A DNA stretch of 64,000 nucleotides from Myxococcus eversor (GTDB taxonomy: Bacteria > Myxococcota > Myxococcia > Myxococcales > Myxococcaceae): positions 614,962 to 678,961 of the forward strand of contig NZ_JAAIXY010000002.1 in the NCBI RefSeq assembly GCF_010894455.1, given 5' to 3'. Shown here in pieces: positions 1 to 64,000 of the stretch. How positions within the stretch are numbered: position 1 is the first letter of the stretch; the number at the start of each line of letters is the position of its first letter. A model generated the notes under the pieces. The model was not told where the DNA came from. It was given only the letters and a program-made list of their open reading frames with translations, and did not search any database. The position numbers were made by a program, and so were the translations under genes.

Positions 1-414
1 GGCCGATGGTGAGCACGCGCTCCCAGCGCAGGGGCTTCACCAACCGGTCCAGGCTCACGCCCCGGATGAACTCCGAGACGAGGTAGGGCTGCTCGTCGAG
101 CTGTCCCACCCGGTAGAGCGTGACGACATTGGGGTGCTGGATGCGCGCGGCGGCACGGGCCTCGACGAGGAAGCGGGCCAGGGCATTGGGGCCGAGCGAG
201 GGGATGAACTTCACCGCCACCGGGCGTTCGAGGAGCGTGTCCTGGGCCAGGTACACGCGGCCGGTCCGCCCTCGACCGATGGGCCGCACGATTCGGTACT
301 CGTCGAACTCCAGGGGCGGCGCCCACGCGTCTGGCGGCGAGGCTGCAGGGATTCCCACCAGGAGGGCGTATGCATCCCCGCTGGGAACGGCAACCCTCCC
401 CGGCGTGGAACACC
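1..414 (-). CDS. Serine/threonine protein kinase, N-terminal part (cut by window edge)
   Basis: The reverse strand encodes the N-lobe of a Hanks-type protein kinase: a glycine loop (IGRGRTGRVYLAQD), the VAVKF lysine that anchors ATP, then RFLVEARAAARIQHPNV (helix C region) and LVSEFIRGVSLDRL at the hinge. The gene runs off the window before the catalytic HRD and DFG motifs. The start is uncertain: GTG at 414 gives a long leader, GTG at 326 starts just before the kinase fold, and GTG at 464 is also in frame. It lies just downstream of a receiver-domain gene on the same strand, so the two may be co-transcribed. Substrates cannot be inferred. Confidence 0.85.
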
Positions 415-478
415 TCCGGGCGCGGTAGAGGGGCTCTGGGAAGTGTCAGGTGGTGGGCATTCACCCTTCGCTACGGAC

Positions 479-949
479 TCAGCCCTCCTGGCCTTCCCGC
501 TTACGCGCCTTGCTCGGCTTGAGCATGTTGCGGATCTTGTTTTCCAGGTCCTGAGGCAGGCACGGCTTGGCGACGAACTCGTCGGCGCCGGCTTCACGTG
601 CGTGCTCCGCGTTGCCGGCGAGGACGTGTCCCGTCAGGGCCATCACTGGGATGTCGCGAGTACGCAGGTCCTGCTTGATGCGCCGGGTGGCTTCCCAGCC
701 GTCCATGACGGGCAGGGACAGGTCCATGAGGATGATGTCCGGCTCGTTCGACTGGGCCTTCTCCACCGCCTCCATGCCATCGCGGGCGGTATCCACCTCG
801 AAGCCGACGAACTCCAGATACTCCGCATACATCTCGCGGGCATCGTCGAAGTCATCGACGACCAGGACCCGCCTGCGTCCCCCCTGGGACGCGTCCGGGC
901 TTGTGCCCGGCACCAGCTCTTCGGAAGTGGGGGTGGCCGTGCGCGTCAT
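479..949 (-). CDS. Single-domain response regulator (receiver only)
   Basis: A 156-residue protein with one CheY-like receiver and no output domain. The acidic pair is in VLVVDDFDD (D32, D33), the phospho-acceptor is D76 in LMDLSLP, and the switch residues T106 (ALTG) and K128 (AKPC) are present. The first 25 residues are a polar leader. The ATG at 949 is preferred over an upstream in-frame start at 1048, because the extra 33 residues look non-coding. It precedes the truncated kinase gene by a short gap. With no DNA-binding domain it should act through protein contacts; the partner kinase is not evident. Confidence 0.9.
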   Translation of the reverse strand: MTRTATPTSEELVPGTSPDASQGGRRRVLVVDDFDDAREMYAEYLEFVGFEVDTARDGMEAVEKAQSNEPDIILMDLSLPVMDGWEATRRIKQDLRTRDIPVMALTGHVLAGNAEHAREAGADEFVAKPCLPQDLENKIRNMLKPSKARKREGQEG

Positions 950-1043
950 GGAACAGGCGCCTCGTGTGTAGGGGAACAGCGGTGGACAATCTATGCACGC
1001 ATCCACCCTGGCGCCCACCCCACCGCGACTCGGGAACCCCCTG

Positions 1044-1069
1044 CCCACCGTTCAATGGAGAACGGTGGG
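1044..1069 (-). terminator. Hairpin downstream of the propeller-like lipoprotein gene
   Basis: A perfect 10-bp inverted repeat (CCCACCGTTC / GAACGGTGGG) with a 6-base loop lies 36 bases past the stop of the minus-strand gene ending at 1105. No T-tract follows, so termination is inferred from stem strength and position only. Confidence 0.5.
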
Positions 1070-1104
1070 GGACACATCACCACCGCACAGGCACGCGGAT
1101 CAGC

Positions 1105-2901
1105 TCACTCGTTGGAGATGTAGACCCGGATGGGCCACACGTTCGGCGCGGTGGATTCGGCCCGAACCATGAGGACGCGGCCCGAAGGCATGACCGCGAA
1201 CAAGGGATACTTGCTTCGGGCTCCCTCAGGAAGGGGCCGGAGCAGCCCTCCCCAATCCTCCCAGGCCCCATCACGCAAGCGGCGGACATAAAACGACTCT
1301 GCCTGCTCCGGGACTTCCGCCTCTCGCAACAGGACCACCGGGTTTCCTGCCGGGTCCAAGGACAATCCCAAGGCGGCAACCTGCGTCGCTCCCGCGAAGC
1401 GGCCCGCCATCGGTGCCCCAAGCTGAACCCAATCCAATCCATCCCATGCGCGAAGCCGGACCTCATCCCCAGAAGAAGCCAGGAGGTTGAGGGGACGCTC
1501 CAAGGCATCCAACCCCCATACACCCCCGGGATTCTGGGAAGGAAGGGGAATGGCCTGCCAGCTTCCCGCCTGCCACCGTCGCATGTATCCCCAATCATCT
1601 CCCGTGGTGCTCCACTCGGTCCACCTCACGAGAGGGCCCTGCGCACCACGAAAGTCCATGCGCGGCCCTATCATCGACGCTGTCGGGACCACCTTGAGCG
1701 CCGCTCCCAACTGAGACCAGTGGTCGCTCTCCCATCTCCAGACCAAGAGCTGAGATCCCTCAAAGTTCCCCGAGGCGAAGCCCAGATACCACTGCCCTGC
1801 CGCGCTCCTACCCAGGGCGACACTCCAGGGATTGAGTGGGCTTGGAACGGGCGCACCCATGGCTTCCCAACCTGTTCCGTTCCAACGATGCACATAGACC
1901 ACCGAGCCGTGAAATTCGCTCCAGGCCACGACGGGCTCATCGTTGGCATCCAATGCAAGGGCAAGGCCCGTAGGAAGCTGAGAGGGAGAGTCCGTGCGCA
2001 ACCCGGCTCCCAACAACTCCCAGGTCTCTCCGGTCCACCGGCGCACGTACACCCCGTTTCGGAGCTCATCGACCCAGGCCACGACCGGCCGTCCAGCAGT
2101 GTCCAACTGGAGCGCCTCATAGAGCGCTGACGTGTCTGTCCTCGACTCCGTGAACAAGAAATCGCCGAGCGGCAAGAAGCCAGGCAGGGACCAACTCCAC
2201 GCCTCCCCGGCCGGCACTGAGTTGCCCGCCACGTCCGTCACCGAGTCAGCGAACATCACCTTCACGAGCACATCGAGTGGAGGACGTGAAAGCGGACTCA
2301 CGGTCACCGTCGTTCCATCGACGGAGAGGGACACGTCCGCGGCGATGATGTTCGCGCCCGCGAACATCCGAACGGAAGTCGAATGGACGGTCGCCGAATC
2401 CAACCGCTCCGAGAAGACGGCCTGGACCACATGATTCACGGGAACCAAGGCAGCACCTGTCGAAGGAGTGCGCGAAACCCATGACGGAGCAGACCGGTCC
2501 ACGGTGAGCGGTTGCGGCGCGCTAAGAAACACCTTGGAACCAAGAGTCGCGCGAATGTGCAGCACGTGTTGTCCCTCCGCGAGGCCTTGGGTATCCAACT
2601 GCTTCATGTACGGGGGGAGGAGCGTCGCCACGCTCTCGCCATCGACCAACAGCTCCACCAACTCTGGAGTGGGGCCATTCAACTCAACCGACACACCGAG
2701 GGAACCATTCGTGGCGGTCCTCGACGTGACGAGCACCAACTGCAGAGAGGGCACACCTGAATCGGGCGTCGAGGCATCTCCTGGCGCGACAGGCCCTGCG
2801 TCCGTGTCTTCAGCGACGGGTTGGACTTCAGGAATGTCGATGCAGGCTCCCGCCATGAGCCCCAGGAAGATGAAAGAGACGCGAAGAAAGGAAAGGGACA
2901 T
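1105..2901 (-). CDS. Outer-membrane lipoprotein with Ig-like domain and six W-rich repeats
   Basis: The N-terminus is a lipoprotein signal (MSLSFLRV...GLMAGAC). A short acidic linker follows, then a bacterial Ig-like/SbsA-like domain (AVFSERLDSATV...VTDVAGNSVPAG). The C-terminal half carries about six degenerate repeats of the form V-x-R-W-x-G-x-x-W-x-x-L-G (for example YVRRWTGETWELLGAGL and VYVHRWNGTGWEAMGAPV), separated by segments such as GRPVVAW and GNPVVLL; this suggests a beta-propeller. ATG 2901 is the chosen start; an in-frame TTG at 2919 adds six residues. No enzymatic motif is visible; carbohydrate or surface binding is only a guess. Confidence 0.8.
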   Translation of the reverse strand: MSLSFLRVSFIFLGLMAGACIDIPEVQPVAEDTDAGPVAPGDASTPDSGVPSLQLVLVTSRTATNGSLGVSVELNGPTPELVELLVDGESVATLLPPYMKQLDTQGLAEGQHVLHIRATLGSKVFLSAPQPLTVDRSAPSWVSRTPSTGAALVPVNHVVQAVFSERLDSATVHSTSVRMFAGANIIAADVSLSVDGTTVTVSPLSRPPLDVLVKVMFADSVTDVAGNSVPAGEAWSWSLPGFLPLGDFLFTESRTDTSALYEALQLDTAGRPVVAWVDELRNGVYVRRWTGETWELLGAGLRTDSPSQLPTGLALALDANDEPVVAWSEFHGSVVYVHRWNGTGWEAMGAPVPSPLNPWSVALGRSAAGQWYLGFASGNFEGSQLLVWRWESDHWSQLGAALKVVPTASMIGPRMDFRGAQGPLVRWTEWSTTGDDWGYMRRWQAGSWQAIPLPSQNPGGVWGLDALERPLNLLASSGDEVRLRAWDGLDWVQLGAPMAGRFAGATQVAALGLSLDPAGNPVVLLREAEVPEQAESFYVRRLRDGAWEDWGGLLRPLPEGARSKYPLFAVMPSGRVLMVRAESTAPNVWPIRVYISNE

Positions 2902-3060
2902 GGTGTGAAGCCGTGGCAAGCCCTGTTCCAGCTCAAGGCAGGCGCCGAAAGCCCCTCATGCCAGGAAGCAGGTGCGCGCCTGGGTGTGGAGCGCCAGGAA
3001 TGCGTATCCCGGAACATGGACTCGCGTCTACGCACCAGGATTTGGACCCAGAAACACCAA

Positions 3061-3088
3061 CGCCTCCGTGAGCAAGCTCACGGAGGCG
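3061..3088 (-). terminator. Strong terminator hairpin after the carboxypeptidase-like lipoprotein gene
   Basis: A 13-bp perfect stem (CGCCTCCGTGAGC and its complement) with only AA between the arms sits 51 bases past the stop of the gene ending at 3139. On the minus strand it is followed by TTGGTGTTTC, a weak T-rich tail. Confidence 0.7.
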
Positions 3089-3138
3089 CGGTCATGATTC
3101 ATTGAAGCAATGTCGAAGGGCTCAAGCCCTGTCGGATG

Positions 3139-4803
3139 TTACGGAGCAGGCACCGGAACCGGCTGGGTCGCGATGCTATTGACCGTCAGGTCCACGGTGA
3201 GCGGCTGGCCCCAGATGCTCTGGTAGGTCTCGGTGACACCACGCTCCGCCAGCTTCGAGAACGCGACCTGCATCGACGTGGTGCTCGGGATGATTCCCAC
3301 GCCAGAGTAGACGAACGAGTAACGGGTGCTGTACCCCGAGGTGGTGATGGGGAAGACAGGCAACTCGGGCTGCTGCACACGAGTCTGGTAGGGAGCCGTG
3401 GGCTCGTTGATGCTCAGCACGAAACCCTGACCACTGTAGTTGCCCACTTCGCCAAACGACCCACGACCCACGGTCCCGTTGTTGTCGATGTCGACGTTGA
3501 AGAAGACCTGCACCTTCGAACCGTCAGCGAACACGGGCGGAGTGAAGAGGGGGGAGCTGAAGTTGATGTAGACGAGCTCACCCGTGTTGAGCTGCTGCGA
3601 GGTGGGCGCCGTCAACGACGTCTCCTGATAACGCGCCTCCGCGATGGTCACCGGCGTCACGGTGCCGGTCTCGCCACCGAAGAAGAAGCCGGTGCGGGAG
3701 TAGAGGTTGCCGGTCTCCGCGGAGACAGCGCGCAGGTCCAGGTTGTACTCCTTGCCCGTCTGCACCACGCCGTTGCCCGGCGTGACAGTGGCGCTGTAGC
3801 CACCATTGCCCAGAGCCACGGTGACGGGCAGCGCCTCCTTGGCGTACTCGTCCGTCAGACGCACCAGCAAGGAGCTCGGCTGCACGGGGTGGTTGAAGTA
3901 CAGGTAGATGGGCTCGCCCGGCCGCACCATGTTGCGCAGCGGATGCGGATCCGCGGCACCCCGCAGCATCGCCACGTTGCTGCCCTCGACGGTCAGCGTC
4001 GCGTTCGTCGGCCGCGAGTTGGGCAGGTTGATGAGGCGCGTGGTCCCAGAGGCCACCACGTCGCTGGCGAAGTAGCTGCTCACGTAGCCGTTGGTCTCCG
4101 GCACGCCGTCACTGTTGGAGTCCACCGCGGACACCCACAGCCGGTACTGGCCCTGGTTCAGGCGCGCCAGTTCCTGCGCGGCCGGGATGCCCTGGAACAC
4201 CAGCGCGCCCTGGTCGTCGGACGTCGCCTCGACGACCACCGTGCTCACCACGCGCGTGGTGCTGTCGTTGTTCGCCAGGATGATGGTGCCCGCGGGCGAG
4301 GCCTCGAGCGTCGCGCGCACGTTCGCCGCGGGACGGCCCTGCGGCGTCACCAGCAGGAAGCGCAGCGAGCCGTCGAGTCGCGTCAGCGTCACGGGGCCGA
4401 AGCTCACGTTCGCGTTGTTGATGGGCACGTTGCCCGCCGACGACGGAATCGTCGACGTGGCCCGCAGCGTGGCATAGCCCGCCTTGGTGAAGGTCAGCAG
4501 CACCTGGGAGCCGGCCGGGACGTCCTTGAACTCGAAGTTGCCCTTCGCATCCGTCGTCCCAGCGAGCGGATCCGCGGAGCTGCCGATGGTGATTTCCACC
4601 GAGGCCTCGGCGAGCGGCTTCAGGTCCGTGCTCAACACCTGGCCCGACACCGTCCCCTTCGGCGTCGCGGGCGTCACCACCGTCACGCTGTCCGGCTCAC
4701 GGATACCGTCGGCGATGCCGTCACCGTTCTCGTCCTTGAAATCATCACCGCACCCCAGCGCCAAGAACGGCACCACGGCCATGACCAGATGCTTCTTCAT
4801 CAT
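3139..4803 (-). CDS. Lipoprotein with carboxypeptidase-regulatory-like and Ig-like domains
   Basis: A 554-residue exported lipoprotein. The signal MMKKHLVMAVVPFLALGC ends in a lipobox, and GDDFKDENGDGIADG resembles a calcium-binding loop. Residues about 45-120 form a carboxypeptidase-regulatory-like fold (VSGQVLSTDLKPLAEASVEI ... DAKGNFEFKDVPAG). A second beta domain and an Ig-like segment (PIYLYFNHPVQPSS) follow. Two adjacent ATGs (4803, 4800) follow the Shine-Dalgarno AAGGTGGGG; either may serve. No catalytic residues are seen. The next gene upstream is divergent, so the space between 4804 and 5069 must carry its promoter. Confidence 0.8.
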   Translation of the reverse strand: MMKKHLVMAVVPFLALGCGDDFKDENGDGIADGIREPDSVTVVTPATPKGTVSGQVLSTDLKPLAEASVEITIGSSADPLAGTTDAKGNFEFKDVPAGSQVLLTFTKAGYATLRATSTIPSSAGNVPINNANVSFGPVTLTRLDGSLRFLLVTPQGRPAANVRATLEASPAGTIILANNDSTTRVVSTVVVEATSDDQGALVFQGIPAAQELARLNQGQYRLWVSAVDSNSDGVPETNGYVSSYFASDVVASGTTRLINLPNSRPTNATLTVEGSNVAMLRGAADPHPLRNMVRPGEPIYLYFNHPVQPSSLLVRLTDEYAKEALPVTVALGNGGYSATVTPGNGVVQTGKEYNLDLRAVSAETGNLYSRTGFFFGGETGTVTPVTIAEARYQETSLTAPTSQQLNTGELVYINFSSPLFTPPVFADGSKVQVFFNVDIDNNGTVGRGSFGEVGNYSGQGFVLSINEPTAPYQTRVQQPELPVFPITTSGYSTRYSFVYSGVGIIPSTTSMQVAFSKLAERGVTETYQSIWGQPLTVDLTVNSIATQPVPVPAP

Positions 4804-5069
4804 CCCCACCTTGAAAAGATTTGCTTGAGCTCTCACGCCCCCAACCATGAAAGAGCGTGGGGCGGACACTCTCCGACCCGGCCCCTTCACGTCAAGCAGG
4901 CGACAGTCGCACTCCCCCTCGCCCCAAACCGCGAACACCACGCCCTGGGGCGATCACAACACACCCCTCCCATTCTCTTAGTTTCCAGAGGGTCTGACGA
5001 GACCCTCCCTTGCGCGATGCGTCTTCAGAGCGCCCTGCCCTGGCGAAAAACGACTGCTACGGTGGCCCC

Positions 5070-5513
5070 ATGGTGGATGTGAATGAGCCGTGTCTCGGCT
5101 GTGCCATCACACGCGGCGAGCACCGCCCCGTGGGGGGCATCCTGGCCCGGGCTCCAGGGCTGGTGCTGCATGGCGTCGCGGGCCCCAGTCCCGTTCCCGG
5201 CTGGGTCGTCATCTCCAGCGAGCAACATGCACGTGCCTGGTACGAGTTGGATGACGCCACGGCGCGGGAGCTGGGTGGGTTCGCCGCTCGGGTGATGCGC
5301 GCCCAACGCGAGGTGCTGGGCGCCGAGCACGCATACGCCTTCGCCATCGGCGACGTGCTCCGCCACTGCCACCTGCACCTGGTGCCGCGCTTCCGGGAGA
5401 CTCCGCGGCGACTGTGGGGCCGCGCGGTGTTCGACGCGGCCCCGGTGGATCATCTCCCCTCGGAGGCGCTGGAGGCCGCCGCTCGCTCGCTCGCCGCCGC
5501 ACTGGCGGACTGA
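5070..5513 (+). CDS. HIT family protein
   Basis: A 147-residue histidine-triad protein. The triad is in LRHCHLHLVPR (H99, H101, H103), with the expected upstream regions (WVVISSEQH, FAIGDVL) and a CxxC near the N-terminus (C8, C11). HIT proteins hydrolyse or transfer nucleotidyl groups, and H101 would be the nucleophile. The ATG at 5070 is preferred over an in-frame ATG at 5010 because homology-like sequence starts here. It lies 60 bases before the large helicase gene and may share its transcript. The natural substrate is not predictable. Confidence 0.88.
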   Translation: MVDVNEPCLGCAITRGEHRPVGGILARAPGLVLHGVAGPSPVPGWVVISSEQHARAWYELDDATARELGGFAARVMRAQREVLGAEHAYAFAIGDVLRHCHLHLVPRFRETPRRLWGRAVFDAAPVDHLPSEALEAAARSLAAALAD

Positions 5514-5573
5514 GGTCACCCTCCAGGCCCCATGGTAGACAGCGACCTCCCTCCCCTGGAGAGAGGTACCGCC

Positions 5574-8500
5574 GTGTCGTCCGAGTCCCGCAGCCGCGTC
5601 CTCGCGAAGATGCTCGAGCGGCTCTACGCCGCGCTCGCGTCCGGACCCAGCCTCAACTGCCGCCCCCACCACAGTCGCCAGCGCCTGGACCTCTCCGTGC
5701 TGAGCCGACTGGACGGCACTCCACCTCACGCGGTGCTGGCCGCGCTGCTCGGAGACAAGGCCTCGGCCCGGCTCACCGTGAAGCCGCTCCCCAAGTCGGG
5801 CTCGTCCGGACTCTCGACGTCACTCGAAGGCACTCGGGCCAGCGCGGACGACATGCGCGCGCCTCGCGTGGAACTCGAGGCCGACGACGATGAAACAGTC
5901 TCAACGTCGACGCGAGCCGAGGAGGAACAACAGGCCCTGCTGCGCAAGCTCGCGGCCATCGTCGAGGACGCCCGCATCTTCGAGCAGGACACCGGCGCGC
6001 ATGTCCTCCACGTCGGCTTCCCCTTGCTGCACCTGCCCCCGAGCACCAAGGACAAGCGCGGCTTCGGCACCCGGCGCATCCTCGCGCCCATCGCCTTCGT
6101 CCCCGTGCGCATCACCGTGAAGAAGGGACGCGCGACGGCGGTCGAGCTGGAAGGCGCCGAAGAAGGCGTGGACCGCGTCGCACCCAACACCGCGTTGCTC
6201 GCGTGGCTCGAACAACAGACGGGGGAGCGCTTCGGCGAGCTGTTCGCCGATGAGGAGGGTGTAGACCCCTGGCGCGAGGTCAACGAACTGGCGGCCCTCG
6301 TCTCCAAGGCGTTGGAGCTGCCTGCTCCAGCGACCTTCTCGCCCGAGACGCTCCTGGCTCCCGTGCCCCGCTCGGACGAGGAAGGCGCCACGGCCTCCAT
6401 CATCCCCAGCGCCGTGCTCGGCTTGTATCCGTTGTCGAATCAGAGCCTCGTGGATGACATGCGCGCGCTCGTGGACGGCGAGCCCATCTCCGGTCCGCTG
6501 GAGAGCTTCCTGCGAGTGGATGTGTCGCTCGGGCAGGTCGCTCACTCGGGCGGCGGTGAGCGGAACCTGGAGGGGCTCAAGCTCGCCGCCGAGGAACGGC
6601 TCGTCACCATCGCGGACCCTTGTCAGGCCCGTGCGGTGCGACTGGCGCGCAGCCGTCGAGGGCTCGTCATCCATGGGCCTCCTGGCACCGGCAAGTCGCA
6701 GACCATCGCCAATGCCATCGGCGACCACCTCGCCCGAGGTGAGCGGGTGCTGTTCGTCTGCGACAAACGCACGGCGCTCGACGTCGTGAAGCACCGGCTG
6801 GACCACCTGGGCCTGGGCAATCTGTGCGCCGTCGTGCACGACGCACAGAGAGATCAGCGGGACCTCTATATGGGCATCCGCGAACAGCTCGACACCCTGC
6901 CCGAAGCGCGGACCCACGCCGCCGTGACGAAGGAGCTGTCCAGCGTGGACGAGGAGATCCAAACCCTCCACGACGAGCTCAGCACCGCCGAGCGCGCCCT
7001 CTCCGAGCGCCCCGCCGGCGGCACCGCTCCCTCCTTCCACGAGTTGGTGGGCCAGTGGCTCTCCCTGGAGACTCCCGCCGCGCTCAGTCCCGCCACGTCG
7101 TCCCTCGCCTCCGCGCGGCTGGGTGATGTCATCCCGCGCGAGCGCGAGACACGCGAAGTCCTGGAGCGCGCGCTCAAGGAAGGCTACCCGGACAATCCCT
7201 GGCGCGAAGCCCTGGGCGTGGACCTGGCCACGTACCTCGCCACGCCGCTGGCCACCTGGCGCGAGCGCCTGAGCACCACGGTCGACGCGGCCCGTGACGC
7301 CGACTCCCTCGCATCCCCGAACATCCCCTCCTTTGGCGCGGAGCCCGAAGCCGAGGGCACCGCTCGCGCCCACTTCGCCGGGCAGCTTGCTCCGTTGCTG
7401 GAGACCGCGAGCCCTGAAGCGCTCGCGCGCTGGAGCGTCGCTTCCACGGACGCCGTGCGGACCGCGAAGGCCCAGCTCGATGGGCTCGCGCCCCAGGTGA
7501 AGGTGCTCTCCGAGGGGCCACTCGATACGGAACTCGCGTTGATTCAGCGTGAGCAGCCCCAGTCACTGGGCGCGCTGTCCACGGCGCTCGCCACGCTGGG
7601 CGCGTATCTGGGCATCGCCAGCAAGTGGTACGCCTTCTTCTGCTTTGCTCGGAAGGCGGGCGCTCGCAAGGTGCTCCAGCAGTTCGGCCTCACGCTGGGT
7701 GCCGCCGCCGCTGACCGTGTCAGTCGATTCCTCACTGGCGCTCGTGCCCGCGCGCTGCTGAGCGAGTTCCACCGCTCCACGCTGGCTCCGATTTCCACCA
7801 GGACGCAGAGCTCGGCCGTGGGCCTGACCTACCCCGGTGAGGCTCCGAGCTCCGCCGGAGGCCTCTCCACCTTCGCGAGCCTTCCCGATGAGCTGCTGTC
7901 GCGGGACCTGCGCACTCACAGCGCCCTCTTCGACGTACTGGGCACGCTGGACAACACGCCTCTGCTCGCCTCGTGCCGCGACGCCGTGCGCCGGGCCCTG
8001 ACGGGAGACGCCTCCGCTCGCGCCGCGCTGCTCACGGCCCTCCGTCAATCTCCCGCCCGAGGCGCGGCGGTGGCGAAACTGGAGAAGCGCCTCTCCGAAA
8101 CAGGACTCCTCTCCTCGACGTGGCTCGCCACCCGCTCGCGCGAGCTGCGCGCTGGCGCCCAACTGCTCCCCATCACCTCCGCTTTCCATGCACGTCTGTC
8201 CACCGTGGAGGGAATGCTGCGCCTGCGCTCGTTGCTGTCCGGCATGCCGCCCACGCTGGAGACCGCGGTGGAAGCCCTGGCACGCCAGGGCGTGGACGCG
8301 GACACGGGATGGACGTCCGTCCTCAAGGCCACGCTCGCCGCGGAGGCGTCCTCACGCCTGCGTGAAGACCCCGCCCTCCAGCACGTCGACGCCGAGCGCG
8401 CCCAGGCCACCCAGGCCCGATACCGCGTGCTCGAGGAGAAGAAGCGCGGACTCGTCCGCGACGCCATCCTCCACCGGTGGACGCAGCGCCAGCGCGAGCG

Positions 8501-10097
8501 CCTGCTCGCCAGCACCGGAGGACGACTCAACACCCAGGGCGCGGAGCTGCGCCGCCGCCTCATGCTCCGAGGCGAGCGCGCCATGCGCGTGCGGCAGGTC
8601 ATCGCCACCGGCCTCGAACTCGAAGGCGGAGACCCGCTCTTCGACGCCCGCCCCGTGTGGATGGCCAGCCCCCAGACGGTGGCGCAAATCTTCCCGCGCC
8701 GCCCCATCTTCGATGTCGTCATCTTCGACGAGTCCTCCCAGTGCCGACTCGAGGAGGCCCTGCCCGTCCTCACCCGCGCCAGGCGCGTCGTCATCGCCGG
8801 AGACCCGAAGCAACTCCCGCCCACCCGCTTCTTCGAGTCCGCCGTGGTGCAGAGCCAGGACACCGAAGCTGAAACGGAGCAGGGCCTCTTCGAGGACCAG
8901 CAGTCCGAGGTGGAAGACCTGCTCTCCGCCGCGCTCAATCTGGACATCGACCAGTGCTACCTCGACGTCCACTACCGCTCGCGGGATGCGGACCTCATCG
9001 CCTTCAGCAACGAGCACTTCTACGACAAGCGGCTCCAGGCCATCCCCGCGCATCCCTCGCACCGCGCACCCCACGCGCCCCTGAGCCTGCTCCCCGTGGG
9101 CGGCACCTACGAGAAGCGGGTGAATCTCACCGAGGCCCGCGCCGTGGGCCAGCTCGTGAAGGAACTGCTCGCCCGCCCCGAGCCTCCCTCCATCGGCATC
9201 GCCTGCTTCAACCTCTCACAGCGCGACGCCATCACCGACGTCCTCGATGAACTGTCCGCGGAGGACTCCATCTTCGCCGCCCGGCTCGCCGCCGCTCGCA
9301 CCCGCCGTGGCGCCGGCTCCTTCGAGGGCCTCTTCGTCAAGAACCTCGAGAACGTCCAGGGCGACGAGCGAGACCACCTCATCATCAGCACCACCTACGG
9401 GCCCGACCGACAGGGACGTTTCTACCGACGCTTCGGCCCGCTCGGCAGCGCGGGCGGAGGGCGGCGCCTCAACGTGCTCGTCACCCGCGCCCGCCAGCAG
9501 GTGCACCTGGTCACCTCCATTCCTCGCGACGCGTACACCGCCCTGCCGCCCGTGGAGTCCGGCCGCCAACCCAACGGAGGCTGGCTCCTCTTCGCCTACC
9601 TCCAGTTCGCTGAACGCATCGCCCACGCCCACGCGGAGGCCACTCGCGACGACGCGCTCCCCATCTCCGAGCCCTCCACTCCGCGCGAACTCGTCGTGCG
9701 CGAGCGGGAGACCGAGGCGGACTCCGTGTTCGCCCGCGCACTGGCGTCACACCTCGCGCGACGCCACCACGTGTCCTCCGACGTGAACTGGGGCAATGAC
9801 GGCTTCTGCGTGGACCTCGCCCTGCACCACCCCACCGTCCCGGGCGACGTCACCGTCGGCCTGCTCTGCGACGGCACGCGCTACCCCAAGGCCGCCGACC
9901 GTGTGGAGTGGGACCTCTTCCGCACCGCCGTGCTCGAAGGCCAGGGCTGGAAGCTCGTCCGACTCTGGACGCCCCACTTCTTCAGGGACCCGGAAGGAGC
10001 CACCACCCACGTGCTCCAGACGGTGGGCGACCTCCTCATGCGCCAGCCCGCGACGGCGCAGGCCACGGAGACCTCCGGCAAGCGCGTCATGCACTGA
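5574..10097 (+). CDS. Large SF1 helicase with C-terminal nuclease-like domain
   Basis: A 1507-residue protein of the AAA_11/AAA_12 superfamily-1 helicases. Walker A is GPPGTGKSQT (about residue 368), Walker B is FDESSQ (about 1051-1056), motif III-like is AGDPKQLPPT (about 1075), and NVLVTRARQQVHLV (about 1300) is motif VI-like. Roughly 650 residues, partly helical, separate Walker A and B. The C-terminus (about 1405-1470) resembles the Vsr/MTES_1575 nuclease fold: FCVDLALHHP, then LLCDGTRYP, then GWKLVRLWT. The glutamate often seen before CDG is Leu here, so nuclease activity is uncertain. GTG 5574 follows GGAGAGAGG at good spacing; ATG 5532 is the alternative. Defence or repair roles are both possible. 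Confidence 0.88.
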   Translation: MSSESRSRVLAKMLERLYAALASGPSLNCRPHHSRQRLDLSVLSRLDGTPPHAVLAALLGDKASARLTVKPLPKSGSSGLSTSLEGTRASADDMRAPRVELEADDDETVSTSTRAEEEQQALLRKLAAIVEDARIFEQDTGAHVLHVGFPLLHLPPSTKDKRGFGTRRILAPIAFVPVRITVKKGRATAVELEGAEEGVDRVAPNTALLAWLEQQTGERFGELFADEEGVDPWREVNELAALVSKALELPAPATFSPETLLAPVPRSDEEGATASIIPSAVLGLYPLSNQSLVDDMRALVDGEPISGPLESFLRVDVSLGQVAHSGGGERNLEGLKLAAEERLVTIADPCQARAVRLARSRRGLVIHGPPGTGKSQTIANAIGDHLARGERVLFVCDKRTALDVVKHRLDHLGLGNLCAVVHDAQRDQRDLYMGIREQLDTLPEARTHAAVTKELSSVDEEIQTLHDELSTAERALSERPAGGTAPSFHELVGQWLSLETPAALSPATSSLASARLGDVIPRERETREVLERALKEGYPDNPWREALGVDLATYLATPLATWRERLSTTVDAARDADSLASPNIPSFGAEPEAEGTARAHFAGQLAPLLETASPEALARWSVASTDAVRTAKAQLDGLAPQVKVLSEGPLDTELALIQREQPQSLGALSTALATLGAYLGIASKWYAFFCFARKAGARKVLQQFGLTLGAAAADRVSRFLTGARARALLSEFHRSTLAPISTRTQSSAVGLTYPGEAPSSAGGLSTFASLPDELLSRDLRTHSALFDVLGTLDNTPLLASCRDAVRRALTGDASARAALLTALRQSPARGAAVAKLEKRLSETGLLSSTWLATRSRELRAGAQLLPITSAFHARLSTVEGMLRLRSLLSGMPPTLETAVEALARQGVDADTGWTSVLKATLAAEASSRLREDPALQHVDAERAQATQARYRVLEEKKRGLVRDAILHRWTQRQRERLLASTGGRLNTQGAELRRRLMLRGERAMRVRQVIATGLELEGGDPLFDARPVWMASPQTVAQIFPRRPIFDVVIFDESSQCRLEEALPVLTRARRVVIAGDPKQLPPTRFFESAVVQSQDTEAETEQGLFEDQQSEVEDLLSAALNLDIDQCYLDVHYRSRDADLIAFSNEHFYDKRLQAIPAHPSHRAPHAPLSLLPVGGTYEKRVNLTEARAVGQLVKELLARPEPPSIGIACFNLSQRDAITDVLDELSAEDSIFAARLAAARTRRGAGSFEGLFVKNLENVQGDERDHLIISTTYGPDRQGRFYRRFGPLGSAGGGRRLNVLVTRARQQVHLVTSIPRDAYTALPPVESGRQPNGGWLLFAYLQFAERIAHAHAEATRDDALPISEPSTPRELVVRERETEADSVFARALASHLARRHHVSSDVNWGNDGFCVDLALHHPTVPGDVTVGLLCDGTRYPKAADRVEWDLFRTAVLEGQGWKLVRLWTPHFFRDPEGATTHVLQTVGDLLMRQPATAQATETSGKRVMH

Positions 10098-10100
10098 GCT

Positions 10101-10682
10101 TCAGGGCGTCTTCGGCGTCGACTCCGGAAGCCACAGGATGCCCAGCTCCAGCTCCACCGCCTCGAAGGGCTCGGCACGCACACGCTCGTCCCCTGTATAC
10201 GTGCCCAGCTCCACCCAGCGGCCGCCCTCCAGGCGAAACACCTCCAGCGTCCGCTCCTTGGGGTCCACCAGCCAGACATGGCGCACGCCTTCTCGGGCGT
10301 AGATGCGCTTCTTCCGCACCCGGTCCAGTGACGCCGTGGACGGAGAGAGCACCTCGCAGACCCAGTCCGGCGCCAGGGTGAAGTACGGCGCGTTCGGCAT
10401 CTCCGGCATCCGCTCCCGACGCCAGCCCGCCAGGTCCGGCACCAGCACGTCCTGACCGAAGTGCAGCTCCGGCTCCACCAGCAACAGCCAACCTCCAGGC
10501 CCTCCCCGGCCCCGCTCGAAGGGTCCGTAGAGCTCGCCCTGAAGGCGGGAATTCGCTCTCGCATGCGGGCTCGCCGGCCGGGGCATGGCGATGAGCTCCC
10601 CGTCGATTATCTGCCCGACCATGTTCTCCGGCAGTGCGAGCAGGTCCTCGTACGTCGCCGGCCGCTTCGGTCCCTCACCCAT
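10101..10682 (-). CDS. Uma2 family (DUF820) PD-(D/E)xK nuclease-like protein
   Basis: A 193-residue protein with the Uma2 pattern: N-terminal YEDLLALPE and GQIIDGELIAMP, then VLVPDLAGW (catalytic Asp), VCEVLSPST (Glu) and RKKRIYAREGVRHVWLVDP (Lys region and WLVDP signature). ATG 10682 follows AGGAG at 7 bases, so the longer in-frame extension is not used. It ends 3 bases from the convergent helicase gene. Uma2 proteins are abundant in cyanobacteria and myxobacteria and their function is mostly unknown. Confidence 0.85.
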   Translation of the reverse strand: MGEGPKRPATYEDLLALPENMVGQIIDGELIAMPRPASPHARANSRLQGELYGPFERGRGGPGGWLLLVEPELHFGQDVLVPDLAGWRRERMPEMPNAPYFTLAPDWVCEVLSPSTASLDRVRKKRIYAREGVRHVWLVDPKERTLEVFRLEGGRWVELGTYTGDERVRAEPFEAVELELGILWLPESTPKTP

Positions 10683-10863
10683 TCCCTCGCTCCTCTCCCC
10701 TCTGACTTCCCACCCCTCCAACATCCCCGCCACCTCCCCGAAGTGGAACCCCACCCCATACCGCGTGTCCACTCCTTCCTACCCAGAGGGTCTGACATTC
10801 GGCGGCCCACCCAAAGGCCCCCATGGACCTGCCATTCCATAGAAGGAAGAATGTCACCGCCCC

Positions 10864-13713
10864 ATGCTTCCTTCTCGCTCTGGCCTTCTCGTCTTGTCAC
10901 TCCTGCTCCTGTCCGTGCCCGCGTACGCGGACAACAACGCCGACGAGGCGGACATCGCCTTCGAGCTGGGCAACGACGCCTACGCCAAGGGCCAGTACAC
11001 CGAGGCCCTGCGCTCCTACTTCACCAGCTACCGGCTGGTGCCCAACCGCAACGTGCTCTTCAACATCGCCCGCTGCTTCGAGGCGCTGGGCAAGTTCAAC
11101 GAGGCGTACCGCTACTACAACGACCTGCTCACCGAGGACCTGCCCACGGAGGACGCCTCGGAAGTCTCGCGCTCGTTGGACCGACTGCGCCCCAAGGTGG
11201 CGCTCGTCAAGGTCACCACCGTCCCCAAGGGCGCGGACGTCTACGTGGACCGCATGGACCTGGGCAGCCGGGGCCGCTCGCCACAGACGCTCGCGCTGTC
11301 ACCCGGCCGTCACAAAATCATGGTGAAGAAGGACGGCTACCGTCCCACCGAGGCCACCGTCACCGTGGCGCGCGGCCGTGAGACGGAGCAGACCTTCGAC
11401 CTGTTCCTCATCACCGGCGGCGTCGAACTGACCGGCACCCCCGAGGGAGCCGAGGTGCGCGACGCCCCCAACGGCCCCGTCATCACCAGGCTGCCCGGCC
11501 GCGCCCGCCTCCCTCCCGGTCAGCGCATCCTCTACGTGCGCGCCCCCGGCTACTCCCCCGGCCAGTACGTGGTGGACGTGCCCGCCGACGGCAGCGTCCC
11601 GCTCTCCGTGGCCCTGCGCGTCCAGGACCGTCCCTCCGGCCGGCTCGTCGTCACCGCCAACCGCGACGGCGCCACCGTGCGCGTGGACGGCAAGCCCGCC
11701 GGCTTCACTCCCACCGTCGTCACCCTGCCCGAGGGCGAGCACGCGCTGGAGGTGGAGAGCCGCGAGGTGCGTCCGCTGCGCCAGAAGGTGACCGTCGTGG
11801 CCGACCAGGAAGTGAAGATTCACGCGGAGCTGCGCTACGCGCCCCCGCCCGTGCGCGCCGCGTCCAAGAGCCTGGTCGCCGTGGACGACGCTCCCGCCTC
11901 CACCACCGTGCTCACCCAGGAGGAACTGCGCGCGTTCGGCTGGCGCACCCTCGCGGAGGCGCTCGCCGGCGTGCGCGGCTTCTACCTCACCGACGACCGG
12001 ACCTATACGTACCTGGGCGTGCGCGGCTTCTCGCCCCCCGGAGACCTCAACACCCGCGTCCTCATCCTCTGGGACGGCCACGCCATGAACGACGTGTGGG
12101 CCGGCCAGGGCTACGCCGCCCACGACCTCAACGTGGACCTGATGGAGGTCGAGCGCATCGAAGTCGTGCGCGGCCCGGGCAGCGCCCTGTACGGCACCGG
12201 CGCCTTCTTCGCCGTCATCAACGTGGTGCCCCGCGAGTCGCTCGGCCCGGACAACCACCTGGAAGTCACCGGCGCGGTGGGCGCGCTGAACACCACGCGC
12301 GGACACGCCACCGCGTCCTGGGAGGACGGCAATCGCTCCATCCTGGTGAGCGCCGCGGCGCTGACGGCCTCCGGCGCGGACACCACGCTGCTGCGACGCG
12401 CGGACCCCGCGCTGGGCGACCTGCTCGTCACCGGGCTGGACGCGGAGCGGGCCGCCACCGCCTCCGTGCGCGCCCGGCTGGGAGACTTCTCCTTCCAGGG
12501 CCAGCTCAACGTCCGCTCGAAGGAGCTGCCCACCGCCCCCTACGGCACCGTGCCGGGCGCGGAGGGCAACACCGTGGAGGACCTGCGCGCCTTCGTCGAA
12601 GCGCGCTACGAGCGTGAGTTCACCGAGCGCTTCAGCCTGTCCGGGCGCGCCTCGTTCGACCTCAGTCGCTACGAGGGCCTCTATGTGTACCCGGAGAGCG
12701 CCGGCGGCTCCAACAAGGAGGGCGGCGCGGCGGACTGGGTCAGCGGCGAGCTTCGCGCGCGCGTGGGCATCTTCGAGGGCAACCGCCTCACGCTCGGCGT
12801 GGAGGCGCAAGGGCAGCTCAGCGTGCGCCAGACGGCGAGCGACATCCCCCTGGAGACGAAGGCGCGCACGCTCCTGTCCGCGTACCTGCTCGACGAGTGG
12901 AAGGTGCACCCGCGCCTGAGCCTCTCCGCGGGCCTGCGTCTGGACAAGTACCTGGACCTGGACACCACCCCCATCACCCCGCGACTGGCCATCATCGCGA
13001 GGCCCTACGACGCGGGCCTCACCAAGCTGGTCGCCGGCCGGGCCTTCCGCGCGCCCAACGTCTACGAACTCTACTACGCGGACGGCATCACCCAGGCGCC
13101 GCCCGCGTCCCTGGAGCCGGAGACCATCACCACCTTCGAGCTGGAGCACTCGCACGACCTCACGGACGAGCTGCGCCTGTCGGTGGCCGGCTACCACAAC
13201 CGCATCTCCAGCCTGGTGCAGCTGCGCACGGACGACGCCCCCTCGGCGGATTGCGGCGGCTCTCCGTGTCTGCGCTTCGTCAACGACGGCGGCACCACGC
13301 TGGCGTGGGGCGCGGAGGCGGGCGTGCACTGGCAGCCGGGACGCTGGCTGCTGGTGGACGTGAGCTACTCATACGTGACGCTTCGCAACGCCGCGGACGT
13401 GGTGGCCTCCGCGTCACCCGCGCACCTGGTCTCCGGGCGACTGCTGATGCCCGTGGGCAACGGCGACATGCGGCTGGCCACCCAGGCCACCTACCAGAGC
13501 GCTCGGCCCACCGGCGCCGGCGGCGCGGACAGCGGCGAGGCCCTGCTCGTCGGCTTCGGCCTCTCCGGTGACTACGGCCCGCTGCGCTACTTCGCCGGCG
13601 TCCACAACCTGCTCGACTCCGACTACCAGATTCCCGTGTCGGACGAGAATTCCATCGCCCCCGTGCCCCAGTACGGACGCACCTTCACCCTCCAGCTCAC
13701 GGGGACCTTCTGA
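10864..13713 (+). CDS. TonB-dependent receptor with N-terminal TPR and PEGA repeats
   Basis: A 949-residue outer-membrane protein. After the signal peptide (LLVLSLLLLSVPAYA) come TPR-like helices (residues about 28-95: GNDAYAKGQYTEALRSYF, NIARCFEALGKFNEAYRYY). Up to three PEGA-like beta domains follow (about 113-325: VPKGADVYVDRMDLG, TPEGAEVRD, VRVDGKPAGFTPTVV). A receptor plug spans about 335-460 (TTVLTQEELRAFGWRTLAEAL ... VERIEVVRGPGSALYGTGAF), and the beta-barrel ends in Phe (LTGTF). The cargo is unknown; no dedicated siderophore or sugar genes adjoin. The following GNAT gene starts 3 bases after the stop. Confidence 0.88.
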   Translation: MLPSRSGLLVLSLLLLSVPAYADNNADEADIAFELGNDAYAKGQYTEALRSYFTSYRLVPNRNVLFNIARCFEALGKFNEAYRYYNDLLTEDLPTEDASEVSRSLDRLRPKVALVKVTTVPKGADVYVDRMDLGSRGRSPQTLALSPGRHKIMVKKDGYRPTEATVTVARGRETEQTFDLFLITGGVELTGTPEGAEVRDAPNGPVITRLPGRARLPPGQRILYVRAPGYSPGQYVVDVPADGSVPLSVALRVQDRPSGRLVVTANRDGATVRVDGKPAGFTPTVVTLPEGEHALEVESREVRPLRQKVTVVADQEVKIHAELRYAPPPVRAASKSLVAVDDAPASTTVLTQEELRAFGWRTLAEALAGVRGFYLTDDRTYTYLGVRGFSPPGDLNTRVLILWDGHAMNDVWAGQGYAAHDLNVDLMEVERIEVVRGPGSALYGTGAFFAVINVVPRESLGPDNHLEVTGAVGALNTTRGHATASWEDGNRSILVSAAALTASGADTTLLRRADPALGDLLVTGLDAERAATASVRARLGDFSFQGQLNVRSKELPTAPYGTVPGAEGNTVEDLRAFVEARYEREFTERFSLSGRASFDLSRYEGLYVYPESAGGSNKEGGAADWVSGELRARVGIFEGNRLTLGVEAQGQLSVRQTASDIPLETKARTLLSAYLLDEWKVHPRLSLSAGLRLDKYLDLDTTPITPRLAIIARPYDAGLTKLVAGRAFRAPNVYELYYADGITQAPPASLEPETITTFELEHSHDLTDELRLSVAGYHNRISSLVQLRTDDAPSADCGGSPCLRFVNDGGTTLAWGAEAGVHWQPGRWLLVDVSYSYVTLRNAADVVASASPAHLVSGRLLMPVGNGDMRLATQATYQSARPTGAGGADSGEALLVGFGLSGDYGPLRYFAGVHNLLDSDYQIPVSDENSIAPVPQYGRTFTLQLTGTF

Positions 13714-13716
13714 CGC

Positions 13717-14166
13717 ATGAGCGAGCCCGAGCTCGAGTTCACCTTCATCCAGCCCGGACACGCGCTCTACGAGGCGGAGCTGGAGCTGCGCTTCCGCGTG
13801 CTGCGTGAGCCCCTGGGCCACACGCGGGACGCGGTGAAGTTTCCATTCGAGGCACAGAGCCTCCACCTGGTCGCCCACCGGGGTGACAGCGTGCTCGGCT
13901 GCGTCCTCTTCAACCCCGAGGACTCGCACGGAGGACGTCTGTTCCAGATGGCGGTGACGCCCCACCTGCAGGGGCAGCGCCTGGGTGCCCGTCTGGTCGA
14001 AACGTTGGAGGCGGAGCTGGTGCGACGGGGCATCACCCACGTCCACCTCCACGCCCGGCAGCCGGTCGTGCCGTTCTACGAACGCCTGGGCTATTCCGTG
14101 TATGCGGAAGCGTTCACGGAAGTGGGGATACCCCACCGACACATGAAGAAGTCACTCGCGACGTAG
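13717..14166 (+). CDS. GNAT family N-acetyltransferase
   Basis: A 149-residue GNAT fold: AELELRFRVLREPLG at the N-terminus, then the acetyl-CoA loop region LFQMAVTPHLQGQRLGARLVETLEAE (the Q-x-x-G-x-A-like P-loop is QGQRLGARL) and the C-terminal VPFYERLGYSVYAEAF. It resembles the ElaA-like small acetyltransferases. It begins 3 bases after the receptor gene and is probably translationally coupled to it. Substrate unknown. Confidence 0.87.
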   Translation: MSEPELEFTFIQPGHALYEAELELRFRVLREPLGHTRDAVKFPFEAQSLHLVAHRGDSVLGCVLFNPEDSHGGRLFQMAVTPHLQGQRLGARLVETLEAELVRRGITHVHLHARQPVVPFYERLGYSVYAEAFTEVGIPHRHMKKSLAT

Positions 14167-14172
14167 ACGCGG

Positions 14173-14220
14173 CCCGGGTGCTCACCACCCGACACCGGCG
14201 AATGTCTTCGAGCACCCGGG
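14173..14220 (+). terminator. Terminator-like hairpin after the GNAT gene
   Basis: An 11-bp perfect inverted repeat, CCCGGGTGCTC (14173-14183) and GAGCACCCGGG (14210-14220), with a 26-base loop, starts 6 bases past the GNAT stop. No T-run is present. Confidence 0.5.
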
Positions 14221-14312
14221 GGGCCCTCCGCCACCTCGTCCCCTGACCTCAACGGCCAGGGGATGCTGGTAACCTTTGCGAGAGGTCAGCGGGCCAGCGA
14301 CACCGAGGAGAC

Positions 14313-15539
14313 ATGATGAACGGAACGAACGACGGACGCGCCGCGCCCCCTTCCCACCGGGCCGGCCCCTCGGGGGGTCCTGGGGACAGCGAGCTGGATG
14401 ACGAGGGCTCTCCTTCCGAGTCGGACGAAAGCCGCGCGCCTCGACGTCCTCCCATCCACGTCCTCGAGGACAACACGCTGCACACGCGGCTGACGCGGGA
14501 CCTGGGCGTGCACTACCCCTTCGTCAGCGCGGGCATGGCCTTCGTGGCGCTGCCGCCGCTGGTCATCGCCGTGTCGGAAGCGGGAGGCATCGGCATGCTC
14601 GGCTCCGCGCCGGAGCCCGCGCCCTTCCTGCGCTCGCGCATCCAGGCCATCCGCGCCGGCACGCAGCGCCCGTTCGGCGTGGACTTCATCCTCGACCGCG
14701 CGCGGGCGGGGGACTTCACCACGCGCGAGCACATCGACACGTGCATCGCCGAGCGTGTTCCGGTGGTCGCCTTCCACTGGGCCCTGCCGCCCGCGGAGTG
14801 GGTGAAGGACCTGAGGGCCGCGGGGACGAAGGTCTGGGTGCAGGCCAGCTCGGTGGAGTTCGCGAAGGAGGCGCTGGCGCTGGGCATCAACGGGCTCATC
14901 GCGCAGGGCCGCCAGGCGGCGGGCTACAACAAGGGCACCACGCCCACGCTGCAGCTCGTGCGGGAGCTGCGCGCGCTGGTGGGGGAATTGCCGCTGCTCG
15001 CCGCCGGTGGCATCGCGGACGGGTTGAGCGCGGCGCGGGCGCTGTTCCACGGCGCCGACGGCGTCTGGGTGGGAACGCGCATGGTGGCCTCCGTGGAGGC
15101 GTACGCGCACCCGGGCTACAAGCAGCGCCTGGTGGACGGCGACGCGCGCGACTCCGACTTCACCACCCTCTTCGGCCCCGAGTGGTCCGGTCCGCGTCAG
15201 CGCGTGCTGCGCAACCGCGTGGTGCGTGAGTGGGCGGGCCGTGAGGCACGCGCGCCGACGAACTCCACCGACTCCATTGGAACCACGCGGCTGTACCCGG
15301 GGCTGACGGGCGGCGATGCGCTCTACACGATGCCGCGCTTCAGCGCCTTCGTGCCCACGCCCGACACGCAGGGCGACCTGGAGGAGATGGTGCTGCCCGC
15401 CAGCGGCTCCAGCATGGCGCGCATCGAGAGCGTGCAGCCCGCCGGACAAATCGTGGTGGAGATGATGGAGGGCGCGCATCGGCTGCTGGCGAACCCGTAC
15501 GAGTTGGAAGCCGACGCCGACGAGAACGACCGCTCCTGA
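14313..15539 (+). CDS. Nitronate monooxygenase / NPD-like FMN protein
   Basis: A 408-residue protein with the nitronate monooxygenase TIM-barrel features: TRDLGVHYPFVSAGMAF at the N-terminus, EAGGIGMLGS, PFGVDFIL, VVAFHWALP, NGLIAQGRQAAGY, and the FMN phosphate-binding segment LLAAGGIADGLSAARAL followed by GADGVWVGTRM. The first 50 residues are a polar, disordered-looking extension. ATGATG follows GAGGAG, so 14313 or 14316 may be the true start. The family oxidises alkyl nitronates, using oxygen, to carbonyl compounds and nitrite; the real substrate here is unknown. Confidence 0.88.
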   Translation: MMNGTNDGRAAPPSHRAGPSGGPGDSELDDEGSPSESDESRAPRRPPIHVLEDNTLHTRLTRDLGVHYPFVSAGMAFVALPPLVIAVSEAGGIGMLGSAPEPAPFLRSRIQAIRAGTQRPFGVDFILDRARAGDFTTREHIDTCIAERVPVVAFHWALPPAEWVKDLRAAGTKVWVQASSVEFAKEALALGINGLIAQGRQAAGYNKGTTPTLQLVRELRALVGELPLLAAGGIADGLSAARALFHGADGVWVGTRMVASVEAYAHPGYKQRLVDGDARDSDFTTLFGPEWSGPRQRVLRNRVVREWAGREARAPTNSTDSIGTTRLYPGLTGGDALYTMPRFSAFVPTPDTQGDLEEMVLPASGSSMARIESVQPAGQIVVEMMEGAHRLLANPYELEADADENDRS

Positions 15540-15654
15540 GTCGAGGTGCCCGGCGGACGGCGCCCTGGTGCTCCGCCCGCCGCCCTTCCGGCTGAATCGG
15601 GTGAAGCGCTCGGGGAAGTTGGAGTAGGAACCCACGGCAGGACAGGTGGGTGCC

Positions 15655-16065
15655 ATGACGATGACGACGACACAGGCGCGCTGGAAGCGCGTGGCGGTTT
15701 CGGGCTGGGTGGCCCTCGCGCTGTGTGGCGGAGTGGCGGTGGCGCGGGCGGTGACTTCGGAGGTGAGGACGCCCTCGCGGCGCCTGTCCGCCGACGAGCG
15801 CGTCCTGCTGGGCCGGGCCGCCGCCGAGGCGGAGCCCCACTGGCGTCGGCGTTCCATGCACTCATTCCCCGGAGACCACTGGTCCCAGGACGACGACTTC
15901 GGCGCATCGGAGCGTGGCTGGGTGATGAGCGAGGCGCGCAGGCGCGACGTGCCGGTGACGGACGTGTTCGACGCCATCGACTCCGAGCTGCGCTCTTCGG
16001 CCCCCATCCTCCCGCCGCGCAAGGCCTCCGCCAGCCCGTGCAAGCCCCGTCCGTTCTACGACTGA
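15655..16065 (+). CDS. Hypothetical exported or membrane-anchored protein
   Basis: A 136-residue protein not assigned to a family. An N-terminal hydrophobic segment (VAVSGWVALALCGGVAVARA) could be a signal anchor, followed by a soluble region rich in Arg, Ser and Trp (LSADERVLLGRAAAEAEPHW). ATG 15655 lies 5 bases after AGGTGG. It is followed 40 bases later by the YfhO-like gene on the same strand, with which it may be co-expressed. Confidence 0.65.
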   Translation: MTMTTTQARWKRVAVSGWVALALCGGVAVARAVTSEVRTPSRRLSADERVLLGRAAAEAEPHWRRRSMHSFPGDHWSQDDDFGASERGWVMSEARRRDVPVTDVFDAIDSELRSSAPILPPRKASASPCKPRPFYD

Positions 16066-16105
16066 TGCCCGGCACCCTCCCGCCTCCCCGCGCGCGCCCT
16101 CCCGT

Positions 16106-18430
16106 ATGACGACCTCCTCCCACGGACTGCTCCGCGCCGCCCACCGCGCCGCCTCGCTCACCAGCGTGCGCCTGGCCCTCTTCGGCGTCCTCGCGCTCGC
16201 CGCGTGCTGGCACTCCCTGTCGCTCGCTGGAGGGATGAACGACTTCCGCGACTCGCACCTGCTCGACTCGTACGAGGACGCGGGCACGCGCAGCGTGACG
16301 CACTACGGACAGCTCCCGCTGTGGAACCCCTGGTCCTGCGGTGGCCAGTACGCGCTGGGCAGTCCGCAGACGCGGGTCTTCTCTCCCACCGTGGTGCTGT
16401 CCTCGCTCGTCGGCCCACGCCGCGCGGAGCCGCTGTTGCTGTGGGTCTTCCTCGTGCTCGGCATGGAGGGCTTCTTCCACTACGCCCGACGACGCACGGG
16501 CTCCGCGCTGGGCGCGCTGGGTGCGGCTCCCCTCTTCGGGCTGATGGGCTTCACCGCGCTGTCCTGGGCCATCGGCTGGCTCAACTTCGCGGGCTTCCTC
16601 CTGCTGCCGTGGCTGCTCGTCGGCACCCGGCGCGTCATCGAAGGGAAGCTGTCCGGCGTGGCGCTCGTGGGCGGCGTCTTCGCGCTGCTCTTGAGCTTCG
16701 GCGGCACCTACCCCGTGCCCATGGGCGCCCTCTTCGTCGCGCTGGAGACCGGCCGCGCGCTGTATGGACTGCGCGGCCCGCGCGACATGGCCAGACGGAA
16801 CAGGGCGCTGTGGGCCCTGGGCGCCACCGCCTGCTTCACCCTGGCCGCGTGCGCCTTCCGGCTGTGGCCGCTCATCGAGACGATGCGCTCCTCACCGCGC
16901 GTCATGGCGGGCACGCCGGGCAACGCCCTGGAGCCGCTGGCGAAGATGCTGCTCCAGCTCCCCGCGCGCTCCGGCTACAGCGACCCGGGCAACTTCTACT
17001 TCGCGCCCGTGGCCCTCGCCCTCGCGCTGCCCGCCCTCGCCTTCGCCCGACGCCGCGCGCTCTACCCAGCAATCATGGCGGGCCTGTGCGCGTGGATGGC
17101 GGCGGGCTACTCGGCGAAGCCTTCGCTGTTCGCGGGGCTGCGCACGCTCCCCATCTTCGAGACGTTCCGCTACCCCGAGCGCTTCCTTGTCCCCACCAGC
17201 TTCTTCCTCGCGGAGCTGGCCGCGCTGGGGCTCGCCGTGTTGCTCACGCGCACGTGGCGCTCGCCCTCGAAGTGGACCTGGGCCGCGGTGGCCGCGTGCG
17301 CCGTGGCCTTCGCGAGCTGGGGCTTGCAGCTTCGCGCCTTCGACAACCTGTCGCGCTGGGCGCAGATGACGGCGATGCCCGCCGAGCGAGAGCAGCCCTT
17401 CGCCCAGGCGCGCGGCAATCGCTGGTCCCAGGGACACCTGCTCGCGCTCAACCGGGGCTCCATCGCCTGTGGCGAGGCGTGGCCCGTGCCCATGTCCGCC
17501 AGCCTTCGTGGAGACTTGAGCGCCGAGGAGTACCTGGAGGAGCCAAGCGCGGGCACCGCGAAGCGCGTGGAGTGGACGCCCAACCGCGTGTCCGTGGACG
17601 TGGAGGCGACGCGGCCCACCGTGCTGCTCGTCAACCAGAACTGGCACCCGGGCTGGAAGTCGTCCCAGGGCGAGGTCGTCTCGCGGGATGGCCTGCTCGG
17701 CGTGCGCGTGCCGGAAGGTCGCCACCAGGTGGTGCTGAGCTTCCTGCCTCGCTCGGGAATCGGCGGCTCGCTGGTGTCCGGGCTCGCGTGGGCGGGGCTC
17801 GCGTTCCTCGGGTGGCGCGGGCGCCGTGGGCACGCGCTCCGATGGCCCGTCGCGATGAGCGTGTTCTCCGTGCCCATCGTCACGTGGCTCGTGCTCGGCA
17901 TGGCGTGGCACGAGCCCGTGGCGAAGGCGGAGCCGCGCAATGCGGATGGCTCGCCGCTGACGGTGCCGGCGCTGCCTCCCCAGGCCAAAGCCGTGGACAC
18001 GCGCTTCGAAGTCCCGGTGGAGCTGGTGGGCGCGGAGGTTCCCGCGGAGCCGGACGCGGAGGGAATCCTCCCCCTGGTGCTCCACTGGCGCACGTCCGCG
18101 CCAGTGCCCCGCTCGGTGGGCGTCTTCGTGCACGTGGTGTCGGCGGAGGGCCAGCGCATGGGCTCGGACCACGCGGTGGTGGGCGGCACGTGGTTCTTCG
18201 CGGACGCACCCCGGGACACGCTGCTGCGCGACGCCTTCTCCCTCTCCACCCGAGGCTGGAGGCCCGGCGAGTGGAAGGTGCTGGTGGGCCTGTGGCACGC
18301 GGGAGGCGACCAGTCCCGCGTCAACGTGCTGGAGCCGAGCGGACAGCCCGTGTCCGAAGGCCGCGTGTACGTGGGGACGTTCACCGTTCCACGGAACGTC
18401 CGGGCGAATGAGTCCTCCGTGAACCCGTAG
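16106..18430 (+). CDS. YfhO-like polytopic membrane protein (GT-C type)
   Basis: A 774-residue protein with about ten or more transmembrane segments across residues 20-450. The N-terminal loop [10 protein letters not shown]...[11 protein letters not shown] is typical of YfhO/GT-C glycosyltransferases, where acidic residues in the first external loop are catalytic. The soluble C-terminal part has the YfhO-like [10 protein letters not shown]...[18 protein letters not shown] segment, two further membrane helices, and a beta domain ([13 protein letters not shown]...[18 protein letters not shown]). A role in glycosylating surface polymers with lipid-linked sugars is an inference from the family. 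Confidence 0.8.
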
Positions 18431-18431
18431 T

Positions 18432-18471
18432 CCGGGAGCCGACAACGCGCCGAGACGCGAGGCGCTCCCGG
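18432..18471 (+). terminator. Inverted repeat after the YfhO-like gene
   Basis: CCGGGAGC (18432-18439) pairs with GCTCCCGG (18464-18471) directly after the stop codon. The 24-base loop makes it a modest terminator candidate; it ends 15 bases before the glyoxalase start. Confidence 0.4.
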
Positions 18472-18486
18472 GGTTATGAAGCGCGC

Positions 18487-18873
18487 ATGCGAATCCTGCA
18501 CACCATGTTGCGCGTTGGAGACCTGGAGAAGTCGCTCGACTTCTACACGCGGGTCATCGGAATGAAGCTGCTGCGCCGCCACGACTACCCCGACGGCAAG
18601 TTCACCCTGGCCTTCGTCGGCTTCGGCCCCGAGGACACCCACCCCGCGCTGGAGCTGACGCACAACTGGGGCGTGGAGAAGTACGAGCTGGGCACGGCCT
18701 ACGGCCACGTGGCGCTCGGCGTGCCGGACATCCGCGCGACGTGCGATGCGATTCGGCAGGCCGGTGGCAAGGTGGTCCGCGAGCCGGGGCCGATGAAGCA
18801 CGGCACCACCGTCATCGCCTTCGTCGAGGACCCGGACGGCTACCGCGTGGAGCTCATCGAAAAGGGCAGCTAG
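18487..18873 (+). CDS. gloA: Lactoylglutathione lyase (glyoxalase I)
   Basis: A 128-residue glyoxalase I. All four metal ligands known from the E. coli enzyme are at the same positions: H5 ([10 protein letters not shown]), E56 (ALELTHNWG), H74 (AYGHVALGV) and E122 (GYRVELIEK). Other signatures are [14 protein letters not shown] and FVEDPDGY. It converts the methylglyoxal-glutathione hemithioacetal to S-lactoylglutathione in the cytoplasm. The absence of the eukaryotic insertions and the E. coli-like length suggest the Ni/Co-dependent class. Confidence 0.96.
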
Positions 18874-18886
18874 CCCCCACGCCGGA

Positions 18887-18923
18887 GAGCGCCACGGGTG
18901 CGCGCCGCCCCTCCCCGGCGCTC
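18887..18923 (+). terminator. Possible terminator after gloA
   Basis: GAGCGCC and GGCGCTC, 7-bp arms 23 bases apart, start 14 bases past the gloA stop and precede the nudC Shine-Dalgarno. The stem is short, so this is a weak call. Confidence 0.3.
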
Positions 18924-18971
18924 ATCACAACGAAGCCTGCGTGGCCCGTCGCGGGCCATTAAGGTGGCCGG

Positions 18972-19811
18972 GTGAGCCCCAGCCCTTCTTCGTTCCTCCC
19001 CAGCCACGAGCCCCCCGGCCGACCGCGCGACGGCGCCCTGCTCTTCCTCTCGCGCGGCATGGAGCTGCTCATCACCGAGCAGGAGGGCGCAATCAACCTG
19101 CCCACCGGCTCCGCGTTCCCCCAGCTCGCCGAGGCGGCCCACTACCTGGGCGCGCTGGATGGCGTGGACTGCTACGCCGCCCCGCTGCCTCGGGACTTCG
19201 CGGCGCCGGAGGGCATGACGCTGGTGCCCGCGCGCTCGCTCTACAAGCGGCTGGACGAGGTGCGCTTCGCCGTCGCCGGCCGCGCGCTCGCCATCGCCGA
19301 GTGGGACATCCAGCACCGCTTCTGCGGACGCTGTGGCCAGCCCACCCAACTGGTCGCCGGAGAGCGCGCCCGTCGTTGCACGGTGGACAACACGCCGTTC
19401 TACCCGCGCATCTCCCCCGCGATGATTGTGCTCGTCACGAAGGGCGACACCATGCTGCTCGCGCGCAACTCCACCCTGCCGGAGCCCATGTTCAGCACGC
19501 TCGCGGGCTTCGTGGATGCGGGCGAGTCGCTGGAGGAGTGCGTCGCGCGCGAGGTGAAGGAAGAGGTCAACATCGAGGTGAAGAACATCCGCTACTTCGG
19601 CTCGCAGCCGTGGCCCTTCGGGCGCTCGCTCATGGTGGGCTTCACCGCCGAGTACGCGGGCGGCGACATCCAGGTGGACGGCAAGGAGATCGCCGAGGCG
19701 CACTGGTTCCACCCCGACCAGTTGCCCCGCGTCCCGCCGCGCCTGAGCATCGCCCGGCACCTCATCGACGCCTTCATCGAGCGCGTGAAGGGCCCGGCGC
19801 ACAAAGGCTGA
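18972..19811 (+). CDS. nudC: NAD(+)/NADH pyrophosphatase, Nudix family
   Basis: A 279-residue NudC-type hydrolase. A zinc-ribbon segment (FCGRCGQPT ... RRCTVDN) precedes the Nudix box GFVDAGESLEECVAREVKEE (residues about 179-198), which matches GX5EX7REVXEE. The NudC-specific SQPWPF motif follows the box. NudC cleaves NAD(H) to NMN(H) and AMP and in E. coli removes NAD caps from RNA. The fourth zinc ligand, normally Cys, is replaced in the CTVD stretch (C136...D139). GTG 18972 is preceded by AAGGTGG. The N-terminal domain is divergent. Confidence 0.92.
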   Translation: MSPSPSSFLPSHEPPGRPRDGALLFLSRGMELLITEQEGAINLPTGSAFPQLAEAAHYLGALDGVDCYAAPLPRDFAAPEGMTLVPARSLYKRLDEVRFAVAGRALAIAEWDIQHRFCGRCGQPTQLVAGERARRCTVDNTPFYPRISPAMIVLVTKGDTMLLARNSTLPEPMFSTLAGFVDAGESLEECVAREVKEEVNIEVKNIRYFGSQPWPFGRSLMVGFTAEYAGGDIQVDGKEIAEAHWFHPDQLPRVPPRLSIARHLIDAFIERVKGPAHKG

Positions 19812-19892
19812 CAGCGGCCCAGGGGTGCCAATAAGCAGGCCTTCGCGCCATCAGTTAGCGTCCCTCCCGCCTTCTCCGCAGGAGGGACCCGG

Positions 19893-20825
19893 ATGAATCG
19901 CTTCGCGCTGCGCGACCGTACCGACAGCCTCGATGCCGTGACTCAGTACGAGGACATCGTTCGCATCCTCACCACCCAGGAGTTCCCCTGGGACATCACC
20001 CAGGCGCTCAGCTTCGCGCTGTTCCGCACCTACGCGGTGCCGAGCATCGGCGTGCTCCTGCACGAGACGCGGGAGTTCAACGAGCGCACCCAGAAGCGCT
20101 ACGACGACACCGTGCTCGTCCTCGACGCCATCCTCGAGCACGGCATCGCCAGCCCCGTTGGACACAGCGCCTTCCGCCGGATGAACCAGATGCACGGCGC
20201 CTATGCCATCTCCAACGATGACATGCGCTACGTGCTCTCCACCTTCGCGGTGTGCCCCATCCGCTGGGTGGGCGAGTTCGGCTGGCGGCCCTTCACCTCC
20301 AACGAAGTGGAGGCGTGGACCCACTACTACCGTGAGATGGGCCGCCACATGGGCATCCAGGACATCCCCAAGACGCACGCGGACTTCGTCGCGTACCTGG
20401 ACGGCTATGAAGCGAAGCACTTCGCCTTCGATGCGCGCGGTCAGGCCGTGGCCGACTCCACGCTCGAGCTGCTCACCACCTTCCCGCCGTCCCACCTGGC
20501 GCCCAAGAAGCTCGTGAAGCTGTTCGCGCGCACCCTCATGGAGGACGCGTTGCTGGACGCGTTCCACTACCCGCGCCCCTCCGCGCTCACCCGGAAGGTG
20601 TTCCGCTCCGCGCTCCAATTGCGCGGGAAGTTCGTGCGCTACGCCCTGCCCCCACGCGAGGTCCCCAAGTTCGGCCGCGAGAGCGTCAACCTGCGCACCT
20701 ACCCGAAGGGCTACGTCGTCGAAGAGCTCGGCACCTTCCCCAAGACGTGCCCCGTGCACCACCACCGCCCGGCTCCAGCCGAGGACGTGGCGCCCGCCAG
20801 CGCCCAGGGGGCAGGCGGTTCCTGA
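19893..20825 (+). CDS. MpaB/DUF2236 family oxygenase-like protein
   Basis: A 310-residue protein with the DUF2236/MpaB pattern: FPWDITQALSFALFRTYAVPSI, GIASPVGHSAFRRMNQMHGAYAISNDDMRYVLSTF and RPFTSNEVEAWTHYYREMGRHMGI. Relatives include rubber oxygenase Lcp and the fungal MpaB, which are b-type heme oxygenases; conserved His in SAFRRMNQMHG would be a heme ligand candidate. ATG 19893 follows GGAGGGA at 5 bases. It stands alone between nudC and queE. Substrate unknown. Confidence 0.82.
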   Translation: MNRFALRDRTDSLDAVTQYEDIVRILTTQEFPWDITQALSFALFRTYAVPSIGVLLHETREFNERTQKRYDDTVLVLDAILEHGIASPVGHSAFRRMNQMHGAYAISNDDMRYVLSTFAVCPIRWVGEFGWRPFTSNEVEAWTHYYREMGRHMGIQDIPKTHADFVAYLDGYEAKHFAFDARGQAVADSTLELLTTFPPSHLAPKKLVKLFARTLMEDALLDAFHYPRPSALTRKVFRSALQLRGKFVRYALPPREVPKFGRESVNLRTYPKGYVVEELGTFPKTCPVHHHRPAPAEDVAPASAQGAGGS

Positions 20826-21001
20826 GCCCGGACGGCCGCAAGTCCCCCAGATTCCACGCACTTCGCCGCACGCCGGGGCGGGTGCGCGGACCCGGGAATC
20901 CCCGGCCGCCCCCGAAACGTTGGCTCCGGATTGGGGTGGCGGCTTGACCTCCCGGGCTGACTGGGGTTGAAGCGCCGCTCCCTTCGCCTCACGAAGAAGC
21001 C

Positions 21002-21694
21002 ATGCCCGCCGCGCGCCCCCACATCGAGCCCCGCCTCGTCCCCACCGCCGACTCCGTGGTGGTGAAGGAGATCTACCTCTCTCTCCAGGGCGAGTCCTCG
21101 CACGCCGGCCTGCTGTGCGCCTTCATCCGCCTCACCGGCTGCCACCTGCGCTGCACCTATTGCGACAGCGAGTTCTCCTTCCACGGCGGCGCGCGCCGGA
21201 AGAACGCGGACGTCCTCGAGGAAATCAAGGCGCTGCGCACCCCGCGCGTGGAAATCACCGGCGGCGAGCCCCTGCTCCAGCCCGGCGTCTACCCGCTGAT
21301 GCAGTCGCTGCTCGACGAGGGCTACACCGTGCTGCTGGAGACCAGCGGCGCCATCGACGTGCGGCTGGTGCCCGCCGCCGTGCACAAAATCGTCGACATG
21401 AAGACGCCGTCCTCGGGCGAGGCCTCGCGCAATGACCTGCGCAACTTCGCGTCGATGAACGCCAACGACGAGCTGAAGTTCGTCATCGGCTCACGCGAGG
21501 ACTACGACTGGTCCAAGGCCCTCATCACCGAGCACCGGCTGGCCCAGAAGCCCTTCGCGCTCTTGTTCTCCACCGTGTTCGACAAGCTCCACCCGCGCGA
21601 GCTGGCCGAGTGGACCATCGAGGACCGGCTCCCCGTCCGCTTCCAGCTCCAGATGCACAAGTACCTCTGGGAGCCGAACGCGCGCGGCGTCTGA
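21002..21694 (+). CDS. queE: 7-carboxy-7-deazaguanine synthase (radical SAM)
   Basis: A 230-residue radical SAM enzyme. The cluster motif is GCHLRCTYCDSEF (C47, C51, C54; CX3CX2C), preceded by YLSLQGESSHAG, which is typical of QueE, and followed by EITGGEPLLQPG and LLETSGAID. QueE rearranges 6-carboxy-tetrahydropterin into 7-carboxy-7-deazaguanine for queuosine and related 7-deazapurines. No other queuosine gene is in the window. It ends 11 bases from a convergent gene. Confidence 0.95.
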   Translation: MPAARPHIEPRLVPTADSVVVKEIYLSLQGESSHAGLLCAFIRLTGCHLRCTYCDSEFSFHGGARRKNADVLEEIKALRTPRVEITGGEPLLQPGVYPLMQSLLDEGYTVLLETSGAIDVRLVPAAVHKIVDMKTPSSGEASRNDLRNFASMNANDELKFVIGSREDYDWSKALITEHRLAQKPFALLFSTVFDKLHPRELAEWTIEDRLPVRFQLQMHKYLWEPNARGV

Positions 21695-21705
21695 AGCCCG
21701 CCGCC

Positions 21706-22152
21706 TCAGCCTCGGTCGCCGGACGCGGCGAAGTACAGCCAGCCCCAGAACAGCAGCCACGCGGACAGGACCCCCAGGGTCAGCCAGCCCAGCACGTACG
21801 CCACCCGCGCGGGAACCCGTCCCTTCGCGGGGCTCTCCCCCCGGCGGATGCGCCCCGCCTCCCGCATCCCCAGCACCACGCCGCCCACGCCCGCCACCAG
21901 CGGAGGCAGCGGCATCGCCAGGGTGCACGGCAGGACCACCAGCCCCATCACCCCGAGCCACAGCGCACCCCAGGCCGCGCGCGACGCGGGCCCCTCGCTC
22001 CGCCGCAACGACACACACGGCGCGCAGAAGGCGGACTCGCCCAGGAGCTCCAGGCACTCGCCGCACAGGAAGCTTCCGCAGCGCGCGCAGGTGGCCACCG
22101 CGGAGGCGTCCGCGTGGCGCGCGCACAGGGCGGCCGTGCTCTCCACCGTCAC
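21706..22152 (-). CDS. Small membrane protein with B-box-like zinc finger
   Basis: A 148-residue protein. The N-terminus has four metal-ligand pairs: CARH, CARC, CGEC and CAPC, spaced like a B-box or double zinc ribbon. The rest contains three hydrophobic helices (ALWLGVMGLVVLPCTLAMPLPPL, VAGVGGVVLGMREAG, YVLGWLTLGVLSAWLLFWGWLYF) consistent with a DUF4190-like membrane domain. GTG 22152 follows AGGG at 7 bases. Such proteins are common in myxobacteria; function unknown. It probably follows the small membrane protein gene at 22196 in one transcript. Confidence 0.8.
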   Translation of the reverse strand: MTVESTAALCARHADASAVATCARCGSFLCGECLELLGESAFCAPCVSLRRSEGPASRAAWGALWLGVMGLVVLPCTLAMPLPPLVAGVGGVVLGMREAGRIRRGESPAKGRVPARVAYVLGWLTLGVLSAWLLFWGWLYFAASGDRG

Positions 22153-22195
22153 CGGGGCACCCTGGCGTCGGGCGAGCGCACGGCGAAGCGGGCCC

Positions 22196-22468
22196 TCAGA
22201 AGCCCGGCGGAGGAACGCGCGCCGTCAGCGAGTGGGCGCCCAGGCCCAGGAACACCGCCGCGAGCACCGTGCAGGACACGAAGCCCGCGACGATGAGCCC
22301 CTTGTGGCGGTGCTCGAACTGGCTGAACGCGTAGAAGAGCGCGTAGCAGGGGATGAGCAACACCATCACTCCCGTGCCCACGCTGCGACGGAAGGCATGG
22401 ACGAGGAGGAAGGCGGCGCACACCAGGGCGACGAGACTGGACAGGATGGCGAGCGGGAGCAGCGGCAC
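22196..22468 (-). CDS. Small membrane protein, unknown function
   Basis: A 90-residue protein with three predicted membrane helices: LAILSSLVALVCAAFLLVHAF, TGVMVLLIPCYALFYAF and GLIVAGFVSCTVLAAVFLGLG, with FEHRHKG between the last two. The GTG start sits directly after GGGGAGGGA. It heads a likely two-gene minus-strand unit with the zinc-finger membrane protein. No family was recognised. Confidence 0.7.
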   Translation of the reverse strand: MPLLPLAILSSLVALVCAAFLLVHAFRRSVGTGVMVLLIPCYALFYAFSQFEHRHKGLIVAGFVSCTVLAAVFLGLGAHSLTARVPPPGF

Positions 22469-22519
22469 TCCCTCCCCTTAACACGTTCCACCCCTGGCCA
22501 GGGCGTCGTGCACATACTA

Positions 22520-22537
22520 AGGACGGCTCGCCGTCCT
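22520..22537. promoter_or_regulatory. Perfect 8-bp-arm palindrome in a divergent promoter region
   Basis: AGGACGGC-TC-GCCGTCCT lies between the divergent genes starting at 22468 (minus) and 22557 (plus), 19 bases before the plus-strand start codon. Its position suits an operator or a 5'-UTR hairpin; no experimental basis is implied. Confidence 0.4.
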
Positions 22538-22556
22538 CCTGCCGAGGTGATTGCGC

Positions 22557-22874
22557 ATGAACGCCGCCAAGACGCTGCTCAACTTCGTCCTAGGGGGAGC
22601 CCTGCTGGGCATCCTCATCGCGTCCTGGGCCGGTCCGCACTTCATCGGCTGGTACAACGAGACGCCCCTGGCGACCCAGACGATGTGCAACCTGCCCCAG
22701 GTGATTCGTCACGTCAGCTCGGAACTGCTCACCTGGCAGACCATTGGCGCGGGCGTGGGCGCCACGGTCTTCCTGGTGCTGGGCATCCTCTTCACCATCC
22801 GCTCCAACCGGAAGGCCCGCGAGCAGGAGACCCGGACTCCGCCCCCGGCCGCTCCGGCCGAGACGGCGCCCTGA
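22557..22874 (+). CDS. Small two-helix membrane protein, unknown function
   Basis: A 105-residue protein with helices at FVLGGALLGILIASWAGPHFI and IGAGVGATVFLVLGILFTI, flanked by a short extracytoplasmic segment (NETPLATQTMCNLPQVIRHV) and a charged Pro-rich tail (TRTPPPAAPAETAP). ATG 22557 is 6 bases after GAGGTGA. No family was recognised. It converges with the lipoprotein gene ending at 22896. Confidence 0.7.
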   Translation: MNAAKTLLNFVLGGALLGILIASWAGPHFIGWYNETPLATQTMCNLPQVIRHVSSELLTWQTIGAGVGATVFLVLGILFTIRSNRKAREQETRTPPPAAPAETAP

Positions 22875-22895
22875 GCCACGGGCGCTGTCCCGACT

Positions 22896-23267
22896 CTACG
22901 GCGTGCGGACCAGTACGGAGGGCGCGGTGCCCAACACGCCGCCGCCCTCGGTGTCCATGACGTTGACCTGCAAGAGGAAGTGGATGGGCCCCTCCACGTC
23001 CTCCGGCGCCGTCCACGTCGGAGTGCGCGAGTGGATGTCGCTGAAGTGGCCCGCGGGCTCCGCCGGCATCTGCGTCCAGTAGAACTCCATGTCGTCCCCG
23101 TCGGGGTCCTGCACCTCGAACACGAGCTGCACCACGCCACCGGGGCCCACCGTCTTCGGACTCGGAATGGGGCCTGCCCGCACATCCGGCGGATGGTTGA
23201 CCACCCGGCCACAGCCCAAGGTCGTGATGATCAACGCGGCGAAGACTCCTGAAAGCGACCGAAGCAT
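22896..23267 (-). CDS. Small lipoprotein with a single Ig-like/PKD-like domain
   Basis: A 123-residue lipoprotein: signal MLRSLSGVFAALIITTLGC with the lipobox ending at C19, then one beta-sandwich (VQLVFEVQDPDGDDMEFYWTQ ... TPTWTAPEDVEGPIHF). The DPDGDDMEFYW motif is typical of PKD/Ig-like repeats in surface proteins. An in-frame region extends far upstream but has no coding character, so the signal-peptide Met is the start. Function unknown. Confidence 0.78.
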   Translation of the reverse strand: MLRSLSGVFAALIITTLGCGRVVNHPPDVRAGPIPSPKTVGPGGVVQLVFEVQDPDGDDMEFYWTQMPAEPAGHFSDIHSRTPTWTAPEDVEGPIHFLLQVNVMDTEGGGVLGTAPSVLVRTP

Positions 23268-23433
23268 GGACTGCCCCCTGTGAAGAGTGGTCCCACGGTA
23301 ACGCGCGAGCCCTCGCTCGGGTATCGAGCGACCCGAGAACAAAGACCCGGATTCCCGGATGACGACACATGGTGGCGCGAAGGGTCTCCCACCAACGGTC
23401 ATCCCCGCACCCCGGTATGACGTGGGAACCGGC

Positions 23434-23718
23434 TCAGCGCGCGCGGCGTCGCGGGGGCTTTTTCGCGGACACGAGCAGCAGCTTGTCGCCCCGGGTGAGG
23501 CGCTTGATGGCGGCCTCCCGTCGCAGGGCGGCGCCGCGGTCCTCGGCGGGCTCACTCCAGACGAGCGTGACGGGCAGCCGCGCTCGGGTATACGCCGCGC
23601 CGCGCCCTCGCCCGTGGGTGGCCACCCGACGCTCCAAATCATTGGTGGCGCCCGTGTAGAGCGAGCCGTCACGGCAACGCAGCATGTAGACAGTCCAGCG
23701 GGGAGGGTCGTCCGGCAC
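23434..23718 (-). CDS. GIY-YIG nuclease family protein (YhbQ/UPF0213-like)
   Basis: A 94-residue single-domain GIY-YIG protein. The first motif is VYMLRCRDGSLYTGATND, followed by LERRVATHGRGRGAAYTRAR (conserved Arg and His) and EAAIKRLTRGDKLLL with the late Glu. The length and the K-x-L-x-R-x-x-K-x-x-L tail match the YhbQ/UPF0213 group. GTG 23718 is required to include the first strand. A minor role in DNA repair is possible but unproven. Confidence 0.87.
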   Translation of the reverse strand: MPDDPPRWTVYMLRCRDGSLYTGATNDLERRVATHGRGRGAAYTRARLPVTLVWSEPAEDRGAALRREAAIKRLTRGDKLLLVSAKKPPRRRAR

Positions 23719-23769
23719 GGGGGGCGCGACTGTACCGCGTACCCGCCCCCGCGCACCCTGGCCGACGCC

Positions 23770-24081
23770 TCACGTCGCCAGACGCATCCGCCCTCCACGC
23801 CTCAGGCAGAAGCGGGGCAGGCGAAGCGAGACCCGCCTCCTTCCGCCCGGCAGCCCCACCCGCGCCATGACCTCCGACACGGGCGCCAGCGGATCTCCCC
23901 ACGCCGCCAGGATGTGCGCCTCGCTCACCAGCCCCATCAACCCGCCCCCCTCGCCCACCACGCCCAGCAGCTGCACCTGGTGCCGCTCCATCTCTCTCAG
24001 GGCACGCAGGAGGGTGTCTGTGGGAAAAACGGTGGCGATGAAGGACGACAACGTTTCCTTGATTGCCCTGTTTTGCCGCAT
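23770..24081 (-). CDS. Single CBS-domain protein
   Basis: A 103-residue protein with one CBS motif (residues about 10-75: FIATVFPTDTLLRALREMERHQVQLLGVV ... GLVSEAHILAAWGDP). Two CBS motifs normally pair, so it would have to dimerise or has lost its second half; the C-terminus (GGRRRVSLRLPRFCLRRGG) is basic and unlike CBS. ATG 24081 follows GGAGGA at 7 bases. CBS modules bind adenosine nucleotides. Confidence 0.65.
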   Translation of the reverse strand: MRQNRAIKETLSSFIATVFPTDTLLRALREMERHQVQLLGVVGEGGGLMGLVSEAHILAAWGDPLAPVSEVMARVGLPGGRRRVSLRLPRFCLRRGGRMRLAT

Positions 24082-24194
24082 CCAGTTTCCTCCAGACCGA
24101 TATGCCTACATCTCCTTGCAACGGCCCTGCCGGCAGGGATGACCGCTCAGCATTGGACACGGCAACGGGCGGCGGACCGGCTTAGAGTGGGGGG

Positions 24195-25247
24195 GTGACA
24201 CGGAGACAGGTGGCGCGGCTGGGGCGGATGGCGGACCTCTTCTCGCGGACGATGAGCCGGGGAAAAGAGGGGTTGCTGACGCTGACGTTCCGCCCGGACG
24301 AGCTGTACCGGGTGCCCACGGACGACGGCGCGGCCATTGCCCTGGGGCGCTATCACGCCCGAGGAGAGCGGCGGTACGCGGAGCCCGTCATCCTCTGCCA
24401 CGGGCTGGGCGCCAACCGCTTCCACCTGGACTTCGACGAGCAGTACAGCATGGCGCGCTACCTGGCGCGCGCGGGCTTCGAGACCTGGGTGATGGAGCTG
24501 CGCGGGCGGGGGCTCGCGGGCGACTGCTCGGACTTCAACTTCGACGACCAGGCGGAGCACGACGTGCGCACCGCGCTGCGCACCGTGGTGTCCACGGGGG
24601 CCAAGGAAGTGCTCTGGGTGGGGCATTCCAAGGGCGGGTTGATGCTCTACGCGCACCTGGCCCGCAATCCGCAAGCGCCGGTGCGGGCCGCGGCGATTCT
24701 GGGCAGCCCGTTCACCTTCGCCGTGCAACCGGGGTTGCGCACCTTCATCCAGCGCGTGGAGCCGCTGCTGCGGCTGAAGGTCATCCCCACCGGCCGAGTC
24801 ACCAGCATCGCGCTGTTGGGCGCGCCGCCGGGCCCGCTGAGCCGGTACATGATGCTGGCGGAGAACATGGAGCCGGAAGTGGTGCGGCGCGCGCTGGCCA
24901 ACGTTCCGGCCAATATCGCCGGAGGAGTGGCACGCCAGTTCGCCCGCTGGATTTCCACCAACCGCTTCACCACCTATGACGGGGGCTTCGACTACCGCGA
25001 GTCCCTGGCGGGGGTGAAGATTCCCGTCCTGCTGCTGGCGGGCAGCAAGGATTTGCTGGCGCCGCCCATGTCGGTGGCGCGGGCGAAGGAGGCCCTGGGA
25101 GGCCCGGTGAAGTTCCTCGTGGCCGGGCGAGGGCACGGCTTCGGAGCGGACTACGGGCACGCCGACCTGGTGCTGGGCCGCCGGGCACCGGACGAAATCT
25201 TCCCCCTGGTGGAGGCGTTCCTGTCCGCGCACGCCACCCGGGCGTGA
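24195..25247 (+). CDS. Alpha/beta hydrolase
   Basis: A 350-residue alpha/beta hydrolase. The oxyanion region is VILCHGLGANRFHLD, the nucleophile elbow GHSKGG, the acid is in LLLAGSKDLLAPP, and the catalytic His in GRGHGFGADYGHADLVLG. The N-terminal FRPDELYRVPTDDGAAIALGRYH and VMELRGRGLAGD resemble lipase-like acyl hydrolases. The GTG at 24195 follows a G-rich stretch; ATG 24228 is an alternative. No signal peptide, so probably cytoplasmic. Substrate unknown. Confidence 0.88.
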   Translation: MTRRQVARLGRMADLFSRTMSRGKEGLLTLTFRPDELYRVPTDDGAAIALGRYHARGERRYAEPVILCHGLGANRFHLDFDEQYSMARYLARAGFETWVMELRGRGLAGDCSDFNFDDQAEHDVRTALRTVVSTGAKEVLWVGHSKGGLMLYAHLARNPQAPVRAAAILGSPFTFAVQPGLRTFIQRVEPLLRLKVIPTGRVTSIALLGAPPGPLSRYMMLAENMEPEVVRRALANVPANIAGGVARQFARWISTNRFTTYDGGFDYRESLAGVKIPVLLLAGSKDLLAPPMSVARAKEALGGPVKFLVAGRGHGFGADYGHADLVLGRRAPDEIFPLVEAFLSAHATRA

Positions 25248-25317
25248 GACGGCACACAGGGGACGGGACTCCGGGTTGTCCGGGCCCCCTTGGCGTGCTA
25301 CCCGGAAGCCCCTCCCC

Positions 25318-26334
25318 ATGAGTCTGTCCCCCCGCCTCCTCACCCTCGCCCTGCTGGCGCCCGCCGCGTGCGGGAAGGCCCCTGCGGAGCTGCCCGCCGC
25401 CGGGCAGGCGGTGATGGACCTGCGCCACACGCGACGGGCGGGTGGACGGGCGGTGGCGCGCTGGAGCGGCGATGCCGTGACGGCGGAGGAGTTGACCGAG
25501 CGCTTCCTGGAGATGAGCCCCGCCTTGCGCGAGCGCTACGTGGAGCCCCGCGCCCGCCGCGAGTACGTGGAGTCGCTGGCCCGGTTTGATTTGCTGGTGC
25601 GCGACGCGCTCGCCCAGGGACTCCAGGACGACCCCGAGGTGGTGGAGGCCACGCGGCGCGCGCTGGTGGGCCGGTTGATGCGCTCACGGCTGGAAGAGGC
25701 GTCGGTGACTGTCACCGACGCGGAGCTGGCGGAGGCGTACGCGGCGCGCAAGGACGACTTCGTGCGCCCGGAGGCCGTGCGCCTGTCCCATGTCTTCCTC
25801 GCCTATCCCCAGCCCTCTATCGATGCCACCGCCAAGCACACGGTGGACATGGCGGCGAACACGCTGCTGGCCCAGGCGAAGACCCTGCCGATGGACGACT
25901 TCGAAGGCTTTGGGAGGCTCGCGCGTGAGCGCAGCCAGGAGCCGCGCACGGCGCCGCTGGATGGCGACATGCGCTTCCTCTCCGACGAGGTCCTGGCCCG
26001 CGAGTACGGGCCGGAGGTCGCCCAGGCGGCCCGCGCGCTGAAGACCGAGGGCGAGCTGAGCAACCCGGTGACGACGAGCAAGGGTGTACACGTGCTCAAG
26101 CTGCGCGCACGCCAGCCGGCGCTGAACCTCTCGCTGGACGACGTGCGCGAGGAGCTGCGCGTGCGGTTGGAGGGCGAGAAGCGCACCCGCGCGTGGGGCG
26201 AGTACCTGGCGCGCGTGGAGAAGCAGCTCTCGTTGTCGGTCGACACGGACGCGCTGGCCGGTGTGCCGGTGGACGTCCAGGCCCCCATGCGCAAGCCGTC
26301 GAGCCCGCTGCCGGGAACGGTGCCCGCGCCATGA
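25318..26334 (+). CDS. PpiC-type peptidyl-prolyl isomerase lipoprotein (first of three)
   Basis: A 338-residue lipoprotein (signal LLTLALLAPAACG) built like a SurA/PrsA chaperone: helical N-terminal region (EELTERFLEMSPALRERYV, LFDLLVRDALAQG-like helix), then a parvulin domain (residues about 150-270: AVRLSHVFLAYP ... GDMRFLSDEV ... NPVTTSKGVHVLKL). Parvulin active-site residues are only partly conserved, so chaperone activity may dominate. First of three similar genes in a row ahead of pdxA. It would act in the periplasm on outer-membrane proteins. Confidence 0.82.
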   Translation: MSLSPRLLTLALLAPAACGKAPAELPAAGQAVMDLRHTRRAGGRAVARWSGDAVTAEELTERFLEMSPALRERYVEPRARREYVESLARFDLLVRDALAQGLQDDPEVVEATRRALVGRLMRSRLEEASVTVTDAELAEAYAARKDDFVRPEAVRLSHVFLAYPQPSIDATAKHTVDMAANTLLAQAKTLPMDDFEGFGRLARERSQEPRTAPLDGDMRFLSDEVLAREYGPEVAQAARALKTEGELSNPVTTSKGVHVLKLRARQPALNLSLDDVREELRVRLEGEKRTRAWGEYLARVEKQLSLSVDTDALAGVPVDVQAPMRKPSSPLPGTVPAP

Positions 26335-26408
26335 GGGCCCGCTTGCCAGCTTGGGGGGCCATCCCCACCTTTGGGAGTCGCCCCCACCCTTCCCCCAGGA
26401 CTCCGCGC

Positions 26409-27398
26409 ATGCGTCTTTCTCCCACCCGCGCTCCCTTGCTGTCCCTGGTGCTCGCCCTGGCGCTGAGTCAGGGGTGCAACACGCCCGTCAAATCGGCGCC
26501 CGACGACACGGTGGTGGCCACCGTGAATGGCGAGGTCCTCTCTCGCGTGGACTTCGAGCAGGAGCTGGGCCGGGAGCTGGCCTCCACGGAGGCCTCCCAG
26601 CGCACGCCGGAGGAGATTGAACCCTTCAAGCGCACGCTGTTGGACACGTACATCCACCGGATGCTGCTGCTCCAGGCGGCGCGGAAGAACAACGTCACCG
26701 TCACCCCGGAAGAGGTGGACCGGGGCGTGCTGCGGCTGTCGGGCGACTATCCGGCCGGCAACTTCAACGAGGTGCTCGCCCAGGGCCAGCTCTCCATGTC
26801 GGAGCTGCGCGCGCGCGAGGCCAGCCGGCTCACCATCGAGAAGCTCTTCGCCGGCCACGTCTACTCGCGCGTGGGGGTGACGGAGGAGGAGCTGCGCGCG
26901 TACTACGCGGCGCACGAGGGCGAGCTGAACGAGAGCGAGCAGGTGCACGCCGCTCAAATCGTGGTGAAGGGCCTGGACGAGGCCCGCCGGCTCCAGACGC
27001 AGCTCAAGTCGGGCAAGAAGTTCTCGGACCTGGCGCGCAGGTACTCGCTGAGCGCGGACGCCAAGGTGGGAGGCGACCTGGGGTTCTTCCCCCGAGGACA
27101 GATGCCGCCGGCCTTCGACGAGGTGGTATTCAAGCTCGGGGTCGGGCAGGTTTCGGACGTGGTGTCCACCGAGTACGGCTACCACCTGTTCAAGGTGCTG
27201 GAGCGCAAGCCCGCGCGGAAGCGGGACTTCGCCGAGGCGCGTCAGTGGGTGGAAGCGAAGTTGATGGAGCAGAAGCGCACGGAGGCGCAGGACGCCTTCG
27301 AGAAGGAACTGCGGGAGAAGGCGCAGGTCCAGGTGAACGAGGCCACGCTGCAGGCCATCCGCGGACAGCCCGCGGCGCTCCCGCAGGCAGCGAAGTGA
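26409..27398 (+). CDS. PpiC/SurA-type peptidyl-prolyl isomerase lipoprotein (second of three)
   Basis: A 329-residue lipoprotein (signal ending LALSQGC). The SurA-like N-terminal domain (VVATVNGEVLSRVDFEQEL ... RTLLDTYIHRMLLLQAARKN) precedes a parvulin domain (ESEQVHAAQIVVKG ... FSDLARRYSLSADAKVGGDLGFFPRGQMPPAFDEVVFKL ... STEYGYHLFKVLE), which is well conserved. ATG 26409 is set by the signal peptide and an AGGA at 8 bases; the reading frame stays open further upstream but looks non-coding. Confidence 0.9.
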   Translation: MRLSPTRAPLLSLVLALALSQGCNTPVKSAPDDTVVATVNGEVLSRVDFEQELGRELASTEASQRTPEEIEPFKRTLLDTYIHRMLLLQAARKNNVTVTPEEVDRGVLRLSGDYPAGNFNEVLAQGQLSMSELRAREASRLTIEKLFAGHVYSRVGVTEEELRAYYAAHEGELNESEQVHAAQIVVKGLDEARRLQTQLKSGKKFSDLARRYSLSADAKVGGDLGFFPRGQMPPAFDEVVFKLGVGQVSDVVSTEYGYHLFKVLERKPARKRDFAEARQWVEAKLMEQKRTEAQDAFEKELREKAQVQVNEATLQAIRGQPAALPQAAK

Positions 27399-27464
27399 CA
27401 TGACGGAATCGAGGGCCTGGCGGACAGTTGGACGGGCCCGGTGTGGTGCGGAAGGATGCACGGA

Positions 27465-28433
27465 ATGAAGAAGCTGGTGGCATTCGTCGCTGCGGCGGCG
27501 CTCCTGGGGGGCGCCACGTCGGCGCGCGCGGAGCTGGTGGACAAGGTGGCGGCGGTGGTGAACCGCGACGTCATCGCGCTGTCGGAGGTTCAGCAGCGCG
27601 CGGCGCCGGAGCTGTCGCGCCTCAATGATCCAGACCCGAGCAAGCGCTCCGAGCAGCGCGCGCAGCTCATGAAGACGGCGCTCGACACCCTCATCGGCGA
27701 GAAGCTGATGGAGGCCGAAATCACGGAGATGGGCATCTCCGCGACCGAGGGCGAGGTGGACGAGCTGGTCAACGACGTGCGCAAGCAGAACAACATCACG
27801 GACCCGGCGCAGTTCGAGCAGGTGCTCACCGCCGAGGGCCTGACGATGACCACGTACCGGGACATGCTGCGCAAGCGCATCCTCCGGGACCGGCTCCTGC
27901 GCATGAAGGTGGGCCCCAAGGTGAAGGTCACCGAGGAGGACCTCAAGGCCGCGTACAACCAGTACGCCCGCGTGGAGGGCGAGGACTCGGAGGTCCACGC
28001 GCGCCACATCCTCGTCGCCGTCGACCCGAAGGCCACCGAGGAGCAGGTGGCCGCCGCGCGCAAGAAGGCGGAGGGCATCGCCACCGAGGCCCGTCGCGAG
28101 GGCATGGACTTCTCCGCCCTGGCGCGCGCCCGCAGCGAGGGCCCCAGCGCCGCGGACGGTGGCGACCTCGGCTGGTTCAAGCGTGGCGTCATGGTGCAGG
28201 CCTTCGAGAAGGTCGCCTTCAACCTCAAGGAGGGCGAGGTGAGCGAGCCGGTGCGCACCAACTTCGGCTGGCACATCCTGAAGGTGGAGGAGCGCCGCTC
28301 CGTCGCCGCGACGTCCTACGAGGAGATGCGTCCGAAGCTGGAGAACAAGATCCTCCAGGAGAAGACGGACAAGTTCCTGGAGCAGTACGTCGCGGAGTTG
28401 AAGCAGAAGGCCAGCATCGACGTGAAGATGTAG
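27465..28433 (+). CDS. SurA-like periplasmic chaperone/isomerase (third of three)
   Basis: A 322-residue exported protein with a cleavable signal (LVAFVAAAALLGGATSARA, no lipobox). A SurA N-terminal domain (LVDKVAAVVNRDVIALSEV ... LIGEKLMEAEITEMG) is followed by one parvulin domain (HARHILVAVDPKATEEQV ... DFSALARARSEGPSAADGGDLGWFKRGVMVQAFEKVAF ... TNFGWHILKVEERR). E. coli SurA has two parvulin domains; this has one. ATG 27465 follows GAAGGA at 8 bases. It directly precedes pdxA, the same linkage as E. coli surA-pdxA, which supports a SurA role in outer-membrane protein folding. Confidence 0.92.
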   Translation: MKKLVAFVAAAALLGGATSARAELVDKVAAVVNRDVIALSEVQQRAAPELSRLNDPDPSKRSEQRAQLMKTALDTLIGEKLMEAEITEMGISATEGEVDELVNDVRKQNNITDPAQFEQVLTAEGLTMTTYRDMLRKRILRDRLLRMKVGPKVKVTEEDLKAAYNQYARVEGEDSEVHARHILVAVDPKATEEQVAAARKKAEGIATEARREGMDFSALARARSEGPSAADGGDLGWFKRGVMVQAFEKVAFNLKEGEVSEPVRTNFGWHILKVEERRSVAATSYEEMRPKLENKILQEKTDKFLEQYVAELKQKASIDVKM

Positions 28434-28454
28434 CCTGTCGTCCCCACGCGGGGG

Positions 28455-29489
28455 ATGCTCGCCACCGTGAGCCTCCCCCTCGTCGGTATCTCCCTGGGTG
28501 ATGTGTCGGGAATCGGTCCGGAGGTGACGGCCGCGGCCCTGGCGCTCCCCGCCGTGCGTCGCGCGCTGGTCCCCGTCGTCTTCGGAGACGGGCCCACGCT
28601 GGAGCGCTTCCCCTTCTTCCGTCGCCATGCGCGCGTGGTGCCCTCCACGCTCTCCCGCGTCGAGTCCCCCACCGTGGTGGAGGTGACGCACCTCGCCGCC
28701 AAGGACCGCGTCCCGGGCAAGCCCTCGCGCGAGGGAGGCCGGGCGCAGTACGCCTACGTGACGGCGGCGATTGAGGCCATGCGCGCGGGACACGTGGACG
28801 CGCTGTGCACGGCGCCGGTGTCGAAGGAGCAGATTTCGCGCGCGGGCATCCCCTTCATGGGCCACACGGAGGTGCTGGCGGAGGCCTTCGGTGTGGAGGT
28901 GATGATGATGATGGACGGGCCGCGCGTGCGCATCGCCCTGGCCACCAACCACGTCCCCCTCTCCGCGCTGTCGAAGCTGCTCACGGTGGACGGGCTCACC
29001 GCGCAGCTCAAGCTCCTCTCACGCAGCCTGACGCCCGTGGTGGGACGCAGGCCTCGCATCGCCGTGCTGGGACTGAATCCGCACGCTGGCGAAGGGGGAT
29101 TGTTGGGACGCGAGGAGGTGGAGGTGATTGGCCCCGCCATCCGCAAGGCGCGCGCGGCGCGGGTGGATGCGCATGGGCCCATCGCGGCGGATGGCCTCTT
29201 CGCCAGGCCCGATGAAGTGGGCAAGCAGTACGACGCGGTGCTGGCCATGTACCACGACCAGGGACTCATCCCCGCGAAGGCGCTCGACTTCGAGCGCACC
29301 GTCAACGTGACGCTGGGGCTGCCGGTGCCACGCACGTCGCCGGACCACGGCACCGCCTATGCGATTGCAGGCAAGGGGCAGGCGAGCTGCGTGCCCATGG
29401 CGGAGGCGCTGCTCAAGGCCGCTCAGCTCGCTCGGCCGCCCGCGCGAGGTGCTCGGCCAGGTCCTCGCCGTCCTTCTCCGCGTCGATGA
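28455..29489 (+). CDS. pdxA: 4-hydroxythreonine-4-phosphate dehydrogenase
   Basis: A 344-residue PdxA. Recognisable signatures are GISLGDVSGIGPE at the N-terminus, LCTAPVSKEQI, IPFMGHTEVLA (metal-binding His), LGLNPHAGEGG, AMYHDQGLIPAKAL (second metal His) and RTSPDHGTAYAIAGKG (third His). It makes the 3-amino-2-oxopropyl phosphate precursor of pyridoxal 5'-phosphate. Start ATG 28455; GTG 28467 is possible. The last 25 residues (ARPPARGARPGPRRP...) overlap the convergent 2Fe-2S gene and are unlike the family, suggesting a recently lost stop. Confidence 0.95.
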   Translation: MLATVSLPLVGISLGDVSGIGPEVTAAALALPAVRRALVPVVFGDGPTLERFPFFRRHARVVPSTLSRVESPTVVEVTHLAAKDRVPGKPSREGGRAQYAYVTAAIEAMRAGHVDALCTAPVSKEQISRAGIPFMGHTEVLAEAFGVEVMMMMDGPRVRIALATNHVPLSALSKLLTVDGLTAQLKLLSRSLTPVVGRRPRIAVLGLNPHAGEGGLLGREEVEVIGPAIRKARAARVDAHGPIAADGLFARPDEVGKQYDAVLAMYHDQGLIPAKALDFERTVNVTLGLPVPRTSPDHGTAYAIAGKGQASCVPMAEALLKAAQLARPPARGARPGPRRPSPRR

Positions 29490-29745
29490 GCTTCACCTCC
29501 GAGCCCGTGCCGCTCGGGGGAATCACCAGCACGGTGACTTTGTCGAGCGGGCACTCGCCCAGACAGCCCGAGGAGAACACGCGGGTGCTGGGGCCCAGGC
29601 CGCGCGCCGCCACGGCTTCCCGGATGCGGCGCGGCAGGTCCACGCCCCCAAGGCGAGGGTCCAGACGCACCGTGCAGTTGTGGCACACGTGCAGCTCGGT
29701 CGGCTGGGAACCTGGAGCGGCCTCGATGGGAGGGGGCTTGCGCAT
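29413..29745 (-). CDS. Thioredoxin-like [2Fe-2S] ferredoxin-domain protein
   Basis: A 110-residue protein with four cysteines in the order CHNC ... SSGCLGECP, resembling the thioredoxin-like 2Fe-2S ferredoxin fold: ELHVCHNCTVRLDPRLGG, RVFSSGCLGECPLDKVTVLV, EDLAEHLARAAE. The first pair is CX2C and the second CX3C. ATG 29745 is the first Met preceding the domain. It overlaps the 3' end of pdxA by 77 bp on the opposite strand. The redox partner is not evident. Confidence 0.82.
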   Translation of the reverse strand: MRKPPPIEAAPGSQPTELHVCHNCTVRLDPRLGGVDLPRRIREAVAARGLGPSTRVFSSGCLGECPLDKVTVLVIPPSGTGSEVKLIDAEKDGEDLAEHLARAAERAERP

Positions 29746-29954
29746 CGCCTGGAAACATAAGGCGGATGGGCCGTGAGCGCCGTAAGCTCCCGCGCGGGTG
29801 CCGAGGGGCGCCCACACCCGGAAAGACGACGTCACCCTCCTGGAATCACCTGGAGCATCAGGTTCCTGGCGAGTTCCTTCCATGGCCCATGCGCGGGTGA
29901 GGGCTGGTACCGAGGGACTTTTCAGATGGGAATCCGGAACACGAGGCGCGGGAC

Positions 29955-31379
29955 ATGAAAGCGCCTTTCGGCAGGGATTTGACGACGGGCAGCATCCCCC
30001 GTCACCTGGTGGCCTTCTCCATCCCGATGTTGATGGGGAGCTTCCTGCAGACGGCGTACAGCTTCATCAACGCCATCTGGGTGGGGCGGTTCCTGGGCAC
30101 CGAGGCGCTGGCGGTGGTGACGGTGAGCTTCCCCGTCGTCTTCGTCCTGTTCTCCATCGGCATGGGCCTCACCATGGCGACGAGCATCCTGGTGTCGCAG
30201 AACTACGGCGCCCGGAAGATGGACGAGCTGCGCAAGGTGGTCGACAGCTCCACGGTGCTCATCTACTCGCTGGGCGTGGTGCTCACGCTGCTGGGCGAGT
30301 GGCTGGCGCCGAGCATCCTCACGTTGATGGACACGCCAAAGGAGATCCACGCGGAGTCCGTCAGCTACCTGCGCATCTTCCTCTTGTCGATGCCGCTGGG
30401 CTTCGGGCTGTTCCTCACGCGCAGCCTGTTGCAGGGCGTGGGTGACTCGAAGACGCCGCTGTATTTCCAGGCGGGCTCCGTCCTGCTCACCACCGCGCTG
30501 GACCCGGTGTTGATGTTCGGGTGGCTGGGATTGCCCAAGCTGGGCTTGAACGGCACGGCGTGGGCCACGGTCATCTCGCAGCTCCTGGCGCTCATCACGC
30601 TGCTCATCTACCTGCGCGTGAAGGACGTGCCCGTGGCGCCGCGCAGGCCTCGGCTGGCCCACCTGGGGCCCATCACCTTGAAGACGCTGCGCATCGGCGT
30701 GCCGGCCGCGGTGCAGCAGTCGCTCGTGTCCATCGGCATGGTGTTCGTGACGGGGCTCGTGAACGGCTTCGGCGAGGTGGCCACGGCGGCGTTCGGCGCG
30801 GCGTCGCGCATCGACCAGATTGCGTTCATGCCGGCGATGACGTTCGGCATGGCCATCTCCACGCTGGCGGGACAGAACCTGGGCGCGGGCCGCTACGACC
30901 GCGTGCAGGAGATCTTCAAGTGGGGCTGCCTGTTCAGCGGCGGCATCACCCTGGTCATCTCGGCGGTGGCGGTGACATTCCCGGAGGCGCTGCTGCGCAT
31001 CTTCGTCTCGGACCCGGCGGTCATCGGGCCGGGCGTCACGTACCTGCACATCGTGGGAGGAACGTACGTCCTGTTCGCGCTCATCTTCGTGAGCAACGGC
31101 ATCATCAACGGCGCGGGACGCACGTTGATGACGACGGCGTTCTCCCTGTTGAGCCTCTGGGTGGTGCGGGTGCCGGTGGCGTACTGGCTGTCGCGCCGCA
31201 TGGGCAGCGTGACGGGCGTGTGGATTGCGATGGCGCTGAGCTTCGGCGTGTCGCTGGTGGTGAGCATGGCCTACTACTTCTCCGGCCGGTGGCGGCGCCC
31301 CCTGGTCAAGAAGCCGCCCGAGGGCCCCACCACGCCCAACCCGGGCGAGGTCTTCGGACACGAGACGGGCGAGGCCTGA
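29955..31379 (+). CDS. MATE family efflux transporter
   Basis: A 474-residue polytopic protein with about 12 helices in two similar halves. N-terminal signature: GSIPRHLVAFSIPMLMGSFLQTAYSFINAIWVGRFLGTEALAVV, and the second half begins RIGVPAAVQQSLVSIGMVFVTGLVNGFGEVATAAFGAASRIDQIAFMP. This is typical of MatE (NorM/DinF-like) cation-coupled exporters. No regulator adjoins. The substrate cannot be read from sequence. The stop codon lies in the loop of a strong hairpin shared with the convergent gene. Confidence 0.95.
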   Translation: MKAPFGRDLTTGSIPRHLVAFSIPMLMGSFLQTAYSFINAIWVGRFLGTEALAVVTVSFPVVFVLFSIGMGLTMATSILVSQNYGARKMDELRKVVDSSTVLIYSLGVVLTLLGEWLAPSILTLMDTPKEIHAESVSYLRIFLLSMPLGFGLFLTRSLLQGVGDSKTPLYFQAGSVLLTTALDPVLMFGWLGLPKLGLNGTAWATVISQLLALITLLIYLRVKDVPVAPRRPRLAHLGPITLKTLRIGVPAAVQQSLVSIGMVFVTGLVNGFGEVATAAFGAASRIDQIAFMPAMTFGMAISTLAGQNLGAGRYDRVQEIFKWGCLFSGGITLVISAVAVTFPEALLRIFVSDPAVIGPGVTYLHIVGGTYVLFALIFVSNGIINGAGRTLMTTAFSLLSLWVVRVPVAYWLSRRMGSVTGVWIAMALSFGVSLVVSMAYYFSGRWRRPLVKKPPEGPTTPNPGEVFGHETGEA

Positions 31380-31391
31380 GCGGCCTCGCCC
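31367..31391. terminator. Bidirectional terminator between convergent genes
   Basis: A perfect 10-bp stem, GGGCGAGGCC and GGCCTCGCCC, with the 5-base loop TGAGC that contains the MATE stop codon. It lies between the plus-strand MATE gene and the minus-strand gene ending at 31406, so it can serve both. Confidence 0.65.
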
Positions 31392-31405
31392 CTTCGGGCC
31401 ACGGA

Positions 31406-33169
31406 CTAGAAGACGAACGGGAAGCGGATGGGCTCCTGCATGCGGACCGTGTGCACGGGGAACTTCCAGCCGCGCACCACGCCCTCGATGCAACCGGCGA
31501 GCGGCGTGGCGCGCAGCGCTTCCGTGTCCATGGCGACGCCCGTCGTCTCGCCGCTCGGCTGCACGGACCAGCGCACCACGAAGCGCCCGCTCTTCTCCGT
31601 GGACGTGTCAGCGGCGTGCTGGCGCAGACACGCGGCGATGGCGGGCTGGTTGGACACGACGACCTGCTTCACGTCCTCCGACGTGAGGTGCTCCTTGGCG
31701 TTGAGCGCGGGCGGGACGTAGACGGTCCGCGTGGCGGTGGGAGCGGACGCGGCACGCTCCTCGTCCGCTTCGTCCGTGAAGCCCAGCTCGCGCGCGAACT
31801 CCTCATCCAGCTCGGACTCGGTGCTGTTCGCGCCGTCCGGGTCGTCCGTGGTGTCCACCGGGACGGACGTGGCCTGCTCGGTGGAGTCCGGCTCCTCGAA
31901 AGTCATCTCCATCACCGCGCCCGCGGAGGCCGCAGCGACGCTCTGGGGCGGAGTGGGGCTCGCGGGAGCGCGGGTCGGCGCGCTCTCGGTGCGCGTGCGC
32001 CGCTCGCCGGACTTCACGGCCAGGGTGTCGCGACGGGCCATCAGGTCCGCGCCGCTCGGGCTCGAGAAGGAGGTGAGCGCCCGCGTCGGGTCCGTCGACG
32101 CGCCTTGCGCATGCAGCCCGTTCGCGACGTCGCTGATATTTCCGGGCGAGGTCGTGACGAAGGGCCCCGTGTACTGGGGCGCGGTGGGGTTCATCGCGTG
32201 GGTGTCGGCCACGCCCGTGGGGACACCTGGAATGGCCCAGTAGCCGATGGCACCCGAAGACACCGTGCTTCCGGTCTGGCCCGACGTGTTCGTACCCATC
32301 TGCGCTCCCGTGTTGTTCGCACCGTTGAGCTGCGCTGAGGCGCTGACGCCGCTGAGCTGGCCCGAGGCGCCGACGTGTCCGGTGGAACCCTGCACGGGGC
32401 TCCCCGAGGCACTCACACCACCGAGCACCGAGGGAGCGCTCGCGCCTTGCTCCCAGAAGCGCACGCTCGCGACCACGAGCATGCCCGCCGCCAGCGCGCC
32501 CACCGCCGCGACGCCCAGCAGAACGCCAGACACCACATCCCGACGACGATTCGGCACCGTCGAAGCAGCCACCGGGCCGCCCCAAGCCTGCTGCTGACCC
32601 GGCGCCATCGGCCCGCCCCACTGCTGCGCGGGCGGAACCATGGGAATGCCCCAGGGCTGCTGCTGGAGATTGAGCGGGCCCTGAACCTCGTTCACGGTGT
32701 TCTTCTGGGACATCGCACGCGAGGCCGCGACACGACGGGCCACCTCCGGAGGCACCACCTTGGAGTGCTCCCACGGCAGGCGCACGGCCTCGGCGACGGG
32801 CACCTCCGGGTTCGCGCGCATCCACTCCGGAATCACCACGGGCGCGGACTCGGACACCGTCTCGTCGGACTCCGCGTCGGAGAACGCGGGCCGAGGAGAC
32901 TCCGCAATCCAGCGCGTCTCCTCTTCCGCCAGGTCGAGCAACGCGCGCATGTCCTCCGCGGCTTCGCGCGTCGACGCGGAGGCCGCATCGCCATCGACCT
33001 CCGGCTCCAGGGCGAGCTCCCGGTCCAGGTATGCGTCGAGGTCGCCATCCAGCGCCTCCATCACACTCAGCGACTCATCCGACTCCTCGTGCTCGAAGCC
33101 ATTCGCCTCGGGATGATTCATGCCCCGCGTACGCCGTGTTTCGTCTCCTCCTGACAGAAGCTCGCCCAC
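31406..33169 (-). CDS. AgmX/PglI C-terminal-domain protein, single-pass membrane
   Basis: A 587-residue protein: acidic cytoplasmic N-terminus (GDLDAYLDRELALEPEVDG), a Gln/Pro/Trp-rich stretch (about 166-200), one membrane helix (about 212-236), a long low-complexity Ser/Thr/Gly linker, and a C-terminal domain (about 490-587: LTSEDVKQVVVSNQPAIAACLRQ ... GRFVVRWSVQPSGETTGVAM ... GCIEGVVRGWKFPVH). The last domain matches the TonB-like AgmX/PglI C-terminus known from M. xanthus gliding proteins, with two conserved Cys. GTG 33169 follows GGGGAGGG; ATG 33121 is the alternative. It likely spans the periplasm. Confidence 0.8.
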   Translation of the reverse strand: MGELLSGGDETRRTRGMNHPEANGFEHEESDESLSVMEALDGDLDAYLDRELALEPEVDGDAASASTREAAEDMRALLDLAEEETRWIAESPRPAFSDAESDETVSESAPVVIPEWMRANPEVPVAEAVRLPWEHSKVVPPEVARRVAASRAMSQKNTVNEVQGPLNLQQQPWGIPMVPPAQQWGGPMAPGQQQAWGGPVAASTVPNRRRDVVSGVLLGVAAVGALAAGMLVVASVRFWEQGASAPSVLGGVSASGSPVQGSTGHVGASGQLSGVSASAQLNGANNTGAQMGTNTSGQTGSTVSSGAIGYWAIPGVPTGVADTHAMNPTAPQYTGPFVTTSPGNISDVANGLHAQGASTDPTRALTSFSSPSGADLMARRDTLAVKSGERRTRTESAPTRAPASPTPPQSVAAASAGAVMEMTFEEPDSTEQATSVPVDTTDDPDGANSTESELDEEFARELGFTDEADEERAASAPTATRTVYVPPALNAKEHLTSEDVKQVVVSNQPAIAACLRQHAADTSTEKSGRFVVRWSVQPSGETTGVAMDTEALRATPLAGCIEGVVRGWKFPVHTVRMQEPIRFPFVF

Positions 33170-33470
33170 ACACCCTCCCCTTCAACCGCGCAGCCATTCC
33201 CGCGCCAGGGCTCGCAACGTAGGGACGGGGCCCGCTCACGCCAGCGTGACTGTCTCGCGCACGACGTTTCATCGCCGTGGCACGCGTTCGCTGTCCGATG
33301 CCTCACCGCTCACGCCTGAAACACGGAGCCACGCCACTCCTGCGCACCGACACCGCACGACGCGTGGCCACCCGCATCCCCACTCCACGCGAGTGCAAGG
33401 TGCACGCACGCGCTCACCCCGAACGCGCACGTACACCCCACGACGCTCACGACACGTGAGTGCACAGCAA
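33170..33470. other. Intergenic gap, no convincing gene
   Basis: About 300 bases between two minus-strand genes. It should hold the promoter of the AgmX/PglI-type gene. Two short inverted repeats are visible: TCACGC-CA-GCGTGA (33236-33249) and CTCACG-ACA-CGTGAG (33446-33460), the latter just downstream of the aldo/keto reductase stop. Open frames here are CAC/CGC-rich and lack start signals. Confidence 0.5.
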
Positions 33471-34556
33471 CTACCACCGCTCCTCGTCCGCCTTCGGAGC
33501 CAGGGGCCACACGGGCGGGGAGACACCATTCACGGAGACGCCACCGTGCATGAACACGGGCGCGCCCTTGATGAACTCCGCCGGGAAGTCGAGCTTCGGC
33601 TTGGACGCCTCATCCAGCGCCTTCAGTTGCTCCGGCTTCAGCACCACGTCCAGCGCGCCCAGGTTGTTGTCGAGCTGCTCCAACGTGCGCGCCCCCAGGA
33701 TGGTGGACGTCACGCCCGGCCGTCCCTGCACCCACGCCAGCGCCACGCGAGCCACCGTGGTGTCCTGCTCCTTCGCCACGCGCTGAAGCACGTCGAGGAG
33801 CGCATATGTCTTCTCGTTCAGCGAATTCTCCGCCCACGCGCCCCGGTCCGCCTTCAGCTTCCCCGCGTTCTCCCGCGTGTACTTGCCACTGAGCACCCCG
33901 CTCTTCAGCGGCGACCACGGCGTCACCCCCAGCCCCAGCTCCCGAGCCATCGGCACCAGCTCCCCCTCCACCGTCCGCTCCACGAGCGAGTACTCCACCT
34001 GCAACGCCACCAGCGGTGCCCAGCCCCGGAACAGCGCGATCATCTGCGCCTGCGCCACCTTCCAGGCCGGCGTATCCGAGATACCGATGTAACGGACCTT
34101 CCCGGAGCGGACCAGGTCCTCGAACCCGCGCATCGTCTCCTCGATGGGCGTGTTCTCGTCCCAGCAGTGCATCCAATACAAATCGATGTAGCCCGTCTGG
34201 AGCCGACGCAGCGACTCCTCGCACTGCGCCATCATCGACTTGCGCCCCGCGCCTCCACCATTCGGGTCCCCGGGGAAGAGGTTGCTGATGAACTTGGTCG
34301 CAATCACCACCCTGTCGCGCTTGCTCGGATATCGGCCCAGGTGGTCGCCGATGATTTTCTCCGAGTGCCCTCGCGTGTACGCATTGGCCGTGTCGATGAA
34401 GTTGCCGCCCCGCTCCAGGAAGCGGTCCATGATGGCGTTGGACGTCTCGACGCTGCTGCCCCAACCCAGGTCGGTGCCGAAGGTCATCGCGCCCAGACAA
34501 AACGGACTGACCCGCAGACCGGAACGACCCAGCGTGACGTAGTGGTTCAACGACAT
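33471..34556 (-). CDS. Aldo/keto reductase
   Basis: A 361-residue AKR TIM barrel. The catalytic tetrad is complete: D55 and Y60 in FIDTANAY, K88 in IATKF, and H130 in LYWMHCWD. Further signatures are LGRSGLRVSPFCLGAMTFG, YIGISDTPAW, VALQVEYSLVERTVEGELVPMARELGLGVTPWSPLKSGVLSGKY and the NADPH-site STILGARTLEQLDNNLGAL. It belongs to the YajO/AKR11-like group. It reduces carbonyls with NADPH in the cytoplasm; the physiological substrate is unknown. Confidence 0.95.
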   Translation of the reverse strand: MSLNHYVTLGRSGLRVSPFCLGAMTFGTDLGWGSSVETSNAIMDRFLERGGNFIDTANAYTRGHSEKIIGDHLGRYPSKRDRVVIATKFISNLFPGDPNGGGAGRKSMMAQCEESLRRLQTGYIDLYWMHCWDENTPIEETMRGFEDLVRSGKVRYIGISDTPAWKVAQAQMIALFRGWAPLVALQVEYSLVERTVEGELVPMARELGLGVTPWSPLKSGVLSGKYTRENAGKLKADRGAWAENSLNEKTYALLDVLQRVAKEQDTTVARVALAWVQGRPGVTSTILGARTLEQLDNNLGALDVVLKPEQLKALDEASKPKLDFPAEFIKGAPVFMHGGVSVNGVSPPVWPLAPKADEERW

Positions 34557-34747
34557 GGAGGACTCCCAAAGACGACGAGGACACGCCTCACGGCCCGGAG
34601 ATGGAGACTCGACGAGCAGGCGCGGACGAGAGGGAGCGCTGGCCTAACGCGACGAGAGACACCCGCGCCACAGCAGCCGGCCGCATCTGACGACCAGCGG
34701 ACGCCACTGTCTGGCTTCACCCGCTGGAACATGCTCAAACGCGAACC

Positions 34748-35167
34748 ATGACGACCTCACACACCGACGCGTCAGAGGACGTCCGTGCCCTCCTCGCCCT
34801 CGAGGAGTCCATCGTCCGCGCCATCCAGGCCCGCGACACCCAGGCGCTCCAGGGGTTGATGGCCAAGGACCTCGTCTTCCGCGGCGTGGGCGACGTGGAG
34901 ACGGACCTGACGGCCTTCCTCGCCAACATCGCCGCCATCCCTGGCACCCTCCTCTCCGTCGAATCAGAGACGGTGAGAGCCCACGTCTTCGGCGACACCG
35001 GAGTCCTCACCGGCACCCAACGGGCCCGCGTGCGGCTCCCCGACGGCACCGAAGTCACGGACGTGGGCCACTTCACCGACGTGTGCCAGCGTCGCGACGG
35101 TCGCTGGTGGGTCGTCCTCGCGCACAGCCTCCCCGCACCCGCACCGCCTCCCTCCACTCCCGACTGA
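34748..35167 (+). CDS. SnoaL/DUF4440-like NTF2-fold protein
   Basis: A 139-residue protein with NTF2-like features: a helical start (LLALEESIVRAIQARDTQALQGLMAKDLVFRGVG), then strands VRAHVFGDTGVLTGTQRARV and VGHFTDVCQRRDGRWWVVLAHSLP. Such small cone-shaped proteins are enzymes (ketosteroid isomerase-like) or ligand binders. It is divergent from the aldo/keto reductase gene. No specific role can be given. Confidence 0.8.
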   Translation: MTTSHTDASEDVRALLALEESIVRAIQARDTQALQGLMAKDLVFRGVGDVETDLTAFLANIAAIPGTLLSVESETVRAHVFGDTGVLTGTQRARVRLPDGTEVTDVGHFTDVCQRRDGRWWVVLAHSLPAPAPPPSTPD

Positions 35168-35249
35168 GCCCGAGCCAGCCCCCCAACCCACACCGCCCCC
35201 GTCCTCCGGCGCACAGCCAGACGAAAAATCCCGCAGCGCCGGACATGCA

Positions 35250-35280
35250 GTGTCCTTTGGTGATACACTGTGTCCTACGG
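35250..35280 (+). promoter_or_regulatory. 20-bp-spaced direct repeat upstream of a hypothetical gene
   Basis: GTGTCCTTTGG (35250-35260) and GTGTCCTACGG (35270-35280) are direct repeats exactly 20 bases apart, ending 11 bases before the likely ATG at 35292. The first also pairs with GGACA at 35241-35245. Two helical turns of spacing suits a regulator dimer site, but this is inference. Confidence 0.35.
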
Positions 35281-35291
35281 GGGTGGTCAGG

Positions 35292-35870
35292 ATGCCGCTC
35301 AATCGCGGTGAACGTCGGTGGACGCTGCCAGCACGAAACGCGGACTGGCTCGTCGTCTCATCCGTGGACGCCGAGGCGAAGGAGCGCCACCGCCACCCCG
35401 TACCCGAGGTGTTCGTCACGTCCGCCCTGGAGCGGTGGCTGTCCACGCCCTCGGCGCGCACGCTGTATGGCATCTACGAGTCGCTCGGCGGTGGCAGCCC
35501 CTTCGGCCTGACGGGCCCGGAGCGCACGCGCTACGAGGAGCGCCTCAAGCAGCGCCTCTCCGACGCCTTCTCACGCGGAGAGCTCGTCGCGCTGGAGGTG
35601 GCCCGCCCCAGGAGCGTGCCCGCGCCGTGGACGCCCCAGCCCGAGGACCCGGGCGAAGAGGCCGTGGTGGAGGAGATGACCTGGCTGGCCATCGAGCTGA
35701 AGGACGAGGCGGGCAAGCCCGTCCCCAACGCCCGCTACGTGGTGACCCTGCCCGACGGCAGCACCCGCGAAGGCACCCTCAACGCCAATGGCTACGCGCG
35801 CGTGGAGGGAGTCAATCCCGGCGAATGCCAGGTCACCTTCCCGGAGTTGGACGGCCAGAGCTGGAGCTGA
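35292..35870 (+). CDS. Hypothetical protein with C-terminal carboxypeptidase-regulatory-like domain
   Basis: A 192-residue cytoplasmic-looking protein without a signal peptide. The N-terminal part (TLYGIYESLGGGSPFGLTGPERTRYEERLKQRLSDAF) is unrecognised. The C-terminal 65 residues (LAIELKDEAGKPVPNARYVVTLPDGSTREGTLNANGYARVEGVNPGECQVTFPELD) form a small beta domain of the type often attached to type VI secretion VgrG/PAAR-associated proteins. ATG 35292 is chosen because the alternative GTG 35250 lies inside a direct repeat. It converges, 7 bases apart, with the two-component operon. Confidence 0.65.
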   Translation: MPLNRGERRWTLPARNADWLVVSSVDAEAKERHRHPVPEVFVTSALERWLSTPSARTLYGIYESLGGGSPFGLTGPERTRYEERLKQRLSDAFSRGELVALEVARPRSVPAPWTPQPEDPGEEAVVEEMTWLAIELKDEAGKPVPNARYVVTLPDGSTREGTLNANGYARVEGVNPGECQVTFPELDGQSWS

Positions 35871-35877
35871 CCTTTGC

Positions 35878-36288
35878 TCAGGGCCTGCGCGGACCCGGAG
35901 CGGACGACGACATCCCCAGAGGTCTCTGGGGCAACAGCTTGAAGAGGAAGGCCAGGAGCGCCTCGAAATGGTCACCCTTGCGGAAGACGGCATCCACCGG
36001 CATGTCGATGGCACTGTCCGCGCCGGTGACGAAGACCACCTTCGCGCCCGGCATGTGGTGACGCACCAGCGGAATCAACCCGGTGCCGAAGCCATCACCC
36101 AGGCTCTGGTCCAGCAGCACCGCGTCGATGGGCCGCGGGTGGTTGAGCCACTTCTCCGCTTCCGCGTAGGAGCCCGCTGTCACGACCGCGAAGCCCGCCT
36201 CCTCCAGCAGCGCCGCGAGCGTCATCCGGTTGGACGGGTCATCTTCCACCAGCAGCAGGCAGCGCCCGAAGGTCCAGCTCGTCTCCAT
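35878..36288 (-). CDS. Response regulator, receiver only (last gene of the six-gene signalling operon)
   Basis: A 136-residue receiver protein: acidic residues in LLLVEDDPSN, phospho-acceptor D60 in VLLDQSLGDG, switch Thr in FVTGAD, and Lys K104 in FRKGDHF, where the usual following Pro is Gly. The ATG overlaps the stop of the upstream kinase gene (TGATG), implying translational coupling. No output domain, so it signals by protein contact or serves as a phosphate sink for the operon kinases. Confidence 0.9.
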   Translation of the reverse strand: METSWTFGRCLLLVEDDPSNRMTLAALLEEAGFAVVTAGSYAEAEKWLNHPRPIDAVLLDQSLGDGFGTGLIPLVRHHMPGAKVVFVTGADSAIDMPVDAVFRKGDHFEALLAFLFKLLPQRPLGMSSSAPGPRRP

Positions 36289-37037
36289 CACTTGCTCCCC
36301 CGTATCTCGTCATGGCCCGCGAGCCGCATCCTGGCCCCCGCCTCCGGGCGGTGCAGGAAGAGGACCTCGACGTGCGTGCCCCCTGAAGGGCCTCCGTCCA
36401 GTGCCACCTTCCCCCCATTGCGCAACACCAACCGCTGCACGATGTTCAAACCCAACCCCGCATGGCCGGGACGTGTCGAATAGAAGGGCTCGAAGGCACG
36501 CGAATACGCCTCCGCCGCCAGACCCTCTCCCACGTCCTCCACGCGAATGCCCACGCCGCCCTCACCTTCCTCAACGTCCCACGTCCGCACCGTGAGCATT
36601 CCGCCGCGCGGCATCGCCTCCACGGCGTTGTCCACCAGACAGCGCACCAGGAGCGCCAGGTCCTCCAAGTCGAGCGGCACCGTGCCCCGGGCCTTGAAGT
36701 CGCGCTCCACGCGCACCTGCTCCGGTATCCGCGCCTCCCGCAGCCCGTGCTCCATCGCCTCGCTCGCGTGGCACAGGGGCTTGTCGCTGCTGGCCACGGG
36801 AGCCCGGCGCGTCAGCACCTCCTCGGCGGCCGCCAGCTCCCGGTCGATGAGCTGGAAGAAGGCCTCGACGCGGGCATCCGTGCCCCACACGTCCGTCTTC
36901 TGCATCTTCCGCATCAGGTAGAACGAAGCATTGCGGACACTGGCCAGCTTGTTGCGGAGGTCATGCCGCAGCGTGGAGGCGACGACGTCCGCCACCGCGG
37001 CCCGTTCCCGCGCTTGGAGATCTGCGCGCGCGCCCAT
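36288..37037 (-). CDS. Soluble histidine kinase without sensor domain
   Basis: A 249-residue kinase: the phospho-acceptor is H25 in TLRHDLRNKLASVRN, the N box is VDNAVEAMPRGG, the G1 box is VEDVGEGLA, the F box is FEPFYSTRPG, and the G2 box is GLGLNIVQ. No membrane segment or sensor domain is present; the first 20 residues are helical. The ATG is 3 bases after the stop of the two-receiver gene, with GAGG upstream. Lacking its own input, it may take its cue from the neighbouring receiver proteins or the membrane kinase. Confidence 0.92.
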   Translation of the reverse strand: MGARADLQARERAAVADVVASTLRHDLRNKLASVRNASFYLMRKMQKTDVWGTDARVEAFFQLIDRELAAAEEVLTRRAPVASSDKPLCHASEAMEHGLREARIPEQVRVERDFKARGTVPLDLEDLALLVRCLVDNAVEAMPRGGMLTVRTWDVEEGEGGVGIRVEDVGEGLAAEAYSRAFEPFYSTRPGHAGLGLNIVQRLVLRNGGKVALDGGPSGGTHVEVLFLHRPEAGARMRLAGHDEIRGSK

Positions 37038-37040
37038 CCG

Positions 37041-37820
37041 TCAATTCCTCGCACCCTGGGGCCCTTGGGGCCCCTGCGCCCGGGGTTGGCCTCTCACCCG
37101 GGCAATCGCTTGCACCAATTCCCGCAGCGGCACCGGCTTGGTCATACACACCACCGCGCCCTGCGCCGCCACCTTTCGTAACAATTCGGGCACCACGTGC
37201 CCCGACATGGCGATGACGGCCACGGACAGGTCCGCCGCCTTCACCTTGGCCACCAGCTCCGGCCCGCTCATCTCCGGCATCACCAAATCCAACACGCACA
37301 CGTCGAAGTCGCCCGAGCGCAGGTAGTTCAGCGCTTCCTCGCCGCTGTACACCGCGCGAGCACGCAGCCCCACCGTGCTCAGCGCGCGCACCATGGCGCG
37401 AGCCACCGGCTCCGTGTCGTCCACCACCAGGACCTGAGGGGCCCGGGCCGCGCGCAGAATCGTGTCCAGCGCGTGCGCCACGTCGAAGGGCTTGGGCAGC
37501 ACGGTGAAGGCGCCCTCCGCGAGCGCGTCCTCCACCAGCTCCTCCGCCGTGAAGGCGGTCATCAACACCACGGGCATGTCCGGACGCGCCTGTTTGATAC
37601 GGCGCAACAGGTCCACTCCGTGCAGCCCGGGCATGCGCATGTCGCTGAGCACCACGTCCACCGGATGCTCACCCAGGAGGCGCAGCGCTTCCTCTCCGTT
37701 GGCGGCCTCCAGAACGGTGTGGCCCTCCAACTCAAGGTTCGCCGCGAGCGTGATGCGCAGCCCCTCCTCGTCGTCGACCAAAAGGATGCGAGCGGGGCCC
37801 AAAGCCACGTCCTCCATCAT
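37041..37820 (-). CDS. Response regulator with two tandem receiver domains
   Basis: A 259-residue protein with two complete receivers. Domain 1: LLVDDEEG, D60 in VVLSDMRMPG, Thr in LMTAF, K110 in LPKPF. Domain 2 (from about 128): VLVVDDTEP, D178 in CVLDLVMP, Ser in IAMSGH, K228 in MTKPVP. No output domain; the short tail is Gln/Gly/Pro-rich (QPRAQGPQGPQG). The ATG overlaps the stop of the membrane kinase (ATGA). A phosphorelay hub between the two kinases is plausible. Confidence 0.92.
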   Translation of the reverse strand: MMEDVALGPARILLVDDEEGLRITLAANLELEGHTVLEAANGEEALRLLGEHPVDVVLSDMRMPGLHGVDLLRRIKQARPDMPVVLMTAFTAEELVEDALAEGAFTVLPKPFDVAHALDTILRAARAPQVLVVDDTEPVARAMVRALSTVGLRARAVYSGEEALNYLRSGDFDVCVLDLVMPEMSGPELVAKVKAADLSVAVIAMSGHVVPELLRKVAAQGAVVCMTKPVPLRELVQAIARVRGQPRAQGPQGPQGARN

Positions 37821-39238
37821 GCGGCCTGCGCCGCCGCGGTTGCCGGGAGATGAATGTGGAATTCACTACCCCGGCCGGCTTCGCTTCGCACAGAGATTGT
37901 GCCTCCGTGACGTTGCACCATGTTGGCCACAATGGCCAGCCCCAAGCCGGTGCCACGCGTCTTGGTTGTGAAAAGCGGTTCGAAAATCTTGGGCAGCACG
38001 TCCGGAGGGATGCCCGTCCCGTCATCTACCACGCGAATGGCCCACGGCCCCGTGTCGCCGCCTTCCGCCAGCACTGAAACCTGACCCGCTCTGCCCTGGG
38101 GCATGGCCTCCACCGCGTTCTGCACCAGGTTCACCAGCACCTGACGGAACTGCTCCTTGTCCAGGCTCGGCACGGGGAGCGATTCGGGGACTTCGTTGAG
38201 GATGCGGACACCGTCCCGAGAGGGAACCACGCCAATGGCCTCGTCCACCAGAGGTCGCAACGGACACGGCTGCAGCGCCGGTGGCCGCTCGCGCGCGAAG
38301 TCGAGCAGGTCGGAGATGATTTTCGCGCACGCGCCCAGCTCGCGCTCCATCACCCCGAGGAACTGGGGGACCCGTGGGTCATCCGCGGCCCCGATGGCAT
38401 CTCGACTCAGTCGTCGGGAGAGGTAGGCGTGCGCGTTGCGCACAGCGGCCAGGGGGTTGCGCAATTCATGACCCACGCTGGCGGCGAGTTGACCCACCGC
38501 GGCCAGCTTCTCCACGCGGATGAGGTGCTCCTGGAAGCCACTCAGCTCGCGCAGCGCGCGGTCCAGCTCCGCGGACTTGTCCTCTTCGCGCTCGCGCGCC
38601 AGCTCCAGCTCCGCGCGGCGCACGGCGACTTCGCGCATCTCCCGCCGCATCACCCGGCCCGCGTGCAGGAGCACCAGGTTCAGGAAGCCCACCCAGAGGG
38701 CGTGCTCCAGGAAGCGCCACCACTCCACGTGGGGCAGGCCGTACACCGACTCCGGCCACACCAGGCCCCGGATGATGTGGTCCGCGACGGTGGCGACCGT
38801 GGCCGTCAGGAGCACCCACGGGTCCCGATACAAGGAGAGGAACGCGAGCGAGACGAAGATGTGGAAGTGCGTCTCGATGCGGCCACCCGTCAGGTGGATG
38901 AGCAGCGAGGACCACAACATCTGCGCCAGGGCCACGCCGTGGCGGGTGGGGATGGCCCCGGGGCGCCAGCGCGCCAGCGCGATGGGGAACACGGTGAGGG
39001 CCGCGCCGATGAAGAGCGCGGCATACACGTGGGCATGGAGGGCGCGGTCCTTGCCCTCCCAGCCATAGGGCGAGACGAAGAGGGCCACGAGGATGCCGAA
39101 GGCCCATTGGGCCAGCATGAGGCCCGCGAACAGGCGGTCCGTGCGGCGTCGCACCGTGGTCAGGTGCTCGTGGAACAGCAGAACGGCGCGTTCCTTCAGT
39201 GCCACCGTCGGGCCGCTGGCATCCTCCGTGGGCTTCAT
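37817..39238 (-). CDS. Membrane sensor histidine kinase
   Basis: A 473-residue kinase. About six membrane helices span residues 35-195, including the segment ETHFHIFVSLAFLSLYRDPW, seen in other bacterial sensor proteins. A coiled coil (200-240) leads to HisKA, with H257 in SVGHELRNPLAAVRN. The ATPase domain has the N box LVQNAVEAMPQG, G1 VDDGTGIP and G2 RGTGLGLAIV. Start ATG 39238 overlaps the stop of the thioredoxin-like gene (ATGA). The signal is unknown; a His-rich membrane domain beside a redox protein hints at redox or metal input. Confidence 0.94.
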   Translation of the reverse strand: MKPTEDASGPTVALKERAVLLFHEHLTTVRRRTDRLFAGLMLAQWAFGILVALFVSPYGWEGKDRALHAHVYAALFIGAALTVFPIALARWRPGAIPTRHGVALAQMLWSSLLIHLTGGRIETHFHIFVSLAFLSLYRDPWVLLTATVATVADHIIRGLVWPESVYGLPHVEWWRFLEHALWVGFLNLVLLHAGRVMRREMREVAVRRAELELAREREEDKSAELDRALRELSGFQEHLIRVEKLAAVGQLAASVGHELRNPLAAVRNAHAYLSRRLSRDAIGAADDPRVPQFLGVMERELGACAKIISDLLDFARERPPALQPCPLRPLVDEAIGVVPSRDGVRILNEVPESLPVPSLDKEQFRQVLVNLVQNAVEAMPQGRAGQVSVLAEGGDTGPWAIRVVDDGTGIPPDVLPKIFEPLFTTKTRGTGLGLAIVANMVQRHGGTISVRSEAGRGSEFHIHLPATAAAQAA

Positions 39239-39864
39239 GGGGTGTTCGTGGCCCGGGCCTCGGGCGGTTCCTCCAGTGCGCAACCGTAGACAGCGTGCTC
39301 CGACGACCCGCCCACCCGACCCGCCTCCCGCAGCAGCGCCTCCACGGCGTCCCGCCCCGGGTTGTCACCTCGATGTCCCCGCGCCCCGGTGAGTCCACCG
39401 CTGAAGCGGAGCCGACCGGCGGCATCATAGAACAAGGAATGTCCGGAAGTAGCGACTCCAAACCCGCGAGCTTGCTCGCCTCCCATATCCGCGAGCACGG
39501 TGACGCCCGGAATCGCGGCGGCGGCACGCCACAGGGGCCCTTGCGTCCAGTCGCTGGAAGTGCCCTCGGGCTGGAGGAACAGGACGCGCGCGTCGAGCTG
39601 GCCCCGGGCGTGCTCCATCAGGACGGACAGCTCCCCCAGGCTCGCGCGAGTGCAGGGGCAGCGCGGGTGGGCGAGCATCACCAGCGTGGGCCGCCCCTCC
39701 GCGCGAGGAGGGTGCGCGGACGAGGGCCAGGAGGAAGGGGCCTCGCGCGTCTCGCCCGGGGTGAGGGCATGTCGGGCCAGGAGCGCGAAGCCCGCCGCCG
39801 TGGCGACCAGCCACAGCAGACCTCCCAAGAGCCACGCCCCCCGCGACAGGGCGGGAACCTTCAT
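39235..39864 (-). CDS. Membrane-anchored thioredoxin-like protein with a CPC motif
   Basis: A 209-residue protein: an N-terminal membrane anchor (GAWLLGGLLWLVATAAGFALLA), then a thioredoxin-like domain (RPTLVMLAHPRCPCTRASLGELSVLM, DARVLFLQPEG, GVTVLADMGGEQARGFGV, SGHSLFYDAAGRLRFSGGLTGARGH). The active-site-like element is HPRCPCTRAS with C69 and C71, a C-x-C rather than C-x-x-C spacing. The ATG overlaps the stop of the preceding receiver gene and its stop overlaps the kinase start, so it is an integral operon member, likely periplasmic. Confidence 0.85.
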   Translation of the reverse strand: MKVPALSRGAWLLGGLLWLVATAAGFALLARHALTPGETREAPSSWPSSAHPPRAEGRPTLVMLAHPRCPCTRASLGELSVLMEHARGQLDARVLFLQPEGTSSDWTQGPLWRAAAAIPGVTVLADMGGEQARGFGVATSGHSLFYDAAGRLRFSGGLTGARGHRGDNPGRDAVEALLREAGRVGGSSEHAVYGCALEEPPEARATNTP

Positions 39865-40298
39865 CGGGGACCCCACTTGTGCTCGGCCAGGCCGGAGGTC
39901 AGCCGGCTCATGTCGCGCTTGAGGCGCGCGGACTCGGCGGCCCGGCGGATCATCGCGATGAGGTCCGAGGGCTGGTAGGGCTTGAGCACCAGATAGAAGA
40001 GGCCCTGCGCATCCAGGCGGTCCCTCCAGTCGAGGTACTCGCGAGAGCCCGTCACCAGCACGCCCGCGAGGTGAGGGTACTGAGTCACGGCCTCGCGCAG
40101 CAGTTGGATGCCGCTGGGCCCGGGCATGTGGAGGTCGGTGCACAGGACGTCGAAGGGGCGCAGTCCGAGCAGCCGTCGCGCGGTGAGCGCATCGGGCGCG
40201 GTCTGGACCTCGAAGTCCTCGGAGAGCACGGCCGAGGTGGTGGCGAGGACAGCGGCCTCGTCATCCACCAGCAGAACCTGGAGCCTCGGAGCAGTCAT
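39861..40298 (-). CDS. Response regulator, receiver only (first gene of the operon)
   Basis: A 145-residue receiver: VLLVDDEAAV, phospho-acceptor D55 in LCTDLHMPG, Thr in VLVTGSR, K106 in LVLKPYQP, and a helical tail (RLKRDMSRLTSGLAEH). ATG 40298 is preceded by GGGAGGT at 7 bases, a strong site consistent with the operon start. Five genes follow, with overlaps or very short gaps. The 284 bases upstream (40299-40582) should hold the promoter; no convincing sigma-70 or sigma-54 site was found there. Confidence 0.92.
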   Translation of the reverse strand: MTAPRLQVLLVDDEAAVLATTSAVLSEDFEVQTAPDALTARRLLGLRPFDVLCTDLHMPGPSGIQLLREAVTQYPHLAGVLVTGSREYLDWRDRLDAQGLFYLVLKPYQPSDLIAMIRRAAESARLKRDMSRLTSGLAEHKWGPR

Positions 40299-40582
40299 TG
40301 GCGGGACCTCCCGAGGATAACGTCGTCCGAGCCAGACCGTGAGCAGTCGCGGTGGATTGTTCGCCACCGGCGGACGCACGGTACGCGAGCGCTAGAGGGC
40401 GGGCACCTACACCCGCGTGCGGGCCTCGCGCGGACGGGGACACCTGCGCTTGCTCCTCTGTCTACCGTCTCGCATGTCCACGGGTTGGAGCGAGCGGATC
40501 CCCCTGCGGGCTCTCGGGCCTGGCTCGCGCGCTGACTCACGAACTGCTCACTCTGAGCCATGAGCCGCTCGTGCTGAGCCGC

Positions 40583-42025
40583 TCACTGGTGGGCGGTGAA
40601 GCGGCCTTTCGCCAGGAAGACGTTCGCGTCGTCGATGAGGACCTCCGTGCCCGCGTCGGCGCGCCAGACGTCGATGAGCGCCGTCACGCGCTCGTACGTG
40701 AGGGGATAGACGTCGCCATGAGGAGGCTTCTCCACCAGCACCCACTCGTACACCTGACCGTCAGGGGGCTGCGGTCCACCCACCGCGTGGATGTCGTCGC
40801 GGTCCGCGAGCAAGGAGACAAAGTTGCTGCCGAGCAGCGCCGGGCCCTCGCGATGCTGGGCAAGCACCTCCACGCCGCGCGCGATGCTGTCCAGCCGCGC
40901 CGGGTCTCCGGGACACTGTCGCGGGTACGTCCGGGAGGAGGTCAGCGTGCGCGTGAACTGGCGCAGGTTGAGCTCGTTGCTGAAGAGGAGGATGAGCCCC
41001 GTGGACACCAGGACCCATGCGGGCACCTTCCGAGCGCGCAGCAAGGGCAGGAAACCCATCAGCGCCGCCGCCAGCAGCGGCACGCCGTAATGGAAGCGCC
41101 AGGCCATGCCGAGGAAGCGGATGCCGAGCATCGGCAACAGCACCAGCAGCCACGCCCAGTCCGGCTTCACGCGCTCGCGCCAGGCCCAGACTCCCAGCGG
41201 AACCAGCAGCAACACCAGCGTGCCCACGCGCGACAGGTGGACCGGAGCCAGCCTGAGCGAGATGTAGTGGAGGAGCCCGCCGTCCATGCCCTGCTTGAGC
41301 CGGATGCTGTAGTCCTCCGACGGCCCCAGCCACCACGGCCGCAACCCATAGACGCCCGCGAGCCACACCAGCGACAGCACGCCCACGCCCACCGCGAAGC
41401 GCCGCTCGCCGCGCAGCCACAGCGCGACGGTCAGCATGATGCCCCCGAAGGCGAACTCCTCCTTGCAGGCGAACAGCAGCACCAGCGACACGAGCAGCCA
41501 GCCGTTGCGGCGCAGGTGCCACGCCACGCCCGCCATCACCCACGGCAGCGCGGACCACGTCGTGGGGTGGATGGGGAACTTCAGCGCCTCCACCGCGCTG
41601 GGAGACAGCAGCAGGAACGCCGCCAGCAGCCCCGTGGCCGCGCGACTCAGCAGCCCGCGTGCCTGGAGCCAGAGCAGCGGCGCCACCGCGAGCAGCACGA
41701 AGAGCGCCTCGCCCACCAGCGCGGCCCACATCGGAGGCAGCACCGCCACCAGCGGGCGCGCCAGCACCAGGATGGGGTCGAAGTGGTCGTTGAAGATGTA
41801 GACCTGTCGCGCGCTGAGCCAGGGGTTCGGGTCCTCGAGCGACATGCGCGCCAGGGCCTGCGTGTAGATGCCCAGGTCGAAGTGCGCGAAGCAGGCGTGC
41901 GCGGCCTGAATCCACACCGGCGCGACGACGAGCACCGCCCAGACGAGGACCACGAGCGGCAGGGCCAGCATGCCCGGCCATCGCCGTGCGTGTCCGGGGC
42001 TCGAATCGTCGGCGGAAGGAGTCAT
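40583..42025 (-). CDS. DUF2079 family polytopic membrane protein
   Basis: A 480-residue protein with about ten to twelve helices. Family signatures include FAHFDLGIYTQALARMS (first external loop with acidic residues), NDHFDPILVLARPL, ALKFPIHPTTWSALPWV and LLFACKEEFAFGGIML. DUF2079 proteins resemble GT-C glycosyltransferases and would use polyprenyl-phosphate sugars. The C-terminus is a soluble domain (ALLGSNFVSLLADRDDIHAVGGPQ...). ATG 42025 is taken; GTG 42055 is possible. Two TGAGCCGCTC direct repeats (40561, 40575) lie at its 3' end. Confidence 0.83.
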   Translation of the reverse strand: MTPSADDSSPGHARRWPGMLALPLVVLVWAVLVVAPVWIQAAHACFAHFDLGIYTQALARMSLEDPNPWLSARQVYIFNDHFDPILVLARPLVAVLPPMWAALVGEALFVLLAVAPLLWLQARGLLSRAATGLLAAFLLLSPSAVEALKFPIHPTTWSALPWVMAGVAWHLRRNGWLLVSLVLLFACKEEFAFGGIMLTVALWLRGERRFAVGVGVLSLVWLAGVYGLRPWWLGPSEDYSIRLKQGMDGGLLHYISLRLAPVHLSRVGTLVLLLVPLGVWAWRERVKPDWAWLLVLLPMLGIRFLGMAWRFHYGVPLLAAALMGFLPLLRARKVPAWVLVSTGLILLFSNELNLRQFTRTLTSSRTYPRQCPGDPARLDSIARGVEVLAQHREGPALLGSNFVSLLADRDDIHAVGGPQPPDGQVYEWVLVEKPPHGDVYPLTYERVTALIDVWRADAGTEVLIDDANVFLAKGRFTAHQ

Positions 42026-42189
42026 GAGGTCGCGAAGCGAGGCGCCACCGGCCACGGCCCCGAAGCCGCGTCGTCTAGCGCACTCTCGTGACGCATGTCA
42101 TCCGACTCGACAGACCGTCCGGCCCCCCGGGGCCCGCCGCACCCGAACGAAGGATGCGAGGCCCCGAGGCACGAGGTCCTCCATGCACT

Positions 42190-42528
42190 TCAGTGTCGAT
42201 GATGCGCGTGCAGCCCATCCGTGTAGTGCTGGAGCTGCCGGCGCGCGGCGTCGAACGCATCCGATACGGCCTGGTAGGGGTCCTCGTGCGCGGCGTCGTG
42301 CTCCGGGTCCCTGCCCGCGACGATGTCCTTTCCGGGCACGTGCAGGTCCACGCGCACCCGGAAGTGGTGGCTGTGCGCGTTGTGTCGGTGAGGCTCATCC
42401 ACCACGACGTGGCATCCGACAATGCCGTCGAAGAACTGCTCCAGCTTCGCTGCGTGGTCGCGGATGTGCTCGTTCAGGGCCTCGCTGGTCGCCATGCCCC
42501 GGTAGGTAATCTGCAACGCTCGCTTCAT
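42190..42528 (-). CDS. hpf: Ribosome hibernation promoting factor (HPF/RaiA family)
   Basis: A 112-residue protein with the HPF/RaiA fold: MKRALQITYRGMATSEALNEHIRDHAAKLEQFFDGIVGCHVVVDEPH, then FRVRVDLHVPGKDIVAGR and the helical YQAVSDAFDAARRQLQHY. The tail is His-rich (DGLHAHHRH). HPF binds the 30S decoding region and silences ribosomes in stationary phase. This is the short form without the dimerisation domain. A GAGG lies 8 bases before the ATG. In-frame sequence extends upstream to 43068 but opposes the alcohol dehydrogenase gene and is not coding. Confidence 0.9.
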   Translation of the reverse strand: MKRALQITYRGMATSEALNEHIRDHAAKLEQFFDGIVGCHVVVDEPHRHNAHSHHFRVRVDLHVPGKDIVAGRDPEHDAAHEDPYQAVSDAFDAARRQLQHYTDGLHAHHRH

Positions 42529-42704
42529 CGTCGGCCTCGGGTCGGGCCCCGCCATTCGCGGGGCTTCAGGGTGCACCCCTCTCCATTGCATCACCCTGGC
42601 CAGCGCCAACCCCTTGGAATGCCTGGGCACCCCGCGCGCGCTTGCGCGGGCTTTGCGGCGAAATGGGGCGGCGCGCAGCCCCTGCGGGGCGCAATGCCCC
42701 ACGC

Positions 42705-43706
42705 CTACCTGCTCGTGTCGAGCACGGCCGCGCCGCGCACCCGTCCCTCGCGCAGCGCGGTGAGCGCCTCGTTGGCCTCGGACAGGGGGAACACGCGCAC
42801 CTCGGTGCGCACCGGCACGCTGGGCGCGAGCACCAGGAAGTCCATCGCATCCGAGCGCGTCAGGTTCGCCACCGAGCGCACCACCTTCTCCTCCCAGAGC
42901 AGCGAATACGGGAACGAAGGGACATCGCTCATGTGGATGCCGCCACACACCACCACTCCGCCCTTGTCCACGGCGCGCAGCGCGGCGGGCACCAGCGCTC
43001 CCACGGGCGCGAACAGGATGGCCGCATCCAACGGCTCCGGAGGAAGCACATCCGAGCCACCCGCCCACACCGCGCCCAGCTCCCGGGCGAAGCGCTGCCC
43101 CTCCTCGTCCCCGGGACGCGTGAAGGCAAACACGCGGCGCTTGCGATGACGCGCCACCTGGATGAGCACGTGCGCGGCGGCGCCAAAGCCATACAATCCC
43201 AGCCGTTCACCCTCTCCCGACAGGCGCAGGCTGCGAAAGCCGATGAGCCCCGCGCACATCAACGGCGCGGCGTGGACGTCCGAGTAGTTCGCGGGCAGCG
43301 GGAAGCAGAAGCGGTGGTGCGCCACGGCGTACTCCGCGTAGCCGCCGTCCACCTGGTAGCCGGTGAAGCGCGCGAAGTCGCAGAGGTTCTCCCGGCCGGA
43401 CACGCAGAAGCGGCACTGTCCGCAGGTCCAGCCGAGCCAGGGCACGCCGACCCGCGTCCCCTCCTCCACCCCGAGCACCTCGTCGCCCGCCTCCACGACG
43501 GTGGCCACGATTTCATGGCCTGGGATGAGCGGCAGCTTGGGCCTCGGCAGCTCACCGTCCACCACGTGCAGGTCCGTGCGGCACACCGCGCAGGCGTGCA
43601 CGCGGAGCAGCACCTCCTGCGGGCCCGGTCGGGGGATGGGCCTCGTCTCCGCTCTCAGTGGCTGCCCCGGCGCGTGGAGAACCATCGCGCGCATGGTGCC
43701 TTCCAT
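42705..43706 (-). CDS. Zinc-dependent alcohol dehydrogenase (MDR family)
   Basis: A 333-residue medium-chain dehydrogenase. Catalytic zinc ligands: C42 in CAVCRTDLHVVDG and H64-E65 in IPGHEIV; structural zinc: CGQCRFCVSGRENLC. The nucleotide-binding loop is GLYGFGAAAH. GYQVDGGYAEY is typical of the bacterial AdhA/YahK-like class. ATG 43706 follows GAGGGAG at 8 bases. It oxidises primary alcohols or reduces aldehydes with NAD(P); the cofactor preference is not decided by sequence. A GC-rich inverted repeat at 42631-42650 lies downstream. Confidence 0.93.
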   Translation of the reverse strand: MEGTMRAMVLHAPGQPLRAETRPIPRPGPQEVLLRVHACAVCRTDLHVVDGELPRPKLPLIPGHEIVATVVEAGDEVLGVEEGTRVGVPWLGWTCGQCRFCVSGRENLCDFARFTGYQVDGGYAEYAVAHHRFCFPLPANYSDVHAAPLMCAGLIGFRSLRLSGEGERLGLYGFGAAAHVLIQVARHRKRRVFAFTRPGDEEGQRFARELGAVWAGGSDVLPPEPLDAAILFAPVGALVPAALRAVDKGGVVVCGGIHMSDVPSFPYSLLWEEKVVRSVANLTRSDAMDFLVLAPSVPVRTEVRVFPLSEANEALTALREGRVRGAAVLDTSR

Positions 43707-43807
43707 GGGGTCGCTCCCTCTGTCGTCCGCCCTTCAGCGGGCGCATCCGTCCGAGGGAAACATGGGGGGCGACTGCTCCAGCGGGAAGCGCGTCCGAGCT
43801 TCCTGCC

Positions 43808-45301
43808 TCAAATCTGGATGCCCGCGAGGAGGCCCGGCCAGGTGCGCACGGTGGTGCGTCCGCTGTCGCTGACCTCCTTCCACTCCGGCCCGATGCCCAA
43901 TTCCTTCCACGGGTCACTCCCGTTCCAGGTGACGAGCGTGTTGGAGCTGACCCCGCCGAACACGGCGAAGCGGCTCGACAACTGCCAGCCCGCCATCACC
44001 CGGAGCTGCCCGAGCACGTGGTTCGTGTCGTCGTCGAAGTCGAAGAGGCGGTTGGCGTGCAGGCTGGAGCCCAGCACGTCCACGTCGACATAGAACCGGC
44101 CCATGGGGATGTGGCCGCCCAGTCCCGCGCCCACCGTGTAGCGACGGCGGTCTCCGTCCATCGGCGGAGAGAGCCCCACGGTGAGCAGCGTGTAGAGGTG
44201 TCGTCCGCCCAGCTTCAAGCCGATGTTCGTCAGCGCCACGTCACTGGCCCACGCCTGCACATGGGCCTGACCGTTGCCCACGAAGCTCAGCAGGCCCACC
44301 GACTCGCCCTCCGTCTCGCCCGCCACGTTCACCAGGCCCACCTGCGCGCCGTCCACATGGCCGGCCACGTTCACCAGGCCCACCTGCGCGCCGTCCACGT
44401 CGCCGCCCACGTTGATGAGGGAGAGCTGCGCGCCGGCCAGCTTGCCCGCGTAGCTGACGCCCGAGGACATCTGCAGGCCCGTCAGGTCGGACGCGACGTT
44501 GACTCCCGCCGCCATCTGGACCCCGCGCGAGACACCGCGCGCCACGTTGCCACCCACCGCCATCTGGATGCCGTTCAACGTCCCCGCCGCCAGGTTGCCA
44601 CCCACCGTGAGCTGCGCGCCCCGCACGTTGGCGCCCGCGATGTTCGCGCCCACGGAGAGCTGCGCGCCCTCCATCTCCCCCGTCGTCACGTTGGCGCCCA
44701 CCGTGAGCTGTCCGCCGCCCATCGTTCCTCGCACCACGTTGGTGCCCACCGAGGCCAGCACGCCCTCCGAATCCCCGCCCACCAGGTTGCCACCCACCGC
44801 GAGCAGCGTGCCGTCCACCGGACCGCCCGACACGTTGGCGCCCACCGTGGCCAGCACACCCGTCGCGCCATGCGTCACCCAGTTGCCGCCCAACGACAGG
44901 CCCAGCGCCGTCACCCGCCGGGCATGCGTGGCGATGAGCCCGATGGACACGTCATGCACCAGGTTCTGGCGAGCGAAGCCCGACGTGCTCAGCCCCGGCA
45001 GAATCGACAGGTTGAAGGGCACATGGACCTCCTGCTCCGCGGCCTCGGACTTCGCCGTCGCCACCGCCACGGGAGCATCCGTCGCCGTCACCGCGCCCAC
45101 CGTCGTCGCCTCGACGAGGGGCGGCGGCACCATCGCCCGCTCCACGCCCGGACCTTCGACGGTCGGCACGGACGCCGGACCCGCGTCACCGCCCACCGAG
45201 GCGCCAGGTGCCGGGTCCACGCCCTTCGCCTCCTCGGCGCCGGCGGACATCGCCACCATCGCCGCCATGACTCCCGCACACACCGAGACCTTGCGCTTCA
45301 T
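43808..45301 (-). CDS. Exported surface protein with a 16- then 14-residue repeat array
   Basis: A 497-residue protein with a cleavable signal (VSVCAGVMAAMVAMSAGA) and a Pro/Ala/Val-rich linker. From about residue 147 to 345 it has around 13 repeats: first about nine of roughly 16 residues (G-x-Q-L-x-V-G-x-N-V; e.g. GAQLSVGANIAGANVR), then about four of 14 (GAQVGLVNVAGHVD). The pattern resembles LA_2272-type surface repeats and predicts a beta-solenoid. The last 150 residues look like amphipathic beta strands. Two repeats are 35 bp identical in DNA (44322-44356, 44364-44398). Probably at the outer membrane; function unknown. Confidence 0.78.
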   Translation of the reverse strand: MKRKVSVCAGVMAAMVAMSAGAEEAKGVDPAPGASVGGDAGPASVPTVEGPGVERAMVPPPLVEATTVGAVTATDAPVAVATAKSEAAEQEVHVPFNLSILPGLSTSGFARQNLVHDVSIGLIATHARRVTALGLSLGGNWVTHGATGVLATVGANVSGGPVDGTLLAVGGNLVGGDSEGVLASVGTNVVRGTMGGGQLTVGANVTTGEMEGAQLSVGANIAGANVRGAQLTVGGNLAAGTLNGIQMAVGGNVARGVSRGVQMAAGVNVASDLTGLQMSSGVSYAGKLAGAQLSLINVGGDVDGAQVGLVNVAGHVDGAQVGLVNVAGETEGESVGLLSFVGNGQAHVQAWASDVALTNIGLKLGGRHLYTLLTVGLSPPMDGDRRRYTVGAGLGGHIPMGRFYVDVDVLGSSLHANRLFDFDDDTNHVLGQLRVMAGWQLSSRFAVFGGVSSNTLVTWNGSDPWKELGIGPEWKEVSDSGRTTVRTWPGLLAGIQI

Positions 45302-45466
45302 CGCTGGACCTTCCTGAGCTTATATCCGAGAGGGCTCCTCCCACGCGTGACGCGGGCACCGGAGCCGGGGTTGTTTCGCGGGAGACGTCGCCGCCTCCCC
45401 TCGCGCAACAGAACACCGGGCCCGCGAAATACTGTCACCGGACCTCCACGCCAGGATTTCCCCACC

Positions 45467-46426
45467 ATGGCCCAGACACCCCAGCGCCCCAGGCCCGCTT
45501 CCCCGCCCTCGCGGCGGGACGTGCTCGCCGCGGGGCTCGGCGCCGCGCTGCTCCCGGGCCTGACGCACGCGGCCCCGAAACCCCCACCCACCGCGAAAGC
45601 CACCATGCTCACCCGTCCCATCCCCAAGTCAGGCGAGGCCCTGCCCGTCATCGGCCTCGGCACCTGGCAGACCTTCGACGTGGGGACCTCCGCCGACGAG
45701 CGCGCCCCCTTGAAGCAGGTGCTCCAGCGCTTCCTCGACTCCGGCGCGCGCCTCATCGACTCGTCGCCCATGTACGGCCGGGCGGAGCGCGTCGTGGGAG
45801 ACGTGCTCGCCTCGCTCGGCGACGTGCCCAAGCCCTTCCTCGCCACGAAGGTGTGGACGACGGGCCGTGAAGCGGGCCTCGCTCAAATGGAGACCTCCGT
45901 GAAGGACATGGGGCGCGGACGGATGGACCTGCTCCAGGTCCACAACCTCGTCGACTGGCGCACCCACCTGCCCGTGCTGCGCGAGTGGAAGGCCCAGGGC
46001 CGCGTGCGCTACGTCGGCATCACCCACTATGCGCGCGGCGCCTTCGATGACCTGGAGAAGCTCCTGAAGGAGCAGACGCTCGACTTCATCCAACTGCCCT
46101 ACTCACTCGCCGAGCGCGACGCCGAGAAGCGCCTGCTCCCGGCCGCCGCCGAGCACGGCGTGGCGGTGCTCGTCATGCAGCCCTTCGCCACCGGCCAGCT
46201 CTTCCGTCAGGTGAAGGGCCGCGCGCTGCCGGAGTGGGCCGCGGACTTCGACTGCTCGAGCTGGGCGCAGTTCTTCCTGAAGTTCATCCTCGGCCACCCC
46301 GCCGTGCACTGCCCGCTGCCCGCCACGAGCAACCCCGAGCACGTCGCCGACAACCTCCGCGCCGGCTTCGGAAGACTGCCCGACGCGAAGACACGCGAGC
46401 GCATGGCCCGCGTGCTCAATCCGTGA
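45467..46426 (+). CDS. Tat-exported aldo/keto reductase
   Basis: A 319-residue AKR with an N-terminal twin-arginine signal (SRRDVLAAGLGAALLPGLTHA). The tetrad is D98 and Y103 in LIDSSPMYG, K128 in LATKVW and H159 in LLQVHN. Other signatures: VIGLGTWQTFDVG, VRYVGITHYA and FIQLPYSL. Start ATG 45467 is fixed by the Tat signal; a long open frame upstream is antisense to the repeat-protein gene. A folded, cofactor-loaded reductase in the periplasm is uncommon, though Tat-linked AKRs occur. Substrate unknown. Confidence 0.9.
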   Translation: MAQTPQRPRPASPPSRRDVLAAGLGAALLPGLTHAAPKPPPTAKATMLTRPIPKSGEALPVIGLGTWQTFDVGTSADERAPLKQVLQRFLDSGARLIDSSPMYGRAERVVGDVLASLGDVPKPFLATKVWTTGREAGLAQMETSVKDMGRGRMDLLQVHNLVDWRTHLPVLREWKAQGRVRYVGITHYARGAFDDLEKLLKEQTLDFIQLPYSLAERDAEKRLLPAAAEHGVAVLVMQPFATGQLFRQVKGRALPEWAADFDCSSWAQFFLKFILGHPAVHCPLPATSNPEHVADNLRAGFGRLPDAKTRERMARVLNP

Positions 46427-46448
46427 CGGGGCACGAGGCCCAAGCCGA

Positions 46449-46943
46449 CTACAGCTCCGGGTCGGGCGTGAACTGGACCTCGGCGATGGCGGACAACACC
46501 ACGCCGGTGCCGGGCTCGCCCGCGTCGTCATCGCGGCCCACCTCCAGCACCTCGTCCTTCGCGTCCCACTGCCCCAGGTAGTACGAGCCGCCGGCCACCA
46601 TGCACGCGCGGCCCTCGGACACCACCACCTCCACCAACTCCTGCTTGTCGCTGGTGGCCCGCATCAGCGTCCACTTCTTGCCGTCCTGACGGAACTCGTC
46701 GACGACCTCCTGGAGCTCCGCGTCGCTCGGCGCGCCACCGTCCTGCACCTGCCGCTCCCACCGGCGCCCGTCCTTCTGCGGCTGGCGGCCCTTCCACGCA
46801 CGCCCCAGCTCCAGCAACTTCTCCTCCGCCGCGTCCTGCAGCCCGTGCATCTCCTCGGGCAGCTCGATTTCCTCCAGCGCCAGGAGGGCCGTCTCGATTT
46901 GCAGCGCCTTCAGGCACCATTCGTTCCACGCGGTCTTCAGCAT
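46449..46943 (-). CDS. Hypothetical protein
   Basis: A 164-residue soluble protein of unrecognised family: helical N-terminus (LKTAWNEWCLKALQIETALLALEEIELPEEM, QDAAEEKLLELGRAWKG), then DAELQEVVDEFRQDGKKW and a beta-rich C-terminus (SYYLGQWDAKDEVLEVG, GVVLSAIAEVQFTPDPEL). The codon pattern is typical of its neighbours. ATG 46943 is the first Met before the helical domain. It diverges from the general-stress FMN gene and converges with the Tat AKR gene. Confidence 0.65.
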   Translation of the reverse strand: MLKTAWNEWCLKALQIETALLALEEIELPEEMHGLQDAAEEKLLELGRAWKGRQPQKDGRRWERQVQDGGAPSDAELQEVVDEFRQDGKKWTLMRATSDKQELVEVVVSEGRACMVAGGSYYLGQWDAKDEVLEVGRDDDAGEPGTGVVLSAIAEVQFTPDPEL

Positions 46944-47067
46944 CGTCGTCGCACTCGCTTTCCGTCCCCCACCTACCACACCGCCCGCCTGCCCAGGCGC
47001 CATCCAGGCGGTCGTCCCATGCTCGCTCCCCATCACCCTGCCTACCTTCCAAAGCCAGGAGGAGCGC

Positions 47068-47607
47068 ATGAGCACGAAGAAAAAGGAGCAAGGCACCCGC
47101 GACGCCGTCGAACATCTAGGAGACCTCATCCACGGCATCAAGGTCGCGATGATGACCACGGTGGAGGCCGACGGGAGCCTGCACAGCAGACCGATGTGGA
47201 CCCAGGACCACGACTTCGACGGAGAGCTCTGGTTCTTCACCCGGGAGCACTCCCACAAGGTCGACGAGGTGGAGAAGGACCACCACGTCAACGTGTCCTT
47301 CGCCGACCCCTCGCGAGAGCGCTACGTCTCCGTGAGCGGGCGCTGCAAGCTGGTGAAGGACCCCCGCAAGGTCCGCGAGTTGTGGAGCCCCGCCCTCAAG
47401 GCCTGGTTCCCCCAGGGCATGGATGATCCAGAGCTGGCCCTCCTGTGCGTACACGTGGAGCGCGCCGAGTACTGGGACGCCCCCTCCAGCCGCATGGTGC
47501 AATTGGCCGGCATGCTCAAGGCCGTCCTCTCCGGGAAGACCTACGCCCCCGGCGACCACCAGTCGCTGGAGCTGAACGGCGGCAGCGGGCCCTCCGGCCC
47601 CCACTGA
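47068..47607 (+). CDS. General-stress-protein-26-like pyridoxamine-phosphate-oxidase-fold protein
   Basis: A 179-residue split-barrel FMN-binding-type protein: LGDLIHGIKVAMMTTVEADGSLHSRPMWTQ, then GELWFFTREHSHKVDEVEKDHHVNVSFADPSRERYVSVSGRCKLV and KAWFPQGMDDPELALLCVHVERAEYWDAP, all typical of the general stress protein 26 group. ATG 47068 follows GGAGGA. These proteins bind FMN/FAD and respond to stress in Bacillus and plant-pathogen relatives; catalytic activity is generally weak or unknown. Confidence 0.9.
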   Translation: MSTKKKEQGTRDAVEHLGDLIHGIKVAMMTTVEADGSLHSRPMWTQDHDFDGELWFFTREHSHKVDEVEKDHHVNVSFADPSRERYVSVSGRCKLVKDPRKVRELWSPALKAWFPQGMDDPELALLCVHVERAEYWDAPSSRMVQLAGMLKAVLSGKTYAPGDHQSLELNGGSGPSGPH

Positions 47608-48095
47608 CGGCCCCGTCCTCTACTCGAGGACCCACTTCCACCGCCCGGCGGGGGGGTGGGGTGGGTCCTTCCGCCTCGACTTGGGGTTGCGCCAGAAACG
47701 CGCGGGCGCCATGACTGCGCGGCCGTCCCACACCCCTCGAAGGCACCCTCACCGTGCCACCTTCCCCACACACCACCCCACGGGTCTACATGGACCCCGA
47801 CCTACCCGTCGTGCCTATGCACGGTCAGGTAGGTGTCACTTTTCTCACGACGTGGTGTTTCTCTGACAGGCGCGTTCGCGTCGCCTTGTACCTGGGGTCG
47901 GGGTGATCCATCAGTCCGCCCCGTGGCGTGCTAACCAGCCGCCCCACATGACGTTGAAGTCACGAACGCTTTAGAGTATCAACCATCCGCATTCGGGATT
48001 TTCCGCATACCCCACGGCGTCATGTCGGTGCGCAGCGGAAGGTACGAAGAAGACTCACCACAGGGCGGCTCTACCGCCTTTCGAAGGAATCCACG
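47608..48095. other. Long intergenic region ahead of the inositol-lipid operon
   Basis: 488 bases without a credible gene. The left part has G-runs (about 47648-47668). The right part holds a candidate sigma-70 promoter (47954-47982) and a long leader. The gap is long compared with its surroundings, which suggests regulation of the downstream operon. Confidence 0.55.
47954..47982 (+). promoter_or_regulatory. Candidate sigma-70 promoter of the inositol-lipid operon
   Basis: TTGAAG (47954-47959) and TATCAA (47977-47982) are 17 bases apart, close to the TTGACA-17-TATAAT consensus and unusual in this G+C-rich sequence. It would give a leader of about 105 bases before ATG 48096. Confidence 0.45.
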
Positions 48096-49430
48096 ATGGA
48101 GAACAAGAAGTCGGTCTCGAAGCCCGAGGGCAAGCTGGCGGTGCTCATCCCCGGCCTGGGCGCGGTGTCCACGACGCTGATGGCGGGTGTGGAGCTGGCG
48201 CGGCAGGGCAAGGGCGCGCCCATCGGCTCCCTGACGCAGATGGGCACGGCGCGCCTGGGCAAGCGCACGGATGGGCGCACCGTGAAGCTGGGTGAGCTGG
48301 TGCCCCTGGCGGGACTGAACGACGTGGTCTTCGGCGCCTGGGACATCATCAGCGAGGACGCGTACCAGGTCGCGGTGCGCTCCGGCGTGCTGCACGACAA
48401 GCACCTGGAGCAGGTGAAGCCCTTCCTCCAGGGCATCAAGCCCAAGAAGGGCGTGCACGACGCGGAGTTCGTCCGCCGCATCGAGGCCAACCACGCCAAG
48501 GCCACCAAGACGCACCGCGAGAGCATCGAAGCGCTGCGCCAGGACATCCGCGACTTCAAGAAGGAGCTCAACGCCAAGCGCGCGGTGATGGTGGTGTGCA
48601 GCAGCGTGGAGACCTTCCGTCCCCTGCCGGAGTCCTTCAAGACGCTGGCCGCCTTCGAGAAGGCGCTGGACGAGAACAGCACGGACATCAACCCCACCGC
48701 GCTCTACACGTACGCCGCCATCAAGGAAGGCGTGCCGTTCGCCAACGCGACGCCCAACGCGAGCGTGGACACGCCCGCGCTGCAGGAACTGGCGAAGCTG
48801 GAGGGCATCCCCGTCGCGGGCCGTGACCTCAAGAGCGGCCAGACGATGATGAAGACCGTCATCGCCCCCGCGCTCAAGGCCCGCATGCTCGGCCTCGAGG
48901 GGTGGTTCTCCACCAACATCCTCGGCAACCGCGATGGCGAGGTGCTCGACGACCCCGCGGCCTTCAAGGCCAAGGAAGTCACCAAGTCGAGCGTGCTGGA
49001 CACCATCCTGCAGCCGGACCTCTACCCCGAGCTGTACAGCAAGTACTCGCACAAGGTGTCCATCCACTACTACCCGCCCCGCGGCGACGCGAAGGAGGGT
49101 TGGGACAACATCGACATCACCGGGTGGCTCGGCTATCCGATGCAGATCAAGGTCAACTTCCTCTGCCGCGACTCCATCCTGGCGGCGCCGCTGGTATTGG
49201 ACATCGCGCTGTTCCTGGACCTGGCCAAGCGCCTGGAGTGGCGCGGCATCCAGGAGTGGATGTCCTTCTACTTCAAGAGCCCCATGGCGCAGCCCGGCCT
49301 GCCCGTCGAGCACGACCTGTTCATCCAGCTCACCAAGCTGAAGAACACCCTGCGCGTCGTGGCCGGCGAAGAGCCCATCACCCACCTTGGCCTCGACTAC
49401 TACGGGGATGACCTCCCGCTCGCTCGCTAA
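48096..49430 (+). CDS. ino1: myo-Inositol-1-phosphate synthase
   Basis: A 444-residue NAD-dependent MIPS. Recognisable segments: the nucleotide loop PGLGAVSTTLMAG, PLAGLNDVVFGAWDI, INPTALYTYAAIKEGVPFANATPN, GRDLKSGQTMMKTVIAP, GWFSTNILGNRDG and YPMQIKVNFLCRDSILAAPLVLD. The conserved catalytic lysines lie in RDLKSGQT and TKSSVL regions. It converts glucose-6-phosphate to inositol phosphate in the cytoplasm. ATG follows GAAGGA at 8 bases. It leads an operon with lipid-head-group enzymes, pointing to inositol lipids rather than osmolyte or mycothiol synthesis. Confidence 0.95.
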   Translation: MENKKSVSKPEGKLAVLIPGLGAVSTTLMAGVELARQGKGAPIGSLTQMGTARLGKRTDGRTVKLGELVPLAGLNDVVFGAWDIISEDAYQVAVRSGVLHDKHLEQVKPFLQGIKPKKGVHDAEFVRRIEANHAKATKTHRESIEALRQDIRDFKKELNAKRAVMVVCSSVETFRPLPESFKTLAAFEKALDENSTDINPTALYTYAAIKEGVPFANATPNASVDTPALQELAKLEGIPVAGRDLKSGQTMMKTVIAPALKARMLGLEGWFSTNILGNRDGEVLDDPAAFKAKEVTKSSVLDTILQPDLYPELYSKYSHKVSIHYYPPRGDAKEGWDNIDITGWLGYPMQIKVNFLCRDSILAAPLVLDIALFLDLAKRLEWRGIQEWMSFYFKSPMAQPGLPVEHDLFIQLTKLKNTLRVVAGEEPITHLGLDYYGDDLPLAR

Positions 49431-50334
49431 GACCACGGCCTTCACGTGGTTCGTCACCCTGATGGGTGTGGGCCACTTGATGCTCGTGACGGCCACCGGA
49501 CGGCTCCGGTGGGACCACGTCGTCGCGGACGTGGCGCTGGTGGGGGTGGCCTGGGCGGGCCCCCGCACGCGTCGCTTCCTCTTCGGCGGCTTCCCACTGT
49601 GGCTGACCGGTATGCTGCTGGACAGCCAGGGACTCTGGCTGTTCCTGCGCGGCACCATCCACACAGGTGACTTGTGGGAGTGGGAGCGCCAATGGTTCCC
49701 CGCCCCCGGTGGTGTCAACTGGCCCCTGTGGTGGAGCACCCGCTCGCACGCCGTGTTGGACCTGTTGTGCGGCTTTGCCTACGCCGCCTACCTTTACGAA
49801 GTCTTCTTGATGGCCATCTTCTTCTACGTGAAGAAGGACACACGCTTCGAGAAGCTGTGCTGGGCCTTCCTGGTGGTGAACGCCCTGGGCGTGGTCACCT
49901 ACCTGCTCTATCCGGCCGCGCCACCCTGGTACATCCTCCAATACGGCCCGGGCCCGGCGAACCTCGCCGCGCTGCCCAGCCCCGCGGGCACCGCTCGCTT
50001 TGACGCACTGTTGGGTATCAATTACTTCGCGGGCTTCTACGCCCGCAATCCCAACGTGTTCGGGGCCATGCCCTCGTTGCACGCCTCCTATCCCTTCATG
50101 GTGATGCTCTTCGTCTGGCGAGACGGCTGGAAGTGGCGTCTGAGCACGGGAGTGTTCGCCTTGCTGGTTGCTTTCTCCGCTGTCTATCTGACGCACCACT
50201 ACATCCTGGATGTGCTCGCGGGCCTCGTCTTCGCGCTCGTCGCCTTCCTGGCGGTGGAGCTGGCCTTTTCGCGCAAGAGCGCACCCATGTCCGTCACGCT
50301 GCCGCTGACTCCTGGAGGGGACACCCGTGCTTGA
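49408..50334 (+). CDS. Aur1/PAP2-type membrane phosphotransferase or phosphatase
   Basis: A 308-residue protein with about six helices. It has the Aur1/PAP2_3 signature set: YPAAPPWY (168-175), MPSLHASYP (221-229) and LTHHYILDVLAG (261-272), giving the His/Asp catalytic pair of the PAP2 superfamily. Family members include inositol-phosphorylceramide synthase and lipid phosphatases. The start ATG overlaps the end of ino1 by 23 bp. In this context it either moves phosphoinositol onto a ceramide-like lipid or dephosphorylates a lipid intermediate at the membrane; the sequence does not decide which. Confidence 0.85.
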   Translation: MTSRSLAKTTAFTWFVTLMGVGHLMLVTATGRLRWDHVVADVALVGVAWAGPRTRRFLFGGFPLWLTGMLLDSQGLWLFLRGTIHTGDLWEWERQWFPAPGGVNWPLWWSTRSHAVLDLLCGFAYAAYLYEVFLMAIFFYVKKDTRFEKLCWAFLVVNALGVVTYLLYPAAPPWYILQYGPGPANLAALPSPAGTARFDALLGINYFAGFYARNPNVFGAMPSLHASYPFMVMLFVWRDGWKWRLSTGVFALLVAFSAVYLTHHYILDVLAGLVFALVAFLAVELAFSRKSAPMSVTLPLTPGGDTRA

Positions 50335-51571
50335 GAACGTGGTCGCCTGGTTGACCGGAAACCTGTCCCCCTCGGCTCGCATCTGGACGGCGTTGGGTCC
50401 CGCCATCCTCGCCTGTGTGTACTTCCTGGGAGGCCTGCTCGTCTTCTGCATCCGCTGCGCCTTCAAGGGCGTGCCTCGCGACGAGGAGACGCTCAAGCGG
50501 GGCAACGCGGGGTTCGTGGGCTACTTCCTTCGGCACTACTTCTTCTGGATCATCCAGCCGCTGTGGGCGGTGATTCTGCGCTCGGGCCTTCCGGCCAACG
50601 CGCTGTCCATGTTGTCGGGCCTGTTGGGCATCTCCTCCGGCGTGGCGGTGGCGGCGGGCCGCTTCGCGCTGGGTGGCTGGTTGTTCCTGGGCGCGGGCAT
50701 CCTGGATGTGATGGACGGGCGAATCGCCCGGACGCGCAAGGAGGCCAACCCCGCGGGCGCGGCGCTGGACTCGGTGTTGGACCGGTACGTGGACTCGGCG
50801 ATGTTGATGGGCCTGGCCTGGTACTACCGGGACACCTGGGTGCTGTTGCCGGCGCTGGGCGCGCTGTTGGGTTCGTCGCTGGTGCCATATGTCCGCGCCA
50901 AGGGCGAGGGCCTGGGCGTCAACGTGCGAGACGGCGCGATGCAGCGGCTGGAGCGGGTGCTCTTCCTGGGCGCGGGCACGGCGCTGTCGCCGATTCTGGA
51001 GGCGGTGTTCTGGCCCCAGGAGAAGCACCCCATGCACTGGATGGCGGTGGTGGGACTGGTCTTCGTCGCCATCATGAGCAACCTGACGGCCATCTCCCGC
51101 TTCAGGAATCTGGTGAAGGCGCTGGCACCCAAGCGGGTGGAGGCGCGCTCCGAGAAGGCGATTATCGGCCTCAACGCGGTGGCGGGCGCGGTGGCCACGC
51201 TGGCGGACTTCGCGGTGGTGCTGGCGCTGGTGGAGTTGGCGGGGCTGTTGCCCGCGTGGGCCACGGTGCTGGGCGCGCTGCTCGGCGCGGTGGTGAACTA
51301 CTCCATCAACCGCGTGTTCACCTTCCGCAGCACGGCGGCGGTGGGACGGCAGGTGATGCGCTACGCGGTGGTGAGCGGGACGAGCGCGCTGCTCAACGCG
51401 GGTGGCGTGGCGCTGCTGACCTTGCATCCACAGCTGGCCTACACCTTGGGGTGGTGGCTGGTGCGCGGCGTCGTCTACTTCGCGTGGAACCTGCCCCTGC
51501 AGCGCGACTACGTCTTCAACGACACGAACTCGCCGGAAGCGCTCCTGGAGCAGCGCCCCCATGCGGCGTGA
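50327..51571 (+). CDS. CDP-alcohol phosphatidyltransferase fused to a GtrA domain
   Basis: A 414-residue two-domain membrane protein. Residues about 70-265 are a CDP-alcohol phosphotransferase with the complete motif DX2DGX2ARX8GX3DX3D (D127, D130, G131, A134, R135, G144, D148, D152). Residues about 281-400 are a GtrA-like four-helix domain (NYSINRVFTF; WNLPLQRDYVF at the end). An extra N-terminal helix (22-44) is present. GTG 50327 follows GGAGGGG at 6 bases and overlaps the preceding gene by 8 bp. With ino1 upstream it is best read as a phosphatidylinositol-phosphate synthase using CDP-diacylglycerol and inositol phosphate. Confidence 0.9.
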   Translation: MLENVVAWLTGNLSPSARIWTALGPAILACVYFLGGLLVFCIRCAFKGVPRDEETLKRGNAGFVGYFLRHYFFWIIQPLWAVILRSGLPANALSMLSGLLGISSGVAVAAGRFALGGWLFLGAGILDVMDGRIARTRKEANPAGAALDSVLDRYVDSAMLMGLAWYYRDTWVLLPALGALLGSSLVPYVRAKGEGLGVNVRDGAMQRLERVLFLGAGTALSPILEAVFWPQEKHPMHWMAVVGLVFVAIMSNLTAISRFRNLVKALAPKRVEARSEKAIIGLNAVAGAVATLADFAVVLALVELAGLLPAWATVLGALLGAVVNYSINRVFTFRSTAAVGRQVMRYAVVSGTSALLNAGGVALLTLHPQLAYTLGWWLVRGVVYFAWNLPLQRDYVFNDTNSPEALLEQRPHAA

Positions 51572-52550
51572 GTCGAGGCTCCAGGTCCTGGGCCTCCTCT
51601 TGTCGCTCGCGCTGCCCACCGTGGCGGCGGGAGCGACGTTGGAGCCCACGGCCTCCTCGAGTGACAACTACGGGGAGAGCTTCACCTTCATCGGGGACCT
51701 GGAGGACAGCACCTTCGTGCTGGTGCAGTTGCAGGTGACGAACATCGGCCCTGGCTCGCGCACGGGCATCTGCCGGGCGACGGTGCTGCGGCCGGGCCAG
51801 CGTGCGTGGACGGCGCAGAAGAAGGTGGGCTCGCGCGAGTGGGGTTACGACGCGGCCACCAGCACGCTGCGCGTCGGCACGTGCTCGGCGCGCTCGGCGG
51901 ACGGGGTGACGCGGGTGGAGGCGCCGCTGGACGGTGGTCGGGTGGTGCTGGAGTACGCGGCGCAGGTGACGCCGCGCTCGCCGGAAGGCTCGGAAGTGGA
52001 AGTGGGCAACGCGCGCTACCGGCACGAGATGACGTTGGCCTTCAGCCCGCTGAAGGCGACGGTGCAGCCGCCGAAGAGCGCGGAGCTGGAGCAGTCGGGT
52101 GGCGGCTACGCGGACCACACGCGCTCCACCATTCCTCCGGCGAAGCTGGCCAGGCGCTGGGTGCGCTTCCGGGCGTTGCGCGAAGGCGGGGAGCGGCTGG
52201 TGTTGCTGGCGCGCGAGGGGCAGGACGGTGAGTTCGGTCCGGTGTACTCGTGGACGGAGGGTGGCACGCCGAGCCAGTTGGAGTCCTTCACGCTCAGCCG
52301 CGAGGGCTCGAAGGAGCGGAGCGCCTGGACGGTGGATGTCTTTGGCGGGGATGGGGCGAAGGTGATGGTGCTGCGCTCCACGTCGCTGTTGCAGCGCAGC
52401 GCGCCCGTGGAGGACCTGGGCATGCTGGGTGGGCTCATCAAGCCCGTGGTGGGCTCTCCCGTGACGTACCTGCACCGGGCGGTGCTGGAGCGCGCGGGGA
52501 AGGCGCCGGTGGCGGGGTTGATGGAAGTGTCGCTCGAGGGCGATTTGTGA
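51561..52550 (+). CDS. Exported protein of unknown function in the inositol-lipid operon
   Basis: A 329-residue protein with a signal peptide (LQVLGLLLSLALPTVAAGA) and no lipobox. The mature part is beta-rich: DNYGESFTFIGDLEDSTFVLVQLQVTNIGPGSRTGICRATVL, VLEYAAQVTPRSPEG, RWVRFRALREGGERLVLLAREG. The opening resembles the lipocalin-like CrtC/Svf1/AttH type of fold, but I cannot confirm it. ATG 51561 overlaps the previous gene by 11 bp and its stop overlaps the next start (GTGA). A periplasmic lipid-binding or transport role is a hypothesis from context. Confidence 0.7.
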   Translation: MRRESRLQVLGLLLSLALPTVAAGATLEPTASSSDNYGESFTFIGDLEDSTFVLVQLQVTNIGPGSRTGICRATVLRPGQRAWTAQKKVGSREWGYDAATSTLRVGTCSARSADGVTRVEAPLDGGRVVLEYAAQVTPRSPEGSEVEVGNARYRHEMTLAFSPLKATVQPPKSAELEQSGGGYADHTRSTIPPAKLARRWVRFRALREGGERLVLLAREGQDGEFGPVYSWTEGGTPSQLESFTLSREGSKERSAWTVDVFGGDGAKVMVLRSTSLLQRSAPVEDLGMLGGLIKPVVGSPVTYLHRAVLERAGKAPVAGLMEVSLEGDL

Positions 52551-53128
52551 GCGTGTCGTTGTTGCGGGACGTGCACCATGTGCCAGGAGTCCGGGGCTGG
52601 GTGCGCAAGCAGGTGCTGCGCTCGGTGGCGCGCTGCGTGGAGTGGACCACGAAGCTTCCGGGGCGCGGGCTCAACGTGTCCCAGGTGAGCGACTGGTTGC
52701 ACGTGGGTGGCTCGGTACCGCCGTCGCGCTACGCGGAGCTGAAGGCGCGAGGCATCACCGCGGTGATTGATTTGCGCGCCGAGTCCGTTGACGACGCGAA
52801 GGCGCTGGAAGCGCTGGGCATCGAGCTGCTGAACCTGCCGGTGACGGACCGCTATCCGCCGTCGGTGGAGCAGTTGCTGCAAGGTGTCGAGTGGGCGATG
52901 CCCCGGCTGGAGCGGGGCGGGCACCTGTACGCGCACTGCGAGCACGGCGTGGGCCGAGGCCCGCTGATGGGGCTGGCGGTGATGGTGGCGCGCGGCTGGG
53001 ATGCTCCGGCGGCGTACCGCGCGCTGCGAAAGGCCCGGTGGCAGTGCACGCTCAATGACCGGCAGTTGGGTGGACTCGCGGACTTCGTCACCGCGTGGGC
53101 GGCACGGCGTTCGGGGCGCGCGGCGTAG
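52547..53128 (+). CDS. CX5R dual-specificity-like phosphatase, candidate PI-phosphate phosphatase
   Basis: A 193-residue protein tyrosine/dual-specificity phosphatase fold: ITAVIDLRAES, a candidate general acid in LPVTDRYPPS (D101), and the P-loop YAHCEHGVGRGP with C131 and R137. The layout resembles PTPMT1-type lipid phosphatases. GTG 52547 overlaps the previous stop and has GAGGGC upstream. No signal peptide; an amphipathic N-terminus could contact membranes. As the last gene after the CDP-alcohol transferase it is the natural candidate to convert phosphatidylinositol phosphate to phosphatidylinositol; specificity is inferred. Confidence 0.85.
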   Translation: MSVSLLRDVHHVPGVRGWVRKQVLRSVARCVEWTTKLPGRGLNVSQVSDWLHVGGSVPPSRYAELKARGITAVIDLRAESVDDAKALEALGIELLNLPVTDRYPPSVEQLLQGVEWAMPRLERGGHLYAHCEHGVGRGPLMGLAVMVARGWDAPAAYRALRKARWQCTLNDRQLGGLADFVTAWAARRSGRAA

Positions 53129-53310
53129 CGTCAGCGGCTGAACGGCCCTTTCGACACGGTTGCGCTCCGGAACCCGGGGTTCCTACCCTGATGCGTGGAG
53201 CGTCGACGTCGCGCGAAGCTGGAACCGCGTGACACCCGCGTGAGTGCCTGAATGCCCACGAGGACATCGTTCGGCTCCAGGTCGCTCGCGCGGGTTGGAG
53301 ACGCCTGGTC

Positions 53311-54492
53311 ATGATGGAGCTCTTCACCGACGACGTGCGCCGCAACCCCTTTCCTCTCTACGCGAAGCTGCGCGCGGCCTCGCCGCTGCTGCACGAGCCC
53401 CAGGCGGACCTGTGGATTCTCTTCGACTACGACAGCGTGAAGCGGGCGCTGCATGACCACGACGCGTTCAGCTCCGTCGTCACCACGGAGACGGGGACGA
53501 CACCGGACTGGCTGTTGTTCTCGGACCCGCCCCGGCACACGAAGCTGCGCAACATCATCATGCGCGCCTTCACGCCGCGCTCCATCGCCAACCTGGAGCC
53601 ACACGTACGGGAACTGTCGCGGGAGCTGCTCGATGTGACGGTGGAGCGTGGGGAGATGGACCTGGTGACGGACTACTCCAGCCTGCTGCCGGCGATGGTC
53701 ATCGCGAAGATGATTGGGATTCCTCCCGAGGACCGCGCGCGGTTCCTGCGATGGGGGGAGGTCATCATGAAGCTCAGCTACACCATCGCGGACGGGGATG
53801 AGTCGAAGCGGGCCCTGGAAGAGAACTCGGCGGCGCGGGACGAGATGCGCACGTATCTGGCGGACATCCTCGATGAGCGTCGGAGGACGCCGCGGGATGA
53901 CCTGCTGACGAGGCTCGTCGAGGCGGAGGTGGATGGGGAGCGGCTGGACGGGAAGGAGATTCTGGGGTTCTTCCAGTTGCTGCTGGCGGCGGGGACGGAG
54001 ACGACGACCAACCTCATCAACAACGCGCTGCTGTGCTTCATGGAGTACCCGGACCAGCTCGCGCGACTGAAGGCGGAGCCGGCGTTGTTGTCCTCGGCCA
54101 TCGAGGAGGTGCTGCGCTTCCGCTCTCCGGCGCAGTCGATGTTCCGTTCGACGAAGCACGAGGTGGAGCTGCACGGGCGGGTGATTCCGGCGGGGAGGTT
54201 CGTGCTGCCGATGATTGGCTCGGCGAATCGGGACCCGAAGCACTTCCGCGAGCCGGAGCGCTTCGACATCGGCAGGGACCCCAATCCGCACATCGCCTTC
54301 GGGCACGGCATCCACTTCTGCTTGGGGGCAGCGCTCTCTCGCATGGAGGCACGGGTGGCGCTCACCGACCTGCTGGAGCGGCTGCGGAACTTCCGGCTCG
54401 CGAGCGACGAGCCCTGGCAGCCGCGACAGGCGCTCCATGTCCACGGCCCCACGCATTTGCCCCTGCGCTTCGAGCCGGGTGCGCGGAGCTGA
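53311..54492 (+). CDS. Cytochrome P450
   Basis: A 393-residue soluble bacterial P450. The heme loop is FGHGIHFCLGAALSRME with the ligand C337, the I-helix is AAGTETTTN, the K-helix ExxR is IEEVLRF, and the PERF-type element is REPERFDIGR. DPPRHTKLRNIIMRAFTP is typical of CYP107-like class I enzymes. It needs a ferredoxin and reductase, none adjacent. It stands alone, so it could act in lipid, fatty-acid or secondary-metabolite hydroxylation. ATG 53311 is the best start. Confidence 0.95.
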   Translation: MMELFTDDVRRNPFPLYAKLRAASPLLHEPQADLWILFDYDSVKRALHDHDAFSSVVTTETGTTPDWLLFSDPPRHTKLRNIIMRAFTPRSIANLEPHVRELSRELLDVTVERGEMDLVTDYSSLLPAMVIAKMIGIPPEDRARFLRWGEVIMKLSYTIADGDESKRALEENSAARDEMRTYLADILDERRRTPRDDLLTRLVEAEVDGERLDGKEILGFFQLLLAAGTETTTNLINNALLCFMEYPDQLARLKAEPALLSSAIEEVLRFRSPAQSMFRSTKHEVELHGRVIPAGRFVLPMIGSANRDPKHFREPERFDIGRDPNPHIAFGHGIHFCLGAALSRMEARVALTDLLERLRNFRLASDEPWQPRQALHVHGPTHLPLRFEPGARS

Positions 54493-54546
54493 GGCCTCAC
54501 CGCGCTCTCCCTTCCTGGTGAAGATGCTAGGTTTCCGCTCTTCTCC

Positions 54547-55197
54547 ATGTCCTCGACCCACGCTCGTGCCCTGCTGTTGGCCCTGATGCTCGGAGCCGGG
54601 GCCTGTGGGTCGAACCCCAACGTTCGCGTGCACCGCTTGGAGAACGGGCGCCTCCAGGTTGATGGCCCGCTTGCGGGTCCATTCAAGACGACGGAAGCCC
54701 TGGCGGAAGCAGGGTGCGAGCTCATGACCGCACAGGGCGGCGCATCAGGAGGCCCCATGGGCTCCGAGTACTGCGCCCTCAACTATTACGCACCCGATGA
54801 GGACGCATTCTACTTGAGCTACCTATCGGATTTCAAAGACAGGCAGGACACACGGGAGATGAAGACCTGCTCGATGCCACAAGTCCTCCATGACCCCGCG
54901 CGAGTGAACGCCCTCATCACCGGCGGCGACCATACCCATCCTCACAATGCGCGCTTCTCACCTGGAGATCTGAGCGGCAGGTGGAATCCTGCTCGCGTCG
55001 TCACTGAGAAGACGGAACGGGTCTTCCAACGTGAACTCTTCGTGTTCAACCGGCGTGGAGATGGAGCGTGCTCCGTGTACAGCGTCAACTATGCGACCCG
55101 AGTGGTCTCAGCGCTGCGCGGGGGCCAGTGGGTTCAAATCGGTCACGTCTACGACGACAACGGGAACATCCGTATGTTCGAAGGCATGGGCTGGTAA
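54547..55197 (+). CDS. Lipoprotein with a JAB-like His motif, unknown function
   Basis: A 216-residue lipoprotein (signal ending LMLGAGAC). The mature part has GDHTHPHNARFSPGDLSG, an H-x-H-P ... S-x-x-D pattern reminiscent of JAB/MPN metalloproteases and of DUF4329-type effector domains, but with six rather than seven residues between His and Ser. C-terminal strands (SVYSVNYATRVVSALRGGQW) follow. Several Cys are present outside the lipobox. It is followed 52 bases later by another small lipoprotein, so the two may form a pair. Confidence 0.7.
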   Translation: MSSTHARALLLALMLGAGACGSNPNVRVHRLENGRLQVDGPLAGPFKTTEALAEAGCELMTAQGGASGGPMGSEYCALNYYAPDEDAFYLSYLSDFKDRQDTREMKTCSMPQVLHDPARVNALITGGDHTHPHNARFSPGDLSGRWNPARVVTEKTERVFQRELFVFNRRGDGACSVYSVNYATRVVSALRGGQWVQIGHVYDDNGNIRMFEGMGW

Positions 55198-55249
55198 CCA
55201 CGATGACGCCACACCGCCCCCTGTCCGTGAAATCATGCGGGAGCCTTCC

Positions 55250-55678
55250 ATGAAGACCACCCCGCTCATCGCACTCCTCTGTGGCGCATCGCTCCTGAGC
55301 GGCTGCTCCCTCCTCGGCTACCACAAGCCCCAGAAGGCCGAGCGCGCGCCTCCCGAGGAAGCCTCGAAAGTGACGTTTCCAGACTCGATGGAACAGGGGA
55401 TCCACTTGGATGGCCCAGCGATGGCGGCACTCGAGGTCGCCATGAATGCGTTCCTTCCGCCCGACCGCAAACCGGATGCGCGCGATGAACCCCTCGCGCG
55501 ATGCCTCGCGCGCCGGGACACCTATGACGCCTCGGTCCTGAAGGAGAACGACGACCTCTACTTCGTCAGCTTCCTTCCCAGGCTCTCCCGCTGCGGCATC
55601 GAACTGGAAACGCCCTTGATGGATGCCGGGGCCGTCTACGCCATCGACGCTCGCGGCCGCATCCTCGCGGAGCTGTAG
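55250..55678 (+). CDS. Small lipoprotein, partner of the JAB-like lipoprotein
   Basis: A 142-residue lipoprotein (signal MKTTPLIALLCGASLLSGC). The mature domain (LDGPAMAALEVAMNAFLPPDRKP ... EPLARCLARRDTYDASVLKENDDLYFVSFLPRLSRCGIE) has a conserved-looking Cys pair (C84 and C115) and a cystatin-like helix-then-strands arrangement. No family was recognised. Its location directly after the JAB-like gene suggests a paired function, possibly inhibitory, which is unproven. Confidence 0.65.
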   Translation: MKTTPLIALLCGASLLSGCSLLGYHKPQKAERAPPEEASKVTFPDSMEQGIHLDGPAMAALEVAMNAFLPPDRKPDARDEPLARCLARRDTYDASVLKENDDLYFVSFLPRLSRCGIELETPLMDAGAVYAIDARGRILAEL

Positions 55679-55693
55679 CCAGCCCTTCTCACC

Positions 55694-55948
55694 CTACCAG
55701 CGCTGCTGCGGCTCCATCGCCGTGGGCCGGCGCTTGTCCGTGGGCGTCAGTGCATCCGCGGGCGAACAGCGACAGACCTCACAGCCACGCTCGCGGTCCA
55801 TGGAACACTCCGTGCCAGTGATGCACGAGAGGTTCCGCGACTCCTCGCACCGCGTGTCGCCCTTCTTCTCTTCCTTCTTCCCACCATGGCCACAGCCCGC
55901 CAGGGCCACCGCCACCGTCACCACCGCGAGCCACCCGCTTCGCTTCAT
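55694..55948 (-). CDS. Small cysteine-rich lipoprotein
   Basis: An 84-residue lipoprotein (signal LAVVTVAVALAGC). The mature part is short and has six Cys besides the lipid-bearing one: TRCEESRNLSCITGTECSMDRERGCEVCRC, consistent with a disulfide-knotted module. The start Met 55948 is fixed by the signal. It converges with the preceding lipoprotein gene, 15 bases apart. It may follow the RND gene's orientation but is downstream of it. Function unknown. Confidence 0.7.
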   Translation of the reverse strand: MKRSGWLAVVTVAVALAGCGHGGKKEEKKGDTRCEESRNLSCITGTECSMDRERGCEVCRCSPADALTPTDKRRPTAMEPQQRW

Positions 55949-56043
55949 TGCCCTGCCCTCCATCTGGCACCACCCCGGCGCCACCGTGCCGCGCAGTCTG
56001 CCACCCGCCCGGCACGACGACACGCGCCGGGCGTGGAGAAGTC

Positions 56044-58521
56044 TCACGCCTCCGGCGCGGGCTGCTCGGGCTGCTCCGCCGTGGCCCCGTGCTTGCGCCG
56101 CCACCGCTCCACCAGCAGCAGCAGCGACGGGAAGCCCAGCAGCACGATGACCATGTTCAACCCGAACCCCAGGTTCGCCAGGTCACCAATCGAGTTCAAC
56201 CCCGGGTGCTTCGCCAGCACCAGCGCCACGAAGCCGATGGCGCTCGTCAGCAGACCGCCCGTAATCGCCCGACCCGTCTCCGCATACACGGAGATGAAGT
56301 CCGCGCCCGGCTCACCCAGCCGCTGCACCAGATGCACCCCCGCGTCCACCGTGGTGCCCACCAACACCGGCAACACCATGATGTTCAGGTAGTTGAACTG
56401 CAAATCCAACAGCGCCATCAACCCCACCAACCCCGCCACCGACAGGAGCGTGGGCACCATGCAGATGAGCGCCGTGCGCAGCCGCCCCAACGTCAGCCAC
56501 ATCGCCGCCAGCACGCTGAGCACCGCCGCCGCGAGAATCCGCGGACCCTCGCGCGACACCATGTCCAGGATGTCCGCCAGGATGAGCGCCTCGCCCGCCG
56601 CCGACACCGAACTGCCGTCCGGCATGTGCAGCCCGCGCACCTCCTTGGAGAAGCGCCGCGTGCCCTCACCATCCGACAGACTCACCCCGCCGCCCGCGTA
56701 CACCAGCACCACGCCACCCGTGCTCCCATCCAGGCTCTCGAACTGGTGACGCACGCTCGCCGGCAGCTCCGCCAGCGTGAAGGGCTTCGCCTGCGACATG
56801 TTCAACGCGCGAGCCAGCGACACCCGCGTGTCCTCCGGCAGCCGCGCCGAGTCCAGCTTGTTCAGCCGCGTGTAGATGGCCTCCAGCACCACCTGCTTCT
56901 CCGGCTGCTGCCGGGGCACCAGGTCCTCCAGCGCCCCCACGAAGTCGATGGTGGAGTCCTTGCCCCGCGCCGCCTTGCGCGCCTCCAACTGCCGGACAAC
57001 TTCACGCTCCATGTCCTGCGAGTCCGTCAGCACGACGACCGGCGTCTGCGAGTAGCCCAGGATGTCGTTCACCTTCTGGTCCAGCACCGCCGACGCCTGC
57101 TTGTAGTCCTCCAGCGTGCGCGAGTCGTAGTTGAACGAGATGCGGTACGACTGCGAGATGAGCGCCACCACGCCCAGGCCAATCACCACCGCCACGCCCC
57201 GGTAGGAGCGCGGCAGCCACCGGCCCAACAACGCCATGGGCCCCGTGCCACCCTGGTGCACGCGCGGCGACCAACGGAACCGCGAGGCCACCCCGAGCAG
57301 CGCCGGCAGGATGAGCACGTACGCGAAGATGCTCACCAGCATGCCCACCGCCGCGATGATGCCGAACTCGCGGAACGCCCTGAACTCCGACAGCGCGAGG
57401 CTCAAGAACGTCAGCGCCGCCACCAGCGCCGCGATGAGCGCGGAGAAGCCCGTGTGCCGGAAGGACTCGTGCACCGCCGCCTCGGACGTCATCCCCTCCG
57501 AGCGCAGCGTCCCGTAGCGCCCCAACAGGTGGATGCCGTGCTCCACGCCCAGGCCGCCGAGCACCGCCGCCAGGAAGCCCGTCAGCAGATTCACCTGCCC
57601 GTACGCCATCCCCACGAAGCCGTACGTCCACCCCAGGCCCGCGAGCACCGGCACCATGGTGAAGGCCACCGACAGCGCGCTGCGGAAGTGGAACGCCAGG
57701 TACGCCAGCAGGAGCACCATCGCCAGCGAGGACGCGGTCGCCAAATCACTGACGATGACGCGCTGCTGGTCGATCTTCTTCTTGAACGTCCCCGTCACCG
57801 CCGTCTTGAAGCCCGGCCCGTACTTGGACAGGTCCTGCTTCGCCAGGAAGTCCTCCACCTGGGTGACGACCTTCTTCGAGTAGTTCAGGTCCGCGGCGCT
57901 GCCCCGGGGCTTCGCCATCAGCACCACCATGCGCTCCGTCGGGTCCAGGTAGTACAAATCTCCCTGGCCGGAGAGCCGCTGGTTGGCGCGGCCGGTGTAC
58001 TTCTGCTCGATGTCGGCGAAGTCCACCGACGGCGGCGGCGCATCATCCAACCGGACGAACAGCGGGTTGGCCTGCTCCTTCTCCCAGGCGATGCGCGCGT
58101 CGATGCGGCTTTGGATGGTCTTCAGGTCATCCAGGTCCACGTAGTACAGCGCATGCTTGTCGAAGAACTCGCTCGGCCGCTGGTAGTTGACGTAGCGCAG
58201 CTCCGACAGCTCCGCGAGCTTCGGCGCCATGTCGTCCGCGAAGCGCTTGAGCACCTCCGGCTCCGCGCCCATGCCCACCACCACCACGTTGCCTTGACCG
58301 CCGAAGCGCTTGCGCAGCTTCTCGATGTCCTGGACGCTGGGGAACGCCTTGGGCAGCAGGCCCACGAAGTCCGCGTTGAGCGTCAGGGTCCTCGCGAACC
58401 AGGCTCCCAGCAGCGTGAGCACCACCGCCACCACCAGTGCCTGGTACGGACGCCGGTGGCTCCGCGCGGCGAGTTGGCCCATCGCCCCCTCGAACCGCTC
58501 CGACCAACGCTTCTCACCCAT
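56044..58521 (-). CDS. RND/MMPL family transporter (A)
   Basis: An 825-residue transporter with 12 predicted helices in two halves, each with a large periplasmic loop: helix 1 (YQALVVAVVLTLLGAWFA), a loop of about 220 residues, a bundle of five helices (SSLAMVLLLAYLAFHF ... GLGVEHGIHLLGRY), a second helix 1-like segment and loop, and a final bundle. It belongs to the MMPL/HpnN-like branch that moves lipids or hydrophobic compounds. It has a divergent paralogue at 58934 with matching blocks (DLSKYG, YGQVNLLTGFL, GGLGVEHGIHLLGRY). ATG follows AGGTG at 8 bases. Confidence 0.92.
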   Translation of the reverse strand: MGEKRWSERFEGAMGQLAARSHRRPYQALVVAVVLTLLGAWFARTLTLNADFVGLLPKAFPSVQDIEKLRKRFGGQGNVVVVGMGAEPEVLKRFADDMAPKLAELSELRYVNYQRPSEFFDKHALYYVDLDDLKTIQSRIDARIAWEKEQANPLFVRLDDAPPPSVDFADIEQKYTGRANQRLSGQGDLYYLDPTERMVVLMAKPRGSAADLNYSKKVVTQVEDFLAKQDLSKYGPGFKTAVTGTFKKKIDQQRVIVSDLATASSLAMVLLLAYLAFHFRSALSVAFTMVPVLAGLGWTYGFVGMAYGQVNLLTGFLAAVLGGLGVEHGIHLLGRYGTLRSEGMTSEAAVHESFRHTGFSALIAALVAALTFLSLALSEFRAFREFGIIAAVGMLVSIFAYVLILPALLGVASRFRWSPRVHQGGTGPMALLGRWLPRSYRGVAVVIGLGVVALISQSYRISFNYDSRTLEDYKQASAVLDQKVNDILGYSQTPVVVLTDSQDMEREVVRQLEARKAARGKDSTIDFVGALEDLVPRQQPEKQVVLEAIYTRLNKLDSARLPEDTRVSLARALNMSQAKPFTLAELPASVRHQFESLDGSTGGVVLVYAGGGVSLSDGEGTRRFSKEVRGLHMPDGSSVSAAGEALILADILDMVSREGPRILAAAVLSVLAAMWLTLGRLRTALICMVPTLLSVAGLVGLMALLDLQFNYLNIMVLPVLVGTTVDAGVHLVQRLGEPGADFISVYAETGRAITGGLLTSAIGFVALVLAKHPGLNSIGDLANLGFGLNMVIVLLGFPSLLLLVERWRRKHGATAEQPEQPAPEA

Positions 58522-58933
58522 GTTGCGACACCTGCTGTGTTGTTTGCGGGCCGAACGACGGCCGGCCCACCTTGGGCATGCGCCAACCAGGGAGTCAACG
58601 CGTTTATGCCGTAAGGCGGAATGTAAGGCACCGAATCACTTGACCTTCACTAACAATTCCCAAGGGCCTTCGCCCGTCTGTCTGCCCGGCTGATTCCGGG
58701 GGTGAAGCCCTGCTCACGGCGAGCCCGCGCGCCAGGGCCGAAAGCGGCGGGTCCGCCGTCCTCCTGAGGGGCAGACGACCAGGCGGCGGGCACTGCATCC
58801 CCCGCGCCGAGTCCCCACGTTCCCGACCACATGGGGCCGCTGACGCGGACACCCGAGGGAGGGGAAGCCGTGCCGCCTTCCACGCCACCGGAGAGGCCGG
58901 GGCCTGGAGAAGACGGACCGCCTACCGCGACGG
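58522..58933. other. Divergent control region between two paralogous transporter genes
   Basis: 412 bases without a credible gene. It contains the direct repeat GTAAGGC at 58612-58618 and 58624-58630 (12-base period) in a locally A+T-richer stretch. No confident promoter hexamers could be assigned on either strand. Confidence 0.5.
58612..58630. promoter_or_regulatory. GTAAGGC direct repeat, candidate operator
   Basis: Two GTAAGGC copies separated by GGAAT (12-base period), 91 bases upstream of the minus-strand transporter start and 304 bases from the plus-strand start, in the divergent region. Operator function is inferred from position only. Confidence 0.3.
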
Positions 58934-61462
58934 ATGGAATCGGAGCCGACCACATCGAAACCCGGTGAGCGCCGATGGACGCGGCGCGTGGAGCGGAGCC
59001 TCGGGGCCCTGGCAACACGCAGCCACCGGCGGCCCATTCTCGCCCTCGGCATCGCCCTGCTCCTGGCGGCGGTCGGGGGCTTCTTCGCCCGCAACCTCAA
59101 GCTCAACGCCAACCTGGTGGACCTGCTGCCGCACTCGTTCGAGAGCGTGCAGGACCTCCATGAGCTGGAGACGCGCTTCGGCGCGCTCGGCTGGGTGGCG
59201 GTGGTGGGCGAGGGAGGCGACGCCGAGTCGCTGCGCCGCTTCGCCGATGACCTGGCGCCCAAGCTCCAGGCGCTGCCGGGCATCCGCTTCGTGGAGAAGG
59301 AACGCACGGGCGCCTTCTTCAGGGACAGGGCGATGTACTTCCTGTCGGAAGAGGACCTGCGAGAGGTGCACCGTCGGCTCGCCGCGCGGCTCGCGTGGGA
59401 GCAGAAGCAGGCCAATCCGCTCTATGTGCAGTTGGTGGATGAAGCCGCGCCGTCCATCGACTTCTCCGATTTGGAGGCGAAGTACGGCGGCGCCGCGGGG
59501 CAGAAGATGTCCTCCGCGACGGACGACTACTACCTGGACGCGAAGGCCCGGCGCGTCGTCGTGCTCGTCAAGCCGGAGATGACGTCGGCGGACCTGGCCT
59601 ACTCGCGGAAGGTCGTGGACGAGGTGCGCGGGCTGCTCGACGCGCAGGACCTGTCGAAGTACGGCGCCGACTTCCGGGTGGAAATCACCGGCACCTTCCA
59701 GAAGAAGCTGGACCAGCAGCAGCAGATCATCCGCGACATCACCGTGTCGTCGGCCGTGGCCATGGCGCTGATGCTCCTGTACCTGCTCTTCCACTTCCGC
59801 AGCGCGCTCGCGGTGGGGCTGGTGCTGACGCCGGTGGGCATCGGCCTGGCGTGGACGTACGGCCTCGTCGCCCTGGTGTATGGGCAGGTGAATCTGCTGA
59901 CGGGCTTCCTGGGAGCCATCCTCGGCGGCCTCGGCGTGGAGCACGGCATCCACCTGTTGGGCCGCTACCTGCACCTGCGCACGGAGGGCGAGTCCTCCGA
60001 GCAGGCCACACGCGAGGCCTTCACCCACACCGGCGGCGCGGCGCTCGTCTCCGCGCTGGTGGCGGCGCTCACCTTCTTCGTGCTGGGCACGTCCCAACTG
60101 CGCGCGTTCCGCGAGTTCGGCGTCATCGCCGGCATCGGCATGCTGGTGCTCATCGCCGCGTACGTGCTGGTGCTGCCGGCGCTCCTCGGACTGACGGCGC
60201 GTTGGGGCTGGCGTCCCAAGCGGGCGACCGTCGCGCCGCGCGCGTCTCCCTTCGGGGCGGTGCTGGTGCGCCACCGCGTCCTCATCACCGCCCTCTCCGC
60301 GGTGCTGCTGGTGGGGCTGCTGACGCAGGCGCCTCGGGTGCGCTTCGACTACAACTTCGGGACGCTCGAGGACCAGGACCTGCCCTCGTTCGTGCTCGAC
60401 CAGCAAGTGAACAAAATCATCGGCTACTCGCAGACGCCGATTGTCGTCCTCACCAAGGGTCCCCAGGAAGAGCACGCGATGGCGTCCGCCCTGGCCCAAC
60501 GTCAGCGTGAGCGGGGCCCGGACTCCACCATCGACTTCGTGGCCTCGCTGTCGTCGCTCGTGCCTCAAGACCAGCCGCGCAAGCAGGCCGTGCTCCAGGA
60601 CATCCAACGCGTGCTCGAGCGCGTCCCGGAGGAGGGCCTGACGCAACAGCAGCGCGCGCAACTGGCGGAGCTGCGCCGGCAGAGCGAGGCCCGACCCTTC
60701 ACGCTCCAGGACCTTCCGCCCAGCGTGCGCCAGCAGTTCATGGGCCGCGAGGGCACGCCCGGCAGCTTCGTGCTGGTGTATCCGGCGGTGAATCAGTCGG
60801 ACGGGCAGGCGGTGCGGGCCCTGGCGCGCGAGGTGCGCGGCGTGGCCACCCCCGATGGCGAGCGCGTGTCCGCGGCGGGTGAGGCCATGGTGATGGCGGA
60901 CCTGCTGGACATGGTGACGCACGAGGCGCCGCTCATCCTCGGCGGCACGACGCTGGCGGTGCTGCTGGCCATGTGGATGACGCTGGGCGGGCTGCGCATG
61001 GCGGTGCTGTGCCTCTTGCCCACGGTGGTGTCGCTGCTCGCGCTGATTGGCCTGATGCCGATATTGGGGATGGAGTTCAACTACCTGAACATCCTCATCA
61101 TCCCGGTGCTCATCGGGACGACGGTGGACGCGGGCGTGCATCTGCTGACACGGCTGGCGTCACCGGGCAGCGACTTCGTGGAGGTCTATTCGGAGACAGG
61201 TCGGGCCATCTCCGGGGGCCTGCTGACGAGCGCCATGGGCTTCGGCGCGCTCTTCCTGGCCAGGCATCCAGGCCTGAACTCGGTGGGGGCACTGGCCAGT
61301 CTGGGCTTCGCCACCAATCTACTCGTCATGCTGGTGGCCTTTCCCGCGCTGCTGCTGGTGCTGAACGCGCGACGACAGCGTCGGCACCGGGCGCGCATGG
61401 ATTCGGAGATGAAGGAACGGGCGGCGGCGGGGACTCCAGGTCCCGAGCACGCCACCCCTTGA
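58934..61462 (+). CDS. RND/MMPL family transporter (B)
   Basis: An 842-residue paralogue of the divergent transporter, with the same 12-helix plan: helix 1 PILALGIALLLAAVGGFFA, periplasmic loop, SSAVAMALMLLYLLFHF, YGQVNLLTGFLGAILGGLGVEHGIHLLGRYLHL, second loop, and a final bundle (GGTTLAVLLAMWMTLGGL ... HPGLNSVGALASLGFATNLLVMLVAFPALLLVL). The proteins agree best in the membrane blocks and in the NPLYVQLVDEAAPSIDF region. The start ATG 58934 lies in the divergent space. Cargo is unknown; a lipid role is a family-based guess. Confidence 0.92.
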   Translation: MESEPTTSKPGERRWTRRVERSLGALATRSHRRPILALGIALLLAAVGGFFARNLKLNANLVDLLPHSFESVQDLHELETRFGALGWVAVVGEGGDAESLRRFADDLAPKLQALPGIRFVEKERTGAFFRDRAMYFLSEEDLREVHRRLAARLAWEQKQANPLYVQLVDEAAPSIDFSDLEAKYGGAAGQKMSSATDDYYLDAKARRVVVLVKPEMTSADLAYSRKVVDEVRGLLDAQDLSKYGADFRVEITGTFQKKLDQQQQIIRDITVSSAVAMALMLLYLLFHFRSALAVGLVLTPVGIGLAWTYGLVALVYGQVNLLTGFLGAILGGLGVEHGIHLLGRYLHLRTEGESSEQATREAFTHTGGAALVSALVAALTFFVLGTSQLRAFREFGVIAGIGMLVLIAAYVLVLPALLGLTARWGWRPKRATVAPRASPFGAVLVRHRVLITALSAVLLVGLLTQAPRVRFDYNFGTLEDQDLPSFVLDQQVNKIIGYSQTPIVVLTKGPQEEHAMASALAQRQRERGPDSTIDFVASLSSLVPQDQPRKQAVLQDIQRVLERVPEEGLTQQQRAQLAELRRQSEARPFTLQDLPPSVRQQFMGREGTPGSFVLVYPAVNQSDGQAVRALAREVRGVATPDGERVSAAGEAMVMADLLDMVTHEAPLILGGTTLAVLLAMWMTLGGLRMAVLCLLPTVVSLLALIGLMPILGMEFNYLNILIIPVLIGTTVDAGVHLLTRLASPGSDFVEVYSETGRAISGGLLTSAMGFGALFLARHPGLNSVGALASLGFATNLLVMLVAFPALLLVLNARRQRRHRARMDSEMKERAAAGTPGPEHATP

Positions 61463-61500
61463 AGCTGACGTAACGCACAACCCACGGAAGGAGGCAGGCA

Positions 61501-61962
61501 ATGGCGAAGCACTTGAGGCGGTGGATGTGGGCGGGTGCCATGGCAGGTACCCTGGCATTGGGCACGGCGTGCAGCTCCACGGAGGCACCCATCGTGGTGG
61601 CCCAGGCGGACACGAGCACCACGGGACAGCAGCCCGCGACGGGCGGCTCGGGGAGCACGACGAGTCCGAGCACGACTCCGGACACGATGACGCAGGACCC
61701 GGCGCAGACGGCGCCGGCCAACCCGGGCACGGTGCCGGCCACGCCGGAGCAGAACCCCGGCAGCGCCACGGTGCCGAGCGACAGCACCACCACGACGCCG
61801 GACACCACCACGACGGCCCCGGGGACCACGTCCACGCCCACGTTCGACGGTGACGCGGGCATGGGCGGCTCGGGCGTGGTGCCGGGCACCACGGACGACA
61901 ACACGTCCGGCACGGTCCAGCCGCCTCCGGGCGGCGCGGTGATGGACGGCGGAACCTACTGA
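61501..61962 (+). CDS. Low-complexity Thr/Pro/Gly-rich lipoprotein
   Basis: A 153-residue lipoprotein (signal MWAGAMAGTLALGTAC). The mature part is almost entirely low complexity: repeats of TTP, PGT, SGST and TTTTPDTTTT, with a Gly/Pro tail (QPPPGGAVMDGGTY). It is probably disordered or O-glycosylated on the cell surface. ATG follows AGGAGG at 8 bases. It is 38 bases after transporter B, so it may be co-transcribed. Confidence 0.7.
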   Translation: MAKHLRRWMWAGAMAGTLALGTACSSTEAPIVVAQADTSTTGQQPATGGSGSTTSPSTTPDTMTQDPAQTAPANPGTVPATPEQNPGSATVPSDSTTTTPDTTTTAPGTTSTPTFDGDAGMGGSGVVPGTTDDNTSGTVQPPPGGAVMDGGTY

Positions 61963-62084
61963 CGCCACGCAGGTCATCAGGTTGACGGGGCGGGAGCGGC
62001 CTTCCATGGCGGCTCCCGCCTCGCGTCGTTCGAGGGGCGCCCGCACTGGACAGCGCCCGCCGCGCCTGCTTTGTCGCGCGGGTG

Positions 62085-62798
62085 ATGGACACCGAGCCTC
62101 GCCGCATCCTCTCGCTTCACGTGGGCCTTCCCCGCGAGCTCGGCACGACCGGTGCCGTGGACCCGCTGGAGCGGCCGTGGACCAGCGCCATCCACAAGGA
62201 GCCCGTGGAGGGCCGGGTGTGGCTGTCTCGCACGGGCCTGGCCGGAGATGGGCAGGCGGACCTTCGCGTGCATGGGGGCGTGGAGAAGGCCGTGCTCGCG
62301 TACCCCGCCTCGCACCACGCCTTCTGGCGCGCACAGCTCGCGCGTGAGGACGTGGGGCCGGGCGCCTTCGGTGAGAACTGGGTCGTCTCCGGCGGCGCGG
62401 AGGACAGCGTCTGCATCGGCGACGTGCTGCGGGTGGGTGGCGCGCGCGTGCAGGTGTCCCAGCCGCGTCAGCCGTGCTGGAAGCCCGCGCGACGATGGAG
62501 GCACAAGGAGCTGGCATTGCTCCTCCAGCGCACGGGGCGCACGGGCTGGTACTACCGCGTGCTGGAAGAGGGCGAAGTCCAGACGGGCGACGCGCTGGAG
62601 CGGGTGGAGCGCCCCTTTCCCGCGTTCACCGTCGCGTTCGCCAACCGGGCCATGCACGAACACCGGCGGGAGGACGCCGCGGCGCTGGCGGAGTGCCCGT
62701 TGCTCGCACCCGGGTGGCGCGAGTCCCTGCGACGCCGCGCCCAGGGTACGCGCGGGGATGACCAGCCCCGGCTGGTGGGCCCGAACCACGAAGGCTGA
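62085..62798 (+). CDS. MOSC-domain protein (YiiM-like)
   Basis: A 237-residue MOSC protein: ILSLHVGLPREL, EGRVWLSRTGLAGDGQADLRVHGGVEKAVLAYPASHHAFW, VGPGAFGENWVVSGG, VCIGDVLRVGGARVQVSQPRQPCWKPARRW. The conserved Cys in QPRQPCWK is the molybdenum-sulfur candidate. The C-terminal part matches the YiiM 3-alpha extension (ALAECPLLAPGWRESLRRRAQ). MOSC proteins bind the molybdenum cofactor; YiiM detoxifies N-hydroxylated compounds. GTG 62082 directly before the ATG is an alternative start. Confidence 0.92.
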   Translation: MDTEPRRILSLHVGLPRELGTTGAVDPLERPWTSAIHKEPVEGRVWLSRTGLAGDGQADLRVHGGVEKAVLAYPASHHAFWRAQLAREDVGPGAFGENWVVSGGAEDSVCIGDVLRVGGARVQVSQPRQPCWKPARRWRHKELALLLQRTGRTGWYYRVLEEGEVQTGDALERVERPFPAFTVAFANRAMHEHRREDAAALAECPLLAPGWRESLRRRAQGTRGDDQPRLVGPNHEG

Positions 62799-62799
62799 C

Positions 62800-63837
62800 T
62801 CAGCCGTACCGGCGCTCGAAGAGCTGGCGCAGCCCCGCGTCCTTGCGCAGCAGCCCGAGCGTGAGCTCGGCGTGCCCCGGCACATAGCCGTTGCCCATCA
62901 GCAGGGTGACGTCCCGGCTCACGCCGTCGGCACCGAGGGATGCCGAGGTGAAGCTCGTGGCCATGGAGAAGAAGATGGCCGTGCCGCCGTCACGAGCGCA
63001 GAGGATGGTCGCCATCTCCGTGTCCTGGACGGACACGCAGTTGACCACCAGGTCGCAGAGGCTGCCTCGCGTGGCCCGAAGGACGTGCTCCTGCACCTCC
63101 ACCGCCCGGGTGGCATCCAGCTTCAAGGCCACGTCGCAGAGGTGGTGTTCCTGGAGCTCCGCGAGCGCGCCCCCGTGGAGGTCGATGGCGAGGAGCCTCC
63201 CGGTGTCCCCCAGGCCGCGCCGCGCCTGGGCGAGACACAACGCACCTCCCTTGCCCGCCCCCAGGACGGCGACTGTCATTCCGGGCCTGACGTGGCGCTC
63301 GACCAGCGCTGGAGCGCCACAGACGTCGAGCGCGGCCAGGGCGACGGCGTCCGACAAGTCCTCGGGGAGTGTCGCGTAGCTGCCCGAGGCGAAGAGGATG
63401 GCGTGGCCTCGCACGTCCACGCGGTGGGTGTCGCGGTGGACGGCGCGAATCTCCTCGATGACCAGCGGGGTGAGCGTGAGGCTGACGAGCGAGGCAATCC
63501 TGTCACCCACGCGCAGCTTTCCGTGCGCGGGATGCCGGGGCCCCAGCTCCTTCACCCCGCCGATGAAGATGCCGCCCGAGCCCGTCTTGGGGTTGTGCAT
63601 CTTTCCGCGCTCCCGGACGATGCTCACCACCTGTTCCGAGATGCGCGCGTCATCGCCTCCGGCTTCCCGGGCAATCTGCTCGAATGAGGCGGCGTCGATG
63701 TTGAGGCTCTCGACCTCGACGACGAGCTCCGACTCGCGACACGGCAGCGACGGGTCGAGGCGACCGGCGCGCTGGGGAAAGAAGCCCGTCGCACCCACGA
63801 CGCGTGACAAACCATAGGCATCCGCCATCGTCTCCAT
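62800..63837 (-). CDS. kdd: L-erythro-3,5-diaminohexanoate dehydrogenase
   Basis: A 345-residue Kdd of clostridial-type lysine fermentation. Diagnostic segments: RVVGATGFFPQRAGRLDPS, VEVESLNIDAASFEQIAREAGGD, IVRERGKMHNPKTGSGGIFIGGVKELGP, VGDRIASLVSLTLTPLVIEEI, and the Rossmann loop VAVLGAGKGGALCLAQARR. It deaminates 3,5-diaminohexanoate to 5-amino-3-oxohexanoate with NAD. ATG 63837 is 6 bases after AGGAGG; an in-frame ATG at 63948 is less likely. Lysine 5,6-aminomutase genes are expected nearby outside the window. Confidence 0.93.
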   Translation of the reverse strand: METMADAYGLSRVVGATGFFPQRAGRLDPSLPCRESELVVEVESLNIDAASFEQIAREAGGDDARISEQVVSIVRERGKMHNPKTGSGGIFIGGVKELGPRHPAHGKLRVGDRIASLVSLTLTPLVIEEIRAVHRDTHRVDVRGHAILFASGSYATLPEDLSDAVALAALDVCGAPALVERHVRPGMTVAVLGAGKGGALCLAQARRGLGDTGRLLAIDLHGGALAELQEHHLCDVALKLDATRAVEVQEHVLRATRGSLCDLVVNCVSVQDTEMATILCARDGGTAIFFSMATSFTSASLGADGVSRDVTLLMGNGYVPGHAELTLGLLRKDAGLRQLFERRYG

Positions 63838-64000
63838 CCCATTCCTCCTCGCTGGCCGTGGGCTCGACAAGACAGACGTCCCGCCGAGACGAGGACGATA
63901 TGCGTCCACCCCAGGCTCAATGCCACACATATCCGCAATGAATTTCATCTCATCACCCGCACTGTTTCAGGTGTGCGGGCCTCGGGTTCATGCGGGCTCG
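63838..64000. other. Upstream region of kdd
   Basis: 163 bases to the window edge. It contains the 11-base palindrome ATGAATTTCAT (63938-63948) about 100 bases before the chosen start, a possible operator. No gene is evident. Confidence 0.35.

Follow-up and report, generated by a model that had tools for sequence, protein, structure and literature searches.

The six genes at positions 35878 to 40298 of a 64,000-nucleotide stretch of Myxococcus eversor DNA (the window) are this species' copy of the known Myxococcus Red relay, and the locus as a whole is best explained as a Myxococcus operon encoding the Red phosphorelay together with its input cassette (probability about 0.7). The relay itself is already known; what looks new here is that RedB and the six-helix sensor domain of RedC recur as a gene pair in many distant groups of bacteria. 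All six open reading frames, as read from the sequence, lie on the minus strand. The names redA and redB are given here by position, and M. xanthus nomenclature may differ.

39861..40298, minus strand: redA-like gene, single receiver of 145 aa with acceptor Asp55 (Pfam Response_reg, 9.3e-16)
39235..39864, minus strand: redB-like gene, 209 aa, with an N-terminal membrane helix (aa 8-33) and a thioredoxin-like domain (aa ~37-197)
39652..39660, minus strand: CPC codons of RedB, C69-P70-C71, read from the sequence
37817..39238, minus strand: redC, membrane histidine kinase of 473 aa with phospho-acceptor His257 (HisKA, 2.7e-12; HATPase_c, 1.2e-28)
38564..39238, minus strand: RedC sensor domain (aa 1-225), a predicted six-helix membrane domain (66-row alignment, AF2 model)
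37041..37820, minus strand: redD, 259 aa, two receivers with D60 and D178 (Response_reg, 1.5e-53, two stretches)
36288..37037, minus strand: redE, 249 aa, sensorless and kinase-like, with H-box His25 and HATPase_c (4.5e-17)
35878..36288, minus strand: redF, single receiver of 136 aa with D60 (Response_reg, 9.1e-13)

The sequence at the A/B and B/C junctions is ATGA in each case, the C/D junction reads ATGA (or TGATG, counting from the second ATG), redD and redE are separated by a 3-base gap (TGA CGG ATG) and the E/F junction is TGATG. These five tight junctions bear out an earlier note, which had described six genes linked by ATGA, TGATG or 3-base junctions. L060, a locus taken as M. xanthus from its record title (M. 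xanthus AM003), shares the overlaps at B/C, C/D and E/F as well as the 3 bases between redD and redE, and the same order of genes is found again in other species. Since gene order and junctions both recur, the arrangement is more than chance. Pfam receiver matches, one each in RedA and RedF and two stretches in RedD, give four complete receivers, and no DNA-binding family was found by Pfam in the six proteins. With RedC and RedE as the two kinase-like proteins, this agrees with the earlier note, which listed four receiver domains, two kinases and no DNA-binding output. The receiver aspartates (RedA D55, RedD D60 and D178, RedF D60) are kept in every aligned sequence; including the window, the alignments used for Asp and His residues hold 13 RedA, 19 RedD, 19 RedE and 19 RedF sequences.

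An excerpt of PMC3018481 characterizes RedC, RedD, RedE and RedF of M. xanthus as a "four-component" system, T1-R1R2-T2-R3. The window operon has the same gene order and is alike in domain content and sequence: L060 carries redB to redF in order with 63, 75, 87, 65 and 86% identity, and the values for redC to redF (75/87/65/86%) identify the four genes as orthologs. A novel operon is ruled out, because the array matches redCDEF. The multi-step relay suggested earlier was thus right, except that the operon does not just resemble myxobacterial kinase arrays but is the ortholog of RedCDEF. Of 195 Myxococcota genomes, 36 contain a RedD match at E <= 1e-38, and each of these has just one. Compared with M. 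xanthus RedCDEF, the window operon adds an upstream receiver at the redA position, for which tblastn (E <= 1e-5) yielded no match in L060-L063, L142 and L151, all loci of the M. xanthus type.

For the distribution of the gene pair, loci were sought with RedB alone, relatives being identified in genome contigs by the peptide pattern HPxC[PTA]C[TS]RA[ST]. Genes neighboring the cassettes were called separately with a custom codon-usage gene caller. A RedC-type sensor gene directly follows RedB in 68 of the best-scoring 80 loci among 311 relatives, in many phyla, a figure that does not describe the other 231 and that includes L094, whose match to the sensor is divided between two frames. Gaps between RedB and sensor in this set are distances between matched domains, not gene ends. 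Within the best 80 of 311, the paired sensor domains sit mostly in kinases and hybrid kinases, and no natural RedB-RedC fusion occurs among the loci with a sensor match. Some cassettes presumably have MCP-type outputs, which were recognized by eye from their motifs. Counting rows above 150 bits only, 48 of 61 RedB places in Myxococcota are followed by a RedC-type sensor gene (49 including G175, where the matches overlap). Conversely, RedB is missing from the position directly upstream at 81 of the phylum's 130 sensor-domain places (G175 counted as paired). The RedB gene of G051 (L049) is found behind redF, on the strand that also carries redF. Searching the class from G161 (4 genomes) added nothing.

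In the set that leaves out Myxococcaceae, RedB also co-diverges with its partner domain. When the window, L057-L068 and L095 are taken out, RedB distances correlate with those of the sensor domain at r 0.72 and with those of the kinase core at 0.52 (bootstrap difference 0.12-0.28), whereas across all 64 cassettes RedB follows sensor and kinase equally (0.59 and 0.58). Alignments A2 and A4 comprise 65 of the 68 cassettes, L094, L103 and L120 being dropped as partial. Among the matches listed in keyword searches of titles and abstract openings, no description of a RedB-sensor cassette was found; the primary Red papers, Higgs 2005 and Jagadeesan 2009 for M. xanthus, may discuss RedB. The title of Higgs 2005 connects the Red system with developmental timing.

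RedB matches neither Pfam (E 0.001) nor NCBIfam (E 0.01), and its predicted model (AF2 pLDDT 91.6) presents a thioredoxin-like fold. In the VIA comparison, this model scores Z 15.7 against 3u5r_E (rmsd 3.4, 164 aligned), 12.5 against ResA (1st9) and 12.4 against CcmG (1kng), and TlpA-Sco and SCO1 chains appear among its Foldseek rows. The predicted fold is like that of 3u5r (SMc02350), 2cvb/2ywo, 2ywi and the ResA/CcmG group; unlike these proteins, RedB has a CxC motif, a third conserved cysteine and a sensor-domain partner gene. The usual active site of thioredoxin-type proteins is CxxC. As CxC stands in its place in the window protein and in each of the 19 rows of alignment A1, RedB is called thioredoxin-like and is not filed as ResA, CcmG or TlpA. 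The motif HPxCxC spans H66-C71 and is complemented by C195; H66, P67, C69, C71 and C195 are invariant in the 19 Myxococcota rows of A1, which was assembled by whole-protein similarity and is thus unbiased for the motif. In the 78-row alignment A3 (77 of the 80 loci, L058, L124 and L128 left out), the 77 other rows were chosen by the CxC pattern, so that conservation of H66, P67, C69, C71, R73 and A74 is built in, while that of C195 is free of this bias.

The kinase RedC has a nearly invariant H257 in the alignment, and its sensor domain conserves H68, H70, H124, H126, H154 and H179 across 66 rows. In the predicted model of aa 1-240 (AF2 pLDDT 92.7), these six histidines are located at helix ends, and the predicted topology puts them on one side of the membrane, which would be the side that faces RedB's compartment. 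The sensor has no Pfam match above cut-off (best DUF998 at 0.0035, below its cut-off) and no Foldseek match at E <= 0.001. Its best structural rows are the 6TM domains of adenylyl cyclases (AC9, AC8, Rv1625c) and ImcA: VIA gives Z 12.6 for AC9 (adenylyl cyclase 9; rmsd 3.3, 169 aligned), 11.3 for ImcA (rmsd 5.3, 214 aligned) and 9.2 for AC8 (rmsd 4.3, 212 aligned), with the next unrelated row at 6.6, all in the range below about Z 13 in which helical bundles may match by arrangement. Sequence identity to these chains is 10-14%, and the RedC domain differs from them by its conserved His/Arg/Glu set and its thioredoxin-like neighbor gene. CqsS is an equivalent among kinases with a 6TM domain (PMC4821796, PMC12414865). 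The closest likeness for a partner protein acting on a 6TM signaling protein is IsmP-ImcA of Pseudomonas aeruginosa, in which contact needs the transmembrane regions; according to the same excerpt (PMC10904736), IsmP is an iron-binding CHASE4/PAS protein with GGDEF and EAL domains, whereas RedB is thioredoxin-like.

Judged from assemblies, 10 of the 27 genomes of the window's genus have no intact redB at the locus and keep redC-F. RedB is thus accessory to the relay, and an essential role was rejected on this ground. The "integrated redox component" of the earlier note is accordingly upheld in part: the predicted thioredoxin-like fold and the adjacency to RedC-type sensors across phyla support it, these losses count against integration, and the redox role is putative. 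Loss of sensor histidines tracking loss of RedB was likewise rejected, with exceptions in both directions among 26 of the 27 genomes (G102, with the operon split over contigs, was left out): H68 is lost and H70 mostly lost in the M. xanthus-type clade although redB is present, and G098 and G099 keep all six histidines with redB gone from the locus.

RedB might instead be a TlpA/Sco-like metallochaperone or cofactor-maturation factor supplying the His-rich outer side of RedC with copper, haem or some other metal, in which case the signal would be the bound metal or ligand and not a thiol state. This is a serious though unlikely alternative, to which the conserved histidines at one inferred membrane face, the predicted fold near the CcmG/ResA type, the TlpA-Sco and SCO1 chains among the Foldseek rows and the HPxCxC motif with its third cysteine all lend weight; several sensor histidines, however, have disappeared from lineages in which both genes are retained, and the full set occurs with no RedB upstream in L137, L139, L147 and L148. 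Slightly less probable still is that RedB works as a general thiol oxidoreductase of the periplasm, sharing the operon with RedC but not acting on it. The predicted fold is of the thiol-disulfide protein type, the relay stays in those members of the genus that have lost redB, and ten genomes of genus g6 in which RedD finds no match still carry a RedB gene on its own. Against this, the same type of sensor domain lies next to RedB in different phyla and with several kinds of output, and RedB co-diverges with the sensor domain in the set that leaves out Myxococcaceae.

On the relay side, RedE could be an active second kinase, with two inputs meeting on RedF and the operon representing two juxtaposed two-component pairs, an arrangement that the excerpt of PMC3018481 considers as another possibility for loci of this kind. 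The N- and G-boxes are intact in most aligned RedE orthologs, as such a kinase would have them, but this reading is improbable: the catalytic domain is degenerate in L040 (a single genome) and missing in L095 (a single MAG, whose RedE is 89 aa long), and PMC3018481 reports for M. xanthus that T2 (RedE) obtains its phosphate from RedD R1 and seems unable to phosphorylate itself. By Pfam, RedE matches HATPase_c only and not HisKA; since His25 is present, seen by eye in the H-box and kept in 19 of 19 sequences, the absent HisKA match does not imply an absent phospho-acceptor. The kinase-like frame of L040 was recognized by eye from its motifs. Conservation in RedE is lower in the catalytic domain (0.65) than in the His domain (0.76), while both are alike in RedC (0.84 and 0.86), a comparison that ignores the RedA row, into which non-orthologs are mixed where redA is absent. 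On alignment evidence, the degenerate or absent catalytic domain would fit a phosphotransfer role.

Under the preferred reading of a Red relay with its input cassette, RedB would be held by the inner membrane and expose its thioredoxin-like domain to the periplasm, where it would partner the outer face of the six-helix sensor and set its state through thiol chemistry or through metal or cofactor handling at the conserved histidines. A change in the sensor may then pass along a long helix to the RedC kinase, from which phosphate would move to RedD (R1), RedE (His25) and RedF, with RedD R2 and RedA as candidate side acceptors or sinks. Output would probably occur via protein contact and not DNA binding, and RedB would tune an input whose relay can persist when RedB is lost. 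More tentatively, at somewhat less than even odds, RedB and the 6TM domain together form an unnamed cross-phylum two-protein receptor and RedE, while keeping its slot in the operon, is a kinase on the way to becoming a histidine phosphotransfer protein and nothing more. In such a receptor, a periplasmic CxC thioredoxin-like co-receptor would control a 6TM receptor of adenylyl-cyclase/ImcA fold that may be coupled to kinases, hybrid kinases, chemoreceptors or cyclic-di-GMP domains, the Red relay being its output in Myxococcus.

The input signal of the relay is not stated in the literature examined. Because the thiol protein and the His-rich sensor stay paired in many phyla while their outputs differ, this input is open to study in settings that lack the relay. 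What the transmembrane regions of adenylyl cyclases do is called unknown in an excerpt of PMC9433096, and the title of PMC12414865 speaks of a "blind spot"; a 6TM domain that apparently shares their fold and comes with a partner protein would offer a tractable model. Moreover, with RedE forms that are complete, degenerate or reduced to the His domain, the evolution from kinase to phosphotransfer protein would become testable.

The array of six coupled genes described in the earlier note is borne out on the minus strand at 40298-35878, with tight junctions read from the sequence: ATGA at A/B and B/C, ATGA or TGATG at C/D, a 3-base gap at D/E and TGATG at E/F. The operon and its neighbours in the window are as follows.

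35878-40298, minus strand, redA to redF
33471-34556, aldo/keto reductase
34748-35167, DUF4440/SnoaL-like protein
35250-35870, protein with a sub-threshold CarboxypepD_reg match
40583-42055, DUF2079 membrane protein
42190-42543, S30AE hibernation-type factor

Pfam matches in the window place receiver domains in RedA, RedD (two) and RedF, HisKA and HATPase_c in RedC and HATPase_c in RedE. The acceptor aspartate is present in every aligned receiver (13 RedA, 19 RedD, 19 RedF), and the H-box histidine of RedE (His25), present despite the lack of a HisKA match, is kept in 19/19 aligned proteins. It is close to certain that this array is the already known Red system, in which, according to an excerpt of PMC3018481, redCDEF of Myxococcus xanthus corresponds to T1-R1R2-T2-R3; the names redA and redB are given by position. 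In a contig titled M. xanthus AM003 (L060), B-C-D-E-F are 63/75/87/65/86% identical to the window genes; B/C, C/D and E/F overlap there too, and D and E are again 3 bases apart. RedD is matched once (E <= 1e-38) in each of 36 Myxococcota genomes out of 195, among them 27/27 of the window's genus. All six genes are found in genome G137 (locus L040; 41-62% identity), in a record titled Polyangiaceae (L095; 41-50%) and in genome G051 (L049), where RedB is shifted to behind redF. A record titled Comamonas sp. KCTC 72670 (L063) holds a Myxococcus-type operon (B-F 67/75/87/64/85%), and its title is probably a mislabel. At another locus (L162 of G082, 4486-5634), redE directly follows redA; redB, redC, redD and redF were undetected within the 8 kb examined.

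In the same excerpt of PMC3018481, T2 receives phosphate from R1 and is apparently incapable of autophosphorylation. Among the phosphotransfer-related domains measured across 18 orthologs, conservation is lowest in the catalytic domain of RedE (0.65, against 0.76 for the RedE His domain, 0.84 and 0.86 for RedC, 0.86 and 0.79 for RedD and 0.79 for RedF). In L095 the RedE slot is filled by an 89-aa protein with the His domain only, overlapping redD (TAATG) and redF (TGATG), and in L040 RedE retains the His domain next to a catalytic part without recognisable boxes, an extra kinase-like frame being visible by eye between D and E. This low conservation and these two cases fit the published phosphate-passing role of RedE, although the boxes are kept in most aligned RedE proteins.

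RedB itself gave no Pfam match at 0.001 and no NCBIfam match in the window; at a looser limit only DUF6436 appears (E 0.29, below its cut-off), a family touched by 24 of 78 RedB members (best E 0.00094). The predicted model (pLDDT 91.6) has a membrane helix ahead of its thioredoxin-like domain and is closest to 3u5r_E (structural-alignment Z 15.7, rmsd 3.4, 164 aligned) and then to 2ywo/2cvb/2ywi (Z 15.2-15.5). H66, P67, C69, C71 and C195 are invariant in 19/19 Myxococcota rows retrieved without a motif; they are also invariant in a 78-row alignment, in which C195 alone is an independent result because the search pattern demanded the other four.

RedB relatives were sought by scanning genome contigs with the 19-row alignment and one HPxCxC-type peptide pattern. 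The best 80 of 311 were kept, with titles including Verrucomicrobia, Planctomycetota, Acidobacteria, Omnitrophota, Melainabacteria and others, and at 68 of these 80 a RedC-type sensor domain follows on the same strand, no more than 300 bases from the RedB match. The 12 exceptions are two contig ends (L058, L106), four Myxococcaceae orphans (L064, L065, L066, L068), two loci without a sensor domain in the DNA searched (L097, L119), one with the domain adjoining on the opposite strand, split over two frames (L102), and three with it convergent, 2.4-3.1 kb off (L115, L116, L132). Among 66 sensor proteins (window + 65), HATPase_c was matched in 63, HisKA in 51, receiver in 38, Hpt in 10, and GGDEF, EAL and MCPsignal once each, the first two maybe in the same protein; MCP-like outputs fed by the pair were recognised by eye in several Myxococcota genomes. 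In Myxococcota, the sensor gene lies downstream at 48 of 61 RedB places (49 with G175, where matches overlap), the remainder being ten lone RedB in genus g6, G051 and one gene divided between contigs (G102). Counted from the sensor domain, RedB lies upstream at 48 (49) of 130 places, which shows that this domain can occur with no RedB next to it. The window's genome has two further sensor-domain genes with no RedB upstream, G000:C42:140635-141282 (L137) and G000:C102:32453-33103 (L138), the latter a kinase resembling RedC (51% over aa 2-465) with H68, H70 and H179 replaced. RedB and the RedC-type sensor domain form a cassette, and their genomic association suggests that RedB acts on RedC. When the window, L057-L068 and L095 are set aside, the distances of RedB in the remaining 55 cassettes correlate at 0.72 with sensor-domain distances versus 0.52 with the kinase core (bootstrap of the difference 0.12-0.28; partial correlation reached by 0/1000 permutations). 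Across all 64 cassettes the values are equal (0.59 and 0.58).

Neither RedB nor the sensor domain is named in Pfam. The window's sensor domain best matches DUF998 (0.0035, below its cut-off), and the lowest E for any of the 66 members is 0.00051, from a single member matching DUF4079. Its confident model (pLDDT 92.7) aligns best with AC9 (Z 12.6, rmsd 3.3, 169 aligned), followed by ImcA (Z 11.3, rmsd 5.3, 214) and AC8 (Z 9.2, rmsd 4.3, 212), the next unrelated row reaching Z 6.6 and Rv1625c 6.5. Because Foldseek returned no match at E <= 0.001, a common fold is probable rather than certain. A helpful parallel is ImcA, whose contact with the regulator IsmP needs transmembrane regions, according to an excerpt of PMC10904736. 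Six histidines are conserved among the 66 members (H124 66, H179 66, H154 65, H70 63, H126 62, H68 60); if the chain starts N-in and the helices are as predicted, they would lie at outer-side helix ends, on the same side as the RedB thioredoxin-like domain. Such a position would suit a docking face as well as a pocket for a metal or cofactor.

RedB is accessory to the relay: intact redB is missing at the locus in 10 of 27 genomes of the genus, and redC-D-E-F are retained in all ten. G098, G099 and G103 retain clear remnants, the matches left in G109 and G095 are weak and 46-57 residues long, and no remnant was found at the locus in G097, G104, G108, G114 and G120. A further RedB, encoded next to an MCP-type sensor in G098 and G099, could act in trans there; the other eight genomes yielded no additional RedB from this family (G120 has nothing beyond a 35.6-bit match). 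A deeper RedB-less group (G095, G097, G104, G108, G109, G114, G120) lost H70 in 7/7, H68 in 6/7 and H154 in 5/7, and eight RedB-carrying relatives, window included, kept all six histidines. Losses also occur in the RedB-carrying M. xanthus-type clade (H68 8/8, H70 6/8, H154 2/8), and G098/G099 retain all six without intact redB at the locus; the association of RedB loss with histidine loss is suggestive only. None of the 16 genomes of g6, which record titles (L064, L066, L068) identify as Corallococcus, gave a RedD match, and RedB stands alone in 10 of them; lone RedB are also present at L064, L065, L066 and L068. These lone RedB, without redC-F, keep both CxC cysteines, and at the two readable g6 loci (L026, L027) the start of the following gene resembles that of the aldo/keto reductase flanking the window operon, as would be left by deletion of the other operon genes.

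In the best supported scheme, the RedB/RedC input cassette would be the first step and phosphate would then pass from RedC to RedD(R1), RedE and RedF, with RedD R2 and RedA as putative side acceptors, an order taken from M. xanthus biochemistry as reported second-hand in the excerpt of PMC3018481. The relay itself is known, and the RedB-sensor cassette is the part worth following.
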